Positions 1 to 64,000 of a stretch of 64,000 nucleotides of DNA are shown here, piece after piece. The DNA is taken from positions 1,674,001 through 1,738,000 of the forward strand of contig NZ_CP094529.1 in assembly GCF_022811665.1 (NCBI RefSeq), written 5' to 3'. The notes under the pieces are model-generated. The model made no database searches, was not told the DNA's origin, and was given only the letters and a program-made list of their open reading frames with translations. Both the position numbers and the translations under genes were made by a program. How positions within the stretch are numbered: the first letter of the stretch is position 1; each line of letters starts with the position of its first letter. This DNA is from Chryseobacterium oryzae. Its GTDB lineage: Bacteria > Bacteroidota > Bacteroidia > Flavobacteriales > Weeksellaceae.

Positions 1-518
1 AGACAGTCTAAAATTACCATAGGATGCCAATATTGTCCCACTCCTAATTGAGTTGTTTTCCAGTCTAATGTAACATAAGCATGACGAAGTCTAAATTCAT
101 TGATACCTGCTTCAGTAGATCCAAAAAACTCACCTTCTAAAATTCCGTTAGTTTTTGCTCCTAAAACTTCCGGACCTTTCACATTAATCCCTGCTCTGGA
201 AACTACTGAAAGCATGTGGAATTTTGGAGCATCATTAATATCTACTCCATTGATGTCTAATGCTCTATCTCTTGGATATAATGGTACTATATTTTCTCCT
301 GCACCTATATTCTGTCTGGTATCATAAAAAGCATCATGCCTTATAAATCCATAAAAATTTACTTTAACTGATGATTCTTTAGATGCTTCAGCTGTTTTAG
401 TTTGAATTATCGCAAGAGAATCGGAATTCTTTTTAGATTCTTGTTGATTCTGTGCCGAAATATTTACTACTCCTAATAAACAAAGAGTAATTATTAAGCT
501 TTTTTTTGTCCTATTCAT
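1..518 (-). CDS. Outer-membrane porin-like protein, N-terminal part (runs off the window)
   Basis: An open frame of 172 codons starts at the ATG complementary to 516-518 and continues past base 1, so the C-terminus is missing. The first about 20 residues (MNRTKKSLIITLCLLGVV then NISAQ) are a signal peptide. After a Ser/Lys/Glu-rich linker comes VNFYGFIRHDAFYDTRQ, followed by alternating strand-like segments with conserved Gly and aromatic residues (GEFFGS, LRHAYVTLDW, LGVGQYWHPM). This is the pattern of a Bacteroidota outer-membrane beta-barrel porin. The substrate cannot be told. It is transcribed away from the AT-rich gap that separates it from typA. Confidence 0.7.
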   Translation of the reverse strand, partial: MNRTKKSLIITLCLLGVVNISAQNQQESKKNSDSLAIIQTKTAEASKESSVKVNFYGFIRHDAFYDTRQNIGAGENIVPLYPRDRALDINGVDINDAPKFHMLSVVSRAGINVKGPEVLGAKTNGILEGEFFGSTEAGINEFRLRHAYVTLDWKTTQLGVGQYWHPMVILDC

Positions 519-823
519 GATTGTATTTGAGTTAATTCCACATAAACTTTACTAACTTTTCAAACATACTAATATTTTCAAAACTAACAAATGTTAGTTA
601 GTAAAAAACACATAAATATATTTCATGAATACATAGATACTCAACAATTTTATTAGCAAATTATCATTCAAAAACCTTAAAAAATAATGATTAAACACAT
701 AATTGAGCATATTTGTTAATATGTGCTAAAAACAGAAATATGTATATTAAATTAGCAAAATTATTTTTATAACATTTCAATTTTAAATAAAAAAGAATTA
801 AAAACACTACTTATAGACATAAA
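519..823. other. AT-rich intergenic region
   Basis: About 300 bases with no credible coding frame. It should hold the promoter of the minus-strand porin gene, but I see no clear TAnnTTTG element on that strand. The only defined structure is the terminator at its right edge. Confidence 0.5.
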
Positions 824-824
824 A

Positions 825-845
825 AAACCCCGAAAATCGGGGTTT
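825..845 (-). terminator. Rho-independent terminator of typA
   Basis: A perfect 9-bp stem, AAACCCCGA / TCGGGGTTT, with an AAA loop and flanking A and T runs lies just downstream of the typA stop codon. Confidence 0.85.
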
Positions 846-868
846 GTATATATTAAGAGAAGATGAAA

Positions 869-2677
869 CTACGCTTTTGCAGATCTTTCCAATCTCTTTC
901 TTTCTTCTTCTGAAAGAATTTTCTTTCTCATACGGATGAAGTTAGGGGTAACTTCAATCGCTTCGTCAGCTTGGATATACTCCATACATTCTTCTAGTGA
1001 GAACAAGATTTTTGGTGCAACACCAGTATCTTTATCTTTCCCGGCTGCACGCATATTATTCAGCTGTTTAGCTTCTACAATATTTACAACCAAATCTCCC
1101 GGCTTATTTTGCTCACCGATAATCATACCAGTATAGATTTCTTCACCCGGATCTACGAAGAACTTACCTCTATCTTGTAGTTTGTTGATAGAATATTCTG
1201 TAGCTGGACCTGTTCCTTTACTAACTAATACACCATTATTTCTTCCAGGAATTGCTCCTTTGTAAGGCTTATATTCTGTAAAACGGTGTGCCATGATAGC
1301 TTCACCTGCAGTTGCAGTCAACATTTGAGAACGCAATCCGATTAATCCTCTAGAAGGAATCTCGAATTCCATGTGTTGCATTTCACCTTTGGTTTCCATA
1401 ATGTGAAGATCACCTTTTCTCTGAGTTGCCAAGTCGATAACTCTGGAAGCAAATTCTTCTGGTACGTCAACAACCAAAGATTCATAAGGTTCTAATTTCT
1501 CGCCATTTTCTCCTTCTTTCAAGATAACTTGCGGTTGACCAATCGTCATCTCATAACCTTCTCTTCTCATGGTTTCAATCAAAACTGACAAGTGAAGAAT
1601 ACCTCTACCAAAAACTAGGAATGTGTTTGCATCATCAGTCTGTTGAACTCTCAATGCCAAGTTTTTCTCTAATTCTTTGGTTAATCTTTCTTTAAGGTGG
1701 TTAGAAGTAACATATTTACCATCTTTACCAAAGAAAGGAGAATTATTAATTGAGAATGTCATATTCAACGTTGGCTCATCAATCGCAGTTCTTGGTAATG
1801 GCTCAGGATTTTCAAGATCTACAAAAGAATCTCCAATCTGGAAAGCATCAAAACCAACAACAGCACAGATATCTCCTGCCTGAACTTCAGTTACTTTTTT
1901 CTTACCAAGACCTTCGAAAACGTAAAGTTCTTTTACTTTTCCTTTCACAATTTTGTCTCCTTCTTGCGCCAAGCCAATCCACTGACTTTCTTTAATCTCA
2001 CCTCTTGTAACTTTACCAATCGCAATTCTTCCTAAGAAAGAAGAATAATCTAAAGAAGTAATCTGCATTTGAAGATTTCCTTCTTCTACTTTTGGTTCAG
2101 GAACATACTGCAAAATTCCGTCTAATAATGGAAGAATATCTTCTGTAGGCTCTAATGAAGTATTGAACCAACCTTGTTTTGAAGATCCGTAGAATGTAGG
2201 GAAATCCAACTGCTCTTCGGTTGCATCTAAGTTAAAGAACAAATCGAAAACCTGATCGTGAACCTCATCCGGACGACAGTTTGGTTTATCTACTTTATTG
2301 ATAACCACTAATGGTCTTAAACCTAATTCTAAAGCTTTTTGAAGTACAAATCTTGTTTGCGGCATCGGTCCTTCGAATGCATCCACCAAAAGGATAACAC
2401 CGTCTGCCATTTTCAAAACTCTTTCTACCTCACCACCGAAATCGGCGTGACCGGGAGTGTCGATAACGTTAATTTTAACGTCTTTATAAGTAACAGAAAT
2501 ATTTTTTGATAAAATGGTAATTCCTCTTTCTCTTTCAAGATCGTTATTATCCATTATTAATTCCCCACTTTCCTGATTTTCTCTGAAAATGTTGGTAGCA
2601 TGAATAATCTTATCAACCAGAGTAGTTTTACCGTGGTCAACGTGTGCGATAATCGCAATATTTCTAATGTTTTGCAT
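869..2677 (-). CDS. typA: Translational GTPase TypA/BipA
   Basis: A 602-residue ribosome-associated GTPase of the EF-G family, linked to 50S assembly and growth under stress. The G1 loop is AHVDHGKTTL (residues 11-20), G3 is DTPGHADFGG (from 73) and G4 is NKVD (127-130). The LERERGITI switch I motif is at about 47-55. Length and the C-terminal region (PSRGLIGLRSQ, then YKPYKGAIPGR) are typical of complete TypA. It stands alone, with terminators on both sides. Confidence 0.97.
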   Translation of the reverse strand: MQNIRNIAIIAHVDHGKTTLVDKIIHATNIFRENQESGELIMDNNDLERERGITILSKNISVTYKDVKINVIDTPGHADFGGEVERVLKMADGVILLVDAFEGPMPQTRFVLQKALELGLRPLVVINKVDKPNCRPDEVHDQVFDLFFNLDATEEQLDFPTFYGSSKQGWFNTSLEPTEDILPLLDGILQYVPEPKVEEGNLQMQITSLDYSSFLGRIAIGKVTRGEIKESQWIGLAQEGDKIVKGKVKELYVFEGLGKKKVTEVQAGDICAVVGFDAFQIGDSFVDLENPEPLPRTAIDEPTLNMTFSINNSPFFGKDGKYVTSNHLKERLTKELEKNLALRVQQTDDANTFLVFGRGILHLSVLIETMRREGYEMTIGQPQVILKEGENGEKLEPYESLVVDVPEEFASRVIDLATQRKGDLHIMETKGEMQHMEFEIPSRGLIGLRSQMLTATAGEAIMAHRFTEYKPYKGAIPGRNNGVLVSKGTGPATEYSINKLQDRGKFFVDPGEEIYTGMIIGEQNKPGDLVVNIVEAKQLNNMRAAGKDKDTGVAPKILFSLEECMEYIQADEAIEVTPNFIRMRKKILSEEERKRLERSAKA

Positions 2678-2846
2678 GAATGATTTTTACGGGTGCAAAA
2701 TTAATGATTTTTAATGAATTAAACATCAACAATATAAATTAATTAACAAATTAATAATGAATACTTTATTCATTAATTTTAAAAATATGTGATATTTTAA
2801 AGCAAAGAGATAATGTTACTGAGTGTTTCTTCAAAATAAAAATAAA

Positions 2847-2881
2847 AAAAGGTCTAAATCGTATCCGATTCAAACCTTTTT
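2847..2881 (-). terminator. Terminator of the PfpI-family gene
   Basis: Imperfect hairpin: AAAAAGGTCTAAATCG pairs with CGATTCAAACCTTTTT around a TATC loop. It lies directly 3' of the minus-strand stop at 2900 and ends in a T-run on the coding strand of that gene. Confidence 0.75.
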
Positions 2882-2899
2882 GTAAGAAAGATGATGCAA

Positions 2900-3448
2900 T
2901 TATAAAGTTTGCTCGTGATGCTTTCCTTCTTTTATCTCTTCCACCAGTTTTGCATTAAAAGCTGGTAAATCTTCCGGAGTACGGCTGGTTACAAGACCGT
3001 TATCTACAACTACTTCACTGTCTTCCCAATCTGCTCCTGCATTTTTTAAATCCTGACTGATTGCTTTTACGGAAGTAAGATTTCTTCCTTTTACAGCACC
3101 TGCATTAATTAAAACCTGAGGTCCGTGGCAAATAGCTGCAACAGGCTTATGCTGATTGAAAAAATCTTTCACGAAAGATAAAGCATCTTCATTTGTTCTT
3201 AATTGATCTGGATTGATGACTCCTCCAGGCAAAACCAAAGCATCATAATCTGCAGCCGATGCTTCACTTAACGTTTTATCGACCGGATATTCTTTACCCC
3301 AGTCTTTTTCTGCCCAAGCTTTAATACTTCCGGATTCCGGACTCACGATATGTGCCGTCCAACCCTGATTTTCCAGGTGTTCTTTTGGTGATTTTAATTC
3401 ACTTTCTTCAAAACCGTGTGTTACTAAAATTGCAATTTTTTTAGACAT
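2900..3448 (-). CDS. Type 1 glutamine amidotransferase domain protein, PfpI/DJ-1 superfamily (YhbO-like)
   Basis: 182 residues covering one DJ-1/PfpI fold. The nucleophile elbow AAICHGP places the catalytic Cys at 107 with His108 next to it. Glu15 in HGFEESEL is the usual acidic partner. Relatives act as general stress proteins with deglycase or protease activity ascribed to them, and the exact reaction here is not determined. It is a monocistronic unit with its own terminator. Confidence 0.9.
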   Translation of the reverse strand: MSKKIAILVTHGFEESELKSPKEHLENQGWTAHIVSPESGSIKAWAEKDWGKEYPVDKTLSEASAADYDALVLPGGVINPDQLRTNEDALSFVKDFFNQHKPVAAICHGPQVLINAGAVKGRNLTSVKAISQDLKNAGADWEDSEVVVDNGLVTSRTPEDLPAFNAKLVEEIKEGKHHEQTL

Positions 3449-3661
3449 AATATTTTATTTTTGGTGTTACTGATTGTTTAATTGAAAAAATAATGCCGAG
3501 TAAAGGCTTAAAATGCTAAAAATTTGTTAAAATAAAGTAAGTTTGGGATAAGAATTTATAAAACGTAAAGCTAAATAAAATAATTAAACATTTAATTTAC
3601 ATTAGTTTAAGATAAACCAAGATGTAGAACTTGTCCAAGTATTACGAATTTTTTTGCTACT

Positions 3662-3919
3662 TCATTGATTATTGATGTAAAGAAATACAACTACAAACTG
3701 AACAATGATGATTACACCTATTTTCACTAGAAAAGAAAATTTAGAAATCTTATGATTGAAAATAAATATTCCCAGAACAGAGCCTATAATACCTCCTGCA
3801 AGAGTAATCGTAAGAAGTGTAAATTCAGAAATTCTTTGTTGGTGTTTTACAGCTTTTCTTTTATCTAACCCGAAAACTATAAAACTTAAAAAATTGATGA
3901 TGATTAGAAAATATATCAT
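3662..3919 (-). CDS. DUF1294 family small membrane protein
   Basis: 85 residues from the ATG at 3919. A longer frame opens at 3985, but the first 22 residues are polar and unlike the family, so the MIYFLII start is preferred. Three hydrophobic segments are visible, with the family signature FGLDKRKAVKHQQRISE between the first and second and GGIIGSVLGIFIFNHK in the second. The function of DUF1294 is unknown. It is divergent from the gene at 3996 with under 80 bp between them. Confidence 0.8.
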   Translation of the reverse strand: MIYFLIIINFLSFIVFGLDKRKAVKHQQRISEFTLLTITLAGGIIGSVLGIFIFNHKISKFSFLVKIGVIIIVQFVVVFLYINNQ

Positions 3920-3932
3920 GACACAAATATAA

Positions 3933-4349
<417 letters not shown>

Positions 4350-4383
4350 CGAAGATTATTGTATTTTTAATTCAATTTTAAAT

Positions 4384-4980
4384 TCAAATACAGATTTTTC
4401 CGTTTGAAATTTTTAATAAATTCTCGCTTTCCAATCTTTTTACGGTCCGGATTACTGTTTCTACTCTTAAGCCAGTAAGACTTGCCAATTGTTGTCTCGA
4501 GAAAGGAACCATATAGTTGAAAGGTTCTTGTTGATTATTGTAATACTTTAAAAGCTCGAACAGCTTAATAATTCTATAAGAAGGCTTATTTTCGGAAATC
4601 GCACTAAGCATTTTATGCCTGTAAAACATTCTGTCTGCGGTAAATGTCATTAGATTTTTCATCACATCACTACAGCTTTCAATAAGGTTAAAAAAATTTT
4701 TTTTAGACATTCTCCAAACCTCTGTTTCGGTAACAGCCACAGCATTTATGCAATAATAATTATCTCCCCATAGAAATGTTTCTGCAAAACAGCTTCCTTC
4801 GCCTGGAAGACTGTGTATAAACTCACTCCCGTCGTCTCTGTACGTATTAAGTTTTACCAGACCTTTGGAAATCTGATAATAAAACTTGGGATATGCATCT
4901 TCGAAAAAAATGATTTCGCCGGCTTCATAACAATGAATTTCAGCATTATATTCCCTAAGTATATCTTCATCTATAACCAT
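4384..4980 (-). CDS. Crp/Fnr family transcriptional regulator
   Basis: 198 residues: a cyclic-nucleotide-binding-like beta-roll (about 10-120), a dimerisation helix and a C-terminal winged HTH with FSRQQLASLTGLRVETVIRT as recognition region. There is no Cys cluster as in true Fnr, and no clear cAMP-binding PFGE..R motif. The ligand is therefore unknown. It is paralogous to the regulator at 8719-9315, and the HTH segments are almost identical, so the two may share operators. Confidence 0.88.
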   Translation of the reverse strand: MVIDEDILREYNAEIHCYEAGEIIFFEDAYPKFYYQISKGLVKLNTYRDDGSEFIHSLPGEGSCFAETFLWGDNYYCINAVAVTETEVWRMSKKNFFNLIESCSDVMKNLMTFTADRMFYRHKMLSAISENKPSYRIIKLFELLKYYNNQQEPFNYMVPFSRQQLASLTGLRVETVIRTVKRLESENLLKISNGKICI

Positions 4981-5195
4981 ACAATTTCGAAAATTTGTTT
5001 ACCATAAAATAAATGACTGTAAAGCCTTTTATTTTTAACGAGAGCAAAAATAAGTTTCCTGATATTTAAAATTTATGATTAGCAACATAAAGCTCTATAA
5101 ACTGAAGAAAAATAAGATTCAATTATAGATACCACACATTGTATGCTTGGCATAATTATTGAAATTTACCAGTTACACCAAATCACATTTTATTA

Positions 5196-5229
5196 CTAAA
5201 AAACTTGTCTTTTCTGACAAGTTTTTTAG
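5196..5229. terminator. Strong bidirectional terminator
   Basis: A perfect 14-bp stem, CTAAAAAACTTGTC / GACAAGTTTTTTAG, with a 6-nt loop. It serves the minus-strand receiver gene at 5255-5611 and could also block read-through from the other side. Confidence 0.9.
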
Positions 5230-5254
5230 CATTGAAAAATTTAAATTTCAAAAT

Positions 5255-5611
5255 TTACAGAAATTTCTCAACCATTCTTTCCAGTTTATTAAGATCGAAA
5301 GGTTTTGCGATGAAATCGTTTGCCTGAGCGGATTTGGCAAGAGAACTTATATCACTGTTGGCACTGATATATATTACAGGAATATTTCTGTAATTTTCGC
5401 AGCTTTTAAGTAGTTTTAAAGCACCAATTCCTCCAATTTCGGGAATCCAGTTATCCATTAATATTAGGTCGGGAGTAAACTCTCTTACTCTTTCTAGGAT
5501 ATCGTGCGAGGTTTTTGAGATTTCAACATCGTAGCCGTTTTCGCCAAATATGATTTTGAAAACATCTAGAATAGATTGATCGTCATCAAAAATTAAAATT
5601 CTTTTTTTCAT
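5255..5611 (-). CDS. Single-domain response regulator (CheY-like receiver)
   Basis: 118 residues, receiver domain only. The acidic pocket is FDDD at 8-11, the phosphoacceptor is Asp53 in LILMDNWIP, and the conserved Lys is in FIAKPFD. No output domain follows. It probably relays phosphate or binds a partner protein. No kinase gene is adjacent, so the cognate kinase is unknown. Confidence 0.9.
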   Translation of the reverse strand: MKKRILIFDDDQSILDVFKIIFGENGYDVEISKTSHDILERVREFTPDLILMDNWIPEIGGIGALKLLKSCENYRNIPVIYISANSDISSLAKSAQANDFIAKPFDLNKLERMVEKFL

Positions 5612-5713
5612 ATTCTACATATTTCGCAACAAAAGTACAGCGTAAATAATTCCGTTTATTATGACTGAAACAATGTTTTAATTGAAAAATAATCCTTATA
5701 TGCAATAGAAAAA

Positions 5714-5739
5714 AGGCTGTCATTTTTCAATGACAGCCT
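5714..5739 (-). terminator. Terminator of the OmpA-family gene
   Basis: Perfect stem AGGCTGTCATT / AATGACAGCCT immediately 3' of the minus-strand stop at 5760, preceded on the other side by an A-run that becomes the U-tract. Confidence 0.88.
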
Positions 5740-5759
5740 CTCATGTAGAAGTGATTATT

Positions 5760-7229
5760 TTATTTTGCCTCAAAATACACTCTTCTATTTGCTCTATTTT
5801 TCCATTCAGGACACTTAGATGCAGGGTCGCATTCAGGATATTTCAAATCTTTTTTACCATTTCCTTTCGAGTTCAGCTTAGAAGCTTCTACTCCGTTTCT
5901 CACCAAGTAATCTTTTACATTTTTTGCTCTTTTGTCTGAGAGATTTTTATTGTAAGCTTCTGATCCTCTTGTATCTGTTGCTCCGATTACCGTATATCCT
6001 CCATTAGAAGAATTAATATAGTTTACAGCATTATTTAAAATCGGTGTATTGGAAGGTAATATTTTATCAGAATTCAAATCAAATTCAATTCCATCCAACT
6101 TAGTTACAGATTCTGAAACCGTACCACCTGTATTATCACTAATTATCTGTGTAGGACACCCTTGGTTTTCTACTGGCCCCGGAACAGTAACACATTTATC
6201 GTAAAGGTCGATTACTCCATCCATGTCAACATCCAACGCAACTCCGGCTCCGTCTACCCTTGCTCCGGCAGGAGTATCTAACTGTCTGTCCCAGTCATCG
6301 CAAACTCCGTCGTTATCTGCATCGCCGCTTTTACATACTTCGATATCTGTAGTTTTAGATTCCAAAACATCCATTTTATAATAGATTTCCTGCAAAGGAT
6401 CATGCCACATTAAATGAGAATCGTGTTTACCCAAATTAACAGTAAGACCTAAAGTAGTATTGAAGAAATTATCCGATGTCTGTTCTGATCTCTTATTGAT
6501 AGCACTATACTGATCTCCACCACCATCAAAAGTATCATCTGTTGTTACCACATACATTACTCTACCTTCCAAATCTACGCGGTTACTGATTTTATATTTA
6601 AGACCGGCACCTGCCTGTCCAAAAAATGAAAACGCACTGAAAGGTTTAACTTCCGTCATTAATCTCTGTCCGAATTCATCTTTAAGATAAGCTCTGTACG
6701 CTAGAGTTCCGATACCGGCATATCCGTGAAGTGCCCATCTGTAAGGAGATTTATTATCTACTCTTCTCATAAGATTGGAAAAATTGATATCTCCCAAAAT
6801 TGATATTGCATCATACTGAGTTCTTGCACCTTCCTGTCCGTTTATAGAAGCATTTGCTGGAGCAGCATCTTTGGTATTAAACCAACCTTGTCTTGTTTCT
6901 CCACGGTCATACTGCAATTTCAAGCCAAATGCGTGAGTAAGAGCTTTGTCTACACTGAAGTAACCGGAATATCCAAAAAGGTTTTTCCCATTTCCGTTTT
7001 TAATAGAAGTAAGATCTGCTGACTGCATTAAAGGTACACCCCCACCAAAAGAGATCGACCAATCGTTGAATCTTTTAGAAGATTGTGTAAAACGCTGTAC
7101 ATTGGCTGAACCCGAGCTAAACGTATTAGGATAGTCGGTATTAGAAGACACCGTTCGTAAAGAATCCTGCGCCAAAGCTGCAGTTGGAACTGCTATGGCA
7201 AGCGATAAAAGTGCTAGTTTTGATTTCAT
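5760..7229 (-). CDS. OmpA family outer-membrane protein with thrombospondin type 3 repeats
   Basis: 489 residues. A signal peptide (about 1-20, ending ALAQ) is followed by an N-terminal beta-barrel of about 250 residues. Then come calcium-binding TSP3-type Asp repeats (DADNDGVCDDWD, DVDMDGVIDLYDKC) and a C-terminal OmpA/MotB peptidoglycan-binding domain with the TDTRGSEAYNKNLSDKRA signature. The last residues, RRVYFEAK, are usual. It anchors the outer membrane to peptidoglycan and is probably abundant. A long AT-rich leader precedes it. Confidence 0.93.
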   Translation of the reverse strand: MKSKLALLSLAIAVPTAALAQDSLRTVSSNTDYPNTFSSGSANVQRFTQSSKRFNDWSISFGGGVPLMQSADLTSIKNGNGKNLFGYSGYFSVDKALTHAFGLKLQYDRGETRQGWFNTKDAAPANASINGQEGARTQYDAISILGDINFSNLMRRVDNKSPYRWALHGYAGIGTLAYRAYLKDEFGQRLMTEVKPFSAFSFFGQAGAGLKYKISNRVDLEGRVMYVVTTDDTFDGGGDQYSAINKRSEQTSDNFFNTTLGLTVNLGKHDSHLMWHDPLQEIYYKMDVLESKTTDIEVCKSGDADNDGVCDDWDRQLDTPAGARVDGAGVALDVDMDGVIDLYDKCVTVPGPVENQGCPTQIISDNTGGTVSESVTKLDGIEFDLNSDKILPSNTPILNNAVNYINSSNGGYTVIGATDTRGSEAYNKNLSDKRAKNVKDYLVRNGVEASKLNSKGNGKKDLKYPECDPASKCPEWKNRANRRVYFEAK

Positions 7230-7524
7230 ATAATTTTATTTATTTTGATTTTTATTAAGTAATGTTTTCAGATATAAAAAAATATCTGTTTTAAAAAACT
7301 TTAATATAATTATTAAAATTTTAACATAAATCTTGTGCCGTCTACTATTCAATTACTGTACCAAATCAACAATTCGAATAATTTTAATCTATTTAAACAA
7401 TTAAATACACATAATTAAATAATATTATTTTAAATAAAATAATAAGTAATTAATTTTATTCAAAACATTTTTTTTAAATTTAATTAAGTAAAAATTTGAA
7501 ATAAATATGAATTTAATAATTACA
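7230..7524. other. AT-rich leader region upstream of the OmpA gene
   Basis: About 295 bases at very low GC with homopolymer runs. It must carry the promoter and 5' UTR of the minus-strand OmpA gene. I see no RNA structure or coding frame I would defend. Confidence 0.4.
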
Positions 7525-7734
7525 TTAATTGGAAGATTGAGAAAAAAAATTACGACCTAGATAAAAAAAAATATGCAGTGAATCGGACGGAATAAAAATC
7601 TGAATATTGTGAGTATTAATAATCTCAAATTTCCATTTATATGTTTGGCAATGACTGAGCATTTGCTGCAAATCGTTTTCTAAGAGTGCTAAAACAACAG
7701 ATATTTCTTCGGTAGATGAAGTTAAGGAGTGCAT
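7525..7734 (-). CDS. Small hypothetical protein (69 aa)
   Basis: A frame of 69 codons in a stretch not used by another gene, co-directional with the genes at 7784 and 8170. The sequence begins MHSLTSSTEEISVVLALLEN and looks amphipathic, with a beta-rich C-terminal half. I do not recognise a family. It is kept because of position and orientation, but it could be spurious. Confidence 0.35.
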   Translation of the reverse strand: MHSLTSSTEEISVVLALLENDLQQMLSHCQTYKWKFEIINTHNIQIFIPSDSLHIFFYLGRNFFSQSSN

Positions 7735-7783
7735 ATAATTTCATGATTGGTATTTTTGCTTTGCAATCGGTATGCCATATCCT

Positions 7784-8047
7784 TTAATGATCTCTGAAAA
7801 CCTTTATAGAATCGTCAAAATAAATAAGTGAAACTTCAATAGCTGAGTCGAAATCCATAGAATGAAAATTTTCGGAATTGTTTTCATCTTTCTTATCAGA
7901 ATCGAATAATTTTATATCAAAGGGATTTCCTGTAACTATAGCCGGCTTACCTTCAACAACTTTTTTCTTTTTATAAACAACTCTTACAATTTTTATTTCA
8001 TTACTATGATTAATAAATTGTTCTTTAAGGTCTGATGTTAATTGCAT
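7784..8047 (-). CDS. Small hypothetical protein (87 aa)
   Basis: 87 residues starting MQLTSDLKEQFINHSNEIKI, with a basic KKKK patch in the middle and an acidic Asp/Glu-rich stretch after it. Composition is of a soluble cytoplasmic protein. It sits 120 bp downstream of the DUF2383-type gene and may be co-transcribed with it. I recognise no family. Confidence 0.55.
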   Translation of the reverse strand: MQLTSDLKEQFINHSNEIKIVRVVYKKKKVVEGKPAIVTGNPFDIKLFDSDKKDENNSENFHSMDFDSAIEVSLIYFDDSIKVFRDH

Positions 8048-8169
8048 AATATTTTAATATAAAACATAAGGCTGCGAGAATCTAAAATATATTTTTTACG
8101 CAACCTTATGCCATTGGTACTAAAAGTGAAGATTTCACTTGAAAACTGTATGAAAAATTGTTTTAAAAT

Positions 8170-8622
8170 TTAATTTTTCATTTCATTTAAATTACTGAAT
8201 TTACTGTAAGAAGATTTAAGATGATGGAGTTGGTCGCTCACCACTCTCGAACTTTCCGGACAAAGATCTCCGCTGTCTAAAGCATCCTGATAAGCATCTA
8301 TTGCAGCTTCTTCTCCAAACACAACATTTTCGAGTGTTGATTCTGCTTTATCTCCTGAAAAAGAATTTTTCAAATCGATCCAGGCTCTGTGAATTGCCCC
8401 TGCTGTACTCGTAGTATTGTCGGGATCTCCTCCTCTCTGTGTGATAAGACTCATCAGTTCTGCTTTCATAGTTTGAGACTGATTAACCATTTCATCGTAA
8501 TCTGATTTTAATGGAGAATAAGTATCCCATACTTTGTCTTCCACTTTAGAAAACCCTTCAATTCTGTCGTTGGTAATGTTCAGTAAATCATTAAGTACTG
8601 AAACTGTTTTTTCGTTTTGCAT
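8170..8622 (-). CDS. PA2169-type four-helix-bundle protein (DUF2383, ferritin-like)
   Basis: 150 residues. The pattern VLNDLLNITNDRIEGFSKVED at the start, the middle GGDPDNTTSTAGAIHRAWIDLK and EEAAIDAYQDALDSG are hallmarks of the DUF2383 / PA2169 family of small helical-bundle proteins. These are often induced in stress or stationary phase. The biochemical role is unknown. Its neighbours include a Crp/Fnr regulator upstream, transcribed in the same direction. Confidence 0.85.
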   Translation of the reverse strand: MQNEKTVSVLNDLLNITNDRIEGFSKVEDKVWDTYSPLKSDYDEMVNQSQTMKAELMSLITQRGGDPDNTTSTAGAIHRAWIDLKNSFSGDKAESTLENVVFGEEAAIDAYQDALDSGDLCPESSRVVSDQLHHLKSSYSKFSNLNEMKN

Positions 8623-8718
8623 AAAAAAATATTTTGTGATGTGTCTATTTTCTTACAACGACCATACCATTACCAACATAATGAACTGAAAACGTTCGTT
8701 CTGTGGTACATTTTACAT

Positions 8719-9315
8719 TTATACAAAAATTTTACGGTTGATAATTTTCAGGAAATTTTCTTTTTCGAGTTCTTTTACGGTTCTAATGACTGTTTCTACA
8801 CGCAATGCAGTAAGTGATGCCAACTGCTGTCTTGTTAATGGAATTTCATATTCGAATTTTTTAGCATTTTCATTATAACTTTTATAATAATCTAATGCCC
8901 CTTTAATTCTTACGGATGGTCTTAGCGAAGAATTATTATCTAACATAATATATTTGTAATACAACCTCTCCGAAAGAAATTTATTCATATCTCTGGAGAT
9001 TTTAGGATGGTCGTCCAAAAGCTTTTCAAACTGAGCTTTAGGCAACTTTAGTACGGTACATTTTTCGAAAGTTATAGCATTTACAGGATAAGTTTTATCT
9101 ATAAACAACAAAAGTTCGCAAACACTTAAACCTTTTTCAAGGATGGCAAAAATAAGCTCTTTTCCTTCTTCATTATAATTATTAAGTTTAATTCTCCCCT
9201 CTACAATCTGATAATAATTCTTGGGCTTATCCCCTTCACTAAATATAACATAAGATGAATCGAAAACTTCTGTTTCGGCTCCATATTCTTTTAAAAGTTC
9301 TTCAGAAATAAGCAT
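8719..9315 (-). CDS. Crp/Fnr family transcriptional regulator (second paralogue)
   Basis: 198 residues when started at the MLISEELLKEYG methionine. The longer frame from 9369 adds 18 hydrophobic residues that do not match the paralogue at 4384 and is rejected. It has an N-terminal cyclic-nucleotide-binding fold and a C-terminal winged HTH (LTRQQLASLTALRVETVIRT). No Cys ligands are present for an Fe-S cluster. The upstream T-rich stretch separates it from the divergent lmo0937-like gene, which it may control. Confidence 0.88.
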   Translation of the reverse strand: MLISEELLKEYGAETEVFDSSYVIFSEGDKPKNYYQIVEGRIKLNNYNEEGKELIFAILEKGLSVCELLLFIDKTYPVNAITFEKCTVLKLPKAQFEKLLDDHPKISRDMNKFLSERLYYKYIMLDNNSSLRPSVRIKGALDYYKSYNENAKKFEYEIPLTRQQLASLTALRVETVIRTVKELEKENFLKIINRKIFV

Positions 9316-9492
9316 AATTGTAATTTTTAGGTGAATAATCATGTAAAACCAAATAAAATTCAACAACAATTATTCCAAGAATTTTTAACGACAAACCAAT
9401 AAAAACAGAACTTATTTTTATTTTTTTTTACTTTTTTTAATACTTTTTTAACAAAAGGCACAATAAGTGCATAATAAAATTCAACCAAATAA

Positions 9493-9675
<183 letters not shown>

Positions 9676-9701
9676 TAACTTCATCAACAGTCTTAAAAAA
9701 T

Positions 9702-9726
9702 AAAAACAGCTTTTGAAAGCTGTTTT
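9702..9726 (+). terminator. Terminator of the lmo0937-like gene
   Basis: Stem AAAAACAGCTTT / AAAGCTGTTTTT with a very short loop, then a run of T, 27 bases after the stop. Confidence 0.85.
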
Positions 9727-9749
9727 TTTTTGTTGATATACACAAAAAA

Positions 9750-9770
9750 AGAGAGCCTTTCGTGCTCTCT
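9750..9770 (-). terminator. Terminator of the small gene at 9804-10019
   Basis: Stem AGAGAGC / GCTCTCT with a 7-nt loop and an A-run on the plus strand, which is a U-tract for the minus-strand transcript. Confidence 0.75.
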
Positions 9771-9803
9771 CTATATTTTATAACAGCTTATTTTGCTTTT
9801 AAA

Positions 9804-10019
9804 CTATTGATAAACTGCCTGATTGGGAAAAACATTCAATCCTTCAACTTTATCATTTGAAGTGTTGAAAATAATCTCTACTGTAAAATGCGATAATCCA
9901 TAAAGCACATATTTTAAAGAGTCTAAAACTCTTTCATTCATTACTTTACCTTCATTAATAGCAATATTCCACTGGGTTTGGTTGGGTAAGTTTTTAAAAT
10001 CGTAGAAAGAAATATTCAT
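9804..10019 (-). CDS. Small hypothetical protein (71 aa)
   Basis: 71 residues starting MNISFYDFKNLPNQTQWNIA. It is followed by its own terminator, which favours a real gene. The composition suggests a small alpha/beta soluble protein with VEIIFNTSNDKVEGL near the end. Similar short proteins are common in Chryseobacterium, but I cannot name a family. Confidence 0.6.
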   Translation of the reverse strand: MNISFYDFKNLPNQTQWNIAINEGKVMNERVLDSLKYVLYGLSHFTVEIIFNTSNDKVEGLNVFPNQAVYQ

Positions 10020-10145
10020 AGCTGTTAAATTTTGTTAATTTATATTGCTACATATACAATTTCTTTACCAAAATATTATCAAAACTACACCTCAATAAAC
10101 TTTAACATTTAAATTTTCCAATGATAATTAATAATCCCAATACAA

Positions 10146-12221
10146 TTAATTATTTTGATATTTTTTAGCTTTAAGATATTTATAGGTTTCAATTTGGGAT
10201 CTGCATTCCTCTTTATGATTATTTAAATATTCATTCCTAAGATTTTTATCTAAAATTCTGGCTTTTACATTATCCCTCAACTGAATATCGAGAATATCTT
10301 TCAATTCTTTTTTCAGACTTTTATTGGTAATTTTTGCCGCAGCTTCTACTCTGTAATCTAAATTTCTGTTCATCCAGTCCGCTGAAGAAATATACATATC
10401 TTCTGCCCCTTTGTTGTAAAAATACATTACTCTTGCGTGTTCCAGATACTCATCAACAATACTAATGGCTTTTATCTTCTCTTTAAAATCTTTTTGATTA
10501 ACCGCGCAGTAAATTCCTCTTACAATCATTTTTATCACCACCCCTGCTTTTGCCGCTTCATAAAGTTTGGTAATTAAAACCTTATCACTTACCGAGTTCG
10601 CTTTAATAATCATTTCCGCCTTTCTTCCTGCTTTAGCCTCCTCTATTTCTTTATTAATATGGTATTCGATTTTCTCTCTCATAAACTGCGGACAAACCAA
10701 TAAACTTTTACAGGTTTTAAGAACAGGCAAATAATCTTCTTTAGGTTTTCTCAAAACATTAAAAACCTTATTGATATCTGCCATAATTCCTCGGTCTGAA
10801 GTCATAATAAGATGATCTCCGTAGATTCTGGCAGTTTTTTCATTAAAATTCCCCGTACTTACAAATCCGTACTGAAGCGTTTTGTTGTTTGCCCGTTTTT
10901 TAATAACGCAAAGTTTGGCGTGTACTTTCTTATTTGGAATTCCAATGAGAACCTTTATCCCTTCCGGCTCAAACATTTCTTTCCACTCGAGATTAGACTC
11001 TTCATCGAACCTTGCCTGAAGCTCCAACATCACGGTTACTTCTTTACCATTTCTTGCAGCGTAAATTAGTGCATTGCTTATTTTAGAATTGCTTGCCAAG
11101 CGATATGCCGTAATCTGGATAGATTTTACATCCGGATCCATCGCCGCTTCGCGAAGCAAATCTATCACCGGAGTGTACGTGTGATAAGGAAAAGTAAGCA
11201 GAACATCTTTCTTCAAAATAACATCCGTAACCCTTTCTCCCTGAAGAAAATCGGGATGTGTGAATGATGTTCTTTCAACAGGTTTCTCATATTTCTCGAA
11301 AACATCCGGAAAATCCATAAAATGTTTAAAATTATGTATTTTTCCACCCGGAATAATGCTGTCTTTTTTGCTTAAATTCAGTTTTCTAATGAGTAATTCA
11401 AGCAATGCCTTATCCATATCTTTATCGAAAACGAATCTTGTAGGCTTTCCTTTCCTTCTGTTTTTGAGACCTTTTTCTATTTTTTCGGCAAAATTGGTTC
11501 GGATATCATTATCCAAATCCATTTCGGCATCTTTGGTTACTTTAAAAGCATTTGCAGCGAAATCATCATATCCAAAATAAGAGAATATATGCGGAAGATT
11601 GAAGGTTATAACATCTTCCAAAAGCATCACATTTTTTTCCTCTGGATTTTCTGTTGGGAGTAAAACAAACCTTCCCACAAAACGTGACGGTATTTCTATA
11701 ATTGCATAATTGCTTTGATAGTTCCAGTCTTTTTTTCTCATAGCAACGCCCAAATAGAGACTTTTATCTCTCATATAAGGCATCGGAGTATTTTCATGAA
11801 GCAAAATGGGTATCACGTTAGACTCTACCACTTCATCAAAATATTTTCTTACAAATTCTTTCTGTTTAGGCGTTAAATTCTTTGCAGTCTTAATAAAGAC
11901 ATGATGTTCTGCCATTTCAACCTGAATTTTCTTCCAGGTTTTATCAAAATCTGCCTGTTGTTTAATGACAATTTCATTAATTTTCTGAAGTATTTTAGAA
12001 GGTGGCTGATAAAAAGATTCGGCAATTATTTTTTCTTTAAAATCCATTGCTCGTTTTAATCCGGCAACCCGAACTCTAAAAAACTCATCTAAATTATTGG
12101 AAAAAATTCCTAAAAACCGAATTCTTAAATGTAAAGGAACATTTTCGTCCATTGCTTCCTGAAGAACTCTTTCATTAAAGGCAAGCCACGTAATATCTCT
12201 GGGATTGAAATGTAAAGACAT
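10146..12221 (-). CDS. ppk1: Polyphosphate kinase 1
   Basis: 691 residues from the MSLHFNPRDITWLAFNERVL start. An in-frame ATG 33 bases upstream adds residues not seen in the family. Domains in order: N-terminal helical domain, head domain, and two PLD-like catalytic domains. The catalytic histidines lie in VHAKLCVIKKR and EHARVMYFYN. It makes inorganic polyphosphate reversibly from ATP. A Ppx/GppA-type phosphatase gene at 49004-49888 could be its functional counterpart, though it is distant in the window. Confidence 0.95.
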   Translation of the reverse strand: MSLHFNPRDITWLAFNERVLQEAMDENVPLHLRIRFLGIFSNNLDEFFRVRVAGLKRAMDFKEKIIAESFYQPPSKILQKINEIVIKQQADFDKTWKKIQVEMAEHHVFIKTAKNLTPKQKEFVRKYFDEVVESNVIPILLHENTPMPYMRDKSLYLGVAMRKKDWNYQSNYAIIEIPSRFVGRFVLLPTENPEEKNVMLLEDVITFNLPHIFSYFGYDDFAANAFKVTKDAEMDLDNDIRTNFAEKIEKGLKNRRKGKPTRFVFDKDMDKALLELLIRKLNLSKKDSIIPGGKIHNFKHFMDFPDVFEKYEKPVERTSFTHPDFLQGERVTDVILKKDVLLTFPYHTYTPVIDLLREAAMDPDVKSIQITAYRLASNSKISNALIYAARNGKEVTVMLELQARFDEESNLEWKEMFEPEGIKVLIGIPNKKVHAKLCVIKKRANNKTLQYGFVSTGNFNEKTARIYGDHLIMTSDRGIMADINKVFNVLRKPKEDYLPVLKTCKSLLVCPQFMREKIEYHINKEIEEAKAGRKAEMIIKANSVSDKVLITKLYEAAKAGVVIKMIVRGIYCAVNQKDFKEKIKAISIVDEYLEHARVMYFYNKGAEDMYISSADWMNRNLDYRVEAAAKITNKSLKKELKDILDIQLRDNVKARILDKNLRNEYLNNHKEECRSQIETYKYLKAKKYQNN

Positions 12222-12254
12222 ATTGATAAATAATAGTTCTTCAAAAATAAACAA

Positions 12255-12600
12255 TATCTTACAAAAAGCATATTACTTTTTATTAATAAAGCTTTTTCAA
12301 ATCCCAACTTATACTTTTTCATTAATCTTCCGTTACAATCTGAAGCATAAGAAAAACAAAAGTGACAAAAATGATTCAAAAAACACCATTATTACCCCGT
12401 AATATGTCAAAAGTATGTTTTTCAAAGAATGTATCAATATTATTAAAACCGCTTACTAATGCATTCAAAGTAAGGTTGAATATTATTTCCATACAAAAAA
12501 ACATTTTAAACATGTCAATTTGTCACAAAAAAATGAATGGTATAAATATTGAGAAAATGAGATTGTAAATTAAAATTTAAAAAATTAGAAAAAATATAAA
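12255..12600. other. Intergenic region between divergent ppk1 and dnaK
   Basis: About 345 bases of AT-rich sequence without a credible gene. The dnaK promoter must lie here. A TTG at about 12519 followed by TATAAATATTG near 12541 is the closest match to the Bacteroidota consensus, but it is not exact. No CIRCE inverted repeat is seen. Confidence 0.4.
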
Positions 12601-12604
12601 TATT

Positions 12605-14497
12605 ATGAGTAAAATAATTGGAATCGACTTAGGAACAACAAACTCTTGCGTTGCAGTAATGGAAGGTAAAGACCCTGTTGTTATCCCTAACGCAGAAGGT
12701 AAAAGAACAACGCCTTCTATTGTAGCATTTACAGAAGATGGTGAAAGAAAAGTAGGTGATCCTGCAAAAAGACAAGCAGTAACTAACCCTACAAAAACGG
12801 TTTATTCAATCAAAAGATTTATCGGAACGCACTTTAAAGATGATGCTTCTGAAATTACAAGAGTACCTTATAAAGTAGTTTCCGGACCAAATGATACTGT
12901 AAAAGTAAAAATTGACGACAGAGAATATACGCCACAGGAGATTTCTGCAATGATTCTTCAGAAAATGAAGAAAACTGCTGAAGATTATCTTGGACAAGAG
13001 GTAACAAGAGCAGTAATTACTGTTCCTGCTTACTTTAACGATGCTCAAAGACAGGCTACTAAAGAAGCTGGTGAAATTGCAGGTCTTAAAGTAGAAAGAA
13101 TTATCAACGAGCCAACTGCAGCTGCATTAGCTTACGGTCTCGATAAAAATCATAAAGATCAAAAAATCGCAGTATATGACCTTGGTGGTGGTACTTTCGA
13201 TATTTCCATCCTTGATTTGGGAGACGGTGTATTTGAAGTATTGTCTACAAACGGTGATACGCACTTAGGTGGTGATGACTTCGATGATGTGATTATCAAC
13301 TGGATGGCGGATGAATTCAAAGCGGAAGAAGGTGTTGACTTGAAATCTGATGCAATCGCATTACAAAGATTGAAAGAAGCAGCTGAAAAAGCTAAAATTG
13401 AATTATCTTCTTCTCCTCAAACTGAAATCAACCTTCCATATATCACGGCTACAGCTACAGGTCCTAAACACTTGGTTAAGACTTTAACTAAAGCTAAATT
13501 CGAGCAGTTATCAGCTGATTTGGTAAGACGTTCTATGGAGCCGGTTGCAAAAGCGTTGAAAGATGCAGGTTTGTCAACTTCCGATATCGACGAAGTAATC
13601 TTGGTAGGTGGTTCTACAAGAATACCAATCATCCAGGAAGAAGTAGAAAAATTCTTTGGTAAAAAACCATCTAAAGGTGTAAACCCGGATGAGGTTGTAG
13701 CGATTGGTGCAGCTATCCAAGGTGGGGTTTTGACAGGTGATGTAAAAGACGTTCTTTTATTAGATGTTACACCACTTTCTTTAGGTATCGAAACGATGGG
13801 TTCTGTTTTCACTAAATTAATTGAAGCAAACACAACCATCCCAACTAAAAAATCTGAGGTTTTCTCTACAGCGTCTGACAATCAGCCTGCAGTAAGCATC
13901 AGAGTTGGACAAGGAGAAAGACCAATGTTCAACGATAACAAAGAGATTGGTAAATTTGATTTGACAGATATTCCACCAGCTCCAAGAGGAGTTCCTCAAA
14001 TCGAAGTAACTTTTGATATTGATGCGAACGGTATCTTGAGCGTTTCTGCTAAAGACAAAGGAACTGGTAAAGAACAAACAATCAAGATCCAAGCTTCTTC
14101 TGGTCTTTCTGACGAAGAAATCGAAAGAATGAAAAAAGAAGCTCAAGAAAACTCTGCAGCCGATGCTAAGAGAAAAGAAGAGGTTGAAGTTTTCAACAAA
14201 GCTGACGGATTGATCTTCCAAACTGAAAAACAATTGAAAGAGTTTGGTGATAAATTGTCTGCTGATAAAAAAGCCGCAATCGAATCTGCTCATGCAGAAT
14301 TGAAAACAGCTTTTGAAGCTAAAAATGCTGATGATGTAAAAGCTAAAACCGAAGCTCTGGATGCAGCTTGGATGGCAGCTTCTGAAGAATTGTATGCAGC
14401 AGGTCAACAGCCAGGTGCAGATGCAGGAGCACAATCTCAAGGTAATGCCGGCGGAGCAGATGATGTTCAGGATGCAGATTTTGAAGAAGTGAAGTAA
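12605..14497 (+). CDS. dnaK: Molecular chaperone DnaK (Hsp70)
   Basis: 630 residues. The ATPase domain carries [17 protein letters not shown] at the start, [14 protein letters not shown] and [16 protein letters not shown]. The substrate-binding domain follows (about 385-500), then a helical lid and a Gln/Gly/Ala tail ending [12 protein letters not shown]. The last 20 bases are the attachment site of a mobile element: near-copies recur at 36669-36688 and 42022-42042. The stop and last codons seen here could therefore be supplied by the element. No dnaJ or grpE is adjacent. Confidence 0.98.
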
Positions 14498-14565
14498 GTA
14501 TTGATTAACATCAAGTAATAATAATTAATAAATCGCTGTAAATGTTATATTTGCAGCGATTTTTA
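14478..14565. other. Left attachment region (attL): dnaK 3' end plus terminator hairpin
   Basis: The dnaK tail ATTTTGAAGAAGTGAAGTAA (14478-14497) and a downstream terminator hairpin (AATCGCTG...CAGCGATT, 14531-14561, with T-run) are repeated as a unit at 36669-36745 and 42022-42099. The 36669 copy differs from the dnaK tail by one base in 19. A tyrosine recombinase gene follows at 15273. This is the classic layout of an element integrated at the 3' end of a housekeeping gene. The hairpin here differs in sequence from the other two, so the 3' side of this junction probably comes from the element. Confidence 0.8.
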
Positions 14566-14632
14566 TTTGTTTCTATTTTTTATTTACATTCAAATTTTAT
14601 CGTTTTTTATTATATATTTGTACCATATTTGT

Positions 14633-14642
14633 AACGCGCGTT
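14633..14642. repeat. Palindrome at the left end of the element
   Basis: The 10-bp palindrome AACGCGCGTT is GC-rich in an AT-rich setting and lies between attL and the first element gene. A second CGC-containing motif (TTAGCGATAATGTGCGC) follows. It could be an arm-type recombinase site or an operator for the first gene. This is inference only. Confidence 0.35.
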
Positions 14643-14706
14643 AATTAGCGATAATGTGCGCTTTATTATGTCTTAATTAGTCTTATTCGATACTTAAACT
14701 GATACT

Positions 14707-15276
14707 ATGGGCTTTAGTAAACTAAAAATACCTAAGATTTGTGAGTTTTGTGAAAAACCGTTTGAAGCAAAAACAATAACTACAAGGTTTTGTAGTAAAG
14801 CTTGTGCTGACAAATCTGGAAAGAGACAAAAGCAGTTACAAAAGGCTGCTGAGCAGAAACAATCAATTTTAGAGAATTCTAAAAATAAAATTGTTGAGAT
14901 TCAAACACGTCCGTATATTTCAATTACAGAAGCAACTATTCTTTTTGGAATTTCAAAAGATACTCTTAGGAGACTTATAAAGAATGAGATTATACCTGCC
15001 CATAATTTTGGACAGAGATTGACAAGAATAAGCAAAGAACATTTGGAAAAAATGTTTACAGCTGTAGAAATTCCGAAAGAAAAAGAAGCAAAGCCTGAAA
15101 AATTGAATTATACAATTGAAGATTGCTATACACTTTCCGAAGTGAGTGATAAATTTGGAGCTAATCCATCAACGGTAAGCAGCGTAATCAGGAAATTTAG
15201 TATTCCTAAAAAGCAGGTTGGTAATTTTGTCTATGTGCCGAAAGAACAAATTGATAAAATATTCGCTGGAAAATGA
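14707..15276 (+). CDS. HTH / excisionase-like DNA-binding protein with N-terminal Cys4 motif
   Basis: 189 residues. Cys12, Cys15, Cys29 and Cys33 form a CxxC...CxxxC zinc-ribbon-like motif. Two MerR/excisionase-type HTH segments follow: ISITEATILFGISKDTLRRL and YTLSEVSDKFGANPSTVSSV. It overlaps the integrase start by 4 bases (ATGA), so the two are translationally coupled. A role as recombination directionality factor or element regulator is likely from position. A decayed copy of its 5' end seems to lie at 36865-36940. Confidence 0.8.
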   Translation: MGFSKLKIPKICEFCEKPFEAKTITTRFCSKACADKSGKRQKQLQKAAEQKQSILENSKNKIVEIQTRPYISITEATILFGISKDTLRRLIKNEIIPAHNFGQRLTRISKEHLEKMFTAVEIPKEKEAKPEKLNYTIEDCYTLSEVSDKFGANPSTVSSVIRKFSIPKKQVGNFVYVPKEQIDKIFAGK

Positions 15277-16532
15277 AACAACTATCTAAAACAAAAGTAA
15301 CCGTAAGACTTCGCAGAGCAGAAGACCGGAAAGAATGGTACGTTTATATAGAAAGTTATCCCGTACAAATTTCCGGAAAGAAAACACCACAGCGTATTCG
15401 TGAATATTTGAACAGAAGTGTTACAACGGTGGAATGGGACAAGAAAAGAACTGCTCGAACAGATTCAACAGGAACAAAAACGTACAAACCGAAACGTAAT
15501 GACAACGGGGTAATCATTTGCAAAAGTGAGAATGACCGTGAAGTAATGCTATATGCGGATGGAATCCGAAAACTTCGTCAACGAGAATATGATAATGTAG
15601 ATTTATACAGTGATTCTGAAAATTTGTTAATTGGGCAAAAAGAAAAAAGTCAGAAAAATTTTATTGAATACTTTGGTAAAGTAGCATCTAAAAGACACGG
15701 AAAAAATTCAAGCTCTATCCTAATCAATTGGGAACGTACGATAGAATTCTTAAAAAACTTTGCAGGAGATGAATTGATGTTTTCTCAAATAGACAATAAG
15801 ATGGCTGAAGGTTTTAAAAACTTTCTTCTATCCGCCCCTTGTGGAGGAAATAAAAAAGGGACTATTTCCAACAATACTGCAGCAACTTATTTTTCAATTT
15901 TTAAGGCGGCATTAAAGCAAGCATTTATTGATGGATATTTATTGGTTGACTTATCTTCAAAGATAAAAGGCATTCCGGAACAGGATTCAAGAAGAGAATA
16001 TTTGACTATTGAAGAACTTAATATGTTGGTTGCAACTTCTTGCGAAAGAGACGTCCTTAAAAGAGCAGCACTTTTCTCAGCACTTACTGGATTACGTCAT
16101 TCCGATATTCAAAAGCTTCGATGGAAAGAAATCAGCATAGAAAATAATGTGGTTAGACTAAACTTCACGCAGAAGAAAACTAAAGGTGTTGAATATACTC
16201 CCATTTCTCAGCAAGCTTTTCAACTTTGTGGAGAACCACGACAACCTGAACAATTTGTATTTGAAGATTTGCCAAATCCTTCCTGGATTTCAAGACCTCT
16301 TAAAAAATGGATTGAGAAAGCTGAGATAAAAAAGAATATTACTTTTCACTGCTTCCGTCATACTTTCGCCACCTTGCAGTTATCAAATGGTACAGATATT
16401 TACACAGTCAGTAAAATGCTTGGTCATACCAATGTGAAGACCACACAAGTCTATGCAAAAATAGTTGATGAAAAGAAAACTAAAGCTTCAGAAGCTATAC
16501 AGTTGGCATTTTTAAAGAATAAGTCAGAATGA
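15273..16532 (+). CDS. Site-specific tyrosine recombinase (integrase)
   Basis: 419 residues. An arm-binding domain (about 1-100) and a SAM-like core-binding domain (about 125-230) precede the catalytic domain. Catalytic residues are visible: Arg275 in LTGLRHSD, His359 and Arg362 in HCFRHTF, His385 in MLGHTNVKTTQ and nucleophile Tyr394. It has the Bacteroidota element type with N-terminal arm domain. It is not an integron IntI, since no IntI-specific insertion is seen. It should integrate the element at the dnaK 3' end. Confidence 0.95.
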   Translation: MKQLSKTKVTVRLRRAEDRKEWYVYIESYPVQISGKKTPQRIREYLNRSVTTVEWDKKRTARTDSTGTKTYKPKRNDNGVIICKSENDREVMLYADGIRKLRQREYDNVDLYSDSENLLIGQKEKSQKNFIEYFGKVASKRHGKNSSSILINWERTIEFLKNFAGDELMFSQIDNKMAEGFKNFLLSAPCGGNKKGTISNNTAATYFSIFKAALKQAFIDGYLLVDLSSKIKGIPEQDSRREYLTIEELNMLVATSCERDVLKRAALFSALTGLRHSDIQKLRWKEISIENNVVRLNFTQKKTKGVEYTPISQQAFQLCGEPRQPEQFVFEDLPNPSWISRPLKKWIEKAEIKKNITFHCFRHTFATLQLSNGTDIYTVSKMLGHTNVKTTQVYAKIVDEKKTKASEAIQLAFLKNKSE

Positions 16533-17359
16533 AAATAAAATACTTTGAAAATATTTTAAAATATTTGCCGGTCTTACTGGTTTGTATTTTTATTGGGCTT
16601 TTAGGACGGGAGCATTTTATCAAAAAAGGAGCAGATGAGTTTACGGTTAATATGATTTTTTGGATTTATGTTGGGTTAGGTATTTTAATTTTTGCAATTC
16701 TCAATTTATTTCTTGACCCCATTGTTAGTTGGCTGTTAAAGCGTTTTTCCAAGAATGTAGAATCTGAGTTAGTTGAAAAGCAAGAATCTGATTCCAAGAA
16801 TCTTCATATCATTACATCTACGGAGAATTTTAAATTGAATGAAGAACCTTTGCAAACTATTCAAAATTCTATTAAAAAAGAAAATCCAAATTTTGAAGTT
16901 GTAAATGAAATATCCCTTACATTGGAGGAAAGTGAAAAAACAATTGAACTTTCTGATATTGAAAAAATAAGAAGTCAAGCCAAATCTAAAAATGAAGAAA
17001 TCCTTCAGGAAAAGTTAGATTTTATAATGCATTACACAAAAGAAAAATTTGCTCCGCATTCAGAAGATGAAGAAATCAACAAGTTATGCATCTATTTAGT
17101 TGAATTTCTTAGAGATAGCAAGTTTGATATTTTAATCCCTTTAAAAGTAAATAATCTCAAAACTATTGATTTAATGCATTTTGGGTGGAATGTATGGAAT
17201 CATTATAGAGGAAATAATCAGAGAAAGGATGTTGCTAAATTTTTGAAAATAGTTTTTTCTGAAAATTTTAAAGAAATGGAAGAACCAACAATAGAAAAAT
17301 TGCTTACTTCAAGAAAAGAAGAAGGAGTAATTAAAATTGAAAATAATATGCTTCAATAA
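16529..17359 (+). CDS. Element-encoded membrane protein of unknown function
   Basis: 276 residues overlapping the integrase stop by 4 bases (ATGA). Two transmembrane helices near the N-terminus (about 11-26 and 44-66) are followed by a charged cytoplasmic region rich in Lys and Glu. The C-terminal helical part includes LMHFGWNVWNHYRGNNQRKDV. I recognise no named family. Close coupling to the integrase shows it belongs to the element. Confidence 0.7.
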   Translation: MKIKYFENILKYLPVLLVCIFIGLLGREHFIKKGADEFTVNMIFWIYVGLGILIFAILNLFLDPIVSWLLKRFSKNVESELVEKQESDSKNLHIITSTENFKLNEEPLQTIQNSIKKENPNFEVVNEISLTLEESEKTIELSDIEKIRSQAKSKNEEILQEKLDFIMHYTKEKFAPHSEDEEINKLCIYLVEFLRDSKFDILIPLKVNNLKTIDLMHFGWNVWNHYRGNNQRKDVAKFLKIVFSENFKEMEEPTIEKLLTSRKEEGVIKIENNMLQ

Positions 17360-17489
17360 AGAAAATAGCAATTAACATTAAGCAGAAAATTGGTTATGAT
17401 ATTAATATGATTTAGTCATTTTTAATCATACAAAAAACATACATAGAACATAAATTATCATTGCACCATAACAATCATAAACGATACTT

Positions 17490-17828
17490 ATGGATGCACA
17501 AGAAATCAATTTTGAAAATCTGCCAAAAGCAGTCGCACATTTGGTAAATGAAATTGCCGAAATCAAATCAATTGTAGAAAAAAGACAAGTTCCGGCAATT
17601 CCTACCAAGAAAATTCCTATTGACATTTCCGAAGCGTGTAAATTAATAGGAAAAGCCAAACCTACGATTTATACGCTTGTTCGTGAAAGAAAAATCCCGT
17701 GTTACAAAAACGGTAAAAAACTCTACTTTTTTGAAGATGAACTTTTGGAATGGATTTCTAAAGGGAAGAAGAAAACCTTATTGGAAATAGAATCAGAAGC
17801 TCTGAAATATCATAACCGAAATAGATAA
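17490..17828 (+). CDS. Helix-turn-helix (excisionase family) DNA-binding protein
   Basis: 112 residues with a C-terminal MerR-like HTH of the type IDISEACKLIGKAKPTIYTL followed by VRERKIPCYKNGKKLYF, the usual form of HTH_17 proteins in Bacteroidota mobile elements. The N-terminus has a short coiled-coil-like segment. It probably controls the replication genes that follow, or acts as excisionase. Confidence 0.85.
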   Translation: MDAQEINFENLPKAVAHLVNEIAEIKSIVEKRQVPAIPTKKIPIDISEACKLIGKAKPTIYTLVRERKIPCYKNGKKLYFFEDELLEWISKGKKKTLLEIESEALKYHNRNR

Positions 17829-17835
17829 GTTGGTT

Positions 17836-18993
17836 ATGAACGAACAAAAATTCTTGTATCAGTCTGATACTCCTTCAAAAACAATTTACGATCGAGCGAT
17901 GAAATATTTGGACGAAAAATACAATATTCGTTTTAATACTATTGCTTTGGAGTTGGAAATTCAATTGAAAGAACAGAATGAAACTTGGTCTGTTCTCAAT
18001 ATCAATTCCTTACTTATAGAATTGGCTCAATCGGGTATTGAGATTAATATGAATAAGCTGGAAATTCTGGTAAGAAGCCATTTGATTCAGCAGTATAATC
18101 CGATTCGAGAATATTTTGAAAGTTTAGAAACTTGGGATGGTAAAGATTATATAAAGGATCTCTGTCGATATCTCAAAACTAATGATGATGATGCATTCCT
18201 TTATCATTTTGAAAAATGGTTAACAAGAGCAGTTTTGTGTTCGCTAATCAAAGGATATGTCAATAAGCAGTCATTGGTTTTAGCGTCACATCAAAATTCT
18301 GGGAAATCCTCTTTTTTACGGTTTTTAATTCCGCCCAAATTAGAAAATTATTATACTGAAAATATTTCCATTGACAAAGACGGTATTATTTCTATTTGTA
18401 AAAATTTGATTTGCAACCTTGATGAATTGGCGGTTTTATCTAAATCCGATGTTAATACTTTGAAATCTTTCATTTCAAAAAGCAGTGCCAATATTAGACT
18501 TCCTTATGCAAGAAAAGCAGAATTTTTGGAGCGGATTTGCTCATTTGTTGGATCTACCAATAGGACTGATTTTCTAACCGATGAAACAGGAAGTATTAGA
18601 TGGTTGATTTTTGAGGTACATTCTTTTGATTTTGAATATTCCAAAGAAATTGATATTGATAGAGTCTGGGCTCAAGCATATTTCAATGCTTTTGAAAGAA
18701 AAAATTATAATTCCGAATTGACAGTAACGGATATCACCGAAAACGAAAAGCGAAACGAAAAATATGCACAAGTTTCAATGGAGCAAGAGCTTATTTCTGC
18801 TCATTTTGAAAAATCTGAAAAAATCGAAGAATTTCTTACGGCAACAGACATTATGTTGGCAATGAATAATGCATTAGGATTACGATTGAATAATATAAAA
18901 ATTGGAAAAGCACTCACCAGTTTAAAATATCAAAGGATGAAACATCCTAAACTTCAGGTGTATGGCTATCTCATTAAAAGAAAGCCTGAATGA
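17836..18993 (+). CDS. VapE-like virulence-associated P-loop ATPase/helicase
   Basis: 385 residues from the ATG at 17836. A TTG six bases upstream is also possible. The Walker A motif lies in ASHQNSGKSSFLRFL, a Walker B-like NLICNLDELA follows, and downstream are the sensor region GSTNRTDFLTDETGSIRW and arginine-containing segments. This is the VapE / primase-helicase family found in phage satellites and mobilizable elements. With the primase at 19224 it forms a replication module. Confidence 0.85.
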   Translation: MNEQKFLYQSDTPSKTIYDRAMKYLDEKYNIRFNTIALELEIQLKEQNETWSVLNINSLLIELAQSGIEINMNKLEILVRSHLIQQYNPIREYFESLETWDGKDYIKDLCRYLKTNDDDAFLYHFEKWLTRAVLCSLIKGYVNKQSLVLASHQNSGKSSFLRFLIPPKLENYYTENISIDKDGIISICKNLICNLDELAVLSKSDVNTLKSFISKSSANIRLPYARKAEFLERICSFVGSTNRTDFLTDETGSIRWLIFEVHSFDFEYSKEIDIDRVWAQAYFNAFERKNYNSELTVTDITENEKRNEKYAQVSMEQELISAHFEKSEKIEEFLTATDIMLAMNNALGLRLNNIKIGKALTSLKYQRMKHPKLQVYGYLIKRKPE

Positions 18994-19193
18994 AATGACT
19001 TACCAAAGTTACCAAGTTACCTTAAAACTTAAAATAGTCTAGTAATCAACGACTTATTGAGGTAATGATATTTTAAAATAGTTACCTAAAACTACCTAAA
19101 TGAAAAATTATGGTAAGAAGGTAAAGAAAGGTAATTGTAAAAATATACCTTAAAATATTATTAATCAATGAAAGGGTAATTAGGTAAGAATAT
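18994..19193. repeat. Cluster of GGTAA / TTACC motifs between helicase and primase genes
   Basis: About ten GGTAA or TTACC pentamers occur in 200 bases, in both orientations. Examples are ACTTACCAAAGTTACCAAG near 19005, GAGGTAATG, AGTTACCTAAAACTACC, and GGTAAGAAGGTAAAGAAAG near 19114. No gene fits the gap. It may be a replication origin or the operator of the primase. Confidence 0.5.
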
Positions 19194-19223
19194 TTGAAAA
19201 ATAATTACAAAACATATTACAGT

Positions 19224-20183
19224 ATGAACTGCAAACAATTTAACAGCCTATCGTTGGAAGAAGTCCTCCAAAATCTCGGACACCTTCCCACGAAACAAAA
19301 TGAAAAAGAAGCTTGGTATCACAACCCTTTTGCCAGCGAATCCCAAGCCTCTTTTAAACTCGATAAAAGACAAAATGTATGGTATCTCCATTCGGAAGGA
19401 ATTGGTGGTAACAATACCGATTTTATGCAGAAATACTTAAATGCTTCAATACAGGAAGTTCTGAAATGGGCTGAGAAACAAAACTTTTCTTCTTTTCAAC
19501 CGCAGAGCGCCATTCAAAAGCAAAACAATACTAAGCCGAATTATCAAATCACTGAAATCATAGAACTTCAAAATGAGCATTTGAAAAACTATCTTTTACA
19601 AAGAGGACTTTCGGAAATGGTCTTTCCATTTGTAAGGGAAGTACATTTCCAAATGGGAGAAAAAAAACTGTATGCTGTAGGTTTTCAAAATCTTTCCGAA
19701 GGTTGGGAACTCAGAAATTCATTTTACAAAGGAGCTGTTCTTAAAAAAGATATTTCAATAATTAATCTCAATGACAATGCTCAATATAAAAATCATAAAA
19801 ACACGAGTGTTGCGGTCTTTGAAGGCTTTATTGATGCCTTGTCTTTTTTAGAAATGCAGAAATCCTATACAGGAGATTTGCTCATAATGAATTCCATTGC
19901 ACTTTTGAATAAGACAAAAGAGCATTTGAAACAATATTCCGAAATCCATTTGTTTTTAGATAATGACCTTTCCGGAACAAAATGCAAGAACGACATTTTG
20001 AAAAACTTTCCCCAAGCGAAAGACCATTCTGAAATCTATTCGGCCTATAAAGATTTGAACGAATATATGGTTGAACAGATTAAAATGGGAATGGAGGAGA
20101 ACTACGAAAAAGAGAAAAATAATCTGCAACAAAAAGAACAACAAGAAAATCAACCTACTCAAATATACAGAAGGAAACGCTGA
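19224..20183 (+). CDS. Toprim-domain primase (CHC2-type) of the mobile element
   Basis: 319 residues starting MNCKQFNSLSLEEVLQNLGH. A TTG start 30 bases upstream is possible but less like the family. The N-terminal region resembles a CHC2 zinc-binding domain (WYHNPFASESQASFKL), although the classical zinc Cys residues are not all present. The Toprim motifs AVFEGFIDALSFLE and LFLDNDLSGTKCK give the conserved Glu and DxD. It should synthesise primers for element replication with the helicase upstream. Confidence 0.85.
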   Translation: MNCKQFNSLSLEEVLQNLGHLPTKQNEKEAWYHNPFASESQASFKLDKRQNVWYLHSEGIGGNNTDFMQKYLNASIQEVLKWAEKQNFSSFQPQSAIQKQNNTKPNYQITEIIELQNEHLKNYLLQRGLSEMVFPFVREVHFQMGEKKLYAVGFQNLSEGWELRNSFYKGAVLKKDISIINLNDNAQYKNHKNTSVAVFEGFIDALSFLEMQKSYTGDLLIMNSIALLNKTKEHLKQYSEIHLFLDNDLSGTKCKNDILKNFPQAKDHSEIYSAYKDLNEYMVEQIKMGMEENYEKEKNNLQQKEQQENQPTQIYRRKR

Positions 20184-20231
20184 TAGGCACACGCTTTTTA
20201 CCAACTATATGCAAAAGTTAGGAGCTCATTC

Positions 20232-20268
20232 GCAACTTTGAAGGTCGGTTCCCTCCCAACAAAGTTGC
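20232..20268. other. Hairpin upstream of the relaxase gene, candidate oriT
   Basis: GCAACTTTG and CAAAGTTGC form a perfect 9-bp inverted repeat around a 19-base loop (AAGGTCGGTTCCCTCCCAA). A GC-rich GCCCTGCGGGGC structure follows at about 20275. This lies in a 455-base gene-free gap just before the relaxase gene and is the natural place for a transfer origin. The nic site cannot be identified. Confidence 0.5.
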
Positions 20269-20291
20269 TGCTTCGCCCTGCGGGGCTTCAA

Positions 20292-20530
20292 TGTGGGTAA
20301 AACAGATACACGCTATATGATAAATCAGATTGAAATTACTGTAAATATTTTTAAAACGATTGAATATCTCCGATAATTATTTTGTGTGAGTAAAATGATA
20401 CAAGCTTTTGCTTTATGTGCGTAAAATAGCTACACACAATTTCAAAATGTGGGTAAAATGAATACAGACTTTCGATTTACCTGAGTAAAATAACTACACA
20501 CAATTTCCCAACGTGTGTAAAATAGATACA
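20292..20530. repeat. Six iteron-like repeats upstream of the relaxase gene
   Basis: Six copies of the motif TGTGnGTAAAATnnnTACA (18-20 bases) lie at about 20292-20310, 20383-20402, 20416-20434, 20449-20466, 20481-20498 and 20513-20530. The last four are spaced 32-33 bases apart, about three helical turns. Several are partly palindromic (TGTGnGTA...TACnCACA). They may bind an initiator, relaxase accessory protein or repressor. Confidence 0.7.
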
Positions 20531-20639
20531 GCTTCCTCACAAACCTGAGCCTTCGAAAAAAAACTAGAAGAGTTAATAATTACAGAATTATATAATTCAA
20601 TAAATACATACGATTTTAAAAACACAATACATTATTCAG

Positions 20640-21794
20640 ATGAAGACTTCCATTAATTTCAAAGCCGCTAAATCTGATTCCGAAGTTCACAATTTCAGGA
20701 AGAAATCCTTTGATTATATCCGTAAAGATTTGACCCCGAAAAATGAATACTGGATGGAACAAAAAATTGCAGACCGATTGCAAAAAATAGAAGACTACTG
20801 TAAAGAAAAATCCGGTAGGAAATTACAGAAAAATGCAATGCCGATTCGTGAAGCAGTGGTTGTTATAAAAGAAGATACAACAATGCTGGAACTTCATAAT
20901 TTGTCAAAAAGATTAGAAGAAGAATTGAAGATAAGGATTTTCCAGATTGCTGTTCACAAAGACGAAGGACATTACGATAAAGATACCAATGAATGGAAGC
21001 CTAATTTTCACGCTCATCTGGTTGCAGACTGGCAGGATTTGGAAACAGGAAAAACTCTGAAACACCAATCATTTCACTATTCCAGAATGCAGGACATTAC
21101 CGCAGAATGTTTAGAAATGGAAAGAGGAATTTCCAACACCGGAATACAGAGATTGGAAGCTGTTGAATTTAAAATCAGGAAAAAGGAAGAAGAACTAAAA
21201 ACTTTGGAAGAAAAATACAATGAAATGAAATCAGAGATTGAATCAAAAAAGGTGGAGGAGCTTGTCGTAAAAGAATCAGACTTTCTTGGATTCCAAAAGA
21301 TAAAAATAGAAAAGACTGTTGAAAACTATAAGAAAGCACTTAAAGTACAAAATACGGAACTTGTAAAAAACAAAACAGAATTAGAATCGAAGTCAAAGCA
21401 GATTTCAGAACTAAACATAACAATTGAAAGTTTAAAAAAGGAAATCGATTTTCTAAAAAGCAAAAGCTCTGTTGTATTGACCAACGAAAAAGCTTTTGCT
21501 TTTGAAAAGAAAAAATATCTCGATTCTGTACAAAATACATTGGAAAAAGCTATCCGGTTTGAAAAACTTAATCCTAATTTAAAAATTGATAGCCACGAGC
21601 AAATGCTTGTGGAACTTAATAGGATTGTAGAAAAAGTTGCATTTAAAAACAATATTCCTCTTGATACTTTCAAAGAGATTTTTAAAGATTCTCAGAAGCT
21701 TGCGGATCTATTTACGATTTTACGGTTTTGGGAAAGGAAAATTGACAAATACCAAGAGAACAAAGATATTATAAAAGGAAGGAGATTGCGATAG
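20640..21794 (+). CDS. MobV-like relaxase / plasmid mobilization protein
   Basis: 384 residues. The N-terminal domain has the relaxase HUH-like feature FQIAVHKDEG followed by PNFHAHLVADW, where the H-x-H motif should bind the metal. A long coiled coil (about 180-290, rich in Lys/Glu) follows, as in Bacteroides mobilization proteins. It probably nicks at an oriT in the upstream repeat region. No type IV coupling or secretion genes are present, so the element would be mobilizable rather than self-transmissible. Confidence 0.8.
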   Translation: MKTSINFKAAKSDSEVHNFRKKSFDYIRKDLTPKNEYWMEQKIADRLQKIEDYCKEKSGRKLQKNAMPIREAVVVIKEDTTMLELHNLSKRLEEELKIRIFQIAVHKDEGHYDKDTNEWKPNFHAHLVADWQDLETGKTLKHQSFHYSRMQDITAECLEMERGISNTGIQRLEAVEFKIRKKEEELKTLEEKYNEMKSEIESKKVEELVVKESDFLGFQKIKIEKTVENYKKALKVQNTELVKNKTELESKSKQISELNITIESLKKEIDFLKSKSSVVLTNEKAFAFEKKKYLDSVQNTLEKAIRFEKLNPNLKIDSHEQMLVELNRIVEKVAFKNNIPLDTFKEIFKDSQKLADLFTILRFWERKIDKYQENKDIIKGRRLR

Positions 21795-21979
21795 ATTAAA
21801 GAATGTTTTATTCGAAAATATATGTTGCTATTTATATATAAATCCACTATCATTTCGATAAAAAAGCCTATCATTTTGCTATACTATTCTAAAAGTGGTA
21901 AATTTTAATTGGGCTGTAAAATGTTGGCATATAAATAATTAAAATAATCAAGTTTTAAAAGGAACATCTTTTGGCATCA

Positions 21980-22360
21980 ATGATTCAAATCAAAAATAAA
22001 ATGAATCATACAGAAGCGATACAAGAGATTATAAAAGTAGCACCAGAATCTAAGGAGGAGTTTCAAGAAGTTTATAAAACCAAAAACTCTTTTATGGTCA
22101 TCAACGTTTTTACAAAACATATCAAAAATCTTATTGGAAAAGGCGACATCAAGATTTTGTTGAAATCACTTAATAAGATGAACGAGTTGTATAAAAAAGG
22201 CGACCAATCTCTAAGGGATGCCATAGAAAATGTCTTTATTTATTCTCTCGACAGTCTAACATTCTCTTGTACTAATGCGTATAAAAACTTGATTTTCTCT
22301 AAAATCCCAAAAGATCTATGCAGAGTGTATTTAAAACAAGTTTACAAATCAGGAATTTAA
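21980..22360 (+). CDS. DUF7674-like small protein (copy 1)
   Basis: 126 residues from the ATG at 21980. A TTG at 21971 is the alternative start. The C-terminal half (LRDAIENVFIYSLDSLTF, then IPKDLCRVYLKQ) aligns with the protein at 22552-22929 (VRYIIENIFIRSFESLRR, then IPSDFKHIYFEQ), so the two are tandem paralogues. It is all-helical by appearance. The family name is from memory and the function is unknown. Confidence 0.65.
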   Translation: MIQIKNKMNHTEAIQEIIKVAPESKEEFQEVYKTKNSFMVINVFTKHIKNLIGKGDIKILLKSLNKMNELYKKGDQSLRDAIENVFIYSLDSLTFSCTNAYKNLIFSKIPKDLCRVYLKQVYKSGI

Positions 22361-22371
22361 AATCAAAAACA

Positions 22372-22509
22372 ATGAACAGAAAATTAAAATATCAAGACCG
22401 TTTTAATCAATGGAAATCAGATACGAAAAGACATAATATGCAAATACTGACTGTAAACTTAGCAGTTATTATTGCTGTTTTTGTGTGTGCTTATATCTTA
22501 CAACCTTAA
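22372..22509 (+). CDS. Small single-pass membrane protein (45 aa)
   Basis: 45 codons from MNRKLKYQDRFNQWKSDTKR. A basic N-terminus is followed by one transmembrane helix (LTVNLAVIIAVFVCAYIL). It lies 11 bases after copy 1 of the DUF7674-like pair and before copy 2, so the three probably form one transcript. The family is unknown. Confidence 0.6.
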   Translation: MNRKLKYQDRFNQWKSDTKRHNMQILTVNLAVIIAVFVCAYILQP

Positions 22510-22551
22510 TGTAAAAGAAGTGTTATTCTTAATAAAAATTAAAAATGACCA

Positions 22552-22929
22552 ATGCAAAGAATTAATCAAAAAAAGACAGTAGAATATTTAAAGCAACTTT
22601 ATCCCGAAATCAAAAATGAAATTTCGACACTTTCGGAAGGTAATAATTTTGCAGGGATTATGCAGACTACTGTTGACCAGCTAAAAAAACTTTTAGCACA
22701 ATCAAAAATCCAATCTGTGATTCTCAATGTTAAAAGAATGGATTGGATTTATAACCGTGGGAATTCCTATGTAAGATACATCATAGAAAATATTTTCATC
22801 AGGTCTTTTGAAAGTCTGAGACGAAAAGCAAGTCCACAACAATGGAGATTTCTTTATCAGGAAATTCCTTCGGATTTCAAACATATTTACTTCGAACAAA
22901 TCAGAAAAGACCACAAGCTTTTATCTTAA
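22552..22929 (+). CDS. DUF7674-like small protein (copy 2)
   Basis: 125 residues, predicted helical, paralogous to 21980-22360 (shared motif around VRYIIENIFIRSFESL and a common C-terminal YFEQ / YLKQ ending). In this element it precedes the nhaA promoter. I cannot assign a function. Tandem paralogues flanking a membrane peptide suggest a small interacting set. Confidence 0.65.
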   Translation: MQRINQKKTVEYLKQLYPEIKNEISTLSEGNNFAGIMQTTVDQLKKLLAQSKIQSVILNVKRMDWIYNRGNSYVRYIIENIFIRSFESLRRKASPQQWRFLYQEIPSDFKHIYFEQIRKDHKLLS

Positions 22930-23001
22930 AAATCCATTGATATAAACGGCTTTTGTGTAAATTAAAAACGGCAAAAATCTGCCCATCATTTTCAAATCAA
23001 T

Positions 23002-23009
23002 TATCTTTG
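23002..23009 (+). promoter_or_regulatory. Probable -7 element of nhaA
   Basis: TATCTTTG matches the Bacteroidota sigma-ABfr consensus TAnnTTTG exactly and lies 18 bases before the nhaA start. No convincing TTG is found at -33. Confidence 0.5.
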
Positions 23010-23027
23010 TATTAAAGTTGAAAACCA

Positions 23028-24380
23028 ATGGCAGAAAGTAAAAAATACCCTATCGACAATGTAGTAGCTCCAATTCAAAAATTTATACAGCAGGAAAAAT
23101 CGGGAGGACTCGTACTTGGAATCAGCGTTATATTTGCGTTGATTTTGGCTAATTCTCCATTATCACATTCGTACCATCATTTTTTTGAATATCAATTAGG
23201 ATTTGTATTAGATGATTCTGTTTTTATGAAGTTCAGCCTTCACCATTGGATTAATGACGGACTTATGGCAGTTTTCTTTTTTGTAGTTGGGCTAGAACTG
23301 AAAAGAGAAATCGTTGCGGGAGAACTGTCCAATCTCAGAAAAGCACTTCTTCCGATTGCTGCGGCTATTGGGGGAATGATTGCTCCGGCTATTATTTATT
23401 TCTCGCTTAATTCTTCAGGGGAAGTTCGTCACGGATGGGGAATTCCGATGGCAACAGACATTGCTTTTGCATTAGGTGTTTTATTCTTGTTAGGAAACAA
23501 AATTCCATTATCGTTAAAGGTTTTTTTGACTGCTCTGGCTATTGTAGATGACTTGGGCGCTGTTTTGGTGATTGCATTTTTTTACACATCAAATATTTCC
23601 ATATTAAGTTTATTAATTGGCATTGCAATTCTTTTGATAATGTATCTTGGAAATAGGATTGGTATCAGAAGTATTTTGTTTTACGCCATTTTAGGAATTG
23701 CGGGTGTTTGGACGGCATTTTTATTGTCTGGAGTTCACGCGACGATTGCTGCTGTTTTAGCGGCATTTACAATTCCGGCAGATGTGAAAATAGCTGAAGA
23801 TAATTACATCGGAAAGATTCAGAAATATCTTAATAAATTCAAAGATGCTGATTCTGATAATACCACGCCTACACTTACAAATGAGCAACTACATATTTTG
23901 GATGAAGTAAAAAAAGATACCAATAAGGCAATACCGCCTTTACAACAGTTGGAGCATTCTATGCACCCTTTTGTATCATTTTTTATCATTCCTATTTTTG
24001 CTTTGGCTAATGCAGGAATTTCGGTTTTAGATATCGAACCAGAAAAAATATTCAGTAACAATGTTGCTTTAGGAGTTGCTTTGGGACTTTTAGCAGGTAA
24101 GGTCGTTGGGATTGTTGGGTTTTCGTGGCTTTGCGTTAAAATGAGGATTGCTCCTATACCCAGAGGAATGAATATCAGAAATCTTTTTGGTCTTGCGTTT
24201 TTAGGTTCAATAGGTTTTACGATGTCATTATTCATTACTTCATTAGCGTTCCAACACGAAGAATATATGATACAGGCAAAAATTGGAATCTTTATCGCTT
24301 CTATTATTGGCGGAATTATTGGTTATATCATCCTCAACAGACAAGCAAAGACTTCCAAAAGATATAAGCAGAATATTTGA
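23028..24380 (+). CDS. nhaA: Na+/H+ antiporter NhaA
   Basis: 450 residues, longer than the roughly 390 of E. coli NhaA because of an inserted hydrophilic loop (about 255-305) before the HPFVSFFIIPIFALANAG segment. The ion-binding Asp pair is in LAIVDDLGAVLVI. About 11-12 transmembrane helices are visible. It exchanges H+ for Na+ at the inner membrane. Next to a kdp potassium system it gives the element a cation-homeostasis theme. Confidence 0.95.
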   Translation: MAESKKYPIDNVVAPIQKFIQQEKSGGLVLGISVIFALILANSPLSHSYHHFFEYQLGFVLDDSVFMKFSLHHWINDGLMAVFFFVVGLELKREIVAGELSNLRKALLPIAAAIGGMIAPAIIYFSLNSSGEVRHGWGIPMATDIAFALGVLFLLGNKIPLSLKVFLTALAIVDDLGAVLVIAFFYTSNISILSLLIGIAILLIMYLGNRIGIRSILFYAILGIAGVWTAFLLSGVHATIAAVLAAFTIPADVKIAEDNYIGKIQKYLNKFKDADSDNTTPTLTNEQLHILDEVKKDTNKAIPPLQQLEHSMHPFVSFFIIPIFALANAGISVLDIEPEKIFSNNVALGVALGLLAGKVVGIVGFSWLCVKMRIAPIPRGMNIRNLFGLAFLGSIGFTMSLFITSLAFQHEEYMIQAKIGIFIASIIGGIIGYIILNRQAKTSKRYKQNI

Positions 24381-24447
24381 CTTTACAACAATAGAAATTA
24401 TCAGAAATTTTAAATTATTATTTATATTTAACTCATAATATTGTCAA

Positions 24448-25797
24448 TTGAACACAATTCTAATTATCGACGACGAAGAAAAAATCAGAACATTACTTTC
24501 CAGAATTATTAGTCTTGAAGGTTTTGAAGTTTCCCAAGCTTCTGATTTGAAAAACGCTAAAAAACGACTTGAAATGTCAGAATTTGATGTCGTAATCAGT
24601 GATGTCAAACTTCCTGACGGAAGTGGTGTTGAGTTCTCCAGAATCATCAAAGAAAAACATCCTGCAACCGAAGTGATTCTTCTGACGGCTTACGGCAATA
24701 TTCCGGATGGAGTTCAGGCGATAAAAAATGGCGCTTTTGATTATATCACAAAAGGCGATGATAACAACAAAATTATCCCGTTGGTGTACAAAGCTGTGGA
24801 AAAAGTGGTGCTCAACAAACGTGTTATTCAGCTCGAAAAGCAATTGGGAGACAAGCTTTCTTTTGATAATATTATTGGAAAATCAAAAACCATTCAATCT
24901 GCAATTGAGTCTGCAAAAAAAGTAGCAGTTACCGATGCAACTGTCCTTTTAACGGGAGAAACAGGAACAGGAAAGGAAGTCTTTGCACAGGCTATTCATA
25001 ATGCGAGCAACAGAACCAAACACAATTTTATTGCAATAAACTGTTCTGCTTTTTCTAAAGAATTGTTGGAAAATGAATTATTCGGGCACAAAGCGGGCGC
25101 ATTTACTGGTGCAGTAAAAGATGCAAAAGGAATTTTCGAAGAAGCCAATAACGGAACTGTTTTCTTGGATGAGATTGGCGAAATGGCTTTAGATTTACAG
25201 GCAAAACTGCTGCGTGTTTTAGAATCGGGAGAATTTCTGAAAGTAGGAGACAACAAGCCTACGAAAGTCAATGTGAGAATAGTAGCGGCAACCAACCGTG
25301 ATTTACAGAGTGAAATCGAGAATGGTAATTTCCGAGAAGACCTTTATTACCGTATTAATATTTTCAATATTCAGCTTCCTCCGCTTCGTGAAAGAGTGAT
25401 TGATATTGAGGATTTGGCTAAATATTTTTTAATTAAATTCAACAAAAAAGCTGGTAAGAAAAAGTCTGCCATTTCTCCAGAATACCTCGAAGCTTTGAAA
25501 CAACATTCCTGGAAAGGAAACATCCGTGAACTTAGAAATATCATCGAAAGAAGCATTATTCTAAGTGATAATGAAGAATTGAAAGTTGAAAGTTTACCAA
25601 GTGAATTTCAAATCTCAAACAACAACCAGCAACAATCAACCAAGCCTTTATCAGCATTTGAATTGGCGAGTGCAGAGAAAATTCACATCCAAAAAGTTCT
25701 GAATTACGCCAATGGAAATAAGACGAAAAGCGCAGAATTACTCGGAATTGCATTGACTACTTTGTACCGAAAAATAGAGGAGTATCAAATTAAATAA
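24448..25797 (+). CDS. Sigma54-dependent response regulator (NtrC family)
   Basis: 449 residues, TTG start (TTGAACACAATTCTAATT). A receiver domain with Asp52 in VISDVKLP is followed by an AAA+ domain with Walker A GETGTGKE (170-177) and the sigma54-contact loop GAFTGA (217-222). A Fis-type HTH ends the protein (NGNKTKSAELLGIALTTLYRKI). Upstream of kdp, it is the likely partner of the histidine kinase at 34491. It takes the place of the usual KdpE. Confidence 0.92.
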   Translation: MNTILIIDDEEKIRTLLSRIISLEGFEVSQASDLKNAKKRLEMSEFDVVISDVKLPDGSGVEFSRIIKEKHPATEVILLTAYGNIPDGVQAIKNGAFDYITKGDDNNKIIPLVYKAVEKVVLNKRVIQLEKQLGDKLSFDNIIGKSKTIQSAIESAKKVAVTDATVLLTGETGTGKEVFAQAIHNASNRTKHNFIAINCSAFSKELLENELFGHKAGAFTGAVKDAKGIFEEANNGTVFLDEIGEMALDLQAKLLRVLESGEFLKVGDNKPTKVNVRIVAATNRDLQSEIENGNFREDLYYRINIFNIQLPPLRERVIDIEDLAKYFLIKFNKKAGKKKSAISPEYLEALKQHSWKGNIRELRNIIERSIILSDNEELKVESLPSEFQISNNNQQQSTKPLSAFELASAEKIHIQKVLNYANGNKTKSAELLGIALTTLYRKIEEYQIK

Positions 25798-25803
25798 AAG
25801 CCT

Positions 25804-26133
25804 ATGTCAATGATAAAGTCAATATTGATTTTCGTTCTTGCCGGACTTTGTGAAATTGGCGGAGGTTATCTCATTTGGCTTTGGCTAAAAGAAAACAAAC
25901 CTTGGTGGTACGCTTTGATAGGTGCTTTTATCCTGATTCTTTACGGTGTTGTTGCAACATTACAACCTGCCAATTTTGCAAGAACATACGCAACTTACGG
26001 AGGATTTTTTATCGTGATGTCGATTCTTTGGGCAATGAAGTTTGATAATTATGTTCCCGATAAATATGATATTATTGGAGCAATCGTTGCGCTTATCGGT
26101 GTTTTTATCATTTGTTATGCACCAAGAAGTTGA
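25804..26133 (+). CDS. YnfA family membrane protein
   Basis: 109 residues, four transmembrane helices, with the family motifs LAGLCEIGGGYLIWLWL and PANFARTYATYGGFFIVMSILWA. It is related to small drug/metal transporters of the DMT superfamily, but the substrate is unknown. It lies six bases after the response regulator stop, so the two are co-transcribed. Confidence 0.88.
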   Translation: MSMIKSILIFVLAGLCEIGGGYLIWLWLKENKPWWYALIGAFILILYGVVATLQPANFARTYATYGGFFIVMSILWAMKFDNYVPDKYDIIGAIVALIGVFIICYAPRS

Positions 26134-26270
26134 TTTAAATTAAATTATTTAAAACTAATATCAATTCCGATTTATTTAAAAGTTGACAATAAATAGCTGT
26201 AAAATTCACTTGGCACATAGCCGATTTCTGTAATTACCATTTTAGAAACCCTTTCAAAACGATAGTAATG

Positions 26271-26297
26271 ACCCTTTCAAAATGAAAGGGTTTTTTG
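26271..26297 (+). terminator. Terminator after ynfA-like gene
   Basis: Perfect stem ACCCTTTCA / TGAAAGGGT with AAA loop and six T. It separates the regulator unit from the kdp operon. A second copy of ACCCTTTCAAAA sits at 26248. Confidence 0.85.
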
Positions 26298-26411
26298 TTT
26301 TCAAAAATCTGTACATGATTTTAAATAATTGATATTTAATTATTTATAAAATTATTTCCCATCTGGAATCCGATTTGACCATATTCTGGCATAATATAGA
26401 AAATGTAGGTT

Positions 26412-26525
26412 ATGCAAAAATGGAAAATCAGAATGTACAGGAGACTGAAACCCTGGCATCTATTAGCAATCCTTTATGGATCTATTATATTCTTTGGAAT
26501 CACATACAGAATCTTTAATCAATAA
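26412..26525 (+). CDS. Small membrane peptide of the kdp operon (37 aa)
   Basis: 37 residues: MQKWKIRMYRRLKPWHLL then a hydrophobic AILYGSIIFFGITYRI segment. A very basic N-terminus and a single membrane helix are seen. It is the first frame after the intergenic region and precedes kdpF directly. Peptides of this kind often open Bacteroidota kdp operons. The function is not known. Confidence 0.6.
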   Translation: MQKWKIRMYRRLKPWHLLAILYGSIIFFGITYRIFNQ

Positions 26526-26528
26526 GCA

Positions 26529-26609
26529 ATGACAATTATTTTAACCCTCACGGGTCTGGTACTTTTTGTACTCTTCTTTTTAACCATTAAATCTTTTGAA
26601 AAAATATGA
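26529..26609 (+). CDS. Small membrane peptide before kdpF (26 aa)
   Basis: 26 residues, MTIILTLTGLVLFVLFFLTI plus a short tail. It is a single hydrophobic helix. Its stop overlaps the kdpF start (ATGA), which argues for translation. It may stabilise the Kdp complex, as KdpF does. That is inference from size and place. Confidence 0.55.
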   Translation: MTIILTLTGLVLFVLFFLTIKSFEKI

Positions 26610-26683
26610 CCGCATTATTTATCATCGCCATCGCCGTATTTGCCTATATGTGCTATGTGCTTGTGAAACCCGAAAAATTTTAA
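26606..26683 (+). CDS. kdpF: KdpF, small subunit of the K+-transporting ATPase
   Basis: 25 residues, MTALFIIAIAVFAYMCYVLV then KPEKF. The one-helix shape and the ...VKPEKF ending are typical of KdpF. It starts inside the stop of the previous peptide. It stabilises the KdpABC complex in the inner membrane. Confidence 0.75.
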   Translation: MTALFIIAIAVFAYMCYVLVKPEKF

Positions 26684-26698
26684 AACGACTCAAAAGTA

Positions 26699-26815
26699 AT
26701 GAACAAGAAAACCAAAAATATTTTTAAAGAATGGGTGGAGTTAATTCTTTGGACGTCGTTCGTGATTGTTTTCATTTATGTGATTATAACGGTTAAAAAT
26801 ATTTCTGCGGTTTAA
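26699..26815 (+). CDS. Small membrane peptide between kdpF and kdpA (38 aa)
   Basis: 38 residues with a basic start (MNKKTKNIFKEW) and one transmembrane helix (LWTSFVIVFIYVIITV). It lies 47 bases before kdpA. I recognise no family. Three extra peptides around kdpF suggest accessory subunits specific to this lineage. Confidence 0.55.
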   Translation: MNKKTKNIFKEWVELILWTSFVIVFIYVIITVKNISAV

Positions 26816-26861
26816 AATCATTAACGAAGTTGAAAAGACAAAGTGACTTTAATCAAAAAAA

Positions 26862-28559
26862 ATGAATACAGAAATTTTAGGAATTATATTGATGTTTGCA
26901 TTGGTGGTATTATTTGCTATTCCATTAGGGCGCTACATTGGTAAAATATTCAGCAACGAAAAAACTTGGCTCGATGTGATTTTTAATCCTATCGACAAAC
27001 TATTTTATAAAGTTTCCGGCGTCGATCCTGAAAAGGAAATGAACTGGAAACAACATCTTGGCGCATTACTTACCATCAATGTTGTCTGGTTTTTGTTTGG
27101 AATGTTTGTTTTAATGAATATGTCTTGGTTGCCATTAAACCCTGACAACAATCCATCAATGGGTGCCGAACTTGCATTTAATACCACGACAAGTTTTATT
27201 TGCAATACTAACCTACAACACTACTCTGGAGAGACTGGAATATCTTATTTCGGACAACTTATACTAATGCTTTTCCAGTTTATAAGTGCGGGGTGTGGGA
27301 TTGCTGCAGCAGCAGTTGTGTTTTTTGCAATGAAAGAGAAGACAACCGAAAAATTGGGTAACTTTTACTTCTTTTTTGTAAGAAGCTGTACAAGAGTTTT
27401 GTTACCAATTGCTGTAGTTGTAGCTTCATTATTAGCTTTCAACGGAACTCCAATGACATTTGAAGGAAAAGACCCGATTACAACTTTACAAGGTGATAAA
27501 GTAGAAGTCAGCCGTGGTCCTGTTGCAGCATTTGTTGCTATAAAGCATTTGGGGACTAACGGAGGTGGATTTTTCGGTCCCAACTCTGCACACCCATTTG
27601 AAAACCCCAACTACTTTACCAATATTGTCGAAATAGTTGCGCAAATGGTAATTCCTTTGGCAATGGTATTTGCAATGGGTTATATTTTAAGAAGAAAAAA
27701 ATTGGCTTGGACTATTTTTGGTGTGATGACAGTTGGCTTTTTGCTTCTTACTATCCCAACTGTTTTTAACGAAATAGGTGGTAATCCAGCGATCGAAAAA
27801 ATGGGGATTCCTCAGAATCTTGGGAGTATGGAGGGCAAAGAAGTTCGATTTGGATCTGCCGCTTCTGCTTATTGGAGTATTGCAACGACTGTAATCTCTA
27901 CCGGTAGTGTCAATTCTATGCACGATAGTTTTACACCGCTCAGTGGTATGAATCAATTGCTTGGTATGATGGTCAATTGTTTCTACGGCGGAGTTGGTGT
28001 AGGTTTCTTAAACTTCTACATCTTTATTATTCTTGCCGTATTCATCAGTGGATTAATGGTAGGAAGAACTCCTGAATTTCTCGGTAAAAAAATAGAAGCC
28101 AAGGAAATGAAAATCGCAATGATTATTGCTCTTCTTCACCCTTTCTTAATTCTTGTAGGAACTGCAATTTCAAGTTATATGGTTGCTCACAATCCTGACG
28201 AATACGGAAGCTGGTTAAACAATCCGGGTTTCCACGGTTTCAGTGAGATGTTGTATGAATTTACTTCATCAAGTGCTAATAACGGAAGTGGTTTTGAAGG
28301 TTTAGCAGATAACAACCCATTCTGGAATATTGCCTGCGGAATCGTAATGCTGATGGCAAGATATTTACCAATCATTGGTCCGGTTGCTATTGCAGGAAGT
28401 CTTGCCGCTAAAAAGTATATTCCTGAAAGTGCGGGAACACTTAAAACAGATACAGCAACATTTGGTTTAATGGTATTTGCAGTAATTGCAATTGTAGCTG
28501 CGTTGTCATTCTTCCCTGCGTTAGCATTAGGTCCAATCGCAGAGTATTTTTCACTTTAA
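26862..28559 (+). CDS. kdpA: K+-transporting ATPase subunit KdpA
   Basis: 565 residues, about ten transmembrane helices and four pore loops of the SKT superfamily. Recognisable filter-type segments are [37 protein letters not shown], and [13 protein letters not shown]. It forms the K+ channel-like subunit of the high-affinity uptake system. Length is normal, and it is followed 17 bases later by kdpB. Confidence 0.97.
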
Positions 28560-28576
28560 TTCTTATCTATATTATA

Positions 28577-30613
28577 ATGAAAGGAAATAACAATTTGTTT
28601 CAGCCAGAATTGGTCAATGAGGCATTGAAGCAATCTTTTATAAAATTAAACCCTTCCAAAATGTTCCGAAATCCGGTAATGTTTATGGTTTGGGTAGGAA
28701 CTCTCGTAATGGCAGGCGTTTGTGTTTGGATTGCAATGGGAGAACAAAGCCAAGGCAGTTTGGTTTACAATGTTATCGTAACCGCTGTTTTATTCATCAC
28801 ATTATTGTTTGCCAATTTTGCAGAAGCGATTGCAGAAGCGAGAGGAAAAGCTCAGGCAGATTCTCTTAGAAAAACAAGAGAAGAAACACCTGCAAAATGG
28901 ATTAATCCACACGGAGAAATTTTCAATGATGAGTTAACAATTGTTCCCTCATCTCAGTTGAAAAAAGGAGACGTTTTCCTTTGCGAACCAGGCGATATCA
29001 TTCCGTCGGACGGAGAAATTATCGAAGGTTTGGCTACAATTGATGAAAGTGCCATCACAGGAGAATCTGCTCCTGTAATCCGTGAAGCGGGTGGAGATAA
29101 AAGCAGTGTAACAGGAGGTACGAAAGTTCTTTCTGATAAAATCAAAGTAAAAGTTACAACGGAGCCAGGAGAAAGCTTCCTGGACAAAATGATTGCTTTG
29201 GTTGAAGGTGCTTCCAGACAGAAAACACCAAACGAAATTGCTTTAACAATTCTATTGGCTGGATTTACATTAGTATTCATCATTGTTACAGTGACTTTAA
29301 AGCCATTTGGTGATTATGCTAATACGCCAATTACAATTGCAGCATTTATCTCATTATTTGTATGCCTTATTCCAACTACGATTGGTGGATTATTATCAGC
29401 AATCGGTATAGCAGGAATGGATAGAGCTCTGAGAGCCAATGTCATTACTAAAAGTGGTAAAGCGGTAGAAACTGCGGGAGATATTGACGTTTTATTATTA
29501 GATAAAACAGGAACGATTACTATCGGGAACAGAAAAGCTACGCATTTTCATCCTGCAAACGGAGTTGATGAAAAAGTCTTGATTAAAGCTGCTGTTCTAA
29601 GTTCTATGGCAGACGAAACGCCGGAAGGAAAATCAATTATAGAATTGGCAGGAATTAATCCCCTAAGCTATGAAGTAAAAGAACCTCAGTTTATCAGCTT
29701 TACTGCAGAAACAAGAAGTTCAGGGGTTGATTATGAAAACACACGTATCAGAAAAGGTGCAACTGACGCAATTAAAAATATTGTTACAAATGCGGGTAAT
29801 ACATTCCCAACAGAAGTTGCAGAAAGAGTCAGAGAGATTTCGCAAAACGGAGGAACGCCACTCGTGGTTTCAGAAAATGAAAAAGCACTTGGGGTTATAG
29901 AATTGCAGGATATCATCAAGCCGGGAATCAAAGAACGTTTTGACCGTTTGAGAAAAATGGGGATCAAAACCGTGATGGTAACGGGGGATAACCCATTGAC
30001 TGCAAAATTCATTGCCGAAAAAGCTGGTGTAGACGATTTTATTGCAGAAGCAAAACCTGAAGATAAAATGAATTACATCAAAAAAGAACAAACCGAAGGT
30101 AGATTGGTTGCGATGATGGGTGATGGTACCAATGATGCACCGGCTCTTGCTCAGGCAGATGTGGGTGTTGCGATGAACAGCGGAACGCAGGCTGCAAAAG
30201 AAGCAGGAAATATGGTGGATTTGGATAATGACCCAACCAAATTGATTGAAGTGGTGGAAATCGGAAAGCAGTTATTAATGACTCGTGGAACATTGACAAC
30301 CTTCAGTATTGCGAATGATGTAGCGAAGTATTTTGCGATTGTTCCTGCATTATTTATTGCATCAATTCCAGCATTGCAAGGTCTTAATATTATGGGACTT
30401 CATTCTCCTGAATCTGCGATTCTTTCAGCAGTTATTTTCAATGCGATCGTAATCCCAATGTTGATTCCATTAGCATTAAAAGGTGTGGCTTACAAACCAA
30501 TTGGTGCAAGTGCATTGTTGAGAAGAAACCTTTTGATTTACGGTTTGGGAGGAGTAATTATTCCATTCATCGGTATCAAAATAATAGACCTAATCGTATC
30601 AGTATTTATCTAA
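28577..30613 (+). CDS. kdpB: K+-transporting P-type ATPase subunit KdpB
   Basis: 678 residues. The phosphorylation site is LLDKTGTIT, the actuator motif is [10 protein letters not shown] (TGES), and the hinge is [18 protein letters not shown]. It hydrolyses ATP to drive K+ import through KdpA. All catalytic motifs are intact, so the system looks functional. Confidence 0.97.
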
Positions 30614-30726
30614 ATTGTTAAACAAGGGAAAGAGTAAAGAAGTTGGTGTAAAAGTAATCTCAAAAGCTTTGGACCGTATCCAATTTTCCTCATCAGCTTC
30701 TTCTTTGCCCTTAAAAAATTAAAAAA

Positions 30727-31287
30727 ATGAAACAAAATATATTACCAGCCATCAGATTAACGCTTTTCTGTGCGGTATTTTTTTCAGGATTCTATACACT
30801 TTTCATTTTCGGAATTGCACAAGCTGCTCCCAATAATGGAAAAGGAGAAATCATCGAACACAACGGCAAGAAATTTTACGCCAATGTGGGACAAAAATTT
30901 GACAAGGACGAATATTTCTGGTCACGTCCTTCGGCTGTAGATTATAATGCTGCAGGAGCTGGAGGAAGTAACAAAGGACCTTCAAACCCGGATTATCTGA
31001 AAGATGTTGAAGGAAGAATCGAAAACTTTATGAAACACAATCCAACAGTTCAAAAATCTGATATTCCTTCTGACATCGTAACTGCGAGTGGAGCAGGTCT
31101 AGACCCGAACATCTCTGTTCAGGCAGCTAAAGTTCAGGCTCAAAGAATTGCTGATATCAGAAAGGTCGACATCAGTAAAGTCAATTCACTTATTGGAAAA
31201 AGTATCGAATCTCCTTTCCTGGGAATGTTCGGAACTGAAAAAATTAACGTTTTAAAACTCAATATCGCATTAGACGGTTTGAAGTAA
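30727..31287 (+). CDS. kdpC: K+-transporting ATPase subunit KdpC
   Basis: 186 residues: one N-terminal membrane helix (about 8-34), then a periplasmic domain with the family signature YFWSRPSAVDYNAAGAGGSN and DIPSDIVTASGAGLDPNIS. It is the essential assembly and affinity subunit of KdpABC. The 113-base gap after kdpB contains no gene. Confidence 0.95.
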   Translation: MKQNILPAIRLTLFCAVFFSGFYTLFIFGIAQAAPNNGKGEIIEHNGKKFYANVGQKFDKDEYFWSRPSAVDYNAAGAGGSNKGPSNPDYLKDVEGRIENFMKHNPTVQKSDIPSDIVTASGAGLDPNISVQAAKVQAQRIADIRKVDISKVNSLIGKSIESPFLGMFGTEKINVLKLNIALDGLK

Positions 31288-31301
31288 TTATATATTTAGA
31301 A

Positions 31302-32384
31302 ATGAAAAAACTATCATTACTGGCATTTTTAATGCTTGGAGCAGTTTCTACACTGCACGCTCAGGAAGAAACTAAAAACCCTTTAAAAATCTCTGGTTAT
31401 GCAGAAGTGTATTATCAGTACGATTTTAATAATCCTGAGAACAACACAAAACCGGGATTTGTGTACAGCCACAACAGAAACAATGAGGTCAATCTTAATT
31501 TAGGATTTGTAAAAGCAAACTACGAAACTGAAAAACTAAGAGCTAATGTAGCTTTGGGAGTTGGAACATATATGAATTCTAACTATGCGGCTGAACCGGG
31601 TGTTTTGAAAAATATTTATGAAGCTAACGTTGGGGTGAAAATTTCAAAAAACAAAAATCTTTGGATTGATGCCGGGATTATGCCTTCTCACATCGGTTTT
31701 GAAAGTGCCATCAGTAAAGATTGTTTTACTTTAACGAGAAGTATTCTGGCGGACAACTCTCCATATTTCGAAAGTGGCGCAAAAATTTCTTATTCAAGCG
31801 ACAACGGAAAATGGTTTGTAAGTGGTTTGGTTCTTAATGGTTGGCAAAGAATCCAACGTGTAAACGGAAATTCGACAGTAGCCTTTGGGCACCAATTAAC
31901 ATACAGACCAACAGAAAAAATTACTTTAAACAGCAGTTCTTTCATTGGAAAGGATAAACCGGACAATATTAAGCAAATGAGGTATTTCCACAACTTGTAC
32001 GGAAGTTTCCAAATCAGCAAAAAGTTTGCTTTGATTACAGGTTTCGATATCGGTGCAGAGCAAAAAACTAAAGGAAGTGACCAGTACAACATTTGGTATT
32101 CTCCGGTTGTAATTGCCAAATATTCTCCAACAGAAAAATTAAGCATTGCTGCGAGAGGCGAATATTACAGCGATGAAAAAGGAGTAATGATTGCAACTGG
32201 AACAGCAAACGGATTCAAAACGTTTGGCTATTCTGTAAACGCAGATTATTGGATTCTTCCAAATCTGGTTTGGAGGACAGAACTTAAAAATCTTAGCAGT
32301 AAAGATGACATTTTTATTAATAGAGATAACGAACTTAAAACAAACAACTTTATGGTAGTGACATCGCTAGCTGTAAGTTTTTAA
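31302..32384 (+). CDS. Outer-membrane beta-barrel protein of the kdp operon (porin-like)
   Basis: 360 residues with a signal peptide (about 1-20, ending LHAQ) and a strand-rich body beginning ISGYAEVYYQYDFN and ending with a Phe (MVVTSLAVSF), the outer-membrane insertion signal. It is 15 bases after kdpC. Similar barrel genes accompany kdp in Bacteroidota and may pass K+ across the outer membrane. That role is inferred from linkage. Confidence 0.85.
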   Translation: MKKLSLLAFLMLGAVSTLHAQEETKNPLKISGYAEVYYQYDFNNPENNTKPGFVYSHNRNNEVNLNLGFVKANYETEKLRANVALGVGTYMNSNYAAEPGVLKNIYEANVGVKISKNKNLWIDAGIMPSHIGFESAISKDCFTLTRSILADNSPYFESGAKISYSSDNGKWFVSGLVLNGWQRIQRVNGNSTVAFGHQLTYRPTEKITLNSSSFIGKDKPDNIKQMRYFHNLYGSFQISKKFALITGFDIGAEQKTKGSDQYNIWYSPVVIAKYSPTEKLSIAARGEYYSDEKGVMIATGTANGFKTFGYSVNADYWILPNLVWRTELKNLSSKDDIFINRDNELKTNNFMVVTSLAVSF

Positions 32385-32492
32385 AAATCTCCATATTTAC
32401 TAAAAAAATCCTTGCCGGGAAACCGGTCGGGGTTTTTCTGGTAAAAGATAAAATGTGAAAGGAATTTGCCTAACTTTCATTAAAAATTTTCG

Positions 32493-33341
32493 ATGAAACG
32501 ATTTGATATTTTTAAAAGATACTTAGGGCAGCAGATTTATACAGCCAAAGAAGAAAATGAGTGGGAAACATACGGGGAGATAAAAGAAGGCGTTATCTTC
32601 AAAGGATTCAATCTATGGATTCTTGGGTTTGCGATGATTATTGCCTGTATTGGCTTAACCACCAATTCGGTAAGTGCAGTAATTGGAGCAATGTTGATTT
32701 CACCGTTGATGGGTCCGGTTATAGGTTTTGCATTTGGATTGGCAATCAATGACAGAAACCTGAGAATCGAAGGAATTAGAAACTGGATATAAATGACTTT
32801 AGTAAGTCTTGCTTCTGCAACTTTATTTTTCTTTGTTAATCCTTTCGACCATTCGACGCAATTATTAGAATCTTTTCAAAAAGCATCAATCTTTGATATT
32901 TTCCTTGCGTTTTTTGGTGGAATGGCGGGCTTCATTGGAATTGTAAAAAAAGAAGGCATAAAGATTATTGCCGGTGTAGCGATTGCTACAGCTTGTATGC
33001 CGCCACTTTGTACAGCAGCATACGGTATTGCACATCTTGATTTTAAATATTTTATCGGAGGATTTTATTTTTATTCTATTAATTGTCTTTTCATCGGTTG
33101 GGCAACTTTTTTATTGTCGAGGTATTTTAAGTTTTCACGGATAACCAAAGAAAAAAGAACAGTGAAAAGTGTCATATTATGGGATTTGTTATTAATCGTA
33201 ATGTTAGTTCCTGGTATTTGGATTGGTTATCAGAAATGGAAAATAGAAGAAGACAGCCCACGACAAATGACAGATTCTGAAAAAATCAGCGCATTGGAAA
33301 AACGGATAGAAAGGTTGGAACGAAATGTCAACAAAAATTAG
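32493..33341 (+). pseudogene. DUF389 family membrane protein interrupted by an in-frame stop
   Basis: Two consecutive frames in the same reading phase form one DUF389 protein. The first (99 aa) holds the family core FAMIIACIGLTTNSVSAVIGAM and LISPLMGPVIG. The second (182 aa, from 32793) continues with GIVKKEGIKIIAGVAIATAC and further helices. A single TAA at 32790-32792 separates them, directly followed by ATG, so a TTA-to-TAA change would explain it. Either it is a nonsense pseudogene, or two coupled polypeptides are made. The C-terminus ends in a short coiled coil. Confidence 0.75.
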
Positions 33342-33366
33342 ACTTAAAAAAATTAAAAATTACTAT

Positions 33367-34491
33367 ATGCAGCAAGATGAAAATTCTGCACAGGACTTTC
33401 TTAATCTTATAAAAAAATCAAGACGAGGAAAATTCAAAATCTACATCGGGATGAGCGCCGGTGTTGGAAAAACCTATCGTATGTTACAAGAAGCCCACTC
33501 TCTTTTAGCAAGTGGTATTGATGTGAAAATCGGATATATAGAAACACATCAACGTAAAGAAACTCACTCCCTTTTGGACGGGCTTCCCATTATCCCGAGA
33601 AGAAAATTATTCTACAAAGGCAAAGAATTAGAAGAACTCGATGTTCAGGCTGTGATTAATCTTCGTCCGGAAGTTGTGATTGTGGATGAATTAGCTCATA
33701 CCAATATCGAAGGAAGTAAAAACGAGAAACGTTGGCAGGATGTGATGGATATTCTGGATTCCGGAATTAATGTAATCAGTGCAGTTAATATTCAGCATAT
33801 CGAAAGTCTTAATGAAGATGTTAAACAGATTACCAATATCGAAGTTCAGGAGCGTATTCCTGACAATGTTTTGGCCCAGGCAGATGAAGTTGTAAATATT
33901 GACCTTACCTCTGAAGAATTGATTGACCGTCTAAAAGCAGGAAAAATCTATGAAAATTCAAAAATCAATTCTGCGCTCAATAATTTTTTTAAATCTGAAA
34001 ATATTCTTCAGCTCCGTGAATTAGCTTTGAGAGAAGTAACGTCGCAGGTGACGAGAAAAGTGGAAACTGAAGTTACGATTCATAAGTCCGTCAAGAAAGA
34101 AAAGTTTCTGGCTTGCATCAGTTCCAATGAAAAAACGGCTAAAAATGTGATTAGAAAAGCATCTAGACTTGCCAATTATTACAACAGCCAATGGTATCTG
34201 CTTTATGTGCAAATCCCACGTGAAAGCTCAGACAAAATTCCTTTGGATAAACAAAGACATCTCATCAATAATTTCAAAATGGCTACAGAATTGGGTGCTG
34301 AAATTATTAAAGTTGAAAACACCAATGTAACAAGAGCTATAATGGAACAATGTGAAGAGCGGAAAATCACAACCGTATGTATTGGCAAACCACACCTCAA
34401 TCTTTTTAAGATTATCATTGCTACCGATACTTTCAATACTTTGCTTAATAAATTGTCACAGGAAAATATAGATCTAGTAATTTTGTCCTAA
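33367..34491 (+). CDS. kdpD: KdpD N-terminal sensor protein (KdpD domain plus USP-like domain, no kinase)
   Basis: 374 residues from MQQDENSAQDFL. An upstream ATG at 33325 overlaps the previous gene and gives residues unlike the family. The KdpD sensor domain holds a Walker A motif GMSAGVGKT (28-36) and VIVDELAHTN. A universal-stress-like domain fills the C-terminal third. The membrane and kinase domains of E. coli KdpD are absent and are supplied by the next gene, whose ATG overlaps the stop. It should sense K+ status. Confidence 0.9.
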   Translation: MQQDENSAQDFLNLIKKSRRGKFKIYIGMSAGVGKTYRMLQEAHSLLASGIDVKIGYIETHQRKETHSLLDGLPIIPRRKLFYKGKELEELDVQAVINLRPEVVIVDELAHTNIEGSKNEKRWQDVMDILDSGINVISAVNIQHIESLNEDVKQITNIEVQERIPDNVLAQADEVVNIDLTSEELIDRLKAGKIYENSKINSALNNFFKSENILQLRELALREVTSQVTRKVETEVTIHKSVKKEKFLACISSNEKTAKNVIRKASRLANYYNSQWYLLYVQIPRESSDKIPLDKQRHLINNFKMATELGAEIIKVENTNVTRAIMEQCEERKITTVCIGKPHLNLFKIIIATDTFNTLLNKLSQENIDLVILS

Positions 34492-36215
34492 TGAAAATAA
34501 AAACCAAACTCAATATAGGTGTCGGTCTGCTTTTTATGATGATATTATTGTTATCAATCTTAAGTGGTTGGTATATCAATCAGCTTAAAAAAGATACCAA
34601 TAACATTCTGAAAGCAAACTATAATACGCTTCAATATTCCAGAAATATGCTGTTGGCTTTAGAGGAAATTAATTCTGACCCATTAGCATTCAGTGTTTTT
34701 GAAAAACATCTCAAACAACAACAGGAAAATGTGACCGAGCCTGGTGAAAAAGAATCAACAGATAATGTTGCTATTCATTTTAAAGCTTTGAAAAAAGATT
34801 CTGCCAATCTTGGACTTCAAACCTCTATAAGGAAAGACCTTGCTGAATTGATGCAAATCAATATGAGCGCCATTGAGCACAAAAGTACAGTTGCAGATTC
34901 GACGGCAAAAAATGCGATTATTGTGATTTCGACTGCAGGAATGGTGTGCTTTATTATTGCTTTTATTTTAATGGTTAATCTTCCTTCAAACATTGCAGAT
35001 CCGATTAAAAGCCTTACTGAAAGTATCAAACAGATTGCGAATCAAAACTATAAAGAACGGGTACATTTCGAAAGCCGAAGTGAGTTTGGAGATTTAGCCA
35101 ATTCATTCAATACAATGGCGGAAAAACTTCAGGAATATTCTGAAAGTAAGCTGGATAAAATCATCAGAGGAAAAAAACGTATCGAAACCTTGATTGATAA
35201 TATGCACGACCCAGTTATAGGTATTGATGAGGATAAAAAAGTTCTTTTCGTAAATGATGAAGCTTTGAAGATTACAGGACTTAAGAAAGAAAATTTTGTA
35301 GGAAAATTGATTCAGGATGTTGCTGTAAATAATGATTTGGTAAGAGATATCATCAAAGAAATGATTGTATCAGATAAAACAAATTCGGAAAAAGAAACGA
35401 TGAAAATCTATGCTGACGGAAAGGAAAGTTATTTTGAAAAAGAAATTGTTGACATCAATATTATTCCGACAGGAGAACAACAAAGTCGTTTTATTGGTCA
35501 GGTTATTATGCTTAGAAACATTACGCCTTTCAAAGAACTGGATTTGGCTAAAACTAACTTTTTGGGAACGGTTTCCCACGAATTCAAAACCCCGATTTCT
35601 TCTATACAAATGGGATTGCAGCTTTTAGAAAACGAACAGATTGGAAGTCTGAATAATGAGCAGAAAAACCTTGTTAACGGGATTAGAGAAGATTCAAGTC
35701 GCTTATTAAAAATAACAGGAGAATTGCTGAATATTACACAAGTTGAGAGTGGCTCTATCCAACTTAATATGAAAGAATCAAGCATTAATAAAATTATTGA
35801 ATACGCCGTCGAAGCCAATAAATCTTCTGCGGAACAAAAACATATTCATTTCAAAATCGATGTAGAAAAAGGTTTGTTAACAGTCTTGGCAGACAATGAA
35901 AAAACAGCTTGGGTTCTCAATAATTTGCTGTCAAATGCCATTCGTTATTCTTATGAAAATTCTAATATTAAGATTACTGTCAGAAAAGTTGAAGATAAAA
36001 TTCAATTCTCTGTTACAGATACCGGACAGGGAATTGCGCCTCAATATTTATCCAAAATCTTTGACCGCTATTTCCGAGTTCCCGGAAGTAAAAAAGAAGG
36101 AACAGGTTTGGGATTAAGCATCAGCAAAGAATTTATTGAAGCTCAAGGCGGAGAAATTACGGTAAAAAGTGAGTATGGAGCGGGAAGTACATTTACCTTT
36201 GATTTGAAAGGATGA
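34491..36215 (+). CDS. Sensor histidine kinase (HAMP-PAS-HisKA-HATPase)
   Basis: 574 residues. Transmembrane helix at about 8-28, short periplasmic loop, second helix at about 142-163, HAMP to about 215, PAS at about 230-340. The phosphoacceptor is His363 in GTVSHEFKTP. The ATPase lid includes NNLLSNAIRYS, DTGQGI and GTGLGLSIS. It overlaps the KdpD sensor gene by one base. Together with the NtrC-type regulator at 24448 it replaces KdpD/KdpE. Confidence 0.93.
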   Translation: MKIKTKLNIGVGLLFMMILLLSILSGWYINQLKKDTNNILKANYNTLQYSRNMLLALEEINSDPLAFSVFEKHLKQQQENVTEPGEKESTDNVAIHFKALKKDSANLGLQTSIRKDLAELMQINMSAIEHKSTVADSTAKNAIIVISTAGMVCFIIAFILMVNLPSNIADPIKSLTESIKQIANQNYKERVHFESRSEFGDLANSFNTMAEKLQEYSESKLDKIIRGKKRIETLIDNMHDPVIGIDEDKKVLFVNDEALKITGLKKENFVGKLIQDVAVNNDLVRDIIKEMIVSDKTNSEKETMKIYADGKESYFEKEIVDINIIPTGEQQSRFIGQVIMLRNITPFKELDLAKTNFLGTVSHEFKTPISSIQMGLQLLENEQIGSLNNEQKNLVNGIREDSSRLLKITGELLNITQVESGSIQLNMKESSINKIIEYAVEANKSSAEQKHIHFKIDVEKGLLTVLADNEKTAWVLNNLLSNAIRYSYENSNIKITVRKVEDKIQFSVTDTGQGIAPQYLSKIFDRYFRVPGSKKEGTGLGLSISKEFIEAQGGEITVKSEYGAGSTFTFDLKG

Positions 36216-36660
36216 TATGGATGGCAAAAAGCCGTTTGATTATGAAAAAGAGTAAAAGTTTCTTTTAAAACCCCTGCAGGTTGTGGTAGGTGATAGTGGC
36301 TATTGCACATCAAAATGATCTCTAAATTAGTATTTTTGAATTGTACTGGAAATGGGAATCTACAACTTTTCTACAAATATATCATCTATAATAAAGTTCC
36401 CAAAATCTTATCTATAAGTTCTTTATAATTTACTTGATTGATATGAATCACAAAATTGATGTTGGTTTTCTATGGAAAATAAATATATATTTGATTCGAT
36501 AACTTCTTTGTGGTTTTTTAGTTTTTTCTTGAATCTTTGCAGTTATTACTAATGTTTTTATAATCTCAAGTATTTGATTTAAAACGTTTTGTGCAATATT
36601 TTTAAGTATTTTTTTTGTCTCATATTTGTACCATATAAATATAAAATATTGATTATCAGA
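36216..36660. other. Gene-free right end of the mobile element
   Basis: About 445 AT-rich bases after the kinase gene. A frame on the minus strand at 36448-36699 exists, but it is Lys/Ile-rich and crosses the attachment site, so it is not taken as a gene. The 15-mer ATATTTGTACCATAT at 36622-36636 also occurs at 14614-14628, near the left end of the element. Confidence 0.5.
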
Positions 36661-36668
36661 TATTATTA

Positions 36669-36745
36669 TTTTTGAAGAAGTGAAATAATTAGCAATCATA
36701 AATAAACAAAAACTGCTGTAAACGTAATGTTTACAGCGGTTTTTT
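36669..36745. other. Middle attachment site: duplicate of dnaK 3' end plus terminator
   Basis: TTTTGAAGAAGTGAAATAA (36670-36688) differs from the dnaK tail at one base. After 20 bases comes a terminator hairpin, ACTGCTGTAAAC / GTTTACAGCGGT with a T-run (36711-36745), nearly identical to the one at 42062-42099. This marks the right end of the integrase-bearing element and the left end of a second one. Confidence 0.8.
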
Positions 36746-36864
36746 GTTTATGCATTTTTTTATCAGTATCTATTGTATACATGTATCTCATTTTTACAGT
36801 ATCTATTAACGGAAAATGTGGTTCTTATTATATTTTAAATGCACTAATATATTTTTAAAATTTT

Positions 36865-36940
36865 TGAATTATAGGCTTCAGTAATCTTAAAATACTAAAA
36901 CTTTGCTAAATTTTTCAGAAGCAGTTGAAGTAAAAACATT
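36865..36940 (+). pseudogene. Decayed 5' remnant of an HTH gene like 14707-15276
   Basis: The sequence TATAGGCTTCAGTAATCTTA and the following about 60 bases align with TATGGGCTTTAGTAAACTAA and its continuation at the start of the HTH gene at 14707. Both share TTGAAG-AAAAACA about 55 bases further on. The start codon is lost (ATA for ATG) and frames are broken. It suggests the second island once carried the same integration genes. Confidence 0.5.
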
Positions 36941-37031
36941 GAAGCAGTTTCGATGAAATAATTTTTTTTTTAACCGGACACGGATTGACTGTTTCTTAAC
37001 GTTTATTTGTATGAATTAAAATTAATACAAT

Positions 37032-38516
37032 TTGAAAACTTTATCTAAATCCCGTTTTGTTTCTGGAATACAATGCCACAAAAAAGTTTGGTTTGATTTC
37101 TATCGTAAAGATTTAAAAGCACCTGTTAACGAAGCACAGCAACGCATTTTCGATCTCGGTCACAAAATTGGAGAATTGGCTTGGCGAAAGTTTCCCGATG
37201 GAAAAGACGCAACTCCAGAAGATTACTTGGATTTTACACCTTCGATTGCAAACACAAAACAATGGATTTCTGAGGGAATGCCTACCATTTATGAAGCCAC
37301 ATTTTCTGCTAGAAATGTGTTTTGCATGTTAGATATTTTACACAAACATCAAGATGAATATTGGGCTATTGAAGTTAAAAATTCTACAAGTGTAAAAGAT
37401 TATCATCTTACAGATGCTGCATTTCAGTATTTTGTAATGGCGGAAAGTGGTTTCATACCTGATCGATTTTTTCTCATGCACATTAATAATCAGTATGTAA
37501 AGGATGGCGAAATCACGTCTGATATTTTTCATTTGGAAGACATTACTGAAAAAGTGCTTGAAAGGCAACCTTGGGTCATTGAAAACTTAGATGCTATTTT
37601 GCAGGCTCTTGAATTGGAAGACGAGCCAGAAATAACTATTGGTGGACAATGCGGTAGTCCTTTTACATGTGATTATCAGCATCATTGTTGGTCTCATATT
37701 CCTGAAAACTCAGTATTTGAACTGAGTAGGGCAGGTAAAAAATCTTGGGACTTGTACGAACAAAATATTTTGTCAATTAATGATATTCCCGAAGATTATC
37801 CCTTATCGAATTTTCAACAATTACAATTTCGCGGAAGCAAATTTGGTGAAAAACATATTGATGTAGTCAGCATTCAAAACTTTGTTGATAAATGGCATTT
37901 TCCTCTTTATTTCTTTGATTTTGAAACGATATTTCCCGCCATTCCTGTTTTAGATGGCACACGACCTTACGAGCAAGTTCCGTTTCAATATTCGCTACAT
38001 CGGTTGGATGATCAAGGGAATTTAGATCATTTTGAATTTTTGGCTAATCCTGCTTCTTTCCAAGATCCAAATGAAAGTCCATTGAAAAATTTGATTTATG
38101 AGATGAAAAACCATTTTGGAAGTAATGGCAGCATCATCGCTTATAATATGGCTTTTGAAAAAAGAATCTTGGTAAGTTTAAAGGAAAAATTTCCTGAGGA
38201 AAAAACATTTTTAGAAGATCTAATAGAAAGAATGGTCGATCTAATGGTAGTTTTCCAAAAGAATTGGTATTATGATTCTGCTATGGGAAAATCTTATTCT
38301 ATTAAAGCAGTTTTACCTGCATTAATTCCGGAGCTTTCCTATCAAGATTTGGAAGTTTCTAATGGAGATATGGCAAGCAACCTATTTCACGCATCTGTAG
38401 AAAACGGTTCTTTTATTACCAAAAATCTAAAAAAAAACCTTTTGGAGTATTGTAAATTAGACACTTACGCAATGGTGGCTTTGTATCATTTTTTGCAAAA
38501 TTTATATGTAAGATAA
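37032..38516 (+). CDS. DUF2779 protein: Cas4/RecB-like Fe-S nuclease fused to a DEDD-type exonuclease-like domain
   Basis: 494 residues, TTG start (no ATG nearby). Cys15 (SGIQCHKKVW) with Cys207, Cys213 and Cys219 (CGSPFTCDYQHHC) forms the four-Cys arrangement of Cas4/AddB-type Fe-S nucleases. Asp101 and Glu114-Val-Lys116 supply the PD-(D/E)XK site. The C-terminal half begins with FFDFET (Asp296, Glu298), the first motif of RNase H-like DEDD exonucleases. The family is DUF2779. A DNA-processing or defence role is plausible but unproven. Confidence 0.85.
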   Translation: MKTLSKSRFVSGIQCHKKVWFDFYRKDLKAPVNEAQQRIFDLGHKIGELAWRKFPDGKDATPEDYLDFTPSIANTKQWISEGMPTIYEATFSARNVFCMLDILHKHQDEYWAIEVKNSTSVKDYHLTDAAFQYFVMAESGFIPDRFFLMHINNQYVKDGEITSDIFHLEDITEKVLERQPWVIENLDAILQALELEDEPEITIGGQCGSPFTCDYQHHCWSHIPENSVFELSRAGKKSWDLYEQNILSINDIPEDYPLSNFQQLQFRGSKFGEKHIDVVSIQNFVDKWHFPLYFFDFETIFPAIPVLDGTRPYEQVPFQYSLHRLDDQGNLDHFEFLANPASFQDPNESPLKNLIYEMKNHFGSNGSIIAYNMAFEKRILVSLKEKFPEEKTFLEDLIERMVDLMVVFQKNWYYDSAMGKSYSIKAVLPALIPELSYQDLEVSNGDMASNLFHASVENGSFITKNLKKNLLEYCKLDTYAMVALYHFLQNLYVR

Positions 38517-38588
38517 TTGTAAATTACGGTTTTCCTTATATGAATTATATTGCGTTTTTGGTATATTTAAATCTTAAAAAATAATCTT

Positions 38589-38858
38589 ATGATCATAAGA
38601 AATGGCGGTGTAGCTATTGATATTTCACAATTAAGAGCTATAAAAACAGAATTTCTTTCTCAAGGAGGAAATTTGATTTTTGAGTTTAATAATTTGGTAA
38701 TTCCTATAGAAGATCCAGATACTGGAGAGCAAAGGCAGCACTCATTTCCTAATGAAGCAGTAAATGTTTATATAGAAACATCGGATTCGCTTCGTGCTTA
38801 CTTTGATGAATGGGTAGATCTTTGGAAAGAATATAAAACAAGTAAGAGAAATATATAA
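38589..38858 (+). CDS. Hypothetical protein (89 aa)
   Basis: 89 residues, MIIRNGGVAIDISQLRAIKT at the start, with an acidic middle (PIEDPDTGEQ) and a helical C-terminus ending in Lys/Arg. It looks like a small soluble alpha/beta protein. No family is recognised. It lies within the second island, on the same strand as its neighbours. Confidence 0.6.
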   Translation: MIIRNGGVAIDISQLRAIKTEFLSQGGNLIFEFNNLVIPIEDPDTGEQRQHSFPNEAVNVYIETSDSLRAYFDEWVDLWKEYKTSKRNI

Positions 38859-38936
38859 AATCTGAATTACACAGCTCTCTATCGACTTCTGGCGACGAAA
38901 TAGAAGTTTGTCTGTGCTCCAATATACTTTTGTGTT

Positions 38937-39137
38937 ATGAATAAAATTTTTCATTCAATACGCGACAAATTTTTCGAAGAGGTGACGGAAGAACCAATTC
39001 ATTATCGACACGAAAAAATTTCAAAGATTTTGATAATCAGTATGTTAATATTTATGTTGATATTGATTGACCTGATAATTGTTGGAACGCTACTCGGTTA
39101 TCTCGCTGAATTTGTAAAACTGAAACGGGCTCACTAG
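38937..39137 (+). CDS. Small membrane protein (66 aa)
   Basis: 66 residues: a charged N-terminal half, one transmembrane helix (ILIISMLIFMLILIDLIIVG) and a basic tail. It ends four bases before the 5'-nucleotidase pseudogene. No family is recognised. Confidence 0.5.
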   Translation: MNKIFHSIRDKFFEEVTEEPIHYRHEKISKILIISMLIFMLILIDLIIVGTLLGYLAEFVKLKRAH

Positions 39138-39140
39138 ATA

Positions 39141-39503
39141 ATGAAGAAACAGATAGTTTACATTGATTTAGATGACTTTATCGTTGATTTGATCGGAAAA
39201 ATGCATTTGGAATTATCAACGAATCCTGCGTTATATGAAACCGAAACGGATATTATTAATGAATGTACAACAATATTTGTAGAGGCTCTCTAGAAACGTC
39301 TTGGGGTAGAAAAATATTTACCATCTATGTACAAAAAACTGATTCTGACTCATCATAAAAACCTTTTGACAGGAGATTTTTTAATTGATGATAGAATTAA
39401 AATAAGGTAACTGAATTTAAAGGTTCATATCCATTTTTTTAGCGAAGACCATCCTACATGGGAATCTGTATTGGAAGAACTGACTCAGAAAATTGACAAT
39501 TAA
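39141..39503 (+). pseudogene. Broken 5'-nucleotidase (5'(3')-deoxyribonucleotidase, NT5C type)
   Basis: Translating across stops gives the order of an NT5C-like HAD enzyme. It begins IVYIDLDDFIVDL, where the DxD motif has become DLDD. Then come LILTHHKNLLTGDFLIDDR and, after a frame change, IHFFSEDHPTWESVLEEL. In-frame stops occur near 39291 and 39411, and part of the middle is missing. It is clearly a decayed gene. Confidence 0.75.
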
Positions 39504-39518
39504 ATACCCATTATAAAA

Positions 39519-39860
39519 ATGAAAAACCTATACCTGGATGATCTACGCAAAACCCCAGATAATTTTGAAAGAGTGTACTCCTATGGAGATTTTGTAAAGT
39601 ATATTAGCGAGAATGGACTGCCAGATTTTATTTCATTTGACCATGATCTGGGTGAAGAGAAAACTGGTTACGATTGTGCCAAATTTTTGGTTGAGTTTTG
39701 TTTGGATCATCAATTATGTCTTCCCGAGTATGTTGTGCACAGCCAAAATCCTGTAGGAAAAGAGAATATTGAGAAATTGTTTGAGAATTTCGAAAGATTT
39801 CATTACAGGTTTGTAAAAGGTCACGGTTTGGCTTTATCACATTTTACTTTTGGGGTATAA
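39519..39860 (+). CDS. Cyclic-phosphate processing receiver (cPPR) domain protein
   Basis: 113 residues. MKNLYLDDLRKTP at the start and PDFISFDHDLGEEKTGYDCA in the middle are the signature of the cPPR receiver-like family, found near RNA-repair and nucleotide-processing enzymes. The second acidic motif, FDHDLG, replaces the normal receiver Asp site. A role in RNA end or cyclic-phosphate processing is known only by family association. Confidence 0.8.
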   Translation: MKNLYLDDLRKTPDNFERVYSYGDFVKYISENGLPDFISFDHDLGEEKTGYDCAKFLVEFCLDHQLCLPEYVVHSQNPVGKENIEKLFENFERFHYRFVKGHGLALSHFTFGV

Positions 39861-39877
39861 TTTAAAATCAAATCGAT

Positions 39878-40111
39878 ATGCCAACAATGATTAACAAAAG
39901 GAAAGAACTTATTAGAATTAGCCCAAAGGATGCAAAAAAGTTAGAATATTCCACCAACGATGGTAGAACTTGGAGTACAAGATTCAGTGGTTCTTCAACA
40001 CAAGGTGAGTTCCAAGATCTTACAGACACTGGGAAAGAAATTCTCGGAATTACTACCAAAGGTCTTTATTACTCAAAAAATGAAGGAAGAACTTGGAGCA
40101 AAAGAAGCTGA
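39878..40111 (+). CDS. Small hypothetical protein with BNR-like repeat (77 aa)
   Basis: 77 residues. Two similar motifs, YSTNDGRTWSTRF and YSKNEGRTWSKRS, are about 46 residues apart and resemble the SxDxGxTW Asp-box. It is a short strand-rich protein. The function is unknown. It sits between the cPPR gene and the WYL regulator. Confidence 0.55.
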   Translation: MPTMINKRKELIRISPKDAKKLEYSTNDGRTWSTRFSGSSTQGEFQDLTDTGKEILGITTKGLYYSKNEGRTWSKRS

Positions 40112-40213
40112 TTCTTTATTTTCTAAAAAAATTAAACTTTTAGAAAAAAAATTAACAAATGGACATATTTTGTCCATTTGTTGTTTTATGTTTGCAGTAT
40201 AAAATTTAAAGAA

Positions 40214-41134
40214 ATGGCAAAAAAAGATCAAATGTTACGATTAATGAACGTTGTAACGTATCTAAGAGGGAAACCACAAGGTGCTTCTTTTGAAGATATT
40301 TCAAAACATCTAGAAGAAAAAAACTATCAAGATTCCGAAGTTGAATTGGCTTTCAGCGAAAAAACTTTCCAAAGGGATCGTAAAATTATGGAAGAATTGT
40401 TGGGGGTTGAAATCAAGTTCAAACGATCTACAATGACTTACCAAATTGTTAGTGATATTGATGATTACTCAGAACAAACTATTTTTGACAATCTTCTTTT
40501 GGTAAATGCTTACAAACAGACTGGAAATTATGAGAAGCTTATGTATTTTGAAAAGCGCCAGGCATCCGGATTAGAAAACCTCGAAGGAATCATTTATGCG
40601 ATAAAAAGTTCCAAAATTATAAGCTTCAATTATACCAAACATTGGGAAGGTATTCCAAGAAAAAAAACTGTACAGCCTTATGCTTTAAAAGAATTTCGCA
40701 ATCGCTGGTATCTTTTAGCAAACGATCATGACGGGCAGGAATTATTTCTAAAAACACTTGGCTTGGATAGGATTTCCGAACTAGATATTTCTCTTTCAAC
40801 TTTTAAAAAACAAGAAGTCGACATTGATGCTTTGTTTGTCAACTCGTTTGGGATTATTTCAACAGTTGGAGAAGAGCCGACAACAATCACCATTTCTTTT
40901 GAACCTTGGCAAGGTATGTTTGTGAAGTCGCTACCAATCCATCATACTCAAAAAATTCTAAGTGATACTGATAAAGAATTAAAAATTGAATTAACTCTGG
41001 TACCAACCTATGATTTCTACCAAGAACTGTTGACTCATGCAGAGCGTATTTTGTCGATAGAACCAAAATCTGTTAGGGAGGGATATGTGAATTTTTTACA
41101 AAAAGGGATTGATAATTTAAAGAAAATGAAATGA
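40214..41134 (+). CDS. WYL domain transcriptional regulator
   Basis: 306 residues from MAKKDQMLRLMNVVTYLRGK. An in-frame start at 40178 is rejected because it reads through a hairpin-like segment. An N-terminal HTH (EDISKHLEEK ... SEKTFQRDRKIMEELLG) is followed by a WYL domain (IISFNYTKHW, RWYLLAND) and a C-terminal WCX-like region. WYL regulators often control defence or DNA-repair genes and may sense nucleic acids. Its stop overlaps the next gene. Confidence 0.88.
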   Translation: MAKKDQMLRLMNVVTYLRGKPQGASFEDISKHLEEKNYQDSEVELAFSEKTFQRDRKIMEELLGVEIKFKRSTMTYQIVSDIDDYSEQTIFDNLLLVNAYKQTGNYEKLMYFEKRQASGLENLEGIIYAIKSSKIISFNYTKHWEGIPRKKTVQPYALKEFRNRWYLLANDHDGQELFLKTLGLDRISELDISLSTFKKQEVDIDALFVNSFGIISTVGEEPTTITISFEPWQGMFVKSLPIHHTQKILSDTDKELKIELTLVPTYDFYQELLTHAERILSIEPKSVREGYVNFLQKGIDNLKKMK

Positions 41135-41685
41135 AACCAAACTTACTCTACATTCACGGTTTAGGTTCCGACAGACATTCAAGAAAATTTATCAATCTAA
41201 AAGATTATTTTAAGGATCAGTTTGAATATGATTTCCTGGAATGGAATAATGATTCTGATATAAAAGTTCTAATTGAAGACAAGCATAATCAATATAAAAA
41301 CAACAATCAGCTAATTATTGTTGGTGATTCTACTGGAGCCAATTTTGCTTATCAACTTCGAGAAATGCGAAATGAGGAGAATGACATTTTGATTTTAACA
41401 AGTCCTTTGCTGGATATTGATAAACGTATTGCTAATTTTGATTTTCCTGGTTTTATATTACCACAATTGATGAAAATTCAGCATCCCAAAAATGCTTTAA
41501 TTATTGCTTCAAAAACAGACGAAATTTTGAATCAAAAATATTTATTTACTAGTGATAAAAATTTTATTTCCGTACATGAAACTACTGAAATTCTTGAAAT
41601 AAAAGATAACCATAGATTGCTTCATTTTGATAATGTTATACCAGCAATTAGCAACTATATTAAGAGTAAATTAAAAGAGCAGTAA
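41131..41685 (+). CDS. YqiA-like alpha/beta hydrolase (esterase)
   Basis: 184 residues overlapping the WYL gene by four bases (ATGA). It starts NLLYIHGLGSDRHSRK, and the nucleophile Ser is in VGDSTGAN (G-D-S-T-G). The late His appears in KDNHRLLHFD. Family resemblance is to small UPF0227/YqiA-type esterases. The substrate is unknown. Coupling to the WYL regulator suggests joint expression. Confidence 0.75.
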   Translation: MKPNLLYIHGLGSDRHSRKFINLKDYFKDQFEYDFLEWNNDSDIKVLIEDKHNQYKNNNQLIIVGDSTGANFAYQLREMRNEENDILILTSPLLDIDKRIANFDFPGFILPQLMKIQHPKNALIIASKTDEILNQKYLFTSDKNFISVHETTEILEIKDNHRLLHFDNVIPAISNYIKSKLKEQ

Positions 41686-41715
41686 TTTCTGTTCTTTTTT
41701 TAGTAATTAATAATG

Positions 41716-41884
41716 TTAAGTATTATATTGTAATGTAGCAGCGTGACCATATTTTTCAAAATATGGTTTGTAAACGATCATTTAAATGTCTAATTCTTGA
41801 GCATATTTTTCAGCAATGGTATCAATACCTTTTGCACCATAGTTAATCATTAACATATCGACAACTTACAATACCAATATTCAT
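41716..41884 (-). pseudogene. DUF2493-type (SLOG-like) protein remnant
   Basis: On the minus strand the fragments MNIGIVSCRYVND, INYGAKGIDTIAEKYAQELD and MIVYKPYFEKYGHAATLQYN appear in order. Between them are a frame change and a stop. This is the order of DUF2493 nucleotide-binding proteins (GSR..., GGAxGxDxxAExYA, PxxxKYGxxAxxxRN). No intact gene remains. Confidence 0.6.
41746..41767. repeat. Perfect inverted repeat ACCATATTTT..AAAATATGGT
   Basis: A 10-bp perfect inverted repeat with a TC spacer, lying inside the DUF2493 remnant. It is probably part of the old coding sequence and only incidentally palindromic. Confidence 0.4.
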
Positions 41885-42021
41885 TTTGTTTAATTTCCAA
41901 CTAATTAGCAATCTTGTCGAACTATGGCGGTTTAATTCACATGAAAAAAATTAAAAGCTAGAATAGATAATATCAAATTTGCTTTATGAAAAGCATAAAC
42001 TACATATTTTCAAATATTTTA

Positions 42022-42099
42022 ATTTTCAAAAAAGTAAAGTAATGAACAATAATTAACAAGCAAAAACCGCTGTAAACGTAATGTTTACAGCGGTTTTTT
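42022..42099. other. Right attachment site (attR): third copy of dnaK tail plus terminator
   Basis: ATTTTCAAAAAAGTAAAGTAA (42022-42042) is a degraded copy of the dnaK 3' end. It is followed by the terminator AAAAACCGCTGTAAAC / GTTTACAGCGGTTTTT (42062-42099), almost identical to the copy at 36711-36745. This hairpin is bidirectional and also ends the ccoQ transcript. It is probably the original dnaK terminator and marks the return to the chromosome. Confidence 0.75.
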
Positions 42100-42189
42100 G
42101 ATATATCTACTATTTTTTTTATAAAAAGTGCTACTCTAATGAAGAGATAATAGTGAGTGAATAGTAATTTTAAAAGAGTAGCACAATTA

Positions 42190-42369
42190 TTAATCTTCTT
42201 CTTTATCCAGAGGTAAATTAGAAACTTCTACATAGTAATTTTTCGACTTACTGAATACCAATATCAGTAATATAAGAAAAAACAACATAAATAGTATAAG
42301 AGCGACTGTTTGATATAAACCCGTATTTTCAGCATTTGCTAAAAAGTCTTTAAAATTTGAAGGAATCAT
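42190..42369 (-). CDS. ccoQ: CcoQ-like small subunit of cbb3 oxidase
   Basis: 59 residues, MIPSNFKDFLANAENTGLYQ, then one membrane helix (TVALILFMLFFLILLILVF) and a charged tail ending LPLDKEED. It lies 17 bases downstream of ccoN-O on the same strand. This size, helix and place are those of CcoQ/FixQ. The expected next gene, ccoP, is absent: the attachment site follows instead. Confidence 0.75.
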   Translation of the reverse strand: MIPSNFKDFLANAENTGLYQTVALILFMLFFLILLILVFSKSKNYYVEVSNLPLDKEED

Positions 42370-42386
42370 ATTATAACTTCTTATTA

Positions 42387-44648
42387 TTAGTTGTTGCTTA
42401 CAGTTTTAATTTCTGTGGTTTTAATATCTGTTCCCAATCTTTGAAGGTAGGAAATTAATGCTATAATTTCTTTTTTCTCAAGTTCTCCCTTCGGTCTTTT
42501 AGAGTAAACATCTTTTAAATCGCTCGCTTCAGAAAATATTTCTTTTACAATGGTAGCAGCCTGATGATTTGCCCAGCTTTCAGCAGTGTCAACCTGCGAT
42601 TTTGTATAAGGAACATCATATACATTTTTCATAAAAACGATTTTATCCACCATTTTACTTTTATCCAAATCTGTACTGATGAGCCATGGATATCTCGGCA
42701 TAATAGAACCTGCAGATGTAGATCTCGGATTATACATGTGTTTATAATGCCACGAACTAGGATTCTTCCCTCCTTCCCTATGCAAATCTGGTCCTGTTCT
42801 TTTAGAACCCCATAAAAACGGTCTGTCATAAACAAACTCTCCGGCTTTGGAATATTCACCATTTTTACCATTAAATCTAACAATTTCATCCCTAAATGGT
42901 CTAATCATCTGAGAATGACACGCATTACATCCTTCTCGAATATAAATATCTCTACCTTCCAACTCTAAGGGAGAATATGGTTTTACCGCTGAAATAGTAG
43001 GTGCAGATTCCTTTAGAGATAATGTAGGGATAATTTCGACTGCACTTCCTATAGAGAGTACAAAAAATGATAAAATGCTCAACATGTATGGCGTTCTCTC
43101 AATCCAAAGGTGAGTACCTTCTCCTTCTTTTCTTTTCGGTGAAATTACAGCTAATGCAGGTGCTTCTGCTGGAACAGTTTTTTGGAATGAACCTTTTCTT
43201 ATCGTAGCAATAACATTTACAACCATAAGAATTGATCCTGAAATATAAAATGCACCACCTATAAACCTCATCTTAAAATAAGGAATAATAGCTGTTACAG
43301 TATCCAGCCAGTTCTTCCACATCAAGGTTCCGTCTGGATTAAACTGTTTCCACATCAACCCCTGAGTAAATCCGGAAATGTACATTGGTACCGCATAAAA
43401 AATAACTCCCATTGTCCCTAACCAAAAATGCCAGTTTGCCATTTTCACAGACCAAATTTTTGTTCTCCACATAATGGGAACCAAATAATAAATCATCCCA
43501 AAAGCAATAAAGCCATTCCATCCTAAAGCTCCTAAATGTACGTGCCCAATTACCCAATCGGTATAATGTCCAATTTTATTTATATTTTTTGTTGCCAAAA
43601 GCGGGCCTTCAAAAGTTACCATTCCATAGCAGGTAACCGCAACCACAAAAAATTTCAAAATAGGGTTTTCTCTTACTTTATCCCAAGCTCCTCTTAATGT
43701 AAGCAGACCATTTAGCATTCCACCCCAAGATGGTGCAATAAGCATAATCGAGAAACCTGTACCAACCGCCTGTGCCCAAGCCGGTAATGCTGTATATTGT
43801 AAATGATGCGGACCCGCCCATATATAGACAAAAATTAATGACCAGAAGTGAATAATCGATAGTTTATAGGAAAAAACAGGTCTTTCTGCCGCTTTTGGTA
43901 AAAAATAGTACATTAAACCTAAGATTGGGGTTGTTAAAACAAAAGCTACCGCATTATGTCCGTACCACCATTGTACTAATGCATCTTTTACGCCTGCATA
44001 CATAGAATAAGACTTCCAAGAATCAAAAGAAAGAGGTATTTCTAAATTATTGAGAATATGAAGCATTGCAAGTCCGATCCAGGTTCCTATATAAAACCAA
44101 ATAGCAACATAGAGATGCCTTACTCTTCTTCTTGCAATCGTCATAAACATATTGATTCCGAAAATAACCCATGAAAAGGTAATTAATATATCAATAGGCC
44201 ATTCATGTTCTGCATATTCTTTGGAAGTATTAATTCCCATAAAGAATGTGATGAACGTTGCAACAATCATAATCTGCCATGTCCAGAAATGAATCCAAGA
44301 AAGTGTAGGACTCGCCATTGGTGTTTTTAAAAGCCTCGGCAAAGAGTAATAAACACCGGTGTAAACACTGTTACATACAAATGCAAAAATTACAGTATTG
44401 GTGTGCAGCATTCTTATTCTTCCAAAACCAAAAGCACCATGCGTATCTATTAAAGTCTGAATTCCTCCCGCTCTTAAACTATGAATGGTTGCATCATCGG
44501 TTCCAAATAAAAACTCGGGCAATTCCGGATAAAAAAGCATTAATGCTGCCGTAATCCCAAATGTAAACCCAATGAGACCAAATACTATTGTCGCATAAAG
44601 AAATGCTTTAACAATATTATTGTCATAACTAAATTTTTCTAACTCCAT
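42387..44648 (-). CDS. ccoNO: cbb3-type cytochrome c oxidase, fused CcoN-CcoO subunits
   Basis: 753 residues. The first about 480 form CcoN, with about 12 membrane helices and the haem-copper His ligands (for example WWYGHNAVAFVLTTP and the GPHHLQYTALPAW loop). The rest is CcoO: a membrane helix near 515 and a haem c site CNACHSQMIRPF. The fusion is typical of Bacteroidota. It reduces O2 at high affinity in low oxygen. No ccoP, ccoG or ccoS is next to it. Confidence 0.95.
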   Translation of the reverse strand: MELEKFSYDNNIVKAFLYATIVFGLIGFTFGITAALMLFYPELPEFLFGTDDATIHSLRAGGIQTLIDTHGAFGFGRIRMLHTNTVIFAFVCNSVYTGVYYSLPRLLKTPMASPTLSWIHFWTWQIMIVATFITFFMGINTSKEYAEHEWPIDILITFSWVIFGINMFMTIARRRVRHLYVAIWFYIGTWIGLAMLHILNNLEIPLSFDSWKSYSMYAGVKDALVQWWYGHNAVAFVLTTPILGLMYYFLPKAAERPVFSYKLSIIHFWSLIFVYIWAGPHHLQYTALPAWAQAVGTGFSIMLIAPSWGGMLNGLLTLRGAWDKVRENPILKFFVVAVTCYGMVTFEGPLLATKNINKIGHYTDWVIGHVHLGALGWNGFIAFGMIYYLVPIMWRTKIWSVKMANWHFWLGTMGVIFYAVPMYISGFTQGLMWKQFNPDGTLMWKNWLDTVTAIIPYFKMRFIGGAFYISGSILMVVNVIATIRKGSFQKTVPAEAPALAVISPKRKEGEGTHLWIERTPYMLSILSFFVLSIGSAVEIIPTLSLKESAPTISAVKPYSPLELEGRDIYIREGCNACHSQMIRPFRDEIVRFNGKNGEYSKAGEFVYDRPFLWGSKRTGPDLHREGGKNPSSWHYKHMYNPRSTSAGSIMPRYPWLISTDLDKSKMVDKIVFMKNVYDVPYTKSQVDTAESWANHQAATIVKEIFSEASDLKDVYSKRPKGELEKKEIIALISYLQRLGTDIKTTEIKTVSNN

Positions 44649-44915
44649 ATCACTTTTATTTTTTCTTTTTTTGCTTACTAAAAATCATAATCCAATTATA
44701 TCTAATACAGATAATCGATGAGGATTATAAATTCAAGAAAGAGAGCTTATAAATAATTTTCAAATTTATAAAGAGCATATCCTTTAAACATGGTACTAAT
44801 TATGGAAAATATTGCTAAATAAGCAGATTGTAATTGTTGAAAATGAAAGATTTTAATGCATCAATATGGTTAGAAATTGCCATCAATATCAATGAATCGG
44901 TGGATGATAAAGTCT

Positions 44916-45800
44916 TCAGGAGTAGTATTGTTTCCTGAAAGTATCCGGCGTGTAACCCGTATATTTTTTGAAGAATTTTATAAAATAGGAAGTATCAAAA
45001 AAACTCAGTTCCATAGCTATATTGGCAACAGACAAATCGTAATTTACAAGCATTCTTTTAGCTTCCAACAAAATACGATTTCTAATAATTTCGCCCGCAG
45101 ACCTATTCAGATTATCTTTGCATACAAAATTGAGATGGTTGGAAGTTACATACAGCAACGACGCATAATCTTTGGGAAGTCTTAGTTCTTTAAAATTATC
45201 TTCAATAAGATTAAAAAACTGTTTAAGAAATACCGAACTTCGGTTTCCGTTGCTTAAAATTGTGGCTTTTACTGGCAATTCTCTGCTAACCAGTATAAAT
45301 AAACGAAGCATTTCTGCAGCAATCATCATCATGGTATACTCATCGCTTTTAGCCATTTCTTTCAAAATAATTTCAAAAATTTCTACAATTCTTGGTCGAA
45401 TATTCTCGCTCAGCTTCAGCATTTGGAGATCCGAAAAAACATTGAAAAAAGTAAACTGATCAATAACAGATGAACTTAAAAATATCTGGTCAAAAAAAAT
45501 ATCCAAAAAATTGATAACATAGCCTTCCACCTCATCTTCTTCGAACTTCCAATGGTGAACCTGTCCCGGAATCATAAAATAAATACAACCTTCTTCAATT
45601 GCATAATTTGTAAAATCTATCTTGTGAACCCCTTTTCCTTTTGTGAAGTAAACGAGATGATAAAAAGAATGCTTATGAATATTTTTAATAGGAGGATTGT
45701 TAATTAAATATCCTTCAAACTTATCTGCATTAAAAAGGTCTTTAGACAGTTTATTACTTACCAGATTACAAATACTGAATGTTGGGTATTTTTTTTCCAT
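44916..45800 (-). CDS. AraC family transcriptional regulator
   Basis: 294 residues. An N-terminal cupin-like domain (YHLVYFTKGKGVHKIDF, GCIYFMIPGQVHHW) is followed by a C-terminal double HTH. It ends with the AraC signature SVANIAMELSFFDTSYFIKF and FKKYTGYTPDTFRKQY. A small ligand is expected but unknown. It is transcribed toward ccoNO with a gap of about 270 bases. Confidence 0.92.
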   Translation of the reverse strand: MEKKYPTFSICNLVSNKLSKDLFNADKFEGYLINNPPIKNIHKHSFYHLVYFTKGKGVHKIDFTNYAIEEGCIYFMIPGQVHHWKFEEDEVEGYVINFLDIFFDQIFLSSSVIDQFTFFNVFSDLQMLKLSENIRPRIVEIFEIILKEMAKSDEYTMMMIAAEMLRLFILVSRELPVKATILSNGNRSSVFLKQFFNLIEDNFKELRLPKDYASLLYVTSNHLNFVCKDNLNRSAGEIIRNRILLEAKRMLVNYDLSVANIAMELSFFDTSYFIKFFKKYTGYTPDTFRKQYYS

Positions 45801-46006
45801 GAATTAAAAGATTAATTCCATGGTATTTAAGAAATCTTCAAAAGGAACTAATATCTACGCAAAATTAGAATTTTACTAACCTAAATTATGGTAAAAATCA
45901 AAGTAAGAATAGTATAATTTAAGTTTTTTCACCACTTAAGTATTAACATTCCTTACTTTTTTATTCAATTGAAAAAATCTCACAAAAAACTTAATAAGAA
46001 CAAAAA

Positions 46007-46030
46007 AGGTGTGCTTAAATGGCACACCTT
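46007..46030 (-). terminator. Terminator of the cobalamin-riboswitch operon
   Basis: Stem AAGGTGTGC / GCACACCTT with a 6-nt loop and A-run on the plus side, 30 bases after the stop of the second T9SS gene. Confidence 0.85.
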
Positions 46031-46060
46031 AATATTTAGACAACAATTGCTTAAGCAAAT

Positions 46061-47185
46061 TTATCTTTTAATTATTTTTTTAGAAATAACAGATTTATCA
46101 GTTTGAATTTCAACTACATAAACACCAGAAGGAAGATTCTGTATATTTATTTTATTGTTAGTGGCAGTTAAAACTTGCTGCCCTGTTACAGAATATAAAG
46201 CAACCTTTTCAATCTTATCCGTTGTATCAATCATAATAAAATCGCTTGCCGGATTTGGAAAAATCCTGAAACTTTCTTTAGCAATATCTTTTATACTTAA
46301 ATTAACGTTTGCTTCAGTAGGTATAAAAGGTCTTCTAGATCCGAAACCCAAACCAAACCAATCATTGTTATTAAGCACTACAGACGAAAGATTAGCACTC
46401 GTTTTCCAGTTAGACAGATTTGTACCTTTATAAAGTTTCCAAGAAGAATTTCCGGAAGAAGTACCCGAAAAAGAATTTAAAGATGCCGAAGAAATCTGAT
46501 TGGATGCTGCGGTAAAACTAAAAGTATTGGTATATGAAGCAATCATTTGCAAAGCCTGTTCTCCCGTAATAGTACCGTTATACTGAATGCCAAAAACAAA
46601 GGAATTTGCATTTCCGTTGGAATTATTGGTTCCGAAATCAACAACAACCAAGCTTCTGTGAGATCCAGCACCAATCCAATTTGTGATTTGGGATGCATTA
46701 TACCACTGAGAACCATAAGCTGCGATAGGCAACACCGGCGCTTCAGCAGTCGGATTACTAAAGCCGTAACTTGCACCGTACCATGTACCGTCCTCAATAA
46801 TTCCGCTGTTCATCCATCCATTCATTCCAAATGCAGAAGGATCTGTTGCAGTCCATAAGCTCCACCAATCGGGTGAAGATTGTTGCGAATGACTGTTAAA
46901 ACTTACTTTATCCAGAAAACCGTTATTAAATGTAAGATTATAATCAAAAGCTGGTTCTGCAGCTTTTATCATTTGCAGCATTTGTGGAGGAGTAATATTT
47001 TGTCCGGGATTAAACCTTACTCCCCAAACATACGATCTGTCGTCGGTTCCATCCTTAAAATCTGCAACAAAATAAGCCGTTTGTGAGCCTGTTCCAGCAA
47101 AAAACTTCACATCATTTGCCGTGAACTGAGCTACACAAAAAGCATATAAAAACGTAGAGAATAATACGCTGAAAAACTTTCGCAT
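46061..47185 (-). CDS. T9SS-secreted protein with duplicated domain, candidate cobalamin-binding partner
   Basis: 374 residues. A signal peptide (about 1-19) is followed by two related repeats: FAGTGSQTAYFVADF...YVWGVRFN (about 29-165) and IGAGSHRSLVVVDF...FVFGIQYN (about 170-285). Each has a QMLQMI or QALQMI helix and Trp-rich end segments. The C-terminal Por sorting domain runs FRIFPNPASDFIMIDT to the end (VISKKIIKR). It lies seven bases after the beta-propeller gene under a B12 riboswitch, so a role in cobalamin capture at the surface is likely. Confidence 0.75.
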   Translation of the reverse strand: MRKFFSVLFSTFLYAFCVAQFTANDVKFFAGTGSQTAYFVADFKDGTDDRSYVWGVRFNPGQNITPPQMLQMIKAAEPAFDYNLTFNNGFLDKVSFNSHSQQSSPDWWSLWTATDPSAFGMNGWMNSGIIEDGTWYGASYGFSNPTAEAPVLPIAAYGSQWYNASQITNWIGAGSHRSLVVVDFGTNNSNGNANSFVFGIQYNGTITGEQALQMIASYTNTFSFTAASNQISSASLNSFSGTSSGNSSWKLYKGTNLSNWKTSANLSSVVLNNNDWFGLGFGSRRPFIPTEANVNLSIKDIAKESFRIFPNPASDFIMIDTTDKIEKVALYSVTGQQVLTATNNKINIQNLPSGVYVVEIQTDKSVISKKIIKR

Positions 47186-47192
47186 TCTTTAA

Positions 47193-48467
47193 TTACTTAA
47201 CGATTAATTTTTCTGAGAAATGAGAATCTTTATCTGTAATTTTTACCACATACACTCCTTGCAATAAAGAACTGATATCTATTCCGTTTTCATTGTACAT
47301 TCTTTCAAGAACCATTCTTCCATTAGCATCGTATACTTGAACTTTTGCTTGCTGAAGTCCTTTCACAAAGAATTTCTGGCTTGCCGGGTTTGGATAAATG
47401 CTTACCCTGGATGTTTTCTTATTTTCCTCTGTAGAGAGTGAAGCACTGCTGTATGCAATAATCTGGTTTGGCAAATAGGTTGTTGTAAAAGTATTGAGCA
47501 AATTACCTTGTAAATCGTAAGAATATACTTTTCCCGCAGCAATATATCCTTTAGGATCGGCAGCATAGATTTTATTATTTACAACATTAAATCCATATGC
47601 GGTTCCGTATGAATTAACTGCTATTGGAGTAACCGCAATAGCATTTGTATTGAATGATGGGTTTGCAATAGGCGTTTTATAAATGGAAGCCTCATTCATA
47701 TAATAAATGTTAGTACCATCTGTATCCATATAAGTTGGTTTGGTACCCACAGGAAATGTAAATGTTGAAACCGTTGCCTGAGCAGCAGTATCATATACTG
47801 TAAATGTCCCAAAAGAGTTTGCTGTATAAGGGTTTCCTGAACTCATGATGTACAACAAATCATTTTTTTCGAAAATACTATGCGGAGAATCGCCTACATT
47901 TACCTGAGACTCAACTGCATTTGTATTAAGATTAACAACATCCATAAAATGATTAAGACTAAATCCGCCTTTCAGCAAAACATACAGTTTATTATTTTTA
48001 CTGAAGATTTTTTCTGCTCCGGCACCTACGGAAATACTGCTTTCGTAAGCATAATTATTCAGATTATACACTGCAACATAATCATCCGTTAAACTGCTTG
48101 TTCCCCAATTGGTTACATACAATTTGTTTCCACTGAATGCAATATATCTGGGATTATTTAAATTAGTTGTGATGGTTGTAACTAAAGAAAAATCAGATTT
48201 ATTAATAACCTTAATGGTATTGGAAATATTTAAAACCACAAAAATTTTATCTCCAAAAATTTTAATGTCCTGAGCAGTATCTCCCAGCGTTGCATTGTTA
48301 TTTTTTAGCTTAAAATAATTGTTGGTGATGACCGACTGGTTGTCGATAAACGAAATTTCAGCATTAGAACTTCCCGCTCCGCCTTCATTAAGGACAAGAA
48401 CTCCTTCGGTTTGTGCATTGGTCCACGAAAAGACGAATGCCAGAATAAGAAAATAGAATTTCTTCAT
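47193..48467 (-). CDS. T9SS-secreted YncE/DUF5074-like beta-propeller, BtuG-like
   Basis: 424 residues. Signal peptide (about 1-18, ending TNAQ), then a seven-blade-type propeller with repeats such as INKSDFSLVTTITTNLNNPR, LYVTNWG and AVYNLNNYAYESSISVGAG. A type A sorting domain (SIYPNPASQKFFVKGLQ to LIVK) ends it. DUF5074 propellers include BtuG, which binds cobalamin tightly at the surface of Bacteroides. The riboswitch upstream supports that role here, with T9SS anchoring in place of a lipid anchor. Confidence 0.82.
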   Translation of the reverse strand: MKKFYFLILAFVFSWTNAQTEGVLVLNEGGAGSSNAEISFIDNQSVITNNYFKLKNNNATLGDTAQDIKIFGDKIFVVLNISNTIKVINKSDFSLVTTITTNLNNPRYIAFSGNKLYVTNWGTSSLTDDYVAVYNLNNYAYESSISVGAGAEKIFSKNNKLYVLLKGGFSLNHFMDVVNLNTNAVESQVNVGDSPHSIFEKNDLLYIMSSGNPYTANSFGTFTVYDTAAQATVSTFTFPVGTKPTYMDTDGTNIYYMNEASIYKTPIANPSFNTNAIAVTPIAVNSYGTAYGFNVVNNKIYAADPKGYIAAGKVYSYDLQGNLLNTFTTTYLPNQIIAYSSASLSTEENKKTSRVSIYPNPASQKFFVKGLQQAKVQVYDANGRMVLERMYNENGIDISSLLQGVYVVKITDKDSHFSEKLIVK

Positions 48468-48584
48468 GATATAATTGTATTAAAGTTTTACTCCCGAAAC
48501 TTCGCTTTAGGGCACAAAACGCTCATGAAAAATTCTTTGCAGAAATTCTTTTCATACGCTTTTATTCCCGAAAGCTGAAATTAA

Positions 48585-48745
48585 TCTAAGGCAGGTCTCC
48601 TGGCTTGCATATTATTATAACCTTCCCAAACTAGAGGTTCAGTGGTGTATTTATAATAATTTATATAGCTTACAGTTGCGGGTACAGCTCAAGATTTTTA
48701 TACTTGATTCCCTATTAATGAACGCATCGGTTCAACCTTAAACTT
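48585..48745 (-). promoter_or_regulatory. Cobalamin (B12) riboswitch
   Basis: On the minus strand the aptamer reads GGGAATCAAG ... CTTGAGCTGTACCCGCAAC TGTAAGC ... CCACTG ... GGGAAGG ... CAAGCCAGGAGACCTGCC. These are the conserved B12-box and core elements in the right order. A hairpin candidate for the expression platform (ATGAAAAGAATT / AATTTTTCAT, about 48515-48550) lies between it and the gene start at 48467. Binding of adenosylcobalamin should reduce expression of the two genes downstream. Confidence 0.95.
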
Positions 48746-48748
48746 TTA

Positions 48749-48756
48749 CAAAGATA
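48749..48756 (-). promoter_or_regulatory. Probable -7 element for the riboswitch transcript
   Basis: TATCTTTG on the minus strand matches TAnnTTTG exactly and lies a few bases upstream of the aptamer. A -33 TTG is not clear. Confidence 0.5.
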
Positions 48757-48957
48757 TTATTTTTAATTTTTGATGTTTTTTAATACATCAGCATGGTTTT
48801 GAAGCTTATAGAATTAATTTCCAAAATATTTTATTGTTTAAAAAGCAAAATAAACATCATAAAATAGAATTTAACACAAATTTCATTATTTATAATCAGT
48901 CTTTTTCAATATTGAATATTTAAAACTTTCTTCACAATAAACTTTCATCATTTGTAG

Positions 48958-48965
48958 TATATTTG
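48958..48965 (+). promoter_or_regulatory. Probable -7 element of the Ppx/GppA gene
   Basis: TATATTTG fits TAnnTTTG exactly, 39 bases before the start at 49004. Confidence 0.5.
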
Positions 48966-49003
48966 TATAAAATTTAAGTTCCCAACAAAATTCTTTTTCA
49001 GAT

Positions 49004-49888
49004 ATGATCATTGCAGCGATAGACATAGGAAGTAATGCAGCCAGACTATTAATAAATGAAGTAAAAATTCAGAATGGTAAGCCAGAATTTATTAAACTGA
49101 ATCTTCTCAGAATTCCTTTAAGATTGGGGATGGATGTTTTCACTATCGGAAAAATTGGTGAAGAAAGAGAAAAAATGGTTATCGATTCTATGAAAATCTT
49201 CAGCGATCTGATGAAAGTCTACAAAGTTGAACATTACAGAGCTTGTGCTACAAGTGCAATGCGCGATGCAGATAACGGAAAAGAAATCATTGAACAGGTG
49301 AAACAGACTTCAGAAATCAGTATTGAAATTATTTCAGGAGACGAAGAAGCGACTTTAATTTACGAAAATCATGTTGCAGAAGGTTTAGACAAAGATTTCG
49401 CCTATCTTTATGTAGATGTTGGCGGTGGTTCTACCGAGCTTACCTTCTATGAAAACAATAAAATGATCTACGAAAAATCTTTCAATATAGGAACCATAAG
49501 ATTGCTGAACAATTTAGTTACAGAAAACAATTGGAAAGAAATGAAAGAGGAGATTAAGAAAAATATTGTAAGTAAAAAACCGATTGTAGCGATTGGATCC
49601 GGCGGAAACATCAACAAAGTTTTCTCTATGAGTAAAACAAAAGACGGAAAACCCATTTCTTCGGCGCATCTTAAAAAGGTTTACAAAGAATTTAATGATC
49701 TTACCGTTGAAGAAAGAATGACGAAATACGGCTTTAGACAAGACAGAGCCGATGTTTTGGTTCCTGCACTGAAAATCTATAACAACATTATGAACTGGTC
49801 TGAAATTACCAAAATTTTTGTTCCTAAAATCTCTGTTGCAGATGGATTAATTCATCATATTTACAACCAGGTAAAAGCAACTAAATAA
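49004..49888 (+). CDS. Ppx/GppA family phosphatase (exopolyphosphatase-like)
   Basis: 294 residues, short form of the family. Actin-like ATPase fold motifs: AAIDIGSNAARLLINE at the N-terminus, RACATSAMRDADNG, the SGDEEATLIYEN segment and YVDVGGGSTELTF. It lacks the C-terminal HD-like extension of long Ppx. It would hydrolyse terminal phosphates of polyphosphate or pppGpp, and so could counteract ppk1 in this window. The substrate choice is not decided by sequence. Confidence 0.9.
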   Translation: MIIAAIDIGSNAARLLINEVKIQNGKPEFIKLNLLRIPLRLGMDVFTIGKIGEEREKMVIDSMKIFSDLMKVYKVEHYRACATSAMRDADNGKEIIEQVKQTSEISIEIISGDEEATLIYENHVAEGLDKDFAYLYVDVGGGSTELTFYENNKMIYEKSFNIGTIRLLNNLVTENNWKEMKEEIKKNIVSKKPIVAIGSGGNINKVFSMSKTKDGKPISSAHLKKVYKEFNDLTVEERMTKYGFRQDRADVLVPALKIYNNIMNWSEITKIFVPKISVADGLIHHIYNQVKATK

Positions 49889-49971
49889 TTCTTTTAATCG
49901 AGAAGTATTCTATCATTAATTAACAAAAAATTAAAATACTACAAAGTATAACTTAATAATTCAAAATTATA

Positions 49972-50007
49972 AAAAATCCGTTTTTCATTACTGAAAAACG
50001 GATTTTT
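49972..50007. terminator. Strong bidirectional terminator between convergent genes
   Basis: A perfect 16-bp stem, AAAAATCCGTTTTTCA / TGAAAAACGGATTTTT, with a TTAC loop lies between the Ppx/GppA gene and the DUF4142 gene. Confidence 0.92.
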
Positions 50008-50025
50008 ACTGACTAAAATTTCAAG

Positions 50026-50637
50026 CTATTTCATTGATGAATCAACTTTTTGGGCTTCTTTTAAATGTTTTTCCAAAGTAGGAACTGTATTGGATGCGAA
50101 AGTCTTTAAAGAAGTATCTTTTCCTTCTGAAGACTGTTTTTTAAATGCATCAATATCCTTTTTATGATCGGAAACCATCATTTTGGCATAAGCTTTATCA
50201 AATTCTGCTCCCTTTTTCATTTTTAATTCATCGAACATTGCCTGCTGTTCGGTAGTCATTGCTGCAGGAAGGCTATAATTGTTTGCCGAAGCCCATTTCT
50301 TCAGCTCTTCTCCAGCCATTGTATGATCTTTTACAATCATAGCAGCCAAAGATTTCACAGCGGCACTCGAAGCATTGGTTTCCGCAAGTTTTCCGGTCAT
50401 TACTTCCATCATACTTCCTGTTGATGCTGCATCTGCAAACATTTTGTCCTGAGAACTGAGCATTGTATTGTCTGTTCCCATATTGTCCGCAGTGGTTGCA
50501 GAATCGTTAAGAGTTGTAGGAGAATCTGATGTAGACATCGTTAAAGAATCTGAATTACTGCCGGCAATAGTAGTTTCTTTTTTGTTGCACGACACGATTG
50601 TAGCTACAGCTAACACTGTAAGAATTGAATTTTTCAT
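50026..50637 (-). CDS. DUF4142 domain lipoprotein
   Basis: 203 residues from MKNSILTVLAVATIVSCNKK. The in-frame upstream ATG (50685) adds 16 polar residues and spoils the signal. A lipobox (IVSC) gives lipid anchoring after Cys. A Ser/Thr/Asp-rich linker is followed by the DUF4142 helical domain (KMFADAASTGSMMEVMTGKLA, LAAMIVKDHTMAGEEL, MVSDHKKDIDAFKKQS). The domain is ferritin-like. The role is unknown, often stress-linked. Confidence 0.88.
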   Translation of the reverse strand: MKNSILTVLAVATIVSCNKKETTIAGSNSDSLTMSTSDSPTTLNDSATTADNMGTDNTMLSSQDKMFADAASTGSMMEVMTGKLAETNASSAAVKSLAAMIVKDHTMAGEELKKWASANNYSLPAAMTTEQQAMFDELKMKKGAEFDKAYAKMMVSDHKKDIDAFKKQSSEGKDTSLKTFASNTVPTLEKHLKEAQKVDSSMK

Positions 50638-50968
50638 AATGTTTGATTTGGTTTGTATATTTTGAATATGTCTTTTCAGTAACAATTACACTGCCAATTT
50701 ATATTTTTTGAATAAATAAATAATTATAATTTTAAAATTCTTATCAATAAATCAATTTAATTAAATAAAGCAAATAATAATACAACTAAAATCTAAGTTT
50801 CGACAATTTTGTAGAATTACTTTTTTATCCATCACTCTTTTGGTCTTATTATTGAAACACTATTTATCATATTTCTAAAGTTTGGATAATTAAATATTCT
50901 TTTCACCACCAACAGTGGTTATTCAGATAGAGACAAAAATTTAAATAAAATTCACTAAAATAAAAGAT
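50638..50968. other. Intergenic region between divergent genes
   Basis: About 330 AT-rich bases between the DUF4142 gene and the gene at 50969. It must hold both promoters. I see no gene, RNA or clear hairpin in it. Confidence 0.4.
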
Positions 50969-51376
50969 ATGTTAAAAAAATTAATCGCAGGATTAGGTGG
51001 AGCTATTGCCCTCAATTTACTGCACGAAACGATCAGAAAAAACTTTAATGATGTTCCGCACATTAATGAACTTGGAGAAGAAGCCCTCCAAAAAGTTGCC
51101 GAAGCAAATGATATTCAACTTTCGGATCCCGACACCATCTATGCCGCCACTTTGACAGGAGATATTGTAAGCAATGCAATGTATTATGCCGGTACTGCGA
51201 CCAACCACGAATTTATAAGCGGTGTTGCAGCGGGTGTTGGAGCTATTTTACTTCCTGAAAAGTTAGGATTAGACAGCACTCCGGTAGCAGAAAATACCAA
51301 GAAAAAAATTATGACTATTGGATATTACACTTTCGGAGCGATTGTTACAAAACTGATTTACAATAAAATAAAATAA
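50969..51376 (+). CDS. Conserved hypothetical protein with hydrophobic segments (135 aa)
   Basis: 135 residues starting MLKKLIAGLGGAIALNLLHE. A glycine-rich hydrophobic N-terminus, a middle helix (GDIVSNAMYYAGTA), a second apolar segment (FISGVAAGVGAILLPEKLGL) and a C-terminal one suggest membrane association. Similar proteins occur in Flavobacteriia next to stress genes. I recall no named domain. It converges with 51383-51979, leaving only six bases between stops. Confidence 0.65.
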   Translation: MLKKLIAGLGGAIALNLLHETIRKNFNDVPHINELGEEALQKVAEANDIQLSDPDTIYAATLTGDIVSNAMYYAGTATNHEFISGVAAGVGAILLPEKLGLDSTPVAENTKKKIMTIGYYTFGAIVTKLIYNKIK

Positions 51377-51382
51377 TAAAAA

Positions 51383-51979
51383 CTAAAATTTCACCAGTCC
51401 GTCTGTAAGACACTTCCATTGAATTTTAGAAAAACCAATCATCCCACCAATAGCGATGATGAGGTTTCTAACAGAATCTATAATACCCGATTTAAAATTC
51501 GGGTATTCATTCCTACCATGAATAGACGCTTTCAAAATATTTTTCTTTTTAGAAACAATAAAAGTGGATGTTGCACAATGAGAATAAAAATGGGCAATTT
51601 TCCCTCTTTTTTTACCGCCAGGATCGGGTGATGGCCTGCATTGCATCATTATAGCATTTTCTTCTTTATCAATCATGGTAATCTTTACCCAATCGAAACT
51701 TCTTCCCTCTTTTCCTCCCGGACCGGTAACATCTATTCTGATATAATCACCAATCTCCGGAAAACGCTCTATTTTATTTCCAAAAGAATCGAAAAGTTGA
51801 AAATCTGTAGTGCTTTCAGGGCAATATTTTCGCCAATTATTAATACTTAAAAGCCGTTGCTTTAAAATATTAAACTGAAAATCTGTATCTTCCAAATGAT
51901 GAATTTCTTTAAGACTCTCCGTATCGTGAAAACTTCCTTTAAAATGTTTAGGAACTCCCGCAATATTTTTAGGCTTCAT
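51383..51979 (-). CDS. Conserved hypothetical protein (198 aa)
   Basis: 198 residues. It starts MKPKNIAGVPKHFKGSFHDT and contains a well-formed central part (LFDSFGNKIERFPEIGDYIR, ITMIDKEENAIMMQCRPSPD, IAHFYSHCATSTFIVSKKKN). The C-terminus looks hydrophobic and helical (IIDSVRNLIIAIGGMIGFSK). The pattern of a beta-barrel followed by helices recalls START/SRPBCC-like fold proteins, but I cannot confirm. It is a soluble or weakly membrane-bound protein. Confidence 0.65.
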   Translation of the reverse strand: MKPKNIAGVPKHFKGSFHDTESLKEIHHLEDTDFQFNILKQRLLSINNWRKYCPESTTDFQLFDSFGNKIERFPEIGDYIRIDVTGPGGKEGRSFDWVKITMIDKEENAIMMQCRPSPDPGGKKRGKIAHFYSHCATSTFIVSKKKNILKASIHGRNEYPNFKSGIIDSVRNLIIAIGGMIGFSKIQWKCLTDGLVKF

Positions 51980-52126
51980 AATGATCAGTTTTTTTTATTA
52001 GCAAATACAATCTGAAATGATTCAATATTTAATAGAAAACCTAATTTCATTCATATTTTGTTAGAATTATTTATCGAGACAAAAACAGCCATACCGCAAT
52101 AAGTATGGCTAAAGAAATTGGTAATT

Positions 52127-52744
52127 TTAATCTTCTTGTTCAGCTTCAAAATTAATGTGTGTTTCTGCAATTTCGGTAAGATTATAATCTGTATCTTCTT
52201 CTTCCTGAAGAGTTTTATCTAAAAGATCTGCAGCTTTATCGTGCCCCATCGTAATAGCCAACTGAACCAAACCACCATAAGTGGCAATTTCGTAATGCTC
52301 TACTTTCTGCGCTGCAATAATAAGAGCAACATCTCTTGTCATACTGCCGGTTTCAGTAGATTTTATAACCTCCTCCCCTTCTTTAATGATCCCTTCAATT
52401 GCATCACATTTTTTCTTTTCCGGCTTTTCATCAATTAACCTGAATACTTTTTCTAACCTGCTTAGGTGTTTTTTTGTTTGTAATTGATGATCTTCAAATG
52501 CATCCTTAAGTTCTTCAGTAGTTGCTGCTTCCTGCATTTTGTCCAAAGCGGAAACAATAGCATCTTCTGCATAATAAATATCTTTAAGAGCATCCACGAA
52601 GAATTTATGAAGTGGAGCATTTTTCATCTCTTCTTTCTTAACTGTTGCATTATCTACTTTCATTGTAGAATTTTCTGAAGTTTTCTGGGTAGAATCTGAT
52701 GCTGAAGAATTTTGATCTGATGTATTACTTGTTTTTGTAGCCAT
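52127..52744 (-). CDS. DUF892 / YciE-YciF family ferritin-like protein
   Basis: 205 residues. An Asn/Ser/Thr-rich N-terminal 45 residues precede the DUF892 domain (FFVDALKDIYYAEDAIVSAL, LKDAFEDHQLQTKKHLSRLE, LIIAAQKVEHYEIATYGGL). The family folds as a di-iron ferritin-like four-helix bundle and is stress-induced. The His and Glu ligand positions (EDHQLQT, KVEHYE) are intact. A terminator and the KGG-motif gene lie just upstream on the same strand. Confidence 0.92.
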   Translation of the reverse strand: MATKTSNTSDQNSSASDSTQKTSENSTMKVDNATVKKEEMKNAPLHKFFVDALKDIYYAEDAIVSALDKMQEAATTEELKDAFEDHQLQTKKHLSRLEKVFRLIDEKPEKKKCDAIEGIIKEGEEVIKSTETGSMTRDVALIIAAQKVEHYEIATYGGLVQLAITMGHDKAADLLDKTLQEEEDTDYNLTEIAETHINFEAEQED

Positions 52745-52776
52745 TGTATATAATATTTAAGATGATTGTTTAAAAA

Positions 52777-52805
52777 GCTGTCTCTTTCTCCACAAAAGAG
52801 ACAGC
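52777..52805 (-). terminator. Terminator of the KGG-motif gene
   Basis: Stem GCTGTCTCTTT / AAAGAGACAGC, 13 bases after the stop of the gene at 52818, separating it from the DUF892 gene on the same strand. Confidence 0.8.
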
Positions 52806-52817
52806 CTGAATATAGAA

Positions 52818-53540
52818 TTATGAATTTCTTCTTCCCCCAAAACCTGATCTTCCAGATCTTGAATTGGAGCCGGAATTACTTCCTCCTCCATGAGAAGCCT
52901 GTCCTCCCATACGTGCAATTCGTGTACGTTCAGATTTACTCATTGATGCAAATCCCTGTTTTCCCGAACCAGAGTTGGAACTTCTTCCTGAACTGTTAGA
53001 ATTTCCAGATCTTCCCGAATTAGATGAGTTTCCACTGCTAGAACCACCTCTTCCTGAACTTGAGTTGCTTCCACGAGAATTACTTCCATAGTTATTGCTG
53101 CGTGATCTGCCCGAACCTGAGTTTGAGCTCCTTCCAGAACTATTAGATCTACCTGAATTCCCGCTGTTTGACCTACCGCTTCCGGATCTCGAACTTCCGC
53201 TACGGGAACCGCTTCCAGAGGTAAATCTTCCCTGACTATCTCTGTTAGAATTTCTATTCCCTACAGAATTAGACCTTCCGCCTTGTCTATCATCATCGTC
53301 ATAATCATCATCATCATAGTCATAATCATCATCGTCGTAATCCTCATCATCATAGTCATCATCATAACTGTTTTCATAATCATCCTCGTAATCTGAGAAA
53401 TCATCATCATAATCTTCGTCTTGCGATGCATCGGTAAAACCATGATCGTAACCTAATTGATACACTTCTTCAAGCGTGGATCTGTCATTCTGCGAAGATC
53501 TGTTTCCTGAATTTCTTCTGTTTGAATTTCTGTTGTTCAT
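52818..53540 (-). CDS. KGG/Con-10-type stress protein with extreme Asp and Ser/Gly/Arg low-complexity regions
   Basis: 240 residues in three parts. An N-terminal Arg/Asn/Ser segment with a short helix (TLEEVYQLGYDHGFTDA) comes first. A roughly 50-residue almost pure Asp/Tyr/Glu run follows. Then about 130 residues of Ser/Gly/Arg/Asn repeats end in the KGG-like motif GFASMSKSERTRIARMGGQA. The last motif is that of stress-induced Con-10/KGG proteins (GxxSMDxxKRxxIASKGG). The composition is of an intrinsically disordered, possibly phase-separating protein. Confidence 0.75.
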   Translation of the reverse strand: MNNRNSNRRNSGNRSSQNDRSTLEEVYQLGYDHGFTDASQDEDYDDDFSDYEDDYENSYDDDYDDEDYDDDDYDYDDDDYDDDDRQGGRSNSVGNRNSNRDSQGRFTSGSGSRSGSSRSGSGRSNSGNSGRSNSSGRSSNSGSGRSRSNNYGSNSRGSNSSSGRGGSSSGNSSNSGRSGNSNSSGRSSNSGSGKQGFASMSKSERTRIARMGGQASHGGGSNSGSNSRSGRSGFGGRRNS

Positions 53541-53714
53541 AACTGATTTTTTAAATTAATATTAAGTGATTACAAAAAATCCTAGACTAGTATTCGGATT
53601 TCTTGTATGTGCGTAATGAGTAGCCTTGAATTTTATGCAATTCATGGATTATAAATAAAGAGAGAGAGTTACTTCGATGTAATTATCAAAGTATTTGATG
53701 AGTATAAATAAAAA

Positions 53715-53888
53715 TTATCCCGTGGGATTTTCTAAAGGAATTTGAGATTGTTCTAAAACATCTGCAATTTTCTGCAACAAAAATGCAGAAAGTAAATATG
53801 CTGTTGCATTACTGGTATTCATAATATATCTGGTTTGGTATACCAAAGCTACATGAATATATTCGGATGCATCTATGACTGAAATCAT
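53715..53888 (-). CDS. Small hypothetical protein (57 aa)
   Basis: 57 residues starting MISVIDASEYIHVALVYQTR, with a helical ATAYLLSAFLLQKIADVL middle and an acidic, Pro-rich end. It is short but has protein-like codon choice and no competitor. It lies between the KGG gene and the gene at 54085. No family is recognised. An ATG further up gives only a three-codon frame and is not the start. Confidence 0.45.
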   Translation of the reverse strand: MISVIDASEYIHVALVYQTRYIMNTSNATAYLLSAFLLQKIADVLEQSQIPLENPTG

Positions 53889-54028
53889 AATGGCATTTTT
53901 TTATCAAAAAATCAATAATAATTATTTAATAAATTATTAACACACAAAATTCAATGTATTTTAAATTTGAAAAATCATCAAACACTTTTTATTCTGAAAA
54001 CTGTCCATTAATTGCCATTTTATAATAA

Positions 54029-54066
54029 CAAAAAATCTGTTCTATACATAAACAGAACAGATTTTT
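54029..54066 (-). terminator. Terminator of the gene at 54085-54465
   Basis: Stem AAAATCTGTTCT / AGAACAGATTTT just downstream of the minus-strand stop at 54085. Confidence 0.8.
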
Positions 54067-54084
54067 AAATTGTTGCTAAATTTT

Positions 54085-54465
54085 CTACTGAAAAATATAA
54101 CAAAGCCTGTAAAGCTCTGTAAAATACGGATCATTATCATGAAAATGGGTTTTGCTTGGCAACAATTCATCTGCAACAGGAAATTTATACATTTGAGTAT
54201 GTTCCGAAGGATTCTTTATACTACAGTTGCAATATTTTTTGTCATTTTCCTGATGTTCTTTCAAACTAATGATTTTTACAACTGAATTATTCGAAAACGC
54301 AGCCATTTCAAACTGATTTTCATCCAAAGTAAACCAAGGTTCTCCATGATAAAAAAGATGATCTATAATCTGTGGATGCTTATTTTGGGATTGATCTGCT
54401 GGAACCGAAGAATGGTAACCTCCGCATTGCAGACAAAGCGCCACCTTAATGTTGATCTGTTTCAT
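54085..54465 (-). CDS. Hypothetical protein with Cys-His pattern (126 aa)
   Basis: 126 residues from MKQINIKVALCLQCGGYHSS; the upstream in-frame ATG (54510) is rejected because it crosses an AT-rich leader. The N-terminal CLQCGGYH and later Cys/His residues (KKYCNCSIKNPSEH) suggest a metal site. FPVADELLPSKTHFHDNDPY follows. No family is recognised. It has its own terminator. Confidence 0.6.
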   Translation of the reverse strand: MKQINIKVALCLQCGGYHSSVPADQSQNKHPQIIDHLFYHGEPWFTLDENQFEMAAFSNNSVVKIISLKEHQENDKKYCNCSIKNPSEHTQMYKFPVADELLPSKTHFHDNDPYFTELYRLCYIFQ

Positions 54466-54642
54466 AAAATATATTTTGTTATGGCTTGAATCTAACAGAT
54501 TTTGTGCCATTCAAAAAGTTTTTTTTAAACAAATCGAAAAAGAAAAAAAATGTTTTAAGTAAGAATAATTAAAGTGATTTAATTGTCGTACAAGTGAATA
54601 AATTTAGTGTAAATAATTTTTTAATGAATGATATCATCATTC

Positions 54643-55548
54643 CTATTCCGATGTCTGCAATTTACCTTTAAAACCAAAAATTTCTTTTGAATTAAAAACA
54701 ATAACGGCTAAAAATATGATGGAATATGCCAATATAGGCAATAATTCCAGCTTTTCATGATACACTGCTCCCGCAAGAATAAAAGCGATGATAGGATTGA
54801 TATTTAAAATCATCCCAACTTTAGACGACGCAATTCCCGATAATGCATACAGATTCAACAATAACGGAACAATAGTGTACATTACAGCAATGATCTCTAT
54901 ATAGAGATAGAACTTTAATTCAGTAGGAACATTACCTGAGTAAGCCGGGAAAAATGGCAATAAAATGAGAGATGCCAAAATCATGTGAATATTCAGAACG
55001 AGAAATTTATCAAATTTTTTATTTACAATCTGAATAATTAAATAACAAGCATAGGTAAGACCAATTAAACTACTGTAAAGCATATCAATAAGATTAGAGT
55101 AAGAAAGCAGAATACACCCCAATCCACTCAACCCAATAGCTAGCCATTGTAGTTTATTAAGCCTTTCCCTAAGAATAAAAAACGCCAAAATAGTAGTAAT
55201 AATAGGACATACCAAATACGCTACAGAAGTAGCTCTTACACTGATATGATTCATTACATAAATAAATGAAAACCAGTTTCCTGTGAGCAAAATACTACTC
55301 AAAACATTTAAACCAATCATTTTCTTCTTCTCGTTTACGGAAAGACTCTTGAAAAAGCTGATATTTTCTTTCAACTTTTTCTGTCGGAACAAAACCGAAA
55401 TAACTGACATAATTATCGTGCAGCTAAACACTCTATAAAAAAGAATATCCAATGAAGAATAATCATGCAAAGGTTTTAAAACGAGACTAAAAGTTCCCCA
55501 CGTAGCAAATGCAAAAATTGCGGCAATGTAATATCTTAATTGTTTCAA
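54643..55548 (-). CDS. EamA family transporter (drug/metabolite transporter)
   Basis: 301 residues with ten transmembrane helices in two EamA repeats. The first begins AAIFAFATWGTFSLVLKPL with LDILFYRVFSCTIIMS. The second begins GLTYACYLIIQIVNKKFDKF. It resembles the RarD/YdcZ-like group. The substrate is unknown. It is the last chromosomal gene before the cassette array and reads away from it. Confidence 0.88.
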   Translation of the reverse strand: MKQLRYYIAAIFAFATWGTFSLVLKPLHDYSSLDILFYRVFSCTIIMSVISVLFRQKKLKENISFFKSLSVNEKKKMIGLNVLSSILLTGNWFSFIYVMNHISVRATSVAYLVCPIITTILAFFILRERLNKLQWLAIGLSGLGCILLSYSNLIDMLYSSLIGLTYACYLIIQIVNKKFDKFLVLNIHMILASLILLPFFPAYSGNVPTELKFYLYIEIIAVMYTIVPLLLNLYALSGIASSKVGMILNINPIIAFILAGAVYHEKLELLPILAYSIIFLAVIVFNSKEIFGFKGKLQTSE

Positions 55549-55694
55549 ATGAAAATCCTGAATTTACGATTAGATTTATATAGAAAAATAATGCAAAGAT
55601 AATGATAATGATGTACGAGTCTAAATGTTTACCAATTAATTAAGATAATTAAGATAATTAAAATACAATATTGATGAAATAAAAAACATTAAAA

Positions 55695-55725
55695 TATACA
55701 AAATACGCATTTCGTATTTTGTATA
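55695..55725. repeat. Perfect hairpin upstream of the array
   Basis: TATACAAAATACG / CGTATTTTGTATA, 13 bp, with a 5-base loop. It lacks the usual T-run and may be an operator or a site tied to the array boundary. Confidence 0.6.
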
Positions 55726-55785
55726 ATAATTCATAATTATATTTTAAAGCATTGATTAATAGTATTTTATTAAAAATATTATTAT

Positions 55786-55817
55786 TTGTGTTTTTTAGTA
55801 AAACTTTCGTATATTTG
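55786..55817 (+). promoter_or_regulatory. Promoter reading into the cassette array (Pc-like candidate)
   Basis: TTG at 55786-55788 and TATATTTG at 55810-55817 with 21 bases between them match the flavobacterial promoter consensus. It ends only three bases before the first core site, in the position a cassette promoter would occupy. Confidence 0.5.
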
Positions 55818-55820
55818 AGA

Positions 55821-55830
55821 GTTAGCCGAC
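55821..55830 (+). other. Left boundary core site of the cassette array (GTTAGCCGAC)
   Basis: GTTAGCCGAC is the reverse complement of ATCGGCTAAC (57734-57743) at 9 of 10 bases. It opens cassette 1 in the same way as the GTT cores open the later cassettes. No attC-like stem lies upstream of it, so it may stand for an attI-type or boundary site. Confidence 0.6.
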
Positions 55831-55885
55831 ATCCTATAAAAATAGTATGTTAGATATAATATTATGATAGTAAATTAATAAATTT

Positions 55886-56200
55886 GGGGGCAAAGGTTGG
55901 AATGCTACGTTTAACTAAAATATACCACGCTAAGATATACGTTAGCTGGGAAGGATAATACCAGTTTCCAAATCTTTCGCAAGAATTATTGAGGAAACAG
56001 TTGCCAACAGCCTAATAACTGTTGTATACCTGGAGTTGAGTCTACGGAACAATTTGATTAACATATTTATGATGTTTAAGCATTTAAGTACAAAGATAAC
56101 AATTTCTATACCTGAAAAGAGTAGCGTCGCAATAGTCATTTTATGACGAAAGCTTCGTAGGAGCCTGTACATTTCAAACCTGCTACTATAAATTGCCCCC
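55886..56200 (+). ncRNA. Structured non-coding RNA of the reverse transcriptase cassette (candidate DRT/retron-type template RNA)
   Basis: A 315-base gene-free region right before the RT gene is closed by GGGGGCAA (55886-55893) and TTGCCCCC (56193-56200). A -7 element TAAATTTG (55879-55886) sits at its 5' edge, so transcription should start in or near the G-run. Inner stems include AACAGTT / AACTGTT (55996-56023), CTGG / CCAG (55946-55964), ACGAA / TTCGT (56146-56158) and AGTAGC / GCTACT (56120-56187). The closing stem and fixed distance to the RT support an RT-bound RNA. Confidence 0.7.
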
Positions 56201-56211
56201 TTTATATAATT

Positions 56212-57726
56212 ATGGAAACTGAAGAATGGTTTAAACCGAAAAAATATCCGCATATTGGTTCCCCAATTACATTATTTGATTATAATTGGGTGAAAAATTA
56301 TGTTATAAATCCAGAAAAAATAAGGGTTCATAGTTTCCTGCCTCTTATTCATAAAACAATTAAACAAAGAAAATTTAGAGCTGATAATAATAACAAGAAA
56401 AAAACTCCAACTAAAAAGCGATTTAGAAAAAAGGATGAAAAAAATCGTGAAATTTATTTTGCATCACATTTGGACGCTCAAATATTTTCATACTATAACA
56501 ATAAGCTTGTAGAAGCTTATGAAGACTTTATTAGTAAAGAATCATTTAATGACAGTGTTGTCGCATACAGAAAAATATCAGTTTCAAAGTCATCTAATAA
56601 TAACAAATGTAATATTGAATTCGCTAAGTCAACTTTTGAATTTGTTAAGAATAATCAAGATAAAAAATTATCAGTCATTGTTGCTGATGTAACATCTTTT
56701 TTTGATAACCTAAATCATAAAATTCTAAAAAAACAGTGGTGTAAAATATTAAAAGTAAAGACACTTCCACATGACCATTATAATGTTTATAAAACTCTAA
56801 CAAACATTAAATATGTAGAATCTAAACAACTATTTAAGTCTTATAATAAAACTATGATTGTAGAAAGAGGAGTTCCAAATTCTTCAACCAACAAAGAATT
56901 TAAACGAAAACCTATTAAACAATCATCATATTTTAAAGAAAAGAAAGCAGTTGCTTTTTGTACAAAATCTGAATTCATTGCAAATAATCTCAATCTAATT
57001 ATTTCAAAAAATAACACCAAGGGAATTCCGCAAGGAAGTCCTATAAGTGCAACATTAGCTAATGTATATATGTTAGATTTTGATAAAGTTATTTACGAAA
57101 AAATTGAACAATTAAATGGATACTATCAAAGATATAGTGATGATCTTATAATAATTTGCGAACAAAAATATGAAGACGAAATTATAAAATTATTAAGAAC
57201 AAATATTGCAGATAAATATATTGCAGGTTTAGAAATTCAAAGTAAAAAAACTAAAGTTTATAGATTTGAAAATATAAACGGACAATATAAAGGATTTCAA
57301 ATAGATGAAATTACAAAAGTTCCTAATTACAATTTAGCACTTGAATACCTTGGATTTACATTTGATGGAAAAAAAGTACTAATTAAAACTTCAGGTTACT
57401 CAAAATTTTATCGTTCTATGATAAAATCATTTAAGAAATCTGCATCTTTAGCAAAAAACAGTAAAAACCCTGATAAAAGCATATTCAAATCAAAATTATA
57501 TAAGAGATTTACTTATAAAGGATCGAAAAGAAAACTCATATATCATCCATCAAAAGACAATCCAACTGAATATTTAAAAACAAAAAAATTCAACTGGGGA
57601 AATTATCTTAGTTATGTTGAAAAGTCAAATACAGTAATGTTTGAAATCAATAATGGAAATCATATAATAAAACAAAGCAAAAAACTTTGGAGAAATTTCC
57701 ATAAATTAATGAATGAATATAAATAA
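56212..57726 (+). CDS. Defence-type reverse transcriptase (UG/DRT class candidate)
   Basis: 504 residues. The RT palm has motif A IVADVTSFFD (catalytic Asp159), motif B GIPQGSPISATLANVYM (271-287) and motif C YSDD (308-311). An N-terminal block with VHSFLPLIHKTI and REIYFASHLDAQIFSYYN precedes it. A basic extension of about 130 residues follows. No maturase, group II intron or DGR parts are seen. The N-terminal pattern recalls DRT2-like RTs, from memory; DRT9 is an alternative. It fills cassette 1 together with the upstream RNA. Confidence 0.8.
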   Translation: METEEWFKPKKYPHIGSPITLFDYNWVKNYVINPEKIRVHSFLPLIHKTIKQRKFRADNNNKKKTPTKKRFRKKDEKNREIYFASHLDAQIFSYYNNKLVEAYEDFISKESFNDSVVAYRKISVSKSSNNNKCNIEFAKSTFEFVKNNQDKKLSVIVADVTSFFDNLNHKILKKQWCKILKVKTLPHDHYNVYKTLTNIKYVESKQLFKSYNKTMIVERGVPNSSTNKEFKRKPIKQSSYFKEKKAVAFCTKSEFIANNLNLIISKNNTKGIPQGSPISATLANVYMLDFDKVIYEKIEQLNGYYQRYSDDLIIICEQKYEDEIIKLLRTNIADKYIAGLEIQSKKTKVYRFENINGQYKGFQIDEITKVPNYNLALEYLGFTFDGKKVLIKTSGYSKFYRSMIKSFKKSASLAKNSKNPDKSIFKSKLYKRFTYKGSKRKLIYHPSKDNPTEYLKTKKFNWGNYLSYVEKSNTVMFEINNGNHIIKQSKKLWRNFHKLMNEYK

Positions 57727-57733
57727 AAGGACG

Positions 57734-57932
57734 ATCGGCTAACATTGTATTGGCAAAATGCGGGTTAAATCTTGAATTGAAAAGCAGAACATTTTTTGCC
57801 GCAAATGCTTTTCAATTCTGCAATTTTTTGTAAGTTAGCATTATTGAAAAAGCATTCGCTACGTTTGGTCTGAAATTGAATATTCGTTCATTTTCTTCCC
57901 GCACTTCGCCAATACTTTTTCCGTTGCACGAC
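57734..57932 (+). repeat. attC-like site 1 (between cassettes 1 and 2)
   Basis: Left arm CTAAC-ATTG-TATTGGC-AAAA-TGCGGG pairs with right arm CCCGCA-CTTC-GCCAATA-CTTTTTCC-GTT. The outer cores ATCGGCTAAC and GTTGCACGAC do not pair with each other. The left core pairs with the start of cassette 1 (55821) and the right core with the end of cassette 2 (58360). About 130 bases of inner sequence form further hairpins. Confidence 0.8.
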
Positions 57933-57981
57933 ATTTTGTGAAAACGACGATGAATAAAATAAAATAAAATTTTTCAATAAA

Positions 57982-58344
57982 ATGGCAGTAAAAAATTTGA
58001 TTAAATCTATTTTCTTGATAATAATATTATCGATATTTAGTTGCAATTCTATAAAAAATAATTACAAACTTGAAAAAAATCTGCCAATAGTTGATTATAA
58101 TAAATCTTATGAATACTATGATAATTCTATTAGCCTGAATAATGCAATTCAGAAAAAAAATGAACAAACTCTGATTTTATACAATAAAAAGCAAATTAAT
58201 AAAGAAAAATTTAATAATCTTCTAAATAAAAAGAAAATAAAATCTATTGAAATAATAGAAGATAGTGCTAAAATATCGTCTTTCGGATTTTCATTTAAAA
58301 ATGTTAAAACTATAATGTTTACCAAAAGCGACGCTTCAAATTGA
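57982..58344 (+). CDS. Cassette 2: small lipoprotein of unknown function
   Basis: 120 residues. The N-terminus IKSIFLIIILSIFSCNSIKN is a lipoprotein signal with Cys21 at the lipobox. The mature part is Asn/Lys-rich and helical (ISLNNAIQKKNEQTLILYNK), ending FKNVKTIMFTKS. No family is recognised. It ends 15 bases before attC-like site 2. Anchoring in the envelope could mean an immunity or exclusion role, but that is only a guess. Confidence 0.65.
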   Translation: MAVKNLIKSIFLIIILSIFSCNSIKNNYKLEKNLPIVDYNKSYEYYDNSISLNNAIQKKNEQTLILYNKKQINKEKFNNLLNKKKIKSIEIIEDSAKISSFGFSFKNVKTIMFTKSDASN

Positions 58345-58359
58345 TTATAGAATAAAAAC

Positions 58360-58558
58360 GTCGTACAACATTGTATTGGCAAAAACGGGCTTGAATATCC
58401 AAATTGAAAATTTGAATATTCTTTGCCGCCAATGCTTTTCGTTTCAACTTTTTTTGTAATTTAGTTTCCACGAAAAAGCATTGGCTTCTACTACTCAAAA
58501 TTGAATTCTCCGAATTCCTTTTTGCCCGTCTTCGCCAATACTTTTTCCGTTGTGTGCC
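58360..58558 (+). repeat. attC-like site 2
   Basis: Left core GTCGTACAAC, right core GTTGTGTGCC. The inner arms are TGTATTGGC-AAAA-ACGGGC and GCCCGT-CTTC-GCCAATAC. The inside (AATTTAGTTTCCACGAAAAA) is nearly identical to site 5. The left core pairs with 57923-57932, and the right core pairs perfectly with 59569-59578. Confidence 0.8.
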
Positions 58559-58594
58559 ATTTTAAACACGACACACCCGAAAAACAAATTAAAA

Positions 58595-59563
58595 ATGAAA
58601 AACATTTTGACCATTTTAACTTTTATTCTTTTGACAAATTTTTCATTTGCACAAAGCGAAAAAGAAACCAATAAAACTGTTGCAACTAATTTTGAAAACA
58701 ATTATAATACTGACAATTTTAAAGAAATTTTCGAGAGCTTTTCACCTGAAATGCAATCAGCATTACCACTTGACAAAACAACAGACTTTCTTATTGGATT
58801 AAAACAACAAGCTGGTAAAATAATTAAAAGAGAATTTGTAAAATACGAACAGAGCTACGCCTCATATAAGACAAAATTTGAAAGAGCATTATTTGCAGTA
58901 AATATTTCAATAGATGATAATTCTAAAATAAACGGACTTTTTGTAAAACCTTTTAAAGAAGACAATCTTCCTAAACTTGAGAGAAACAAAACTAAATTGA
59001 CATTACCCTTTTATGAAGAATGGACTGTAGTTTGGGGTGGCGACACAAAAGAACTTAACTATCACGTTGAAAGTGAAGCTCAAAAAAACGCTTTTGATTT
59101 AGTAATTACAAACGATAAAGGAAATTCATTTAAAACCGACGGAAAAAAGAACGAAGATTATTATGCTTTTGGAAAAGAATTAATAGCACCTTGTAATGGA
59201 GAAATTGTTTTAGTGGTTGATGGTATAAAAGACAATGTTCCAGGAACTTTAAATCCCATTTATATCCCTGGAAATACCGTAATCATAAAGACTGAAAATA
59301 ACGAATATCTGTTTTTCGCCCATTTCAAACAACATTCAATAGTTGTAAAACAAGGACAGAAAGTTAAACAAGGACAACTACTTGGACTATGCGGAAATTC
59401 GGGCAACTCTTCGGAAGCTCATTTACATTTTCACATACAAAATACAGAAGATATGAACTTGGCAACAGGAGTAAAATGTTACTTCGACAAAATTCAAGTT
59501 GACGGACAAATAAAAACCGATTATTCACCTATTCAAAAAAACAAAATAAGTAGCCCTAAATGA
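58595..59563 (+). CDS. Cassette 3: secreted M23-like peptidase with DUF3887-like N-terminus
   Basis: 322 residues from MKNILTILTFILLTNFSFAQ, a signal peptide. An N-terminal helical domain (about 25-130) resembles DUF3887. The C-terminal domain is LytM/M23-like with LFFAHFKQHS and the H-x-H motif HLHFHIQN, plus GQLLGLCGNSGNSSEAH. The first zinc motif HxxxD is degenerate (YYAFGKELIAP), so activity is uncertain. It may act on peptidoglycan in the periplasm. Confidence 0.75.
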   Translation: MKNILTILTFILLTNFSFAQSEKETNKTVATNFENNYNTDNFKEIFESFSPEMQSALPLDKTTDFLIGLKQQAGKIIKREFVKYEQSYASYKTKFERALFAVNISIDDNSKINGLFVKPFKEDNLPKLERNKTKLTLPFYEEWTVVWGGDTKELNYHVESEAQKNAFDLVITNDKGNSFKTDGKKNEDYYAFGKELIAPCNGEIVLVVDGIKDNVPGTLNPIYIPGNTVIIKTENNEYLFFAHFKQHSIVVKQGQKVKQGQLLGLCGNSGNSSEAHLHFHIQNTEDMNLATGVKCYFDKIQVDGQIKTDYSPIQKNKISSPK

Positions 59564-59568
59564 AAAAC

Positions 59569-59706
59569 GGCACACAACAAGGGTTTTGCAATAGTGGGGC
59601 GAAACTGCAAAGTTCAACGGCAGTTCTTCGGTTCAACTTTTGTGCAAAATTGAAGATTTGTGCTTCGATTGCCCCGCCATCGCAAAGCCCCGAAACGTTA
59701 GCAGAA
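59569..59706 (+). repeat. attC-like site 3 (divergent type, 138 bp)
   Basis: Left core GGCACACAAC (perfect partner of 58549-58558). Arms AGGGTTTTGCAATAGTGGGGC and GCCCCGCCATCGCAAAGCCCC pair with several compensatory changes. The right core is GTTAGCAGAA, a perfect partner of 61445-61454. It shares the architecture but almost no sequence with sites 1, 2 and 5-7, and is shorter. Confidence 0.75.
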
Positions 59707-59727
59707 ATAGCAAACCAAACTAATCGC

Positions 59728-61440
59728 ATGAACAATAAAATTATTTTGAATGGATGTATTGATCAATTCAAGAATCAAAACGAATTAACAACAACAGATA
59801 GCGAGACATTCGAACTTTTTTCTTTAACTCAAATTACTAAAGATTTTGATTTAACATTTGAAACCATTCAAGATTCGGTTGTTGATGGCGGTCATGATGG
59901 CGGAATTGATTCTATAATTACAATTATAGATGACTTTGTGCCTGAATCAATTGAAGATTTAGAAGATATCGTATTTAATAGAAAAACAAATGTAAAGATT
60001 GTTATAACTCAATGTAAAAAAGAAAATTCATTTAAAGAATCTGCTTTAGATAAATTAATAACTTCTATACCTGAACTTTTTGATTTAGGAAAATCTACTG
60101 ATGCTCTATTGCAAAGATTTAATTCTAGCGTTGTTGAAAAAGGAATTATAGCAAGAGAAAGTTGGAAAAAATGCACTATAGCTGGAGGAAAGCTAGAAAT
60201 CATTTTTAACTATTGTGCAAATTCAGAAATAATAGAAATTAATACAACCTTTGAACAAAAAGTAACTCAATTGTTAGCTTTATGTCAATCAATTTTTGTT
60301 GGCTCATCAATTAGTTATGATAATTATAGTTGCCATGAGTTACTTAAATTATATCAAACTCAAAAAAATGAAAGACTACAAATAATTTATAAAGAAACAC
60401 CGCTTTCAACAAGTTATAATGATAATGGAATTGGTTACGTTGGAACTGTGAAACTTGCAAATTATAAATCTTTTCTGACTGACGAGGAAGGAAAGATTAG
60501 AGAAGATCTTTTTGAAAGTAATATTAGACATTTCCAGGGTGCAGTAGATGTTAATACAAAAATAAAAAATTCGATTGAAGACATTTCTACCGAAGATTTT
60601 TGGTGGTTGAATAATGGTATAACAATAATTGCTTCGAATCCTTCACTTGTTGGAACTACACTAAGCCTAGACAATGTACAAATAGTAAATGGATTACAAA
60701 CTTCATATTCTATTTTTTTACATCATAATAATGATCAAAATGACACAAGATCTGTACTTGTTAAAGTTATTATCAATGAGGACAAAAGAACAATTGATCA
60801 CATAATTGCATCAACTAATAGTCAAAATCCTGTGTCCCCTTCATTATTAAGAGCTACCGACGATATTCAACGAGAATTGGAATTATTTTACGGGAATGAA
60901 GGATATTTCTATGATCGAAGAAAAAACTATTACAAAAATCAAGGTAAGCCCGCTAGCAGAATTTTCAGTATTCAAACATCTGCTCAGATCATTGAATCAT
61001 TGTTATTTAACAATCCACATTCTGCACGTTCTAAACCTACATCATTAATAAAAGATGACACAACATATAATAGAATCTTTGACCAAAGTCGTAATTACAA
61101 GGTTTACTTAAATAGCTGTTTATTAAACAAAAAAGTTATTGAGTTTTGGACTAGCATTGAAGATAGAGATATGAAAAATAATTTGACAAACTTTAAATTG
61201 CATATCTCTAGAGTGATTACTTCCTTTATTTTTCAAAAAACAAATATCACTGCAAATGATATACAATCATTGGAGCTTGAATTGGTAAATAACGAGAATT
61301 TTGATTCTGCATCTGAGTTTTTATTAGCTAGTATAAACGGCTATCAAATTGAAAATCAAGATGCTAATTTAATTAACATGGCGAAAACCAAAAGCTTTAC
61401 GGATTATTTAGTTAATAGACTAACTACACAATTCCAATAG
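59728..61440 (+). CDS. Cassette 4: AIPR family abortive-infection protein with N-terminal PD-(D/E)XK-like domain
   Basis: 570 residues from MNNKIILNGCIDQFKNQNEL; the frame is open further up, but that part is the attC-like site. The N-terminal domain has GGHDGGID (54-61) and IVITQCKKEN (91-100), the Asp and Gln-x-Lys of Mrr-like nucleases. The AIPR core follows: SNIRHFQGAVDVN, LNNGITIIA (294-302) and VQIVNGLQTS (317-326). AIPR proteins act in phage resistance by abortive infection. The gene is complete and alone in its cassette. Confidence 0.85.
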   Translation: MNNKIILNGCIDQFKNQNELTTTDSETFELFSLTQITKDFDLTFETIQDSVVDGGHDGGIDSIITIIDDFVPESIEDLEDIVFNRKTNVKIVITQCKKENSFKESALDKLITSIPELFDLGKSTDALLQRFNSSVVEKGIIARESWKKCTIAGGKLEIIFNYCANSEIIEINTTFEQKVTQLLALCQSIFVGSSISYDNYSCHELLKLYQTQKNERLQIIYKETPLSTSYNDNGIGYVGTVKLANYKSFLTDEEGKIREDLFESNIRHFQGAVDVNTKIKNSIEDISTEDFWWLNNGITIIASNPSLVGTTLSLDNVQIVNGLQTSYSIFLHHNNDQNDTRSVLVKVIINEDKRTIDHIIASTNSQNPVSPSLLRATDDIQRELELFYGNEGYFYDRRKNYYKNQGKPASRIFSIQTSAQIIESLLFNNPHSARSKPTSLIKDDTTYNRIFDQSRNYKVYLNSCLLNKKVIEFWTSIEDRDMKNNLTNFKLHISRVITSFIFQKTNITANDIQSLELELVNNENFDSASEFLLASINGYQIENQDANLINMAKTKSFTDYLVNRLTTQFQ

Positions 61441-61444
61441 CTAC

Positions 61445-61646
61445 TTCTGCTAACATCGCATTGGCAAAATGGCGGGTTAAGTGCAAACTTCAACCTTTGT
61501 GCTTTTTATTCCGTCGAATGTGTTCCACATTCAGCTTTTTTTAATAATTTAGCTTCTGTGGAAACACATCGGCTAACGTCACTGCTAAATTGAACTTTTT
61601 GTCCAATTTATCCGCCACTTCGCCAATGCGTTTCCCATTAGCAGAA
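61445..61646 (+). repeat. attC-like site 4
   Basis: Left core TTCTGCTAAC, right core ATTAGCAGAA; here both ends also pair with each other because two neighbouring cassettes share the same core. Arms CGCATTGGC-AAAA-TGGCGG and CCGCCA-CTTC-GCCAATGCG. The first base of the right core is A instead of G, the only site without GTT. Confidence 0.78.
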
Positions 61647-62020
61647 ACGGTTCTAAATATCACGCTCAAAAGTATTTACTTAATTTTAAAGGCTTTGTTT
61701 TCTTCCTCTTTTCTTGAAAAATTAACGTTGCGGAATGCAAAATTTTAAAATGATATTTCTAGCAAAATGAAATGCAGAATTGAATTGCGAAATGCTGAAA
61801 AAATGAATTTTGAAAAAGTATGAAATGGAATTTCAAAATATTTCTGGAATTCAAAATTGGAAAAATATAAATTTCTGAATTCAACCAAATTAAGTGAATG
61901 AAATTTTCATTGAAAAACCACGAAATTGAATTCTGAAATCTATAAAAAATCGAATTCCTAAAAGAATGAAATTGAAATAAAATAATCGCAAAAAATTACC
62001 TACTGAAAGTCAATTACCGC
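61647..62020 (+). other. Cassette 5: gene-less cassette
   Basis: About 375 bases between sites 4 and 5 with no frame of useful length on either strand. The sequence is low in complexity, with repeated variants of GAAATTGAATTCTGAAA and AAATGAATTTTGAAA. It may carry a promoter, an RNA, or a dead gene. Its ends still pair (ATTAGCAGAA with TTCTGCTAAC), so it is a valid cassette by structure. Confidence 0.6.
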
Positions 62021-62220
62021 TTCTGCTAACATCGCATTGGCAAAAACGGGCTTGAATATCCAAATTGAAAATTTGAATATTCTTCGCCGCCAATTGCTTT
62101 TCGTTCCAACTTTTTTTGTAATTTAGTTTCCACGAAAAAGCATTGGCTTCTACTCCGCAAAATTGAATTCTCCGAATTCCTTTTTGCCCGTCTTCGCCAA
62201 TACTTTTTCCGTTGTACGCA
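62021..62220 (+). repeat. attC-like site 5 (hybrid left end)
   Basis: The left 18 bases (TTCTGCTAACATCGCATTGG) are those of site 4, while the remaining about 180 bases are nearly identical to site 2. The arms still pair (ATTGGC / GCCAAT), but the outermost arm bases no longer match. The right core GTTGTACGCA pairs perfectly with 62882-62891. Confidence 0.75.
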
Positions 62221-62250
62221 ATTTTACACCAACCGTTTACAAATTCCAAA

Positions 62251-62877
62251 GTGAAAAAACAACTTCTATTTTTAGTTTTATTATTTTCCATTACAAGTTG
62301 TTTGAATAATAAATTTATCAAACCTAAAGAAAGTACAAATGAATATAATGAAACTTTATATTTTGCAACATATGATGAAAATAGGTATCCAAAAGACACA
62401 ATCAGAAATGGACCAAATGATTCACTTTCTCTATTTGTAAATAAATGGTATTCTAAGCATCTAAATTCGTTAAAAGAAACACCTATTTATAACAGAAAAA
62501 AAGAAAACATAAATATTATAAGATACACAAATTTAGGAACTTGGTCACATCCATTTATGTATAGAATTGAACAAAAAAATGGAAAGATAATTGAAATTTA
62601 CAAACAAACAAATGGTTTAGGTGGTTATCAAACTGGAAAAATCACAAAAAATTCTGAAAAACAAATTAGTAATAAGAAATGGAATGAAATTATTTCAAAA
62701 ACTAATGAAATAGATTTTTGGAATATAAATACTCACGATCCAAATTTTATACTTGACGGCGAAGAATGGATTTTGGAAATCTTGATTGATGGAAAATATC
62801 ATTTAGTTACGCGAAATAGTCCAGAAAATTATGGTGGAAAAAAATTTGCTGAACTATGTAAAATGATAAGTAAATAA
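62251..62877 (+). CDS. Cassette 6: lipoprotein of unknown function (GTG start)
   Basis: 208 residues when started at the GTG of VKKQLLFLVLLFSITSC. An ATG at 62212 lies inside the attC-like site and is rejected. Cys17 is at the lipobox. The mature protein is Asn/Lys/Glu-rich with mixed alpha/beta pattern (LGTWSHPFMYRIEQKNGKII, GEEWILEILIDGKYHLVTRN). No family is recognised. It ends four bases before site 6. Confidence 0.65.
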   Translation: MKKQLLFLVLLFSITSCLNNKFIKPKESTNEYNETLYFATYDENRYPKDTIRNGPNDSLSLFVNKWYSKHLNSLKETPIYNRKKENINIIRYTNLGTWSHPFMYRIEQKNGKIIEIYKQTNGLGGYQTGKITKNSEKQISNKKWNEIISKTNEIDFWNINTHDPNFILDGEEWILEILIDGKYHLVTRNSPENYGGKKFAELCKMISK

Positions 62878-62881
62878 AAAC

Positions 62882-63080
62882 TGCGTACAACATTGTATTG
62901 GCAAAATGCGGGGTTTAAGTCTGAATTGAAAATCCACAGCTTTTTTGCCGCCGTTGCTTTTCAATTCCACATTTTTTTGTAATTTAGTTCCATTGAAAAA
63001 GCATCGGCTTCATTTGGTCTTTCTTGAACTAAAGTTCTTCGAATTCCCGCACTTCGCCAATACTTTTTCCGTTATCTGTA
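62882..63080 (+). repeat. attC-like site 6
   Basis: Left core TGCGTACAAC, right core GTTATCTGTA. Arms TGTATTGGC-AAAA-TGCGGG and CCCGCA-CTTC-GCCAATAC, with inner hairpin GAATTGAAAA / TTTTCAATTC. It is nearly identical to site 7. Confidence 0.8.
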
Positions 63081-63090
63081 ATAACATCAA

Positions 63091-63738
63091 ATGACTGTCC
63101 CTCAAATAATTGAAGTTATCCAAAGTGAACTAAAAAATAAAGCTTGGGGAATAACTGAACAAATTTTAGAAATTCACAATCCTATTTTTGTCGACAATAA
63201 AATTCAAATTGAAAATATTGTTAAAAATGAAAATGAAATAAGTGTATTCATTCCTATCGAAAACGAAAAATTTTATTTGACTTTTTATATTAATTCTGAG
63301 AAAATGGAAATTATTGGAATTTCAACGGAACCAAATATTTCAATTTATTTTAAAGCAACTTCTGAAGAATTAAGTGAAACCGAATTACAAAATTTCACAA
63401 AATTAGAAATCACAAAAAGTTGGAATAAAGGAGAATTAAGAAAACTTGGAAATACTTCACACAGTTTTAGCTGCATAATTATTGAACCGAATAAAAAACC
63501 GAATAATTTTGAATCCAAAATCGCTGAATTAATTGAAGAATTAGAAAAAGACAAATCTGGGATTCAAAAATTATCGGAAAATGCAAATGGTTATATTCAA
63601 GTTATAATGGAATTTCATAATGGAAATGGAATGATTGGAGGACCAAATTTATCGGAAGAAATAATAAAATCTTTAAATGGATTGAAATTGTCATTAGATT
63701 TTGATTTTTATGTCTCTGGAAATCCATATAAATCTTAA
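63091..63738 (+). CDS. Cassette 7: DUF4279-containing protein
   Basis: 215 residues, no signal peptide. An N-terminal helix-strand domain (about 1-110) precedes a C-terminal part of DUF4279 type (LGNTSHSFSCIIIEPNKK, ISELIEEL-like helix, GYIQVIMEFHNGNGMIGGPN). DUF4279 proteins are often found among immunity or defence genes. The function is unknown. It starts 11 bases after site 6 and ends 10 bases before site 7. Confidence 0.7.
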   Translation: MTVPQIIEVIQSELKNKAWGITEQILEIHNPIFVDNKIQIENIVKNENEISVFIPIENEKFYLTFYINSEKMEIIGISTEPNISIYFKATSEELSETELQNFTKLEITKSWNKGELRKLGNTSHSFSCIIIEPNKKPNNFESKIAELIEELEKDKSGIQKLSENANGYIQVIMEFHNGNGMIGGPNLSEEIIKSLNGLKLSLDFDFYVSGNPYKS

Positions 63739-63747
63739 AATTGCTAC

Positions 63748-63945
63748 TACAGATAACACGGTATTGGCAAAATGCGGGGTTTAAGTCTGAATTGAAAATC
63801 CATAGCTTTTTTATCGCCGCTGCTTTTCAATTCCACATTTTTTGTAATTTAGTTCCATTGAAAAAGCATCAGCTTCGTTTGGTCTTTCTTGAACTAAAGT
63901 TCTTCGAATTCCCGCACTTCGCCAATACTTTTTCCGTTACCTGCA
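63748..63945 (+). repeat. attC-like site 7
   Basis: Left core TACAGATAAC (perfect partner of 63071-63080), right core GTTACCTGCA whose partner lies past the window. Arms as in site 6. The array therefore continues beyond 64000. Confidence 0.8.
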
Positions 63946-63972
63946 ATTTTCCAAAAACACTCTACAAAAACA

Positions 63973-64000
63973 ATGAATAAAAGAATTTTTGCTTTTTTAA
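63973..64000 (+). CDS. Cassette 8: start of a further gene (cut by the window end)
   Basis: ATG at 63973 opens a frame reading MNKRIFAFL, which looks like the start of a signal peptide. It begins 28 bases after site 7, the same spacing as in other cassettes. Confidence 0.45.

Follow-up and report, generated by a model that had tools for sequence, protein, structure and literature searches.

Arrays of the kind that IntegronFinder lists as CALINs hold many attC sites with no adjoining integrase, and PMC9024848 gives them almost 6 attC sites on average. The integrase IntI carries an additional, specific region said to be required for capturing cassettes (PMC7790495). An Elizabethkingia genome study that used IntegronFinder reports no integrons (PMC5458099). 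The locus described here lies in a 64,000-nucleotide stretch of Chryseobacterium oryzae DNA (the window) and, judging from its sequence, is very probably one of two arrays of a Bacteroidota integron with a non-IntI tyrosine recombinase. No prior description of the system turned up in the part of the open-access, non-preprint literature that was searched.

Extent and cassette-end pairing of the array

The window array (array 1) covered ~36 kb, with ~40 cassettes and 39 well-formed attC-like sites, from an attI on its left boundary (55800-55823) to approximately window coordinate 91.6 kb, beyond the window end. The coordinates given in the original prediction go no further than the window. Degenerate attC remnants were seen by eye past 91.6 kb up to ~94 kb, and the gene beyond them, read off the sequence rather than from a family search, is presumably ppc. 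The cassettes were arranged in tandem, in one orientation, separated by attC sites and mostly with a single gene; 36 of the 40 intervals held an ATG-started ORF of at least 60 aa on the array strand. Some cassettes carried defence genes (DRT2, AbiU, Mrr-like nucleases), others a HigB-type toxin and its helix-turn-helix partner, and many cassette proteins had no family at all. Because some cassettes encode DRT2, AbiU, Mrr-like nucleases or the HigB-type toxin, the array partly resembles a store of defence modules.

Table 1. Features of the left end of array 1, in window coordinates.
Feature	Position	Strand	Evidence or remark
Palindromic AT-rich element ATACAAAATACGCATTTCGTATTTTGTAT	55696..55724		Alignment of left flanks of both loci
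Putative cassette promoter inside attI	55785..55817	+	TTTG 55785-55788, 21 bp, TATATTTG 55810-55817
attI core AAAACTTTCGTATATTTGAGAGTT	55800..55823	+	Crossover core GTT at 55821; one match in window
Cassette 1 up to its attC	55821..57744	+	DRT2-type reverse transcriptase, ~390 bp leader
DRT2 anti-phage reverse transcriptase, 504 aa	56212..57726	+	PADLOC Drt2 E 7e-139; Pfam RVT_1
attC-like site 1	57741..57925		183.1 bits, bottom strand
Cassette 2 gene, 120-aa small protein	57982..58344	+	No Pfam family at 0.01
attC-like site 2	58367..58551		194.6 bits
Cassette 3 gene, DUF3887 + M23 peptidase, 322 aa	58595..59563	+	Pfam
attC-like site 3, short class (124 bp)	59576..59699		46.4 bits
Cassette 4 gene, AbiU/AIPR abortive-infection protein, 570 aa	59728..61440	+	PADLOC AbiU E 4.8e-168; Pfam AIPR
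attC-like site 4	61452..61639		153.5 bits; right core ATT at 61637, not GTT
Cassette 5	61637..62031	+	No array-strand ORF; longest from ATG 18 aa
attC-like site 5	62028..62213		188.1 bits
Cassette 6 gene, 208 aa	62251..62877	+	Weak DUF6438 match, below cut-off
attC-like site 6	62889..63073		217.7 bits
Cassette 7 gene, DUF4279, 215 aa	63091..63738	+	Pfam
attC-like site 7	63755..63938		207.2 bits
Cassette 8	from 63936, past window end

All seven repeats of the original prediction were found, running from AAC to GTT over 124-188 bp, or over its 138-202 bp when the 7-base boxes are counted in. Its 10-base end test on the seven window cassettes was reproduced exactly (67/70), as was the count of GTT at 7 of 8 right cores, the exception being the ATT at 61637. 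Extended to 39 cassettes, one of whose sites was found by the covariance model alone, the comparison of the two ends of each cassette gave 270 matches at 273 R-box positions (seven after GTT), with perfect pairing in 36/39. GTT and AAC served as anchors and were excluded from the match counts, as were the degenerate repeats after 91.6 kb. Shuffling array 1 10,000 times gave a mean of 151.3 (sd 8.9, maximum 185). The two ends within one integrated attC matched at only 152 of 273 positions and perfectly in 2 of 39. In the sister array (array 2), 10 of 13 cassettes were perfectly paired; one of the three incomplete intervals spans a 19.5-kb island.

attC fold, attI and promoter

The R box extended over ~11 bases, mostly GTT-R-N-N-N-G-N-A/C-A, and its sequence differed from cassette to cassette. 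For this reason the canonical motifs were rare: one of 38 sites fit GTTRRRY, one fit RYYYAAC and none fit both. The attC fold covaried: pairing reached 98.1% of cells, 127 cells were compensatory and 0 of 500 shuffles did as well. The bottom strand folded more stably than the top in 38/38 sites. Two of the three printed folds had an asymmetric loop with 6 versus 2 unpaired bases. The fold preference and the covariation are consistent with single-strand recombination of a folded attC bottom strand. Isolated attC-like sites also occurred in the genome, for example at C1:1376374-1376557. An Rfam search of 54500-64000 returned two lactis-plasmid matches below the gathering score, both on attC palindromes, which were taken as chance.

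With up to 2 mismatches allowed, the 17-base attI core occurred twice in the genome, once at each array, with no third copy. The copy at array 1 was identical over these 17 bases to the attI beside an integrase gene ~603 kb away on the same contig (sister locus, C1:1125709), where the gene is divergent from array 2 and the attI lies between them. Given the same attI core beside a 360-aa recombinase, array 1 is a sister array, without an integrase of its own, to a complete integron-like system. The CALIN-like reading of the original prediction was supported, in that an integron-like cassette array with no adjoining integrase is present; it is not a bare attC cluster, since an attI stands at its start. 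The ATACAAAATACGCATTTCGTATTTTGTAT element recurred just upstream of the sister-locus integrase gene, beside the start codon.

A pattern composed after the upstream sequences had been viewed placed an attI in 46 of 55 family loci, at a distance of 108-253 bp from where the integrase match begins. Both attI and attC were missing from the fetched stretches of L078, L081 and L095; L074 had no attI and one weak attC match on the other side of the gene. The genomes of these four loci (G052, G077, G032 and G066) had attC elsewhere. TATATTTG was present in 50 of 63 distinct attI, preceded in 31 of these 50 by TTG at a spacing of 18-19, compared with 21 between TTTG and TATATTTG at array 1. The attI appears to contain a putative cassette promoter of Bacteroidota type, resembling the TTG...TAnnTTTG consensus.

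The 360-aa integrase and its relatives

The original prediction had proposed searching the genome for IntI or another tyrosine recombinase. No canonical IntI scored above the cut-off; the recombinase of the second array, ~603 kb away, is a 360-aa tyrosine recombinase scoring 186.2 bits against TIGR02249 (IntI), below the 265-bit cut-off. Its single match in the window was a different recombinase at 16089-16463, so that no integrase lay near the left end of array 1, as predicted. At the place of the IntI-specific region (I2 helix), which they lack, 55/55 family integrases had 25 residues, versus 67 in 30/30 IntI, and ~38 IntI4 residues were left unmatched in the phmmer alignment. In the tree, family integrases and IntI formed separate clades (support 100/99 for IntI). 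The one-clade test was borderline (p-AU 0.043); it used a quick tree from which two long rows, nine of the IntI rows and every other integrase had been removed. In the fuller tree the distant partial relative L129 grouped with the paralogues, and the IS91-linked recombinase, whose long branch was flagged, grouped with IntI. By sequence, the enzyme is a non-IntI tyrosine recombinase, outside the usual definition of IntI.

Residues R219, K244, H308, R311, H334 and Y343, assigned catalytic roles from the enzyme family, were invariant across 36 aligned integrases. The enzyme has an extra N-terminal domain of ~85 residues that may resemble a HARP domain, a likeness that Foldseek did not support. 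IntI4 (PDB 2A3V) was among the best structural matches. The full-length model had a pLDDT of 83.6 and a pTM of 0.56, and domain placement was therefore left unused. Paralogues L115-L119 (37-40% identity) shared the N-terminal domain and were rejected as integron integrases: attI was found in 0/5, and none of seven model matches in their stretches both lay on the array side and had the expected strand. No PLSDB plasmid matched the integrase at 1e-70. Of the 80 loci listed on viral contigs, the best reached 56% identity over a partial stretch and the others 33-49%.

Integrase, attI and attC arrays recurred together in many genera of the family. For the attI and cassette-end analysis, 210 of 230 rows of the site table were kept, 19 weaker opposite-strand readings of listed sites and one partial match (L073) being dropped by eye. 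All model matches on the array side (202/202) were on the expected strand, and the mean cassette-end match was 5.77 of 7 versus 3.27 when shuffled. Scores were low in several loci, e.g. 2-5 of 7 in L068, probably due to undetected sites in between. With up to 8 matches scored per genome, at least 5 attC matches were obtained in 45 of 68 integrase-bearing genomes versus 14 of 228 without the integrase. Of the latter 228, which lack the integrase at ~46% identity or more, 85 still had at least one attC match, and sites without an integrase are therefore common.

The original prediction was to be refuted if related genomes never gained or lost cassettes exactly at the cores, and the comparison came out in its favour. 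Exact exchange with breakpoints at the GTT core was found, identical cassettes occupying different positions in different genera. A 1.33-kb cassette, 100% identical throughout, directly followed attI in L110, stood second in L084, L088 and L089, and lay deeper in L071. L084 had one extra cassette between two cores that was missing from L088 and 100% identical in L090. The integrase and attI of L083, L087 and L090 were 95.7-100% like each other and those of L084, L088 and L089, with divergence beginning at the attI GTT or within ~5 bases after it. Cassette 17 of array 1 recurred in L102 next to attI, with homology from cassette base 0, and a second copy was inside the same L102 array.

Interpretation and comparison with known systems

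If array 1 were the remainder of a canonical integron that had lost its IntI gene, an ordinary CALIN, the recombinase near the sister array would be coincidental. No recombinase adjoins array 1, and CALINs are common (PMC9024848). We consider this very unlikely given a genome with no IntI above the cut-off, the joint occurrence of integrase, attI and arrays in many genera, and the failure of all 38 sites to fit both canonical motifs. Strong IntI matches, listed for 107 genomes of the phylum, also include 1 in Bacteroidia (the class of the window) and 0 in Flavobacteriales (its order); the number of class genomes searched is not stated. Movement of the cassettes by host XerC/XerD in place of the linked 360-aa recombinase is extremely improbable, as it explains neither the attI next to the recombinase gene in 46/55 loci nor the co-occurrence. 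Xer-exploiting phages do use these host enzymes, and the genome encodes the related proteins, an XerD above its NCBIfam cut-off and an XerC-like protein that is the best match to the XerC model, below cut-off.

Ordinary double-strand recombination at short cores, with no folded strand and with inverted repeats kept for another purpose, would suit an enzyme without the additional region to which IntI owes single-strand recombination. In the duplex, though, 124-188 bp separate R' from R'', which are united by folding alone, yet they form a matched pair; the inner stems covary and the bottom strand is favoured in every site, which makes this reading unlikely. Next to no weight attaches to dispersed palindromic repeats (REP-like) or terminators that merely lie between genes. 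Some sites are isolated, as at C1:1376374-1376557, but such repeats would leave the end pairing across cassettes and the single orientation from attI unexplained, and they are contradicted by the exact cassette exchange.

The two-array integron with its non-IntI recombinase accounts for what is read from the sequences: the ends of the cassettes, the attI and the polarity, an integrase in cis at the sister locus, the exact exchange between genera and the covarying fold. From it we infer catalysis, the single-strand substrate, the cleaved strand, promoter function and service in trans, as follows. A cassette would exist as a circle with one attC. Its single bottom strand would fold, with pairing between the two R boxes, which make up the ~11 bases at either end of the cassette, and between the L boxes, uniting two recombinase-binding arms around a short asymmetric loop. 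The integrase would cut beside GTT and join the folded strand to the double-stranded attI (consensus CTTNCGTATATTTGAGWGTT), the junction being resolved by replication, and excision would be attC x attC. The -7 element of the promoter in attI would touch the core, so that the newest cassette would be transcribed first. As array 1 has an attI without an integrase gene, we propose that it is served in trans by the integrase ~603 kb away.

Chances appear about even that a second kind of integron has evolved independently in Bacteroidia. Its recombinase, lacking the I2 helix region and having an N-terminal domain of its own instead, would capture cassettes in folded, single-stranded form at an attI that also serves as cassette promoter, the array being upstream and divergent, or downstream and co-directional in other families. 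If confirmed, it would be another gene-capture machine in Bacteroidota. Integron anatomy and exact exchange without the I2 region would point to another route to folded-strand recombination, or to capture that does not need folded strands. Tools based on IntI and GTTRRRY may miss such a Bacteroidota gene-exchange network.

To our knowledge, no cassette arrays are associated with the archaeal XerA/XerC-like recombinases (5HXY, 4A8E), which, of the proteins with solved structures, are among the closest in sequence and structure to the catalytic part of the integrase and lack its extra N-terminal domain. IntI4 and the Bacteroidota IntI of other classes (L292-L321) share the tyrosine recombinase fold, but have 67 residues where the family integrases have 25, and form a separate clade. 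Array 1 resembles a CALIN in its many attC sites with no adjoining integrase, and differs in its attI, in the candidate integrase elsewhere on the contig and in its 39 well-formed sites, against almost 6 on average (PMC9024848). As in a Vibrio-type superintegron with IntI, an attI stands at one end of tens of mostly single-gene cassettes, the cis integrase (here at the sister locus) is divergent from its array, the two R boxes of an attC derive from both ends of a single cassette, the bottom strand folds better, and the cut would fall beside GTT. Unlike that system, the integrase belongs to another clade and has no IntI-specific region, the ~11-base R box varies among cassettes, 0/38 sites fitting both canonical motifs, and an additional array has an attI and no integrase.

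Cassette ends and site structure in array 1

The original prediction placed seven repeats at 55821-63945 of the window, and all seven were present there; its count of 67/70 agreeing positions in the 10-base pairing of cassette ends gave the same value when repeated. Array 1 was cut by the window end; in the contig, where the window spans C1:1674001-1738000, it extends as far as roughly 91.6 kb in window coordinates. A motif search recovered 38 attC-like sites (AAC...GTT repeats), and a covariance model, R1, built from 37 of them added one more. From AAC to GTT, 38 of these 39 well-formed sites measured 183-188 bp and one measured 124 bp. The 7 bases after GTT agreed with the reverse complement of those before AAC at 270/273 positions in the 39 cassettes, 36 of which paired perfectly, while shuffled pairings gave a mean of 151.3 and a maximum of 185 in 10,000. 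Between the two ends of one integrated attC the value was 152/273, in line with the predicted mismatch within most repeats. Such cassette-end pairing would be expected if cassettes had been excised as circles and reinserted. Cassettes 8 and 22 were 99% identical over 742 bp, and so are a duplicated cassette inside the array.

In a 37-row alignment of the bottom strand three helices were supported, with 98.1% of cells paired and changes on both sides at 16 pairs (127 cells); no shuffle of 500 reached any of five fold measures and slid partners fell to 41-53% paired, the structure having been derived from the same alignment that was tested, a bias in its favour. When DNA was folded with the cassette's own ends as in the circle, the bottom strand was better than the top in 38/38 (mean -40.8 versus -35.4 kcal/mol). 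Three of the folds were inspected. In cassettes 2 and 6 the R boxes (the first and last ~11 bases of a cassette) formed an 11-bp stem, followed by a 6-versus-2-base loop and then an 18-bp stem; the fold of cassette 3, of the short class, was unlike these.

An ORF of at least 60 aa was present in 36/40 intervals, and the PADLOC scan covered 36 cassette proteins. The defence cargo identified was DRT2 and AbiU, plus two Mrr-type nucleases. Other products were a 3'-5' exonuclease-like protein just under the Pfam cut-off, a ubiE-type methyltransferase, a GNAT acetyltransferase, a HigB-like toxin with an HTH partner, a ParE-like match below cut-off and, in cassette 35, a beta-lactamase-family protein (PF13354); many cassette proteins received no family assignment. 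In intervals 5, 20, 29 and 38 the array strand had no ATG-started ORF longer than 49 aa; these intervals may hold regulatory RNA or spacer. The last two ORF-less cassettes in the table were 88% alike and had relatives in array 2. Cassette 1 has a leader of ~380 bp ahead of its DRT2 gene. DRT2 systems have an upstream structured RNA, so this RNA would travel with cassette 1.

Positions of features in the C. oryzae genome (window coordinates, or contigs C1 and C2; L numbers are fetched stretches)
Feature	Position	Strand or setting
Palindrome, array 1	window 55696-55724	no gene
Leader of cassette 1	window 55834-56211	ahead of DRT2 gene
ORF-less cassette	window 61637-62031	array strand
ORF-less cassette	window coordinates 74801-75170	array strand
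ORF-less cassette	window coordinates 82072-82585	array strand
ORF-less cassette	window coordinates 89406-89893	array strand
Cassette 8	window 63936 to coordinate 64680	array 1
Cassette 22	76193-76937	array 1
Cassette 35	L010 2567-3460	array 1
Array 2	C1:1092.6-1124.8 kb	strand of the 11 sites
Island	C1 about 1103.6-1123.1 kb (L024/L025)	interrupts array 2
360-aa tyrosine recombinase	C1:1125709-1126788 (L025 17709-18791)	divergent from array 2, directly adjoining
Lone attC-like site	C1:1376374-1376557 (L026 6374-6557)	strand of the 11 sites
Single attC-like sites	C2:25162-25347 and C2:35027-35208	
Paralogous recombinase	C2:38324-39352	
419-aa tyrosine recombinase	window 16089-16463	

The integrase, attI and array 2

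A genome-wide pattern search returned 31 sites from one strand and 11 from the opposite strand, and none with reversed-pattern controls. Ten of the 11 make up array 2. The prediction of an array without an integrase held at array 1, but the genome does contain a 360-aa tyrosine recombinase, at array 2. The interval from the integrase gene to the first cassette of array 2 contains the sequence CTTTCGTATATTTGAGAGTT. The 17-base core TCGTATATTTGAGAGTT had exactly two occurrences in the genome at up to 2 mismatches, at array 2 and at the left end of array 1, and the palindrome next to the integrase start codon of array 2 was also retained at array 1. Because core and palindrome occur there with no integrase gene, array 1 is a sister array that has attI but lacks an integrase. 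The reading is one integrase for two arrays, and we infer that array 1 is served in trans by the array 2 integrase.

End pairing was perfect in 10/13 array 2 intervals; of the remaining three, one spans an island of ~19.5 kb with phage- or ICE-like genes and the other two are located at the far end of the array. The island encodes a tyrosine recombinase of Arm-DNA-bind_5/SAM_5 type and, by eye, phage, SMC-like and helicase-like ORFs. The 419-aa recombinase in the window is of the same type and probably belongs to an integrated element. The eleventh site (182 bits), distant from both arrays, is possibly an insertion outside attI. On C2, attC-like sites scoring 117.6 and 133.1 bits stand singly, about 200-400 bp ahead of a ~290-aa tyrosine recombinase, with an IS91-type transposase-like ORF (by eye) after one copy (L015); this is perhaps a transposon targeting or carrying an attC.

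Among 63 distinct attI, TATATTTG was found in 50, with TTG 18 or 19 bases ahead in 31 of the 50; conservation of the core columns is partly due to row selection, that of the upstream TTG not so. The known Bacteroidota promoter consensus is TTG...TAnnTTTG. Extra CGTATT-like half-sites lay between gene and core in 44/70, versus 2.8 expected from single-base shuffles.

Related arrays and cassette exchange

Integrase matches at 1e-60 occurred in 87/296 genomes of the same family (22/33 genera), the best match being about 46% identical or more in 68 of the 87. With at most eight attC model matches scored per genome and stricter filters, at least five matches were found in 45/68 genomes with the integrase versus 14/228 others (odds ratio 30), and at least one in 61/68 and 85/228; sites without an integrase are thus common.

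Sixty integrase matches were fetched, 55 loci at 45% identity or more and five paralogues at 37-40%. An attI-like motif lay 108-253 bp from where the integrase match begins in 46/55 loci, a descriptive count since the pattern was written after reading these same upstream sequences, and was absent in 5/5 paralogue loci. The nine misses include L070, which has only 5 upstream bases, and L091, whose motif has an altered core. On the array side of the 55 loci 202/202 model matches were on the expected strand, with one match on the other side, after removal of 20 of 230 model rows (19 that read a site on the opposite strand and one partial match); two wrong-strand array-side matches were both in paralogue loci. 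Cassette ends in these relatives (n = 199) matched at 5.77 of 7 bases versus 3.27 for shuffled pairings (at most 3.58 in 2000), with 106 perfect and 151 scoring 6 or 7; the same-attC control gave one perfect. Loci L074, L078 and L081 (genomes G066, G052 and G077) have the integrase gene with no attI and no array, apart from one weak site in L074, and these genomes have attC elsewhere; they are possibly further trans-acting arrangements. The paralogue loci L115-L119 and the C2 gene represent a family of paralogous recombinases, at 37-40% identity, that have a similar N-terminal part.

A wider contig search matched at least 585 stretches, of which 80 named loci were kept; their scoring used the consensus derived from the first set. 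The attI score was at least 15 of 20 in 24/80, at least six of them loci of the first set again, and best scores elsewhere were 14 or less. The 24 include named carriers such as Flavobacterium erciyesense, Chryseobacterium lacus, Kaistella palustris, Kaistella yonginensis, Parapedobacter soli, Parapedobacter defluvii and a Chitinophagales MAG. Some other lineages have the array downstream of the integrase and in the same direction. Twelve named loci of this geometry gave 21 model matches, all minus-strand; a search upstream for the R-box code of each attC, at up to one mismatch in nine, recovered the partner for 20/21 sites, 19 without mismatch. Seven loci have a first cassette that begins 98-253 bp past the point where the integrase match ends, and TCGTATATTT or GCGTATATTT stands immediately before its GTT in L176, L186 and L207.

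Homology between arrays of different genera broke at the GTT cores, the precise gain and loss that the original prediction had looked to in relatives. Integrase, attI and first cassettes are common to L084, L088 and L089. Loci L083, L087 and L090 have integrase and attI in common with these and each other (95.7-100%), and diverge at the attI GTT, or up to ~5 bases later in pairs with L087 or L083. A ~1.33-kb cassette, 100% identical, is first after attI in L110 and second in L084, L088 and L089; L071 also has it, and there an extra ~0.8 kb separates attI from the shared series. A ~1.04-kb cassette between two cores in L084 is missing from L088 and 100% identical elsewhere in the L090 array. 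When 38 array 1 cassettes were compared with the relatives fetched by then, only two matched over most of the gene part: cassette 17, found twice in L102, inside the array and next to attI (87.1%, homology from base 0 of the cassette), and cassette 8, with a 72% match in L112.

Comparison with canonical integrons

Among NCBIfam models the integrase ranked XerA-type first (204.6, cut-off 220) and the integron integrase TIGR02249 second (186.2, under its cut-off of 265). In a protein search 7999 sequences were scored, and 5153 of them, including paralogues, were homologues at 1e-60. For P0001, a 98% identical homologue, the predicted fold was that of a Xer/IntI-type recombinase (best structural matches 5HXY, 2A3V and 4A8E); the N-terminal domain, predicted as strand-strand-helix-strand-strand-helix, had no significant match in PDB. 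About 38 residues of the IntI4 structure have no counterpart in the integrase. In one alignment the IntI-specific region was 25 residues in 55/55 integrases of the fetched loci, 26 in the five paralogues and 67 in 30/30 canonical IntI, these being the top scorers from elsewhere in the phylum. Canonical IntI scored above cut-off in 105/395 phylum genomes; among the matches listed for the 107 genomes with IntI at 1e-60, the window's class has one and its order none, the class's share of the 395 not being stated.

In a 71-row tree IntI formed one clade (100/99), and the integrases grouped with the paralogues (98/93), not with IntI. A tree constraining integrases and IntI together was rejected at p = 0.043 only, so an origin independent of IntI is favoured, not proven. 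According to PMC7790495, integrases require the I2 helix, the additional region of IntI, and a tyrosine-recombinase survey describes this insertion as not fully conserved in an integron-like subgroup (PMC8138268); an I2-less enzyme may therefore already sit unnoticed there. No earlier description of the system was found in the open-access literature, preprints excluded, which does not imply absence from print. Independent origin would be the bolder reading.

The R boxes are mostly GTT-R-N-N-N-G-N-A/C-A. As predicted, not all cores fit GTTRRRY: 1/38 did, RYYYAAC fitted in 1/38, and the canonical attC combination of both in 0/38. Judged by the available sequence tests, this is a system that works like an integron, with array 1 lacking an integrase of its own, and by three tested features its integrase is not an IntI.
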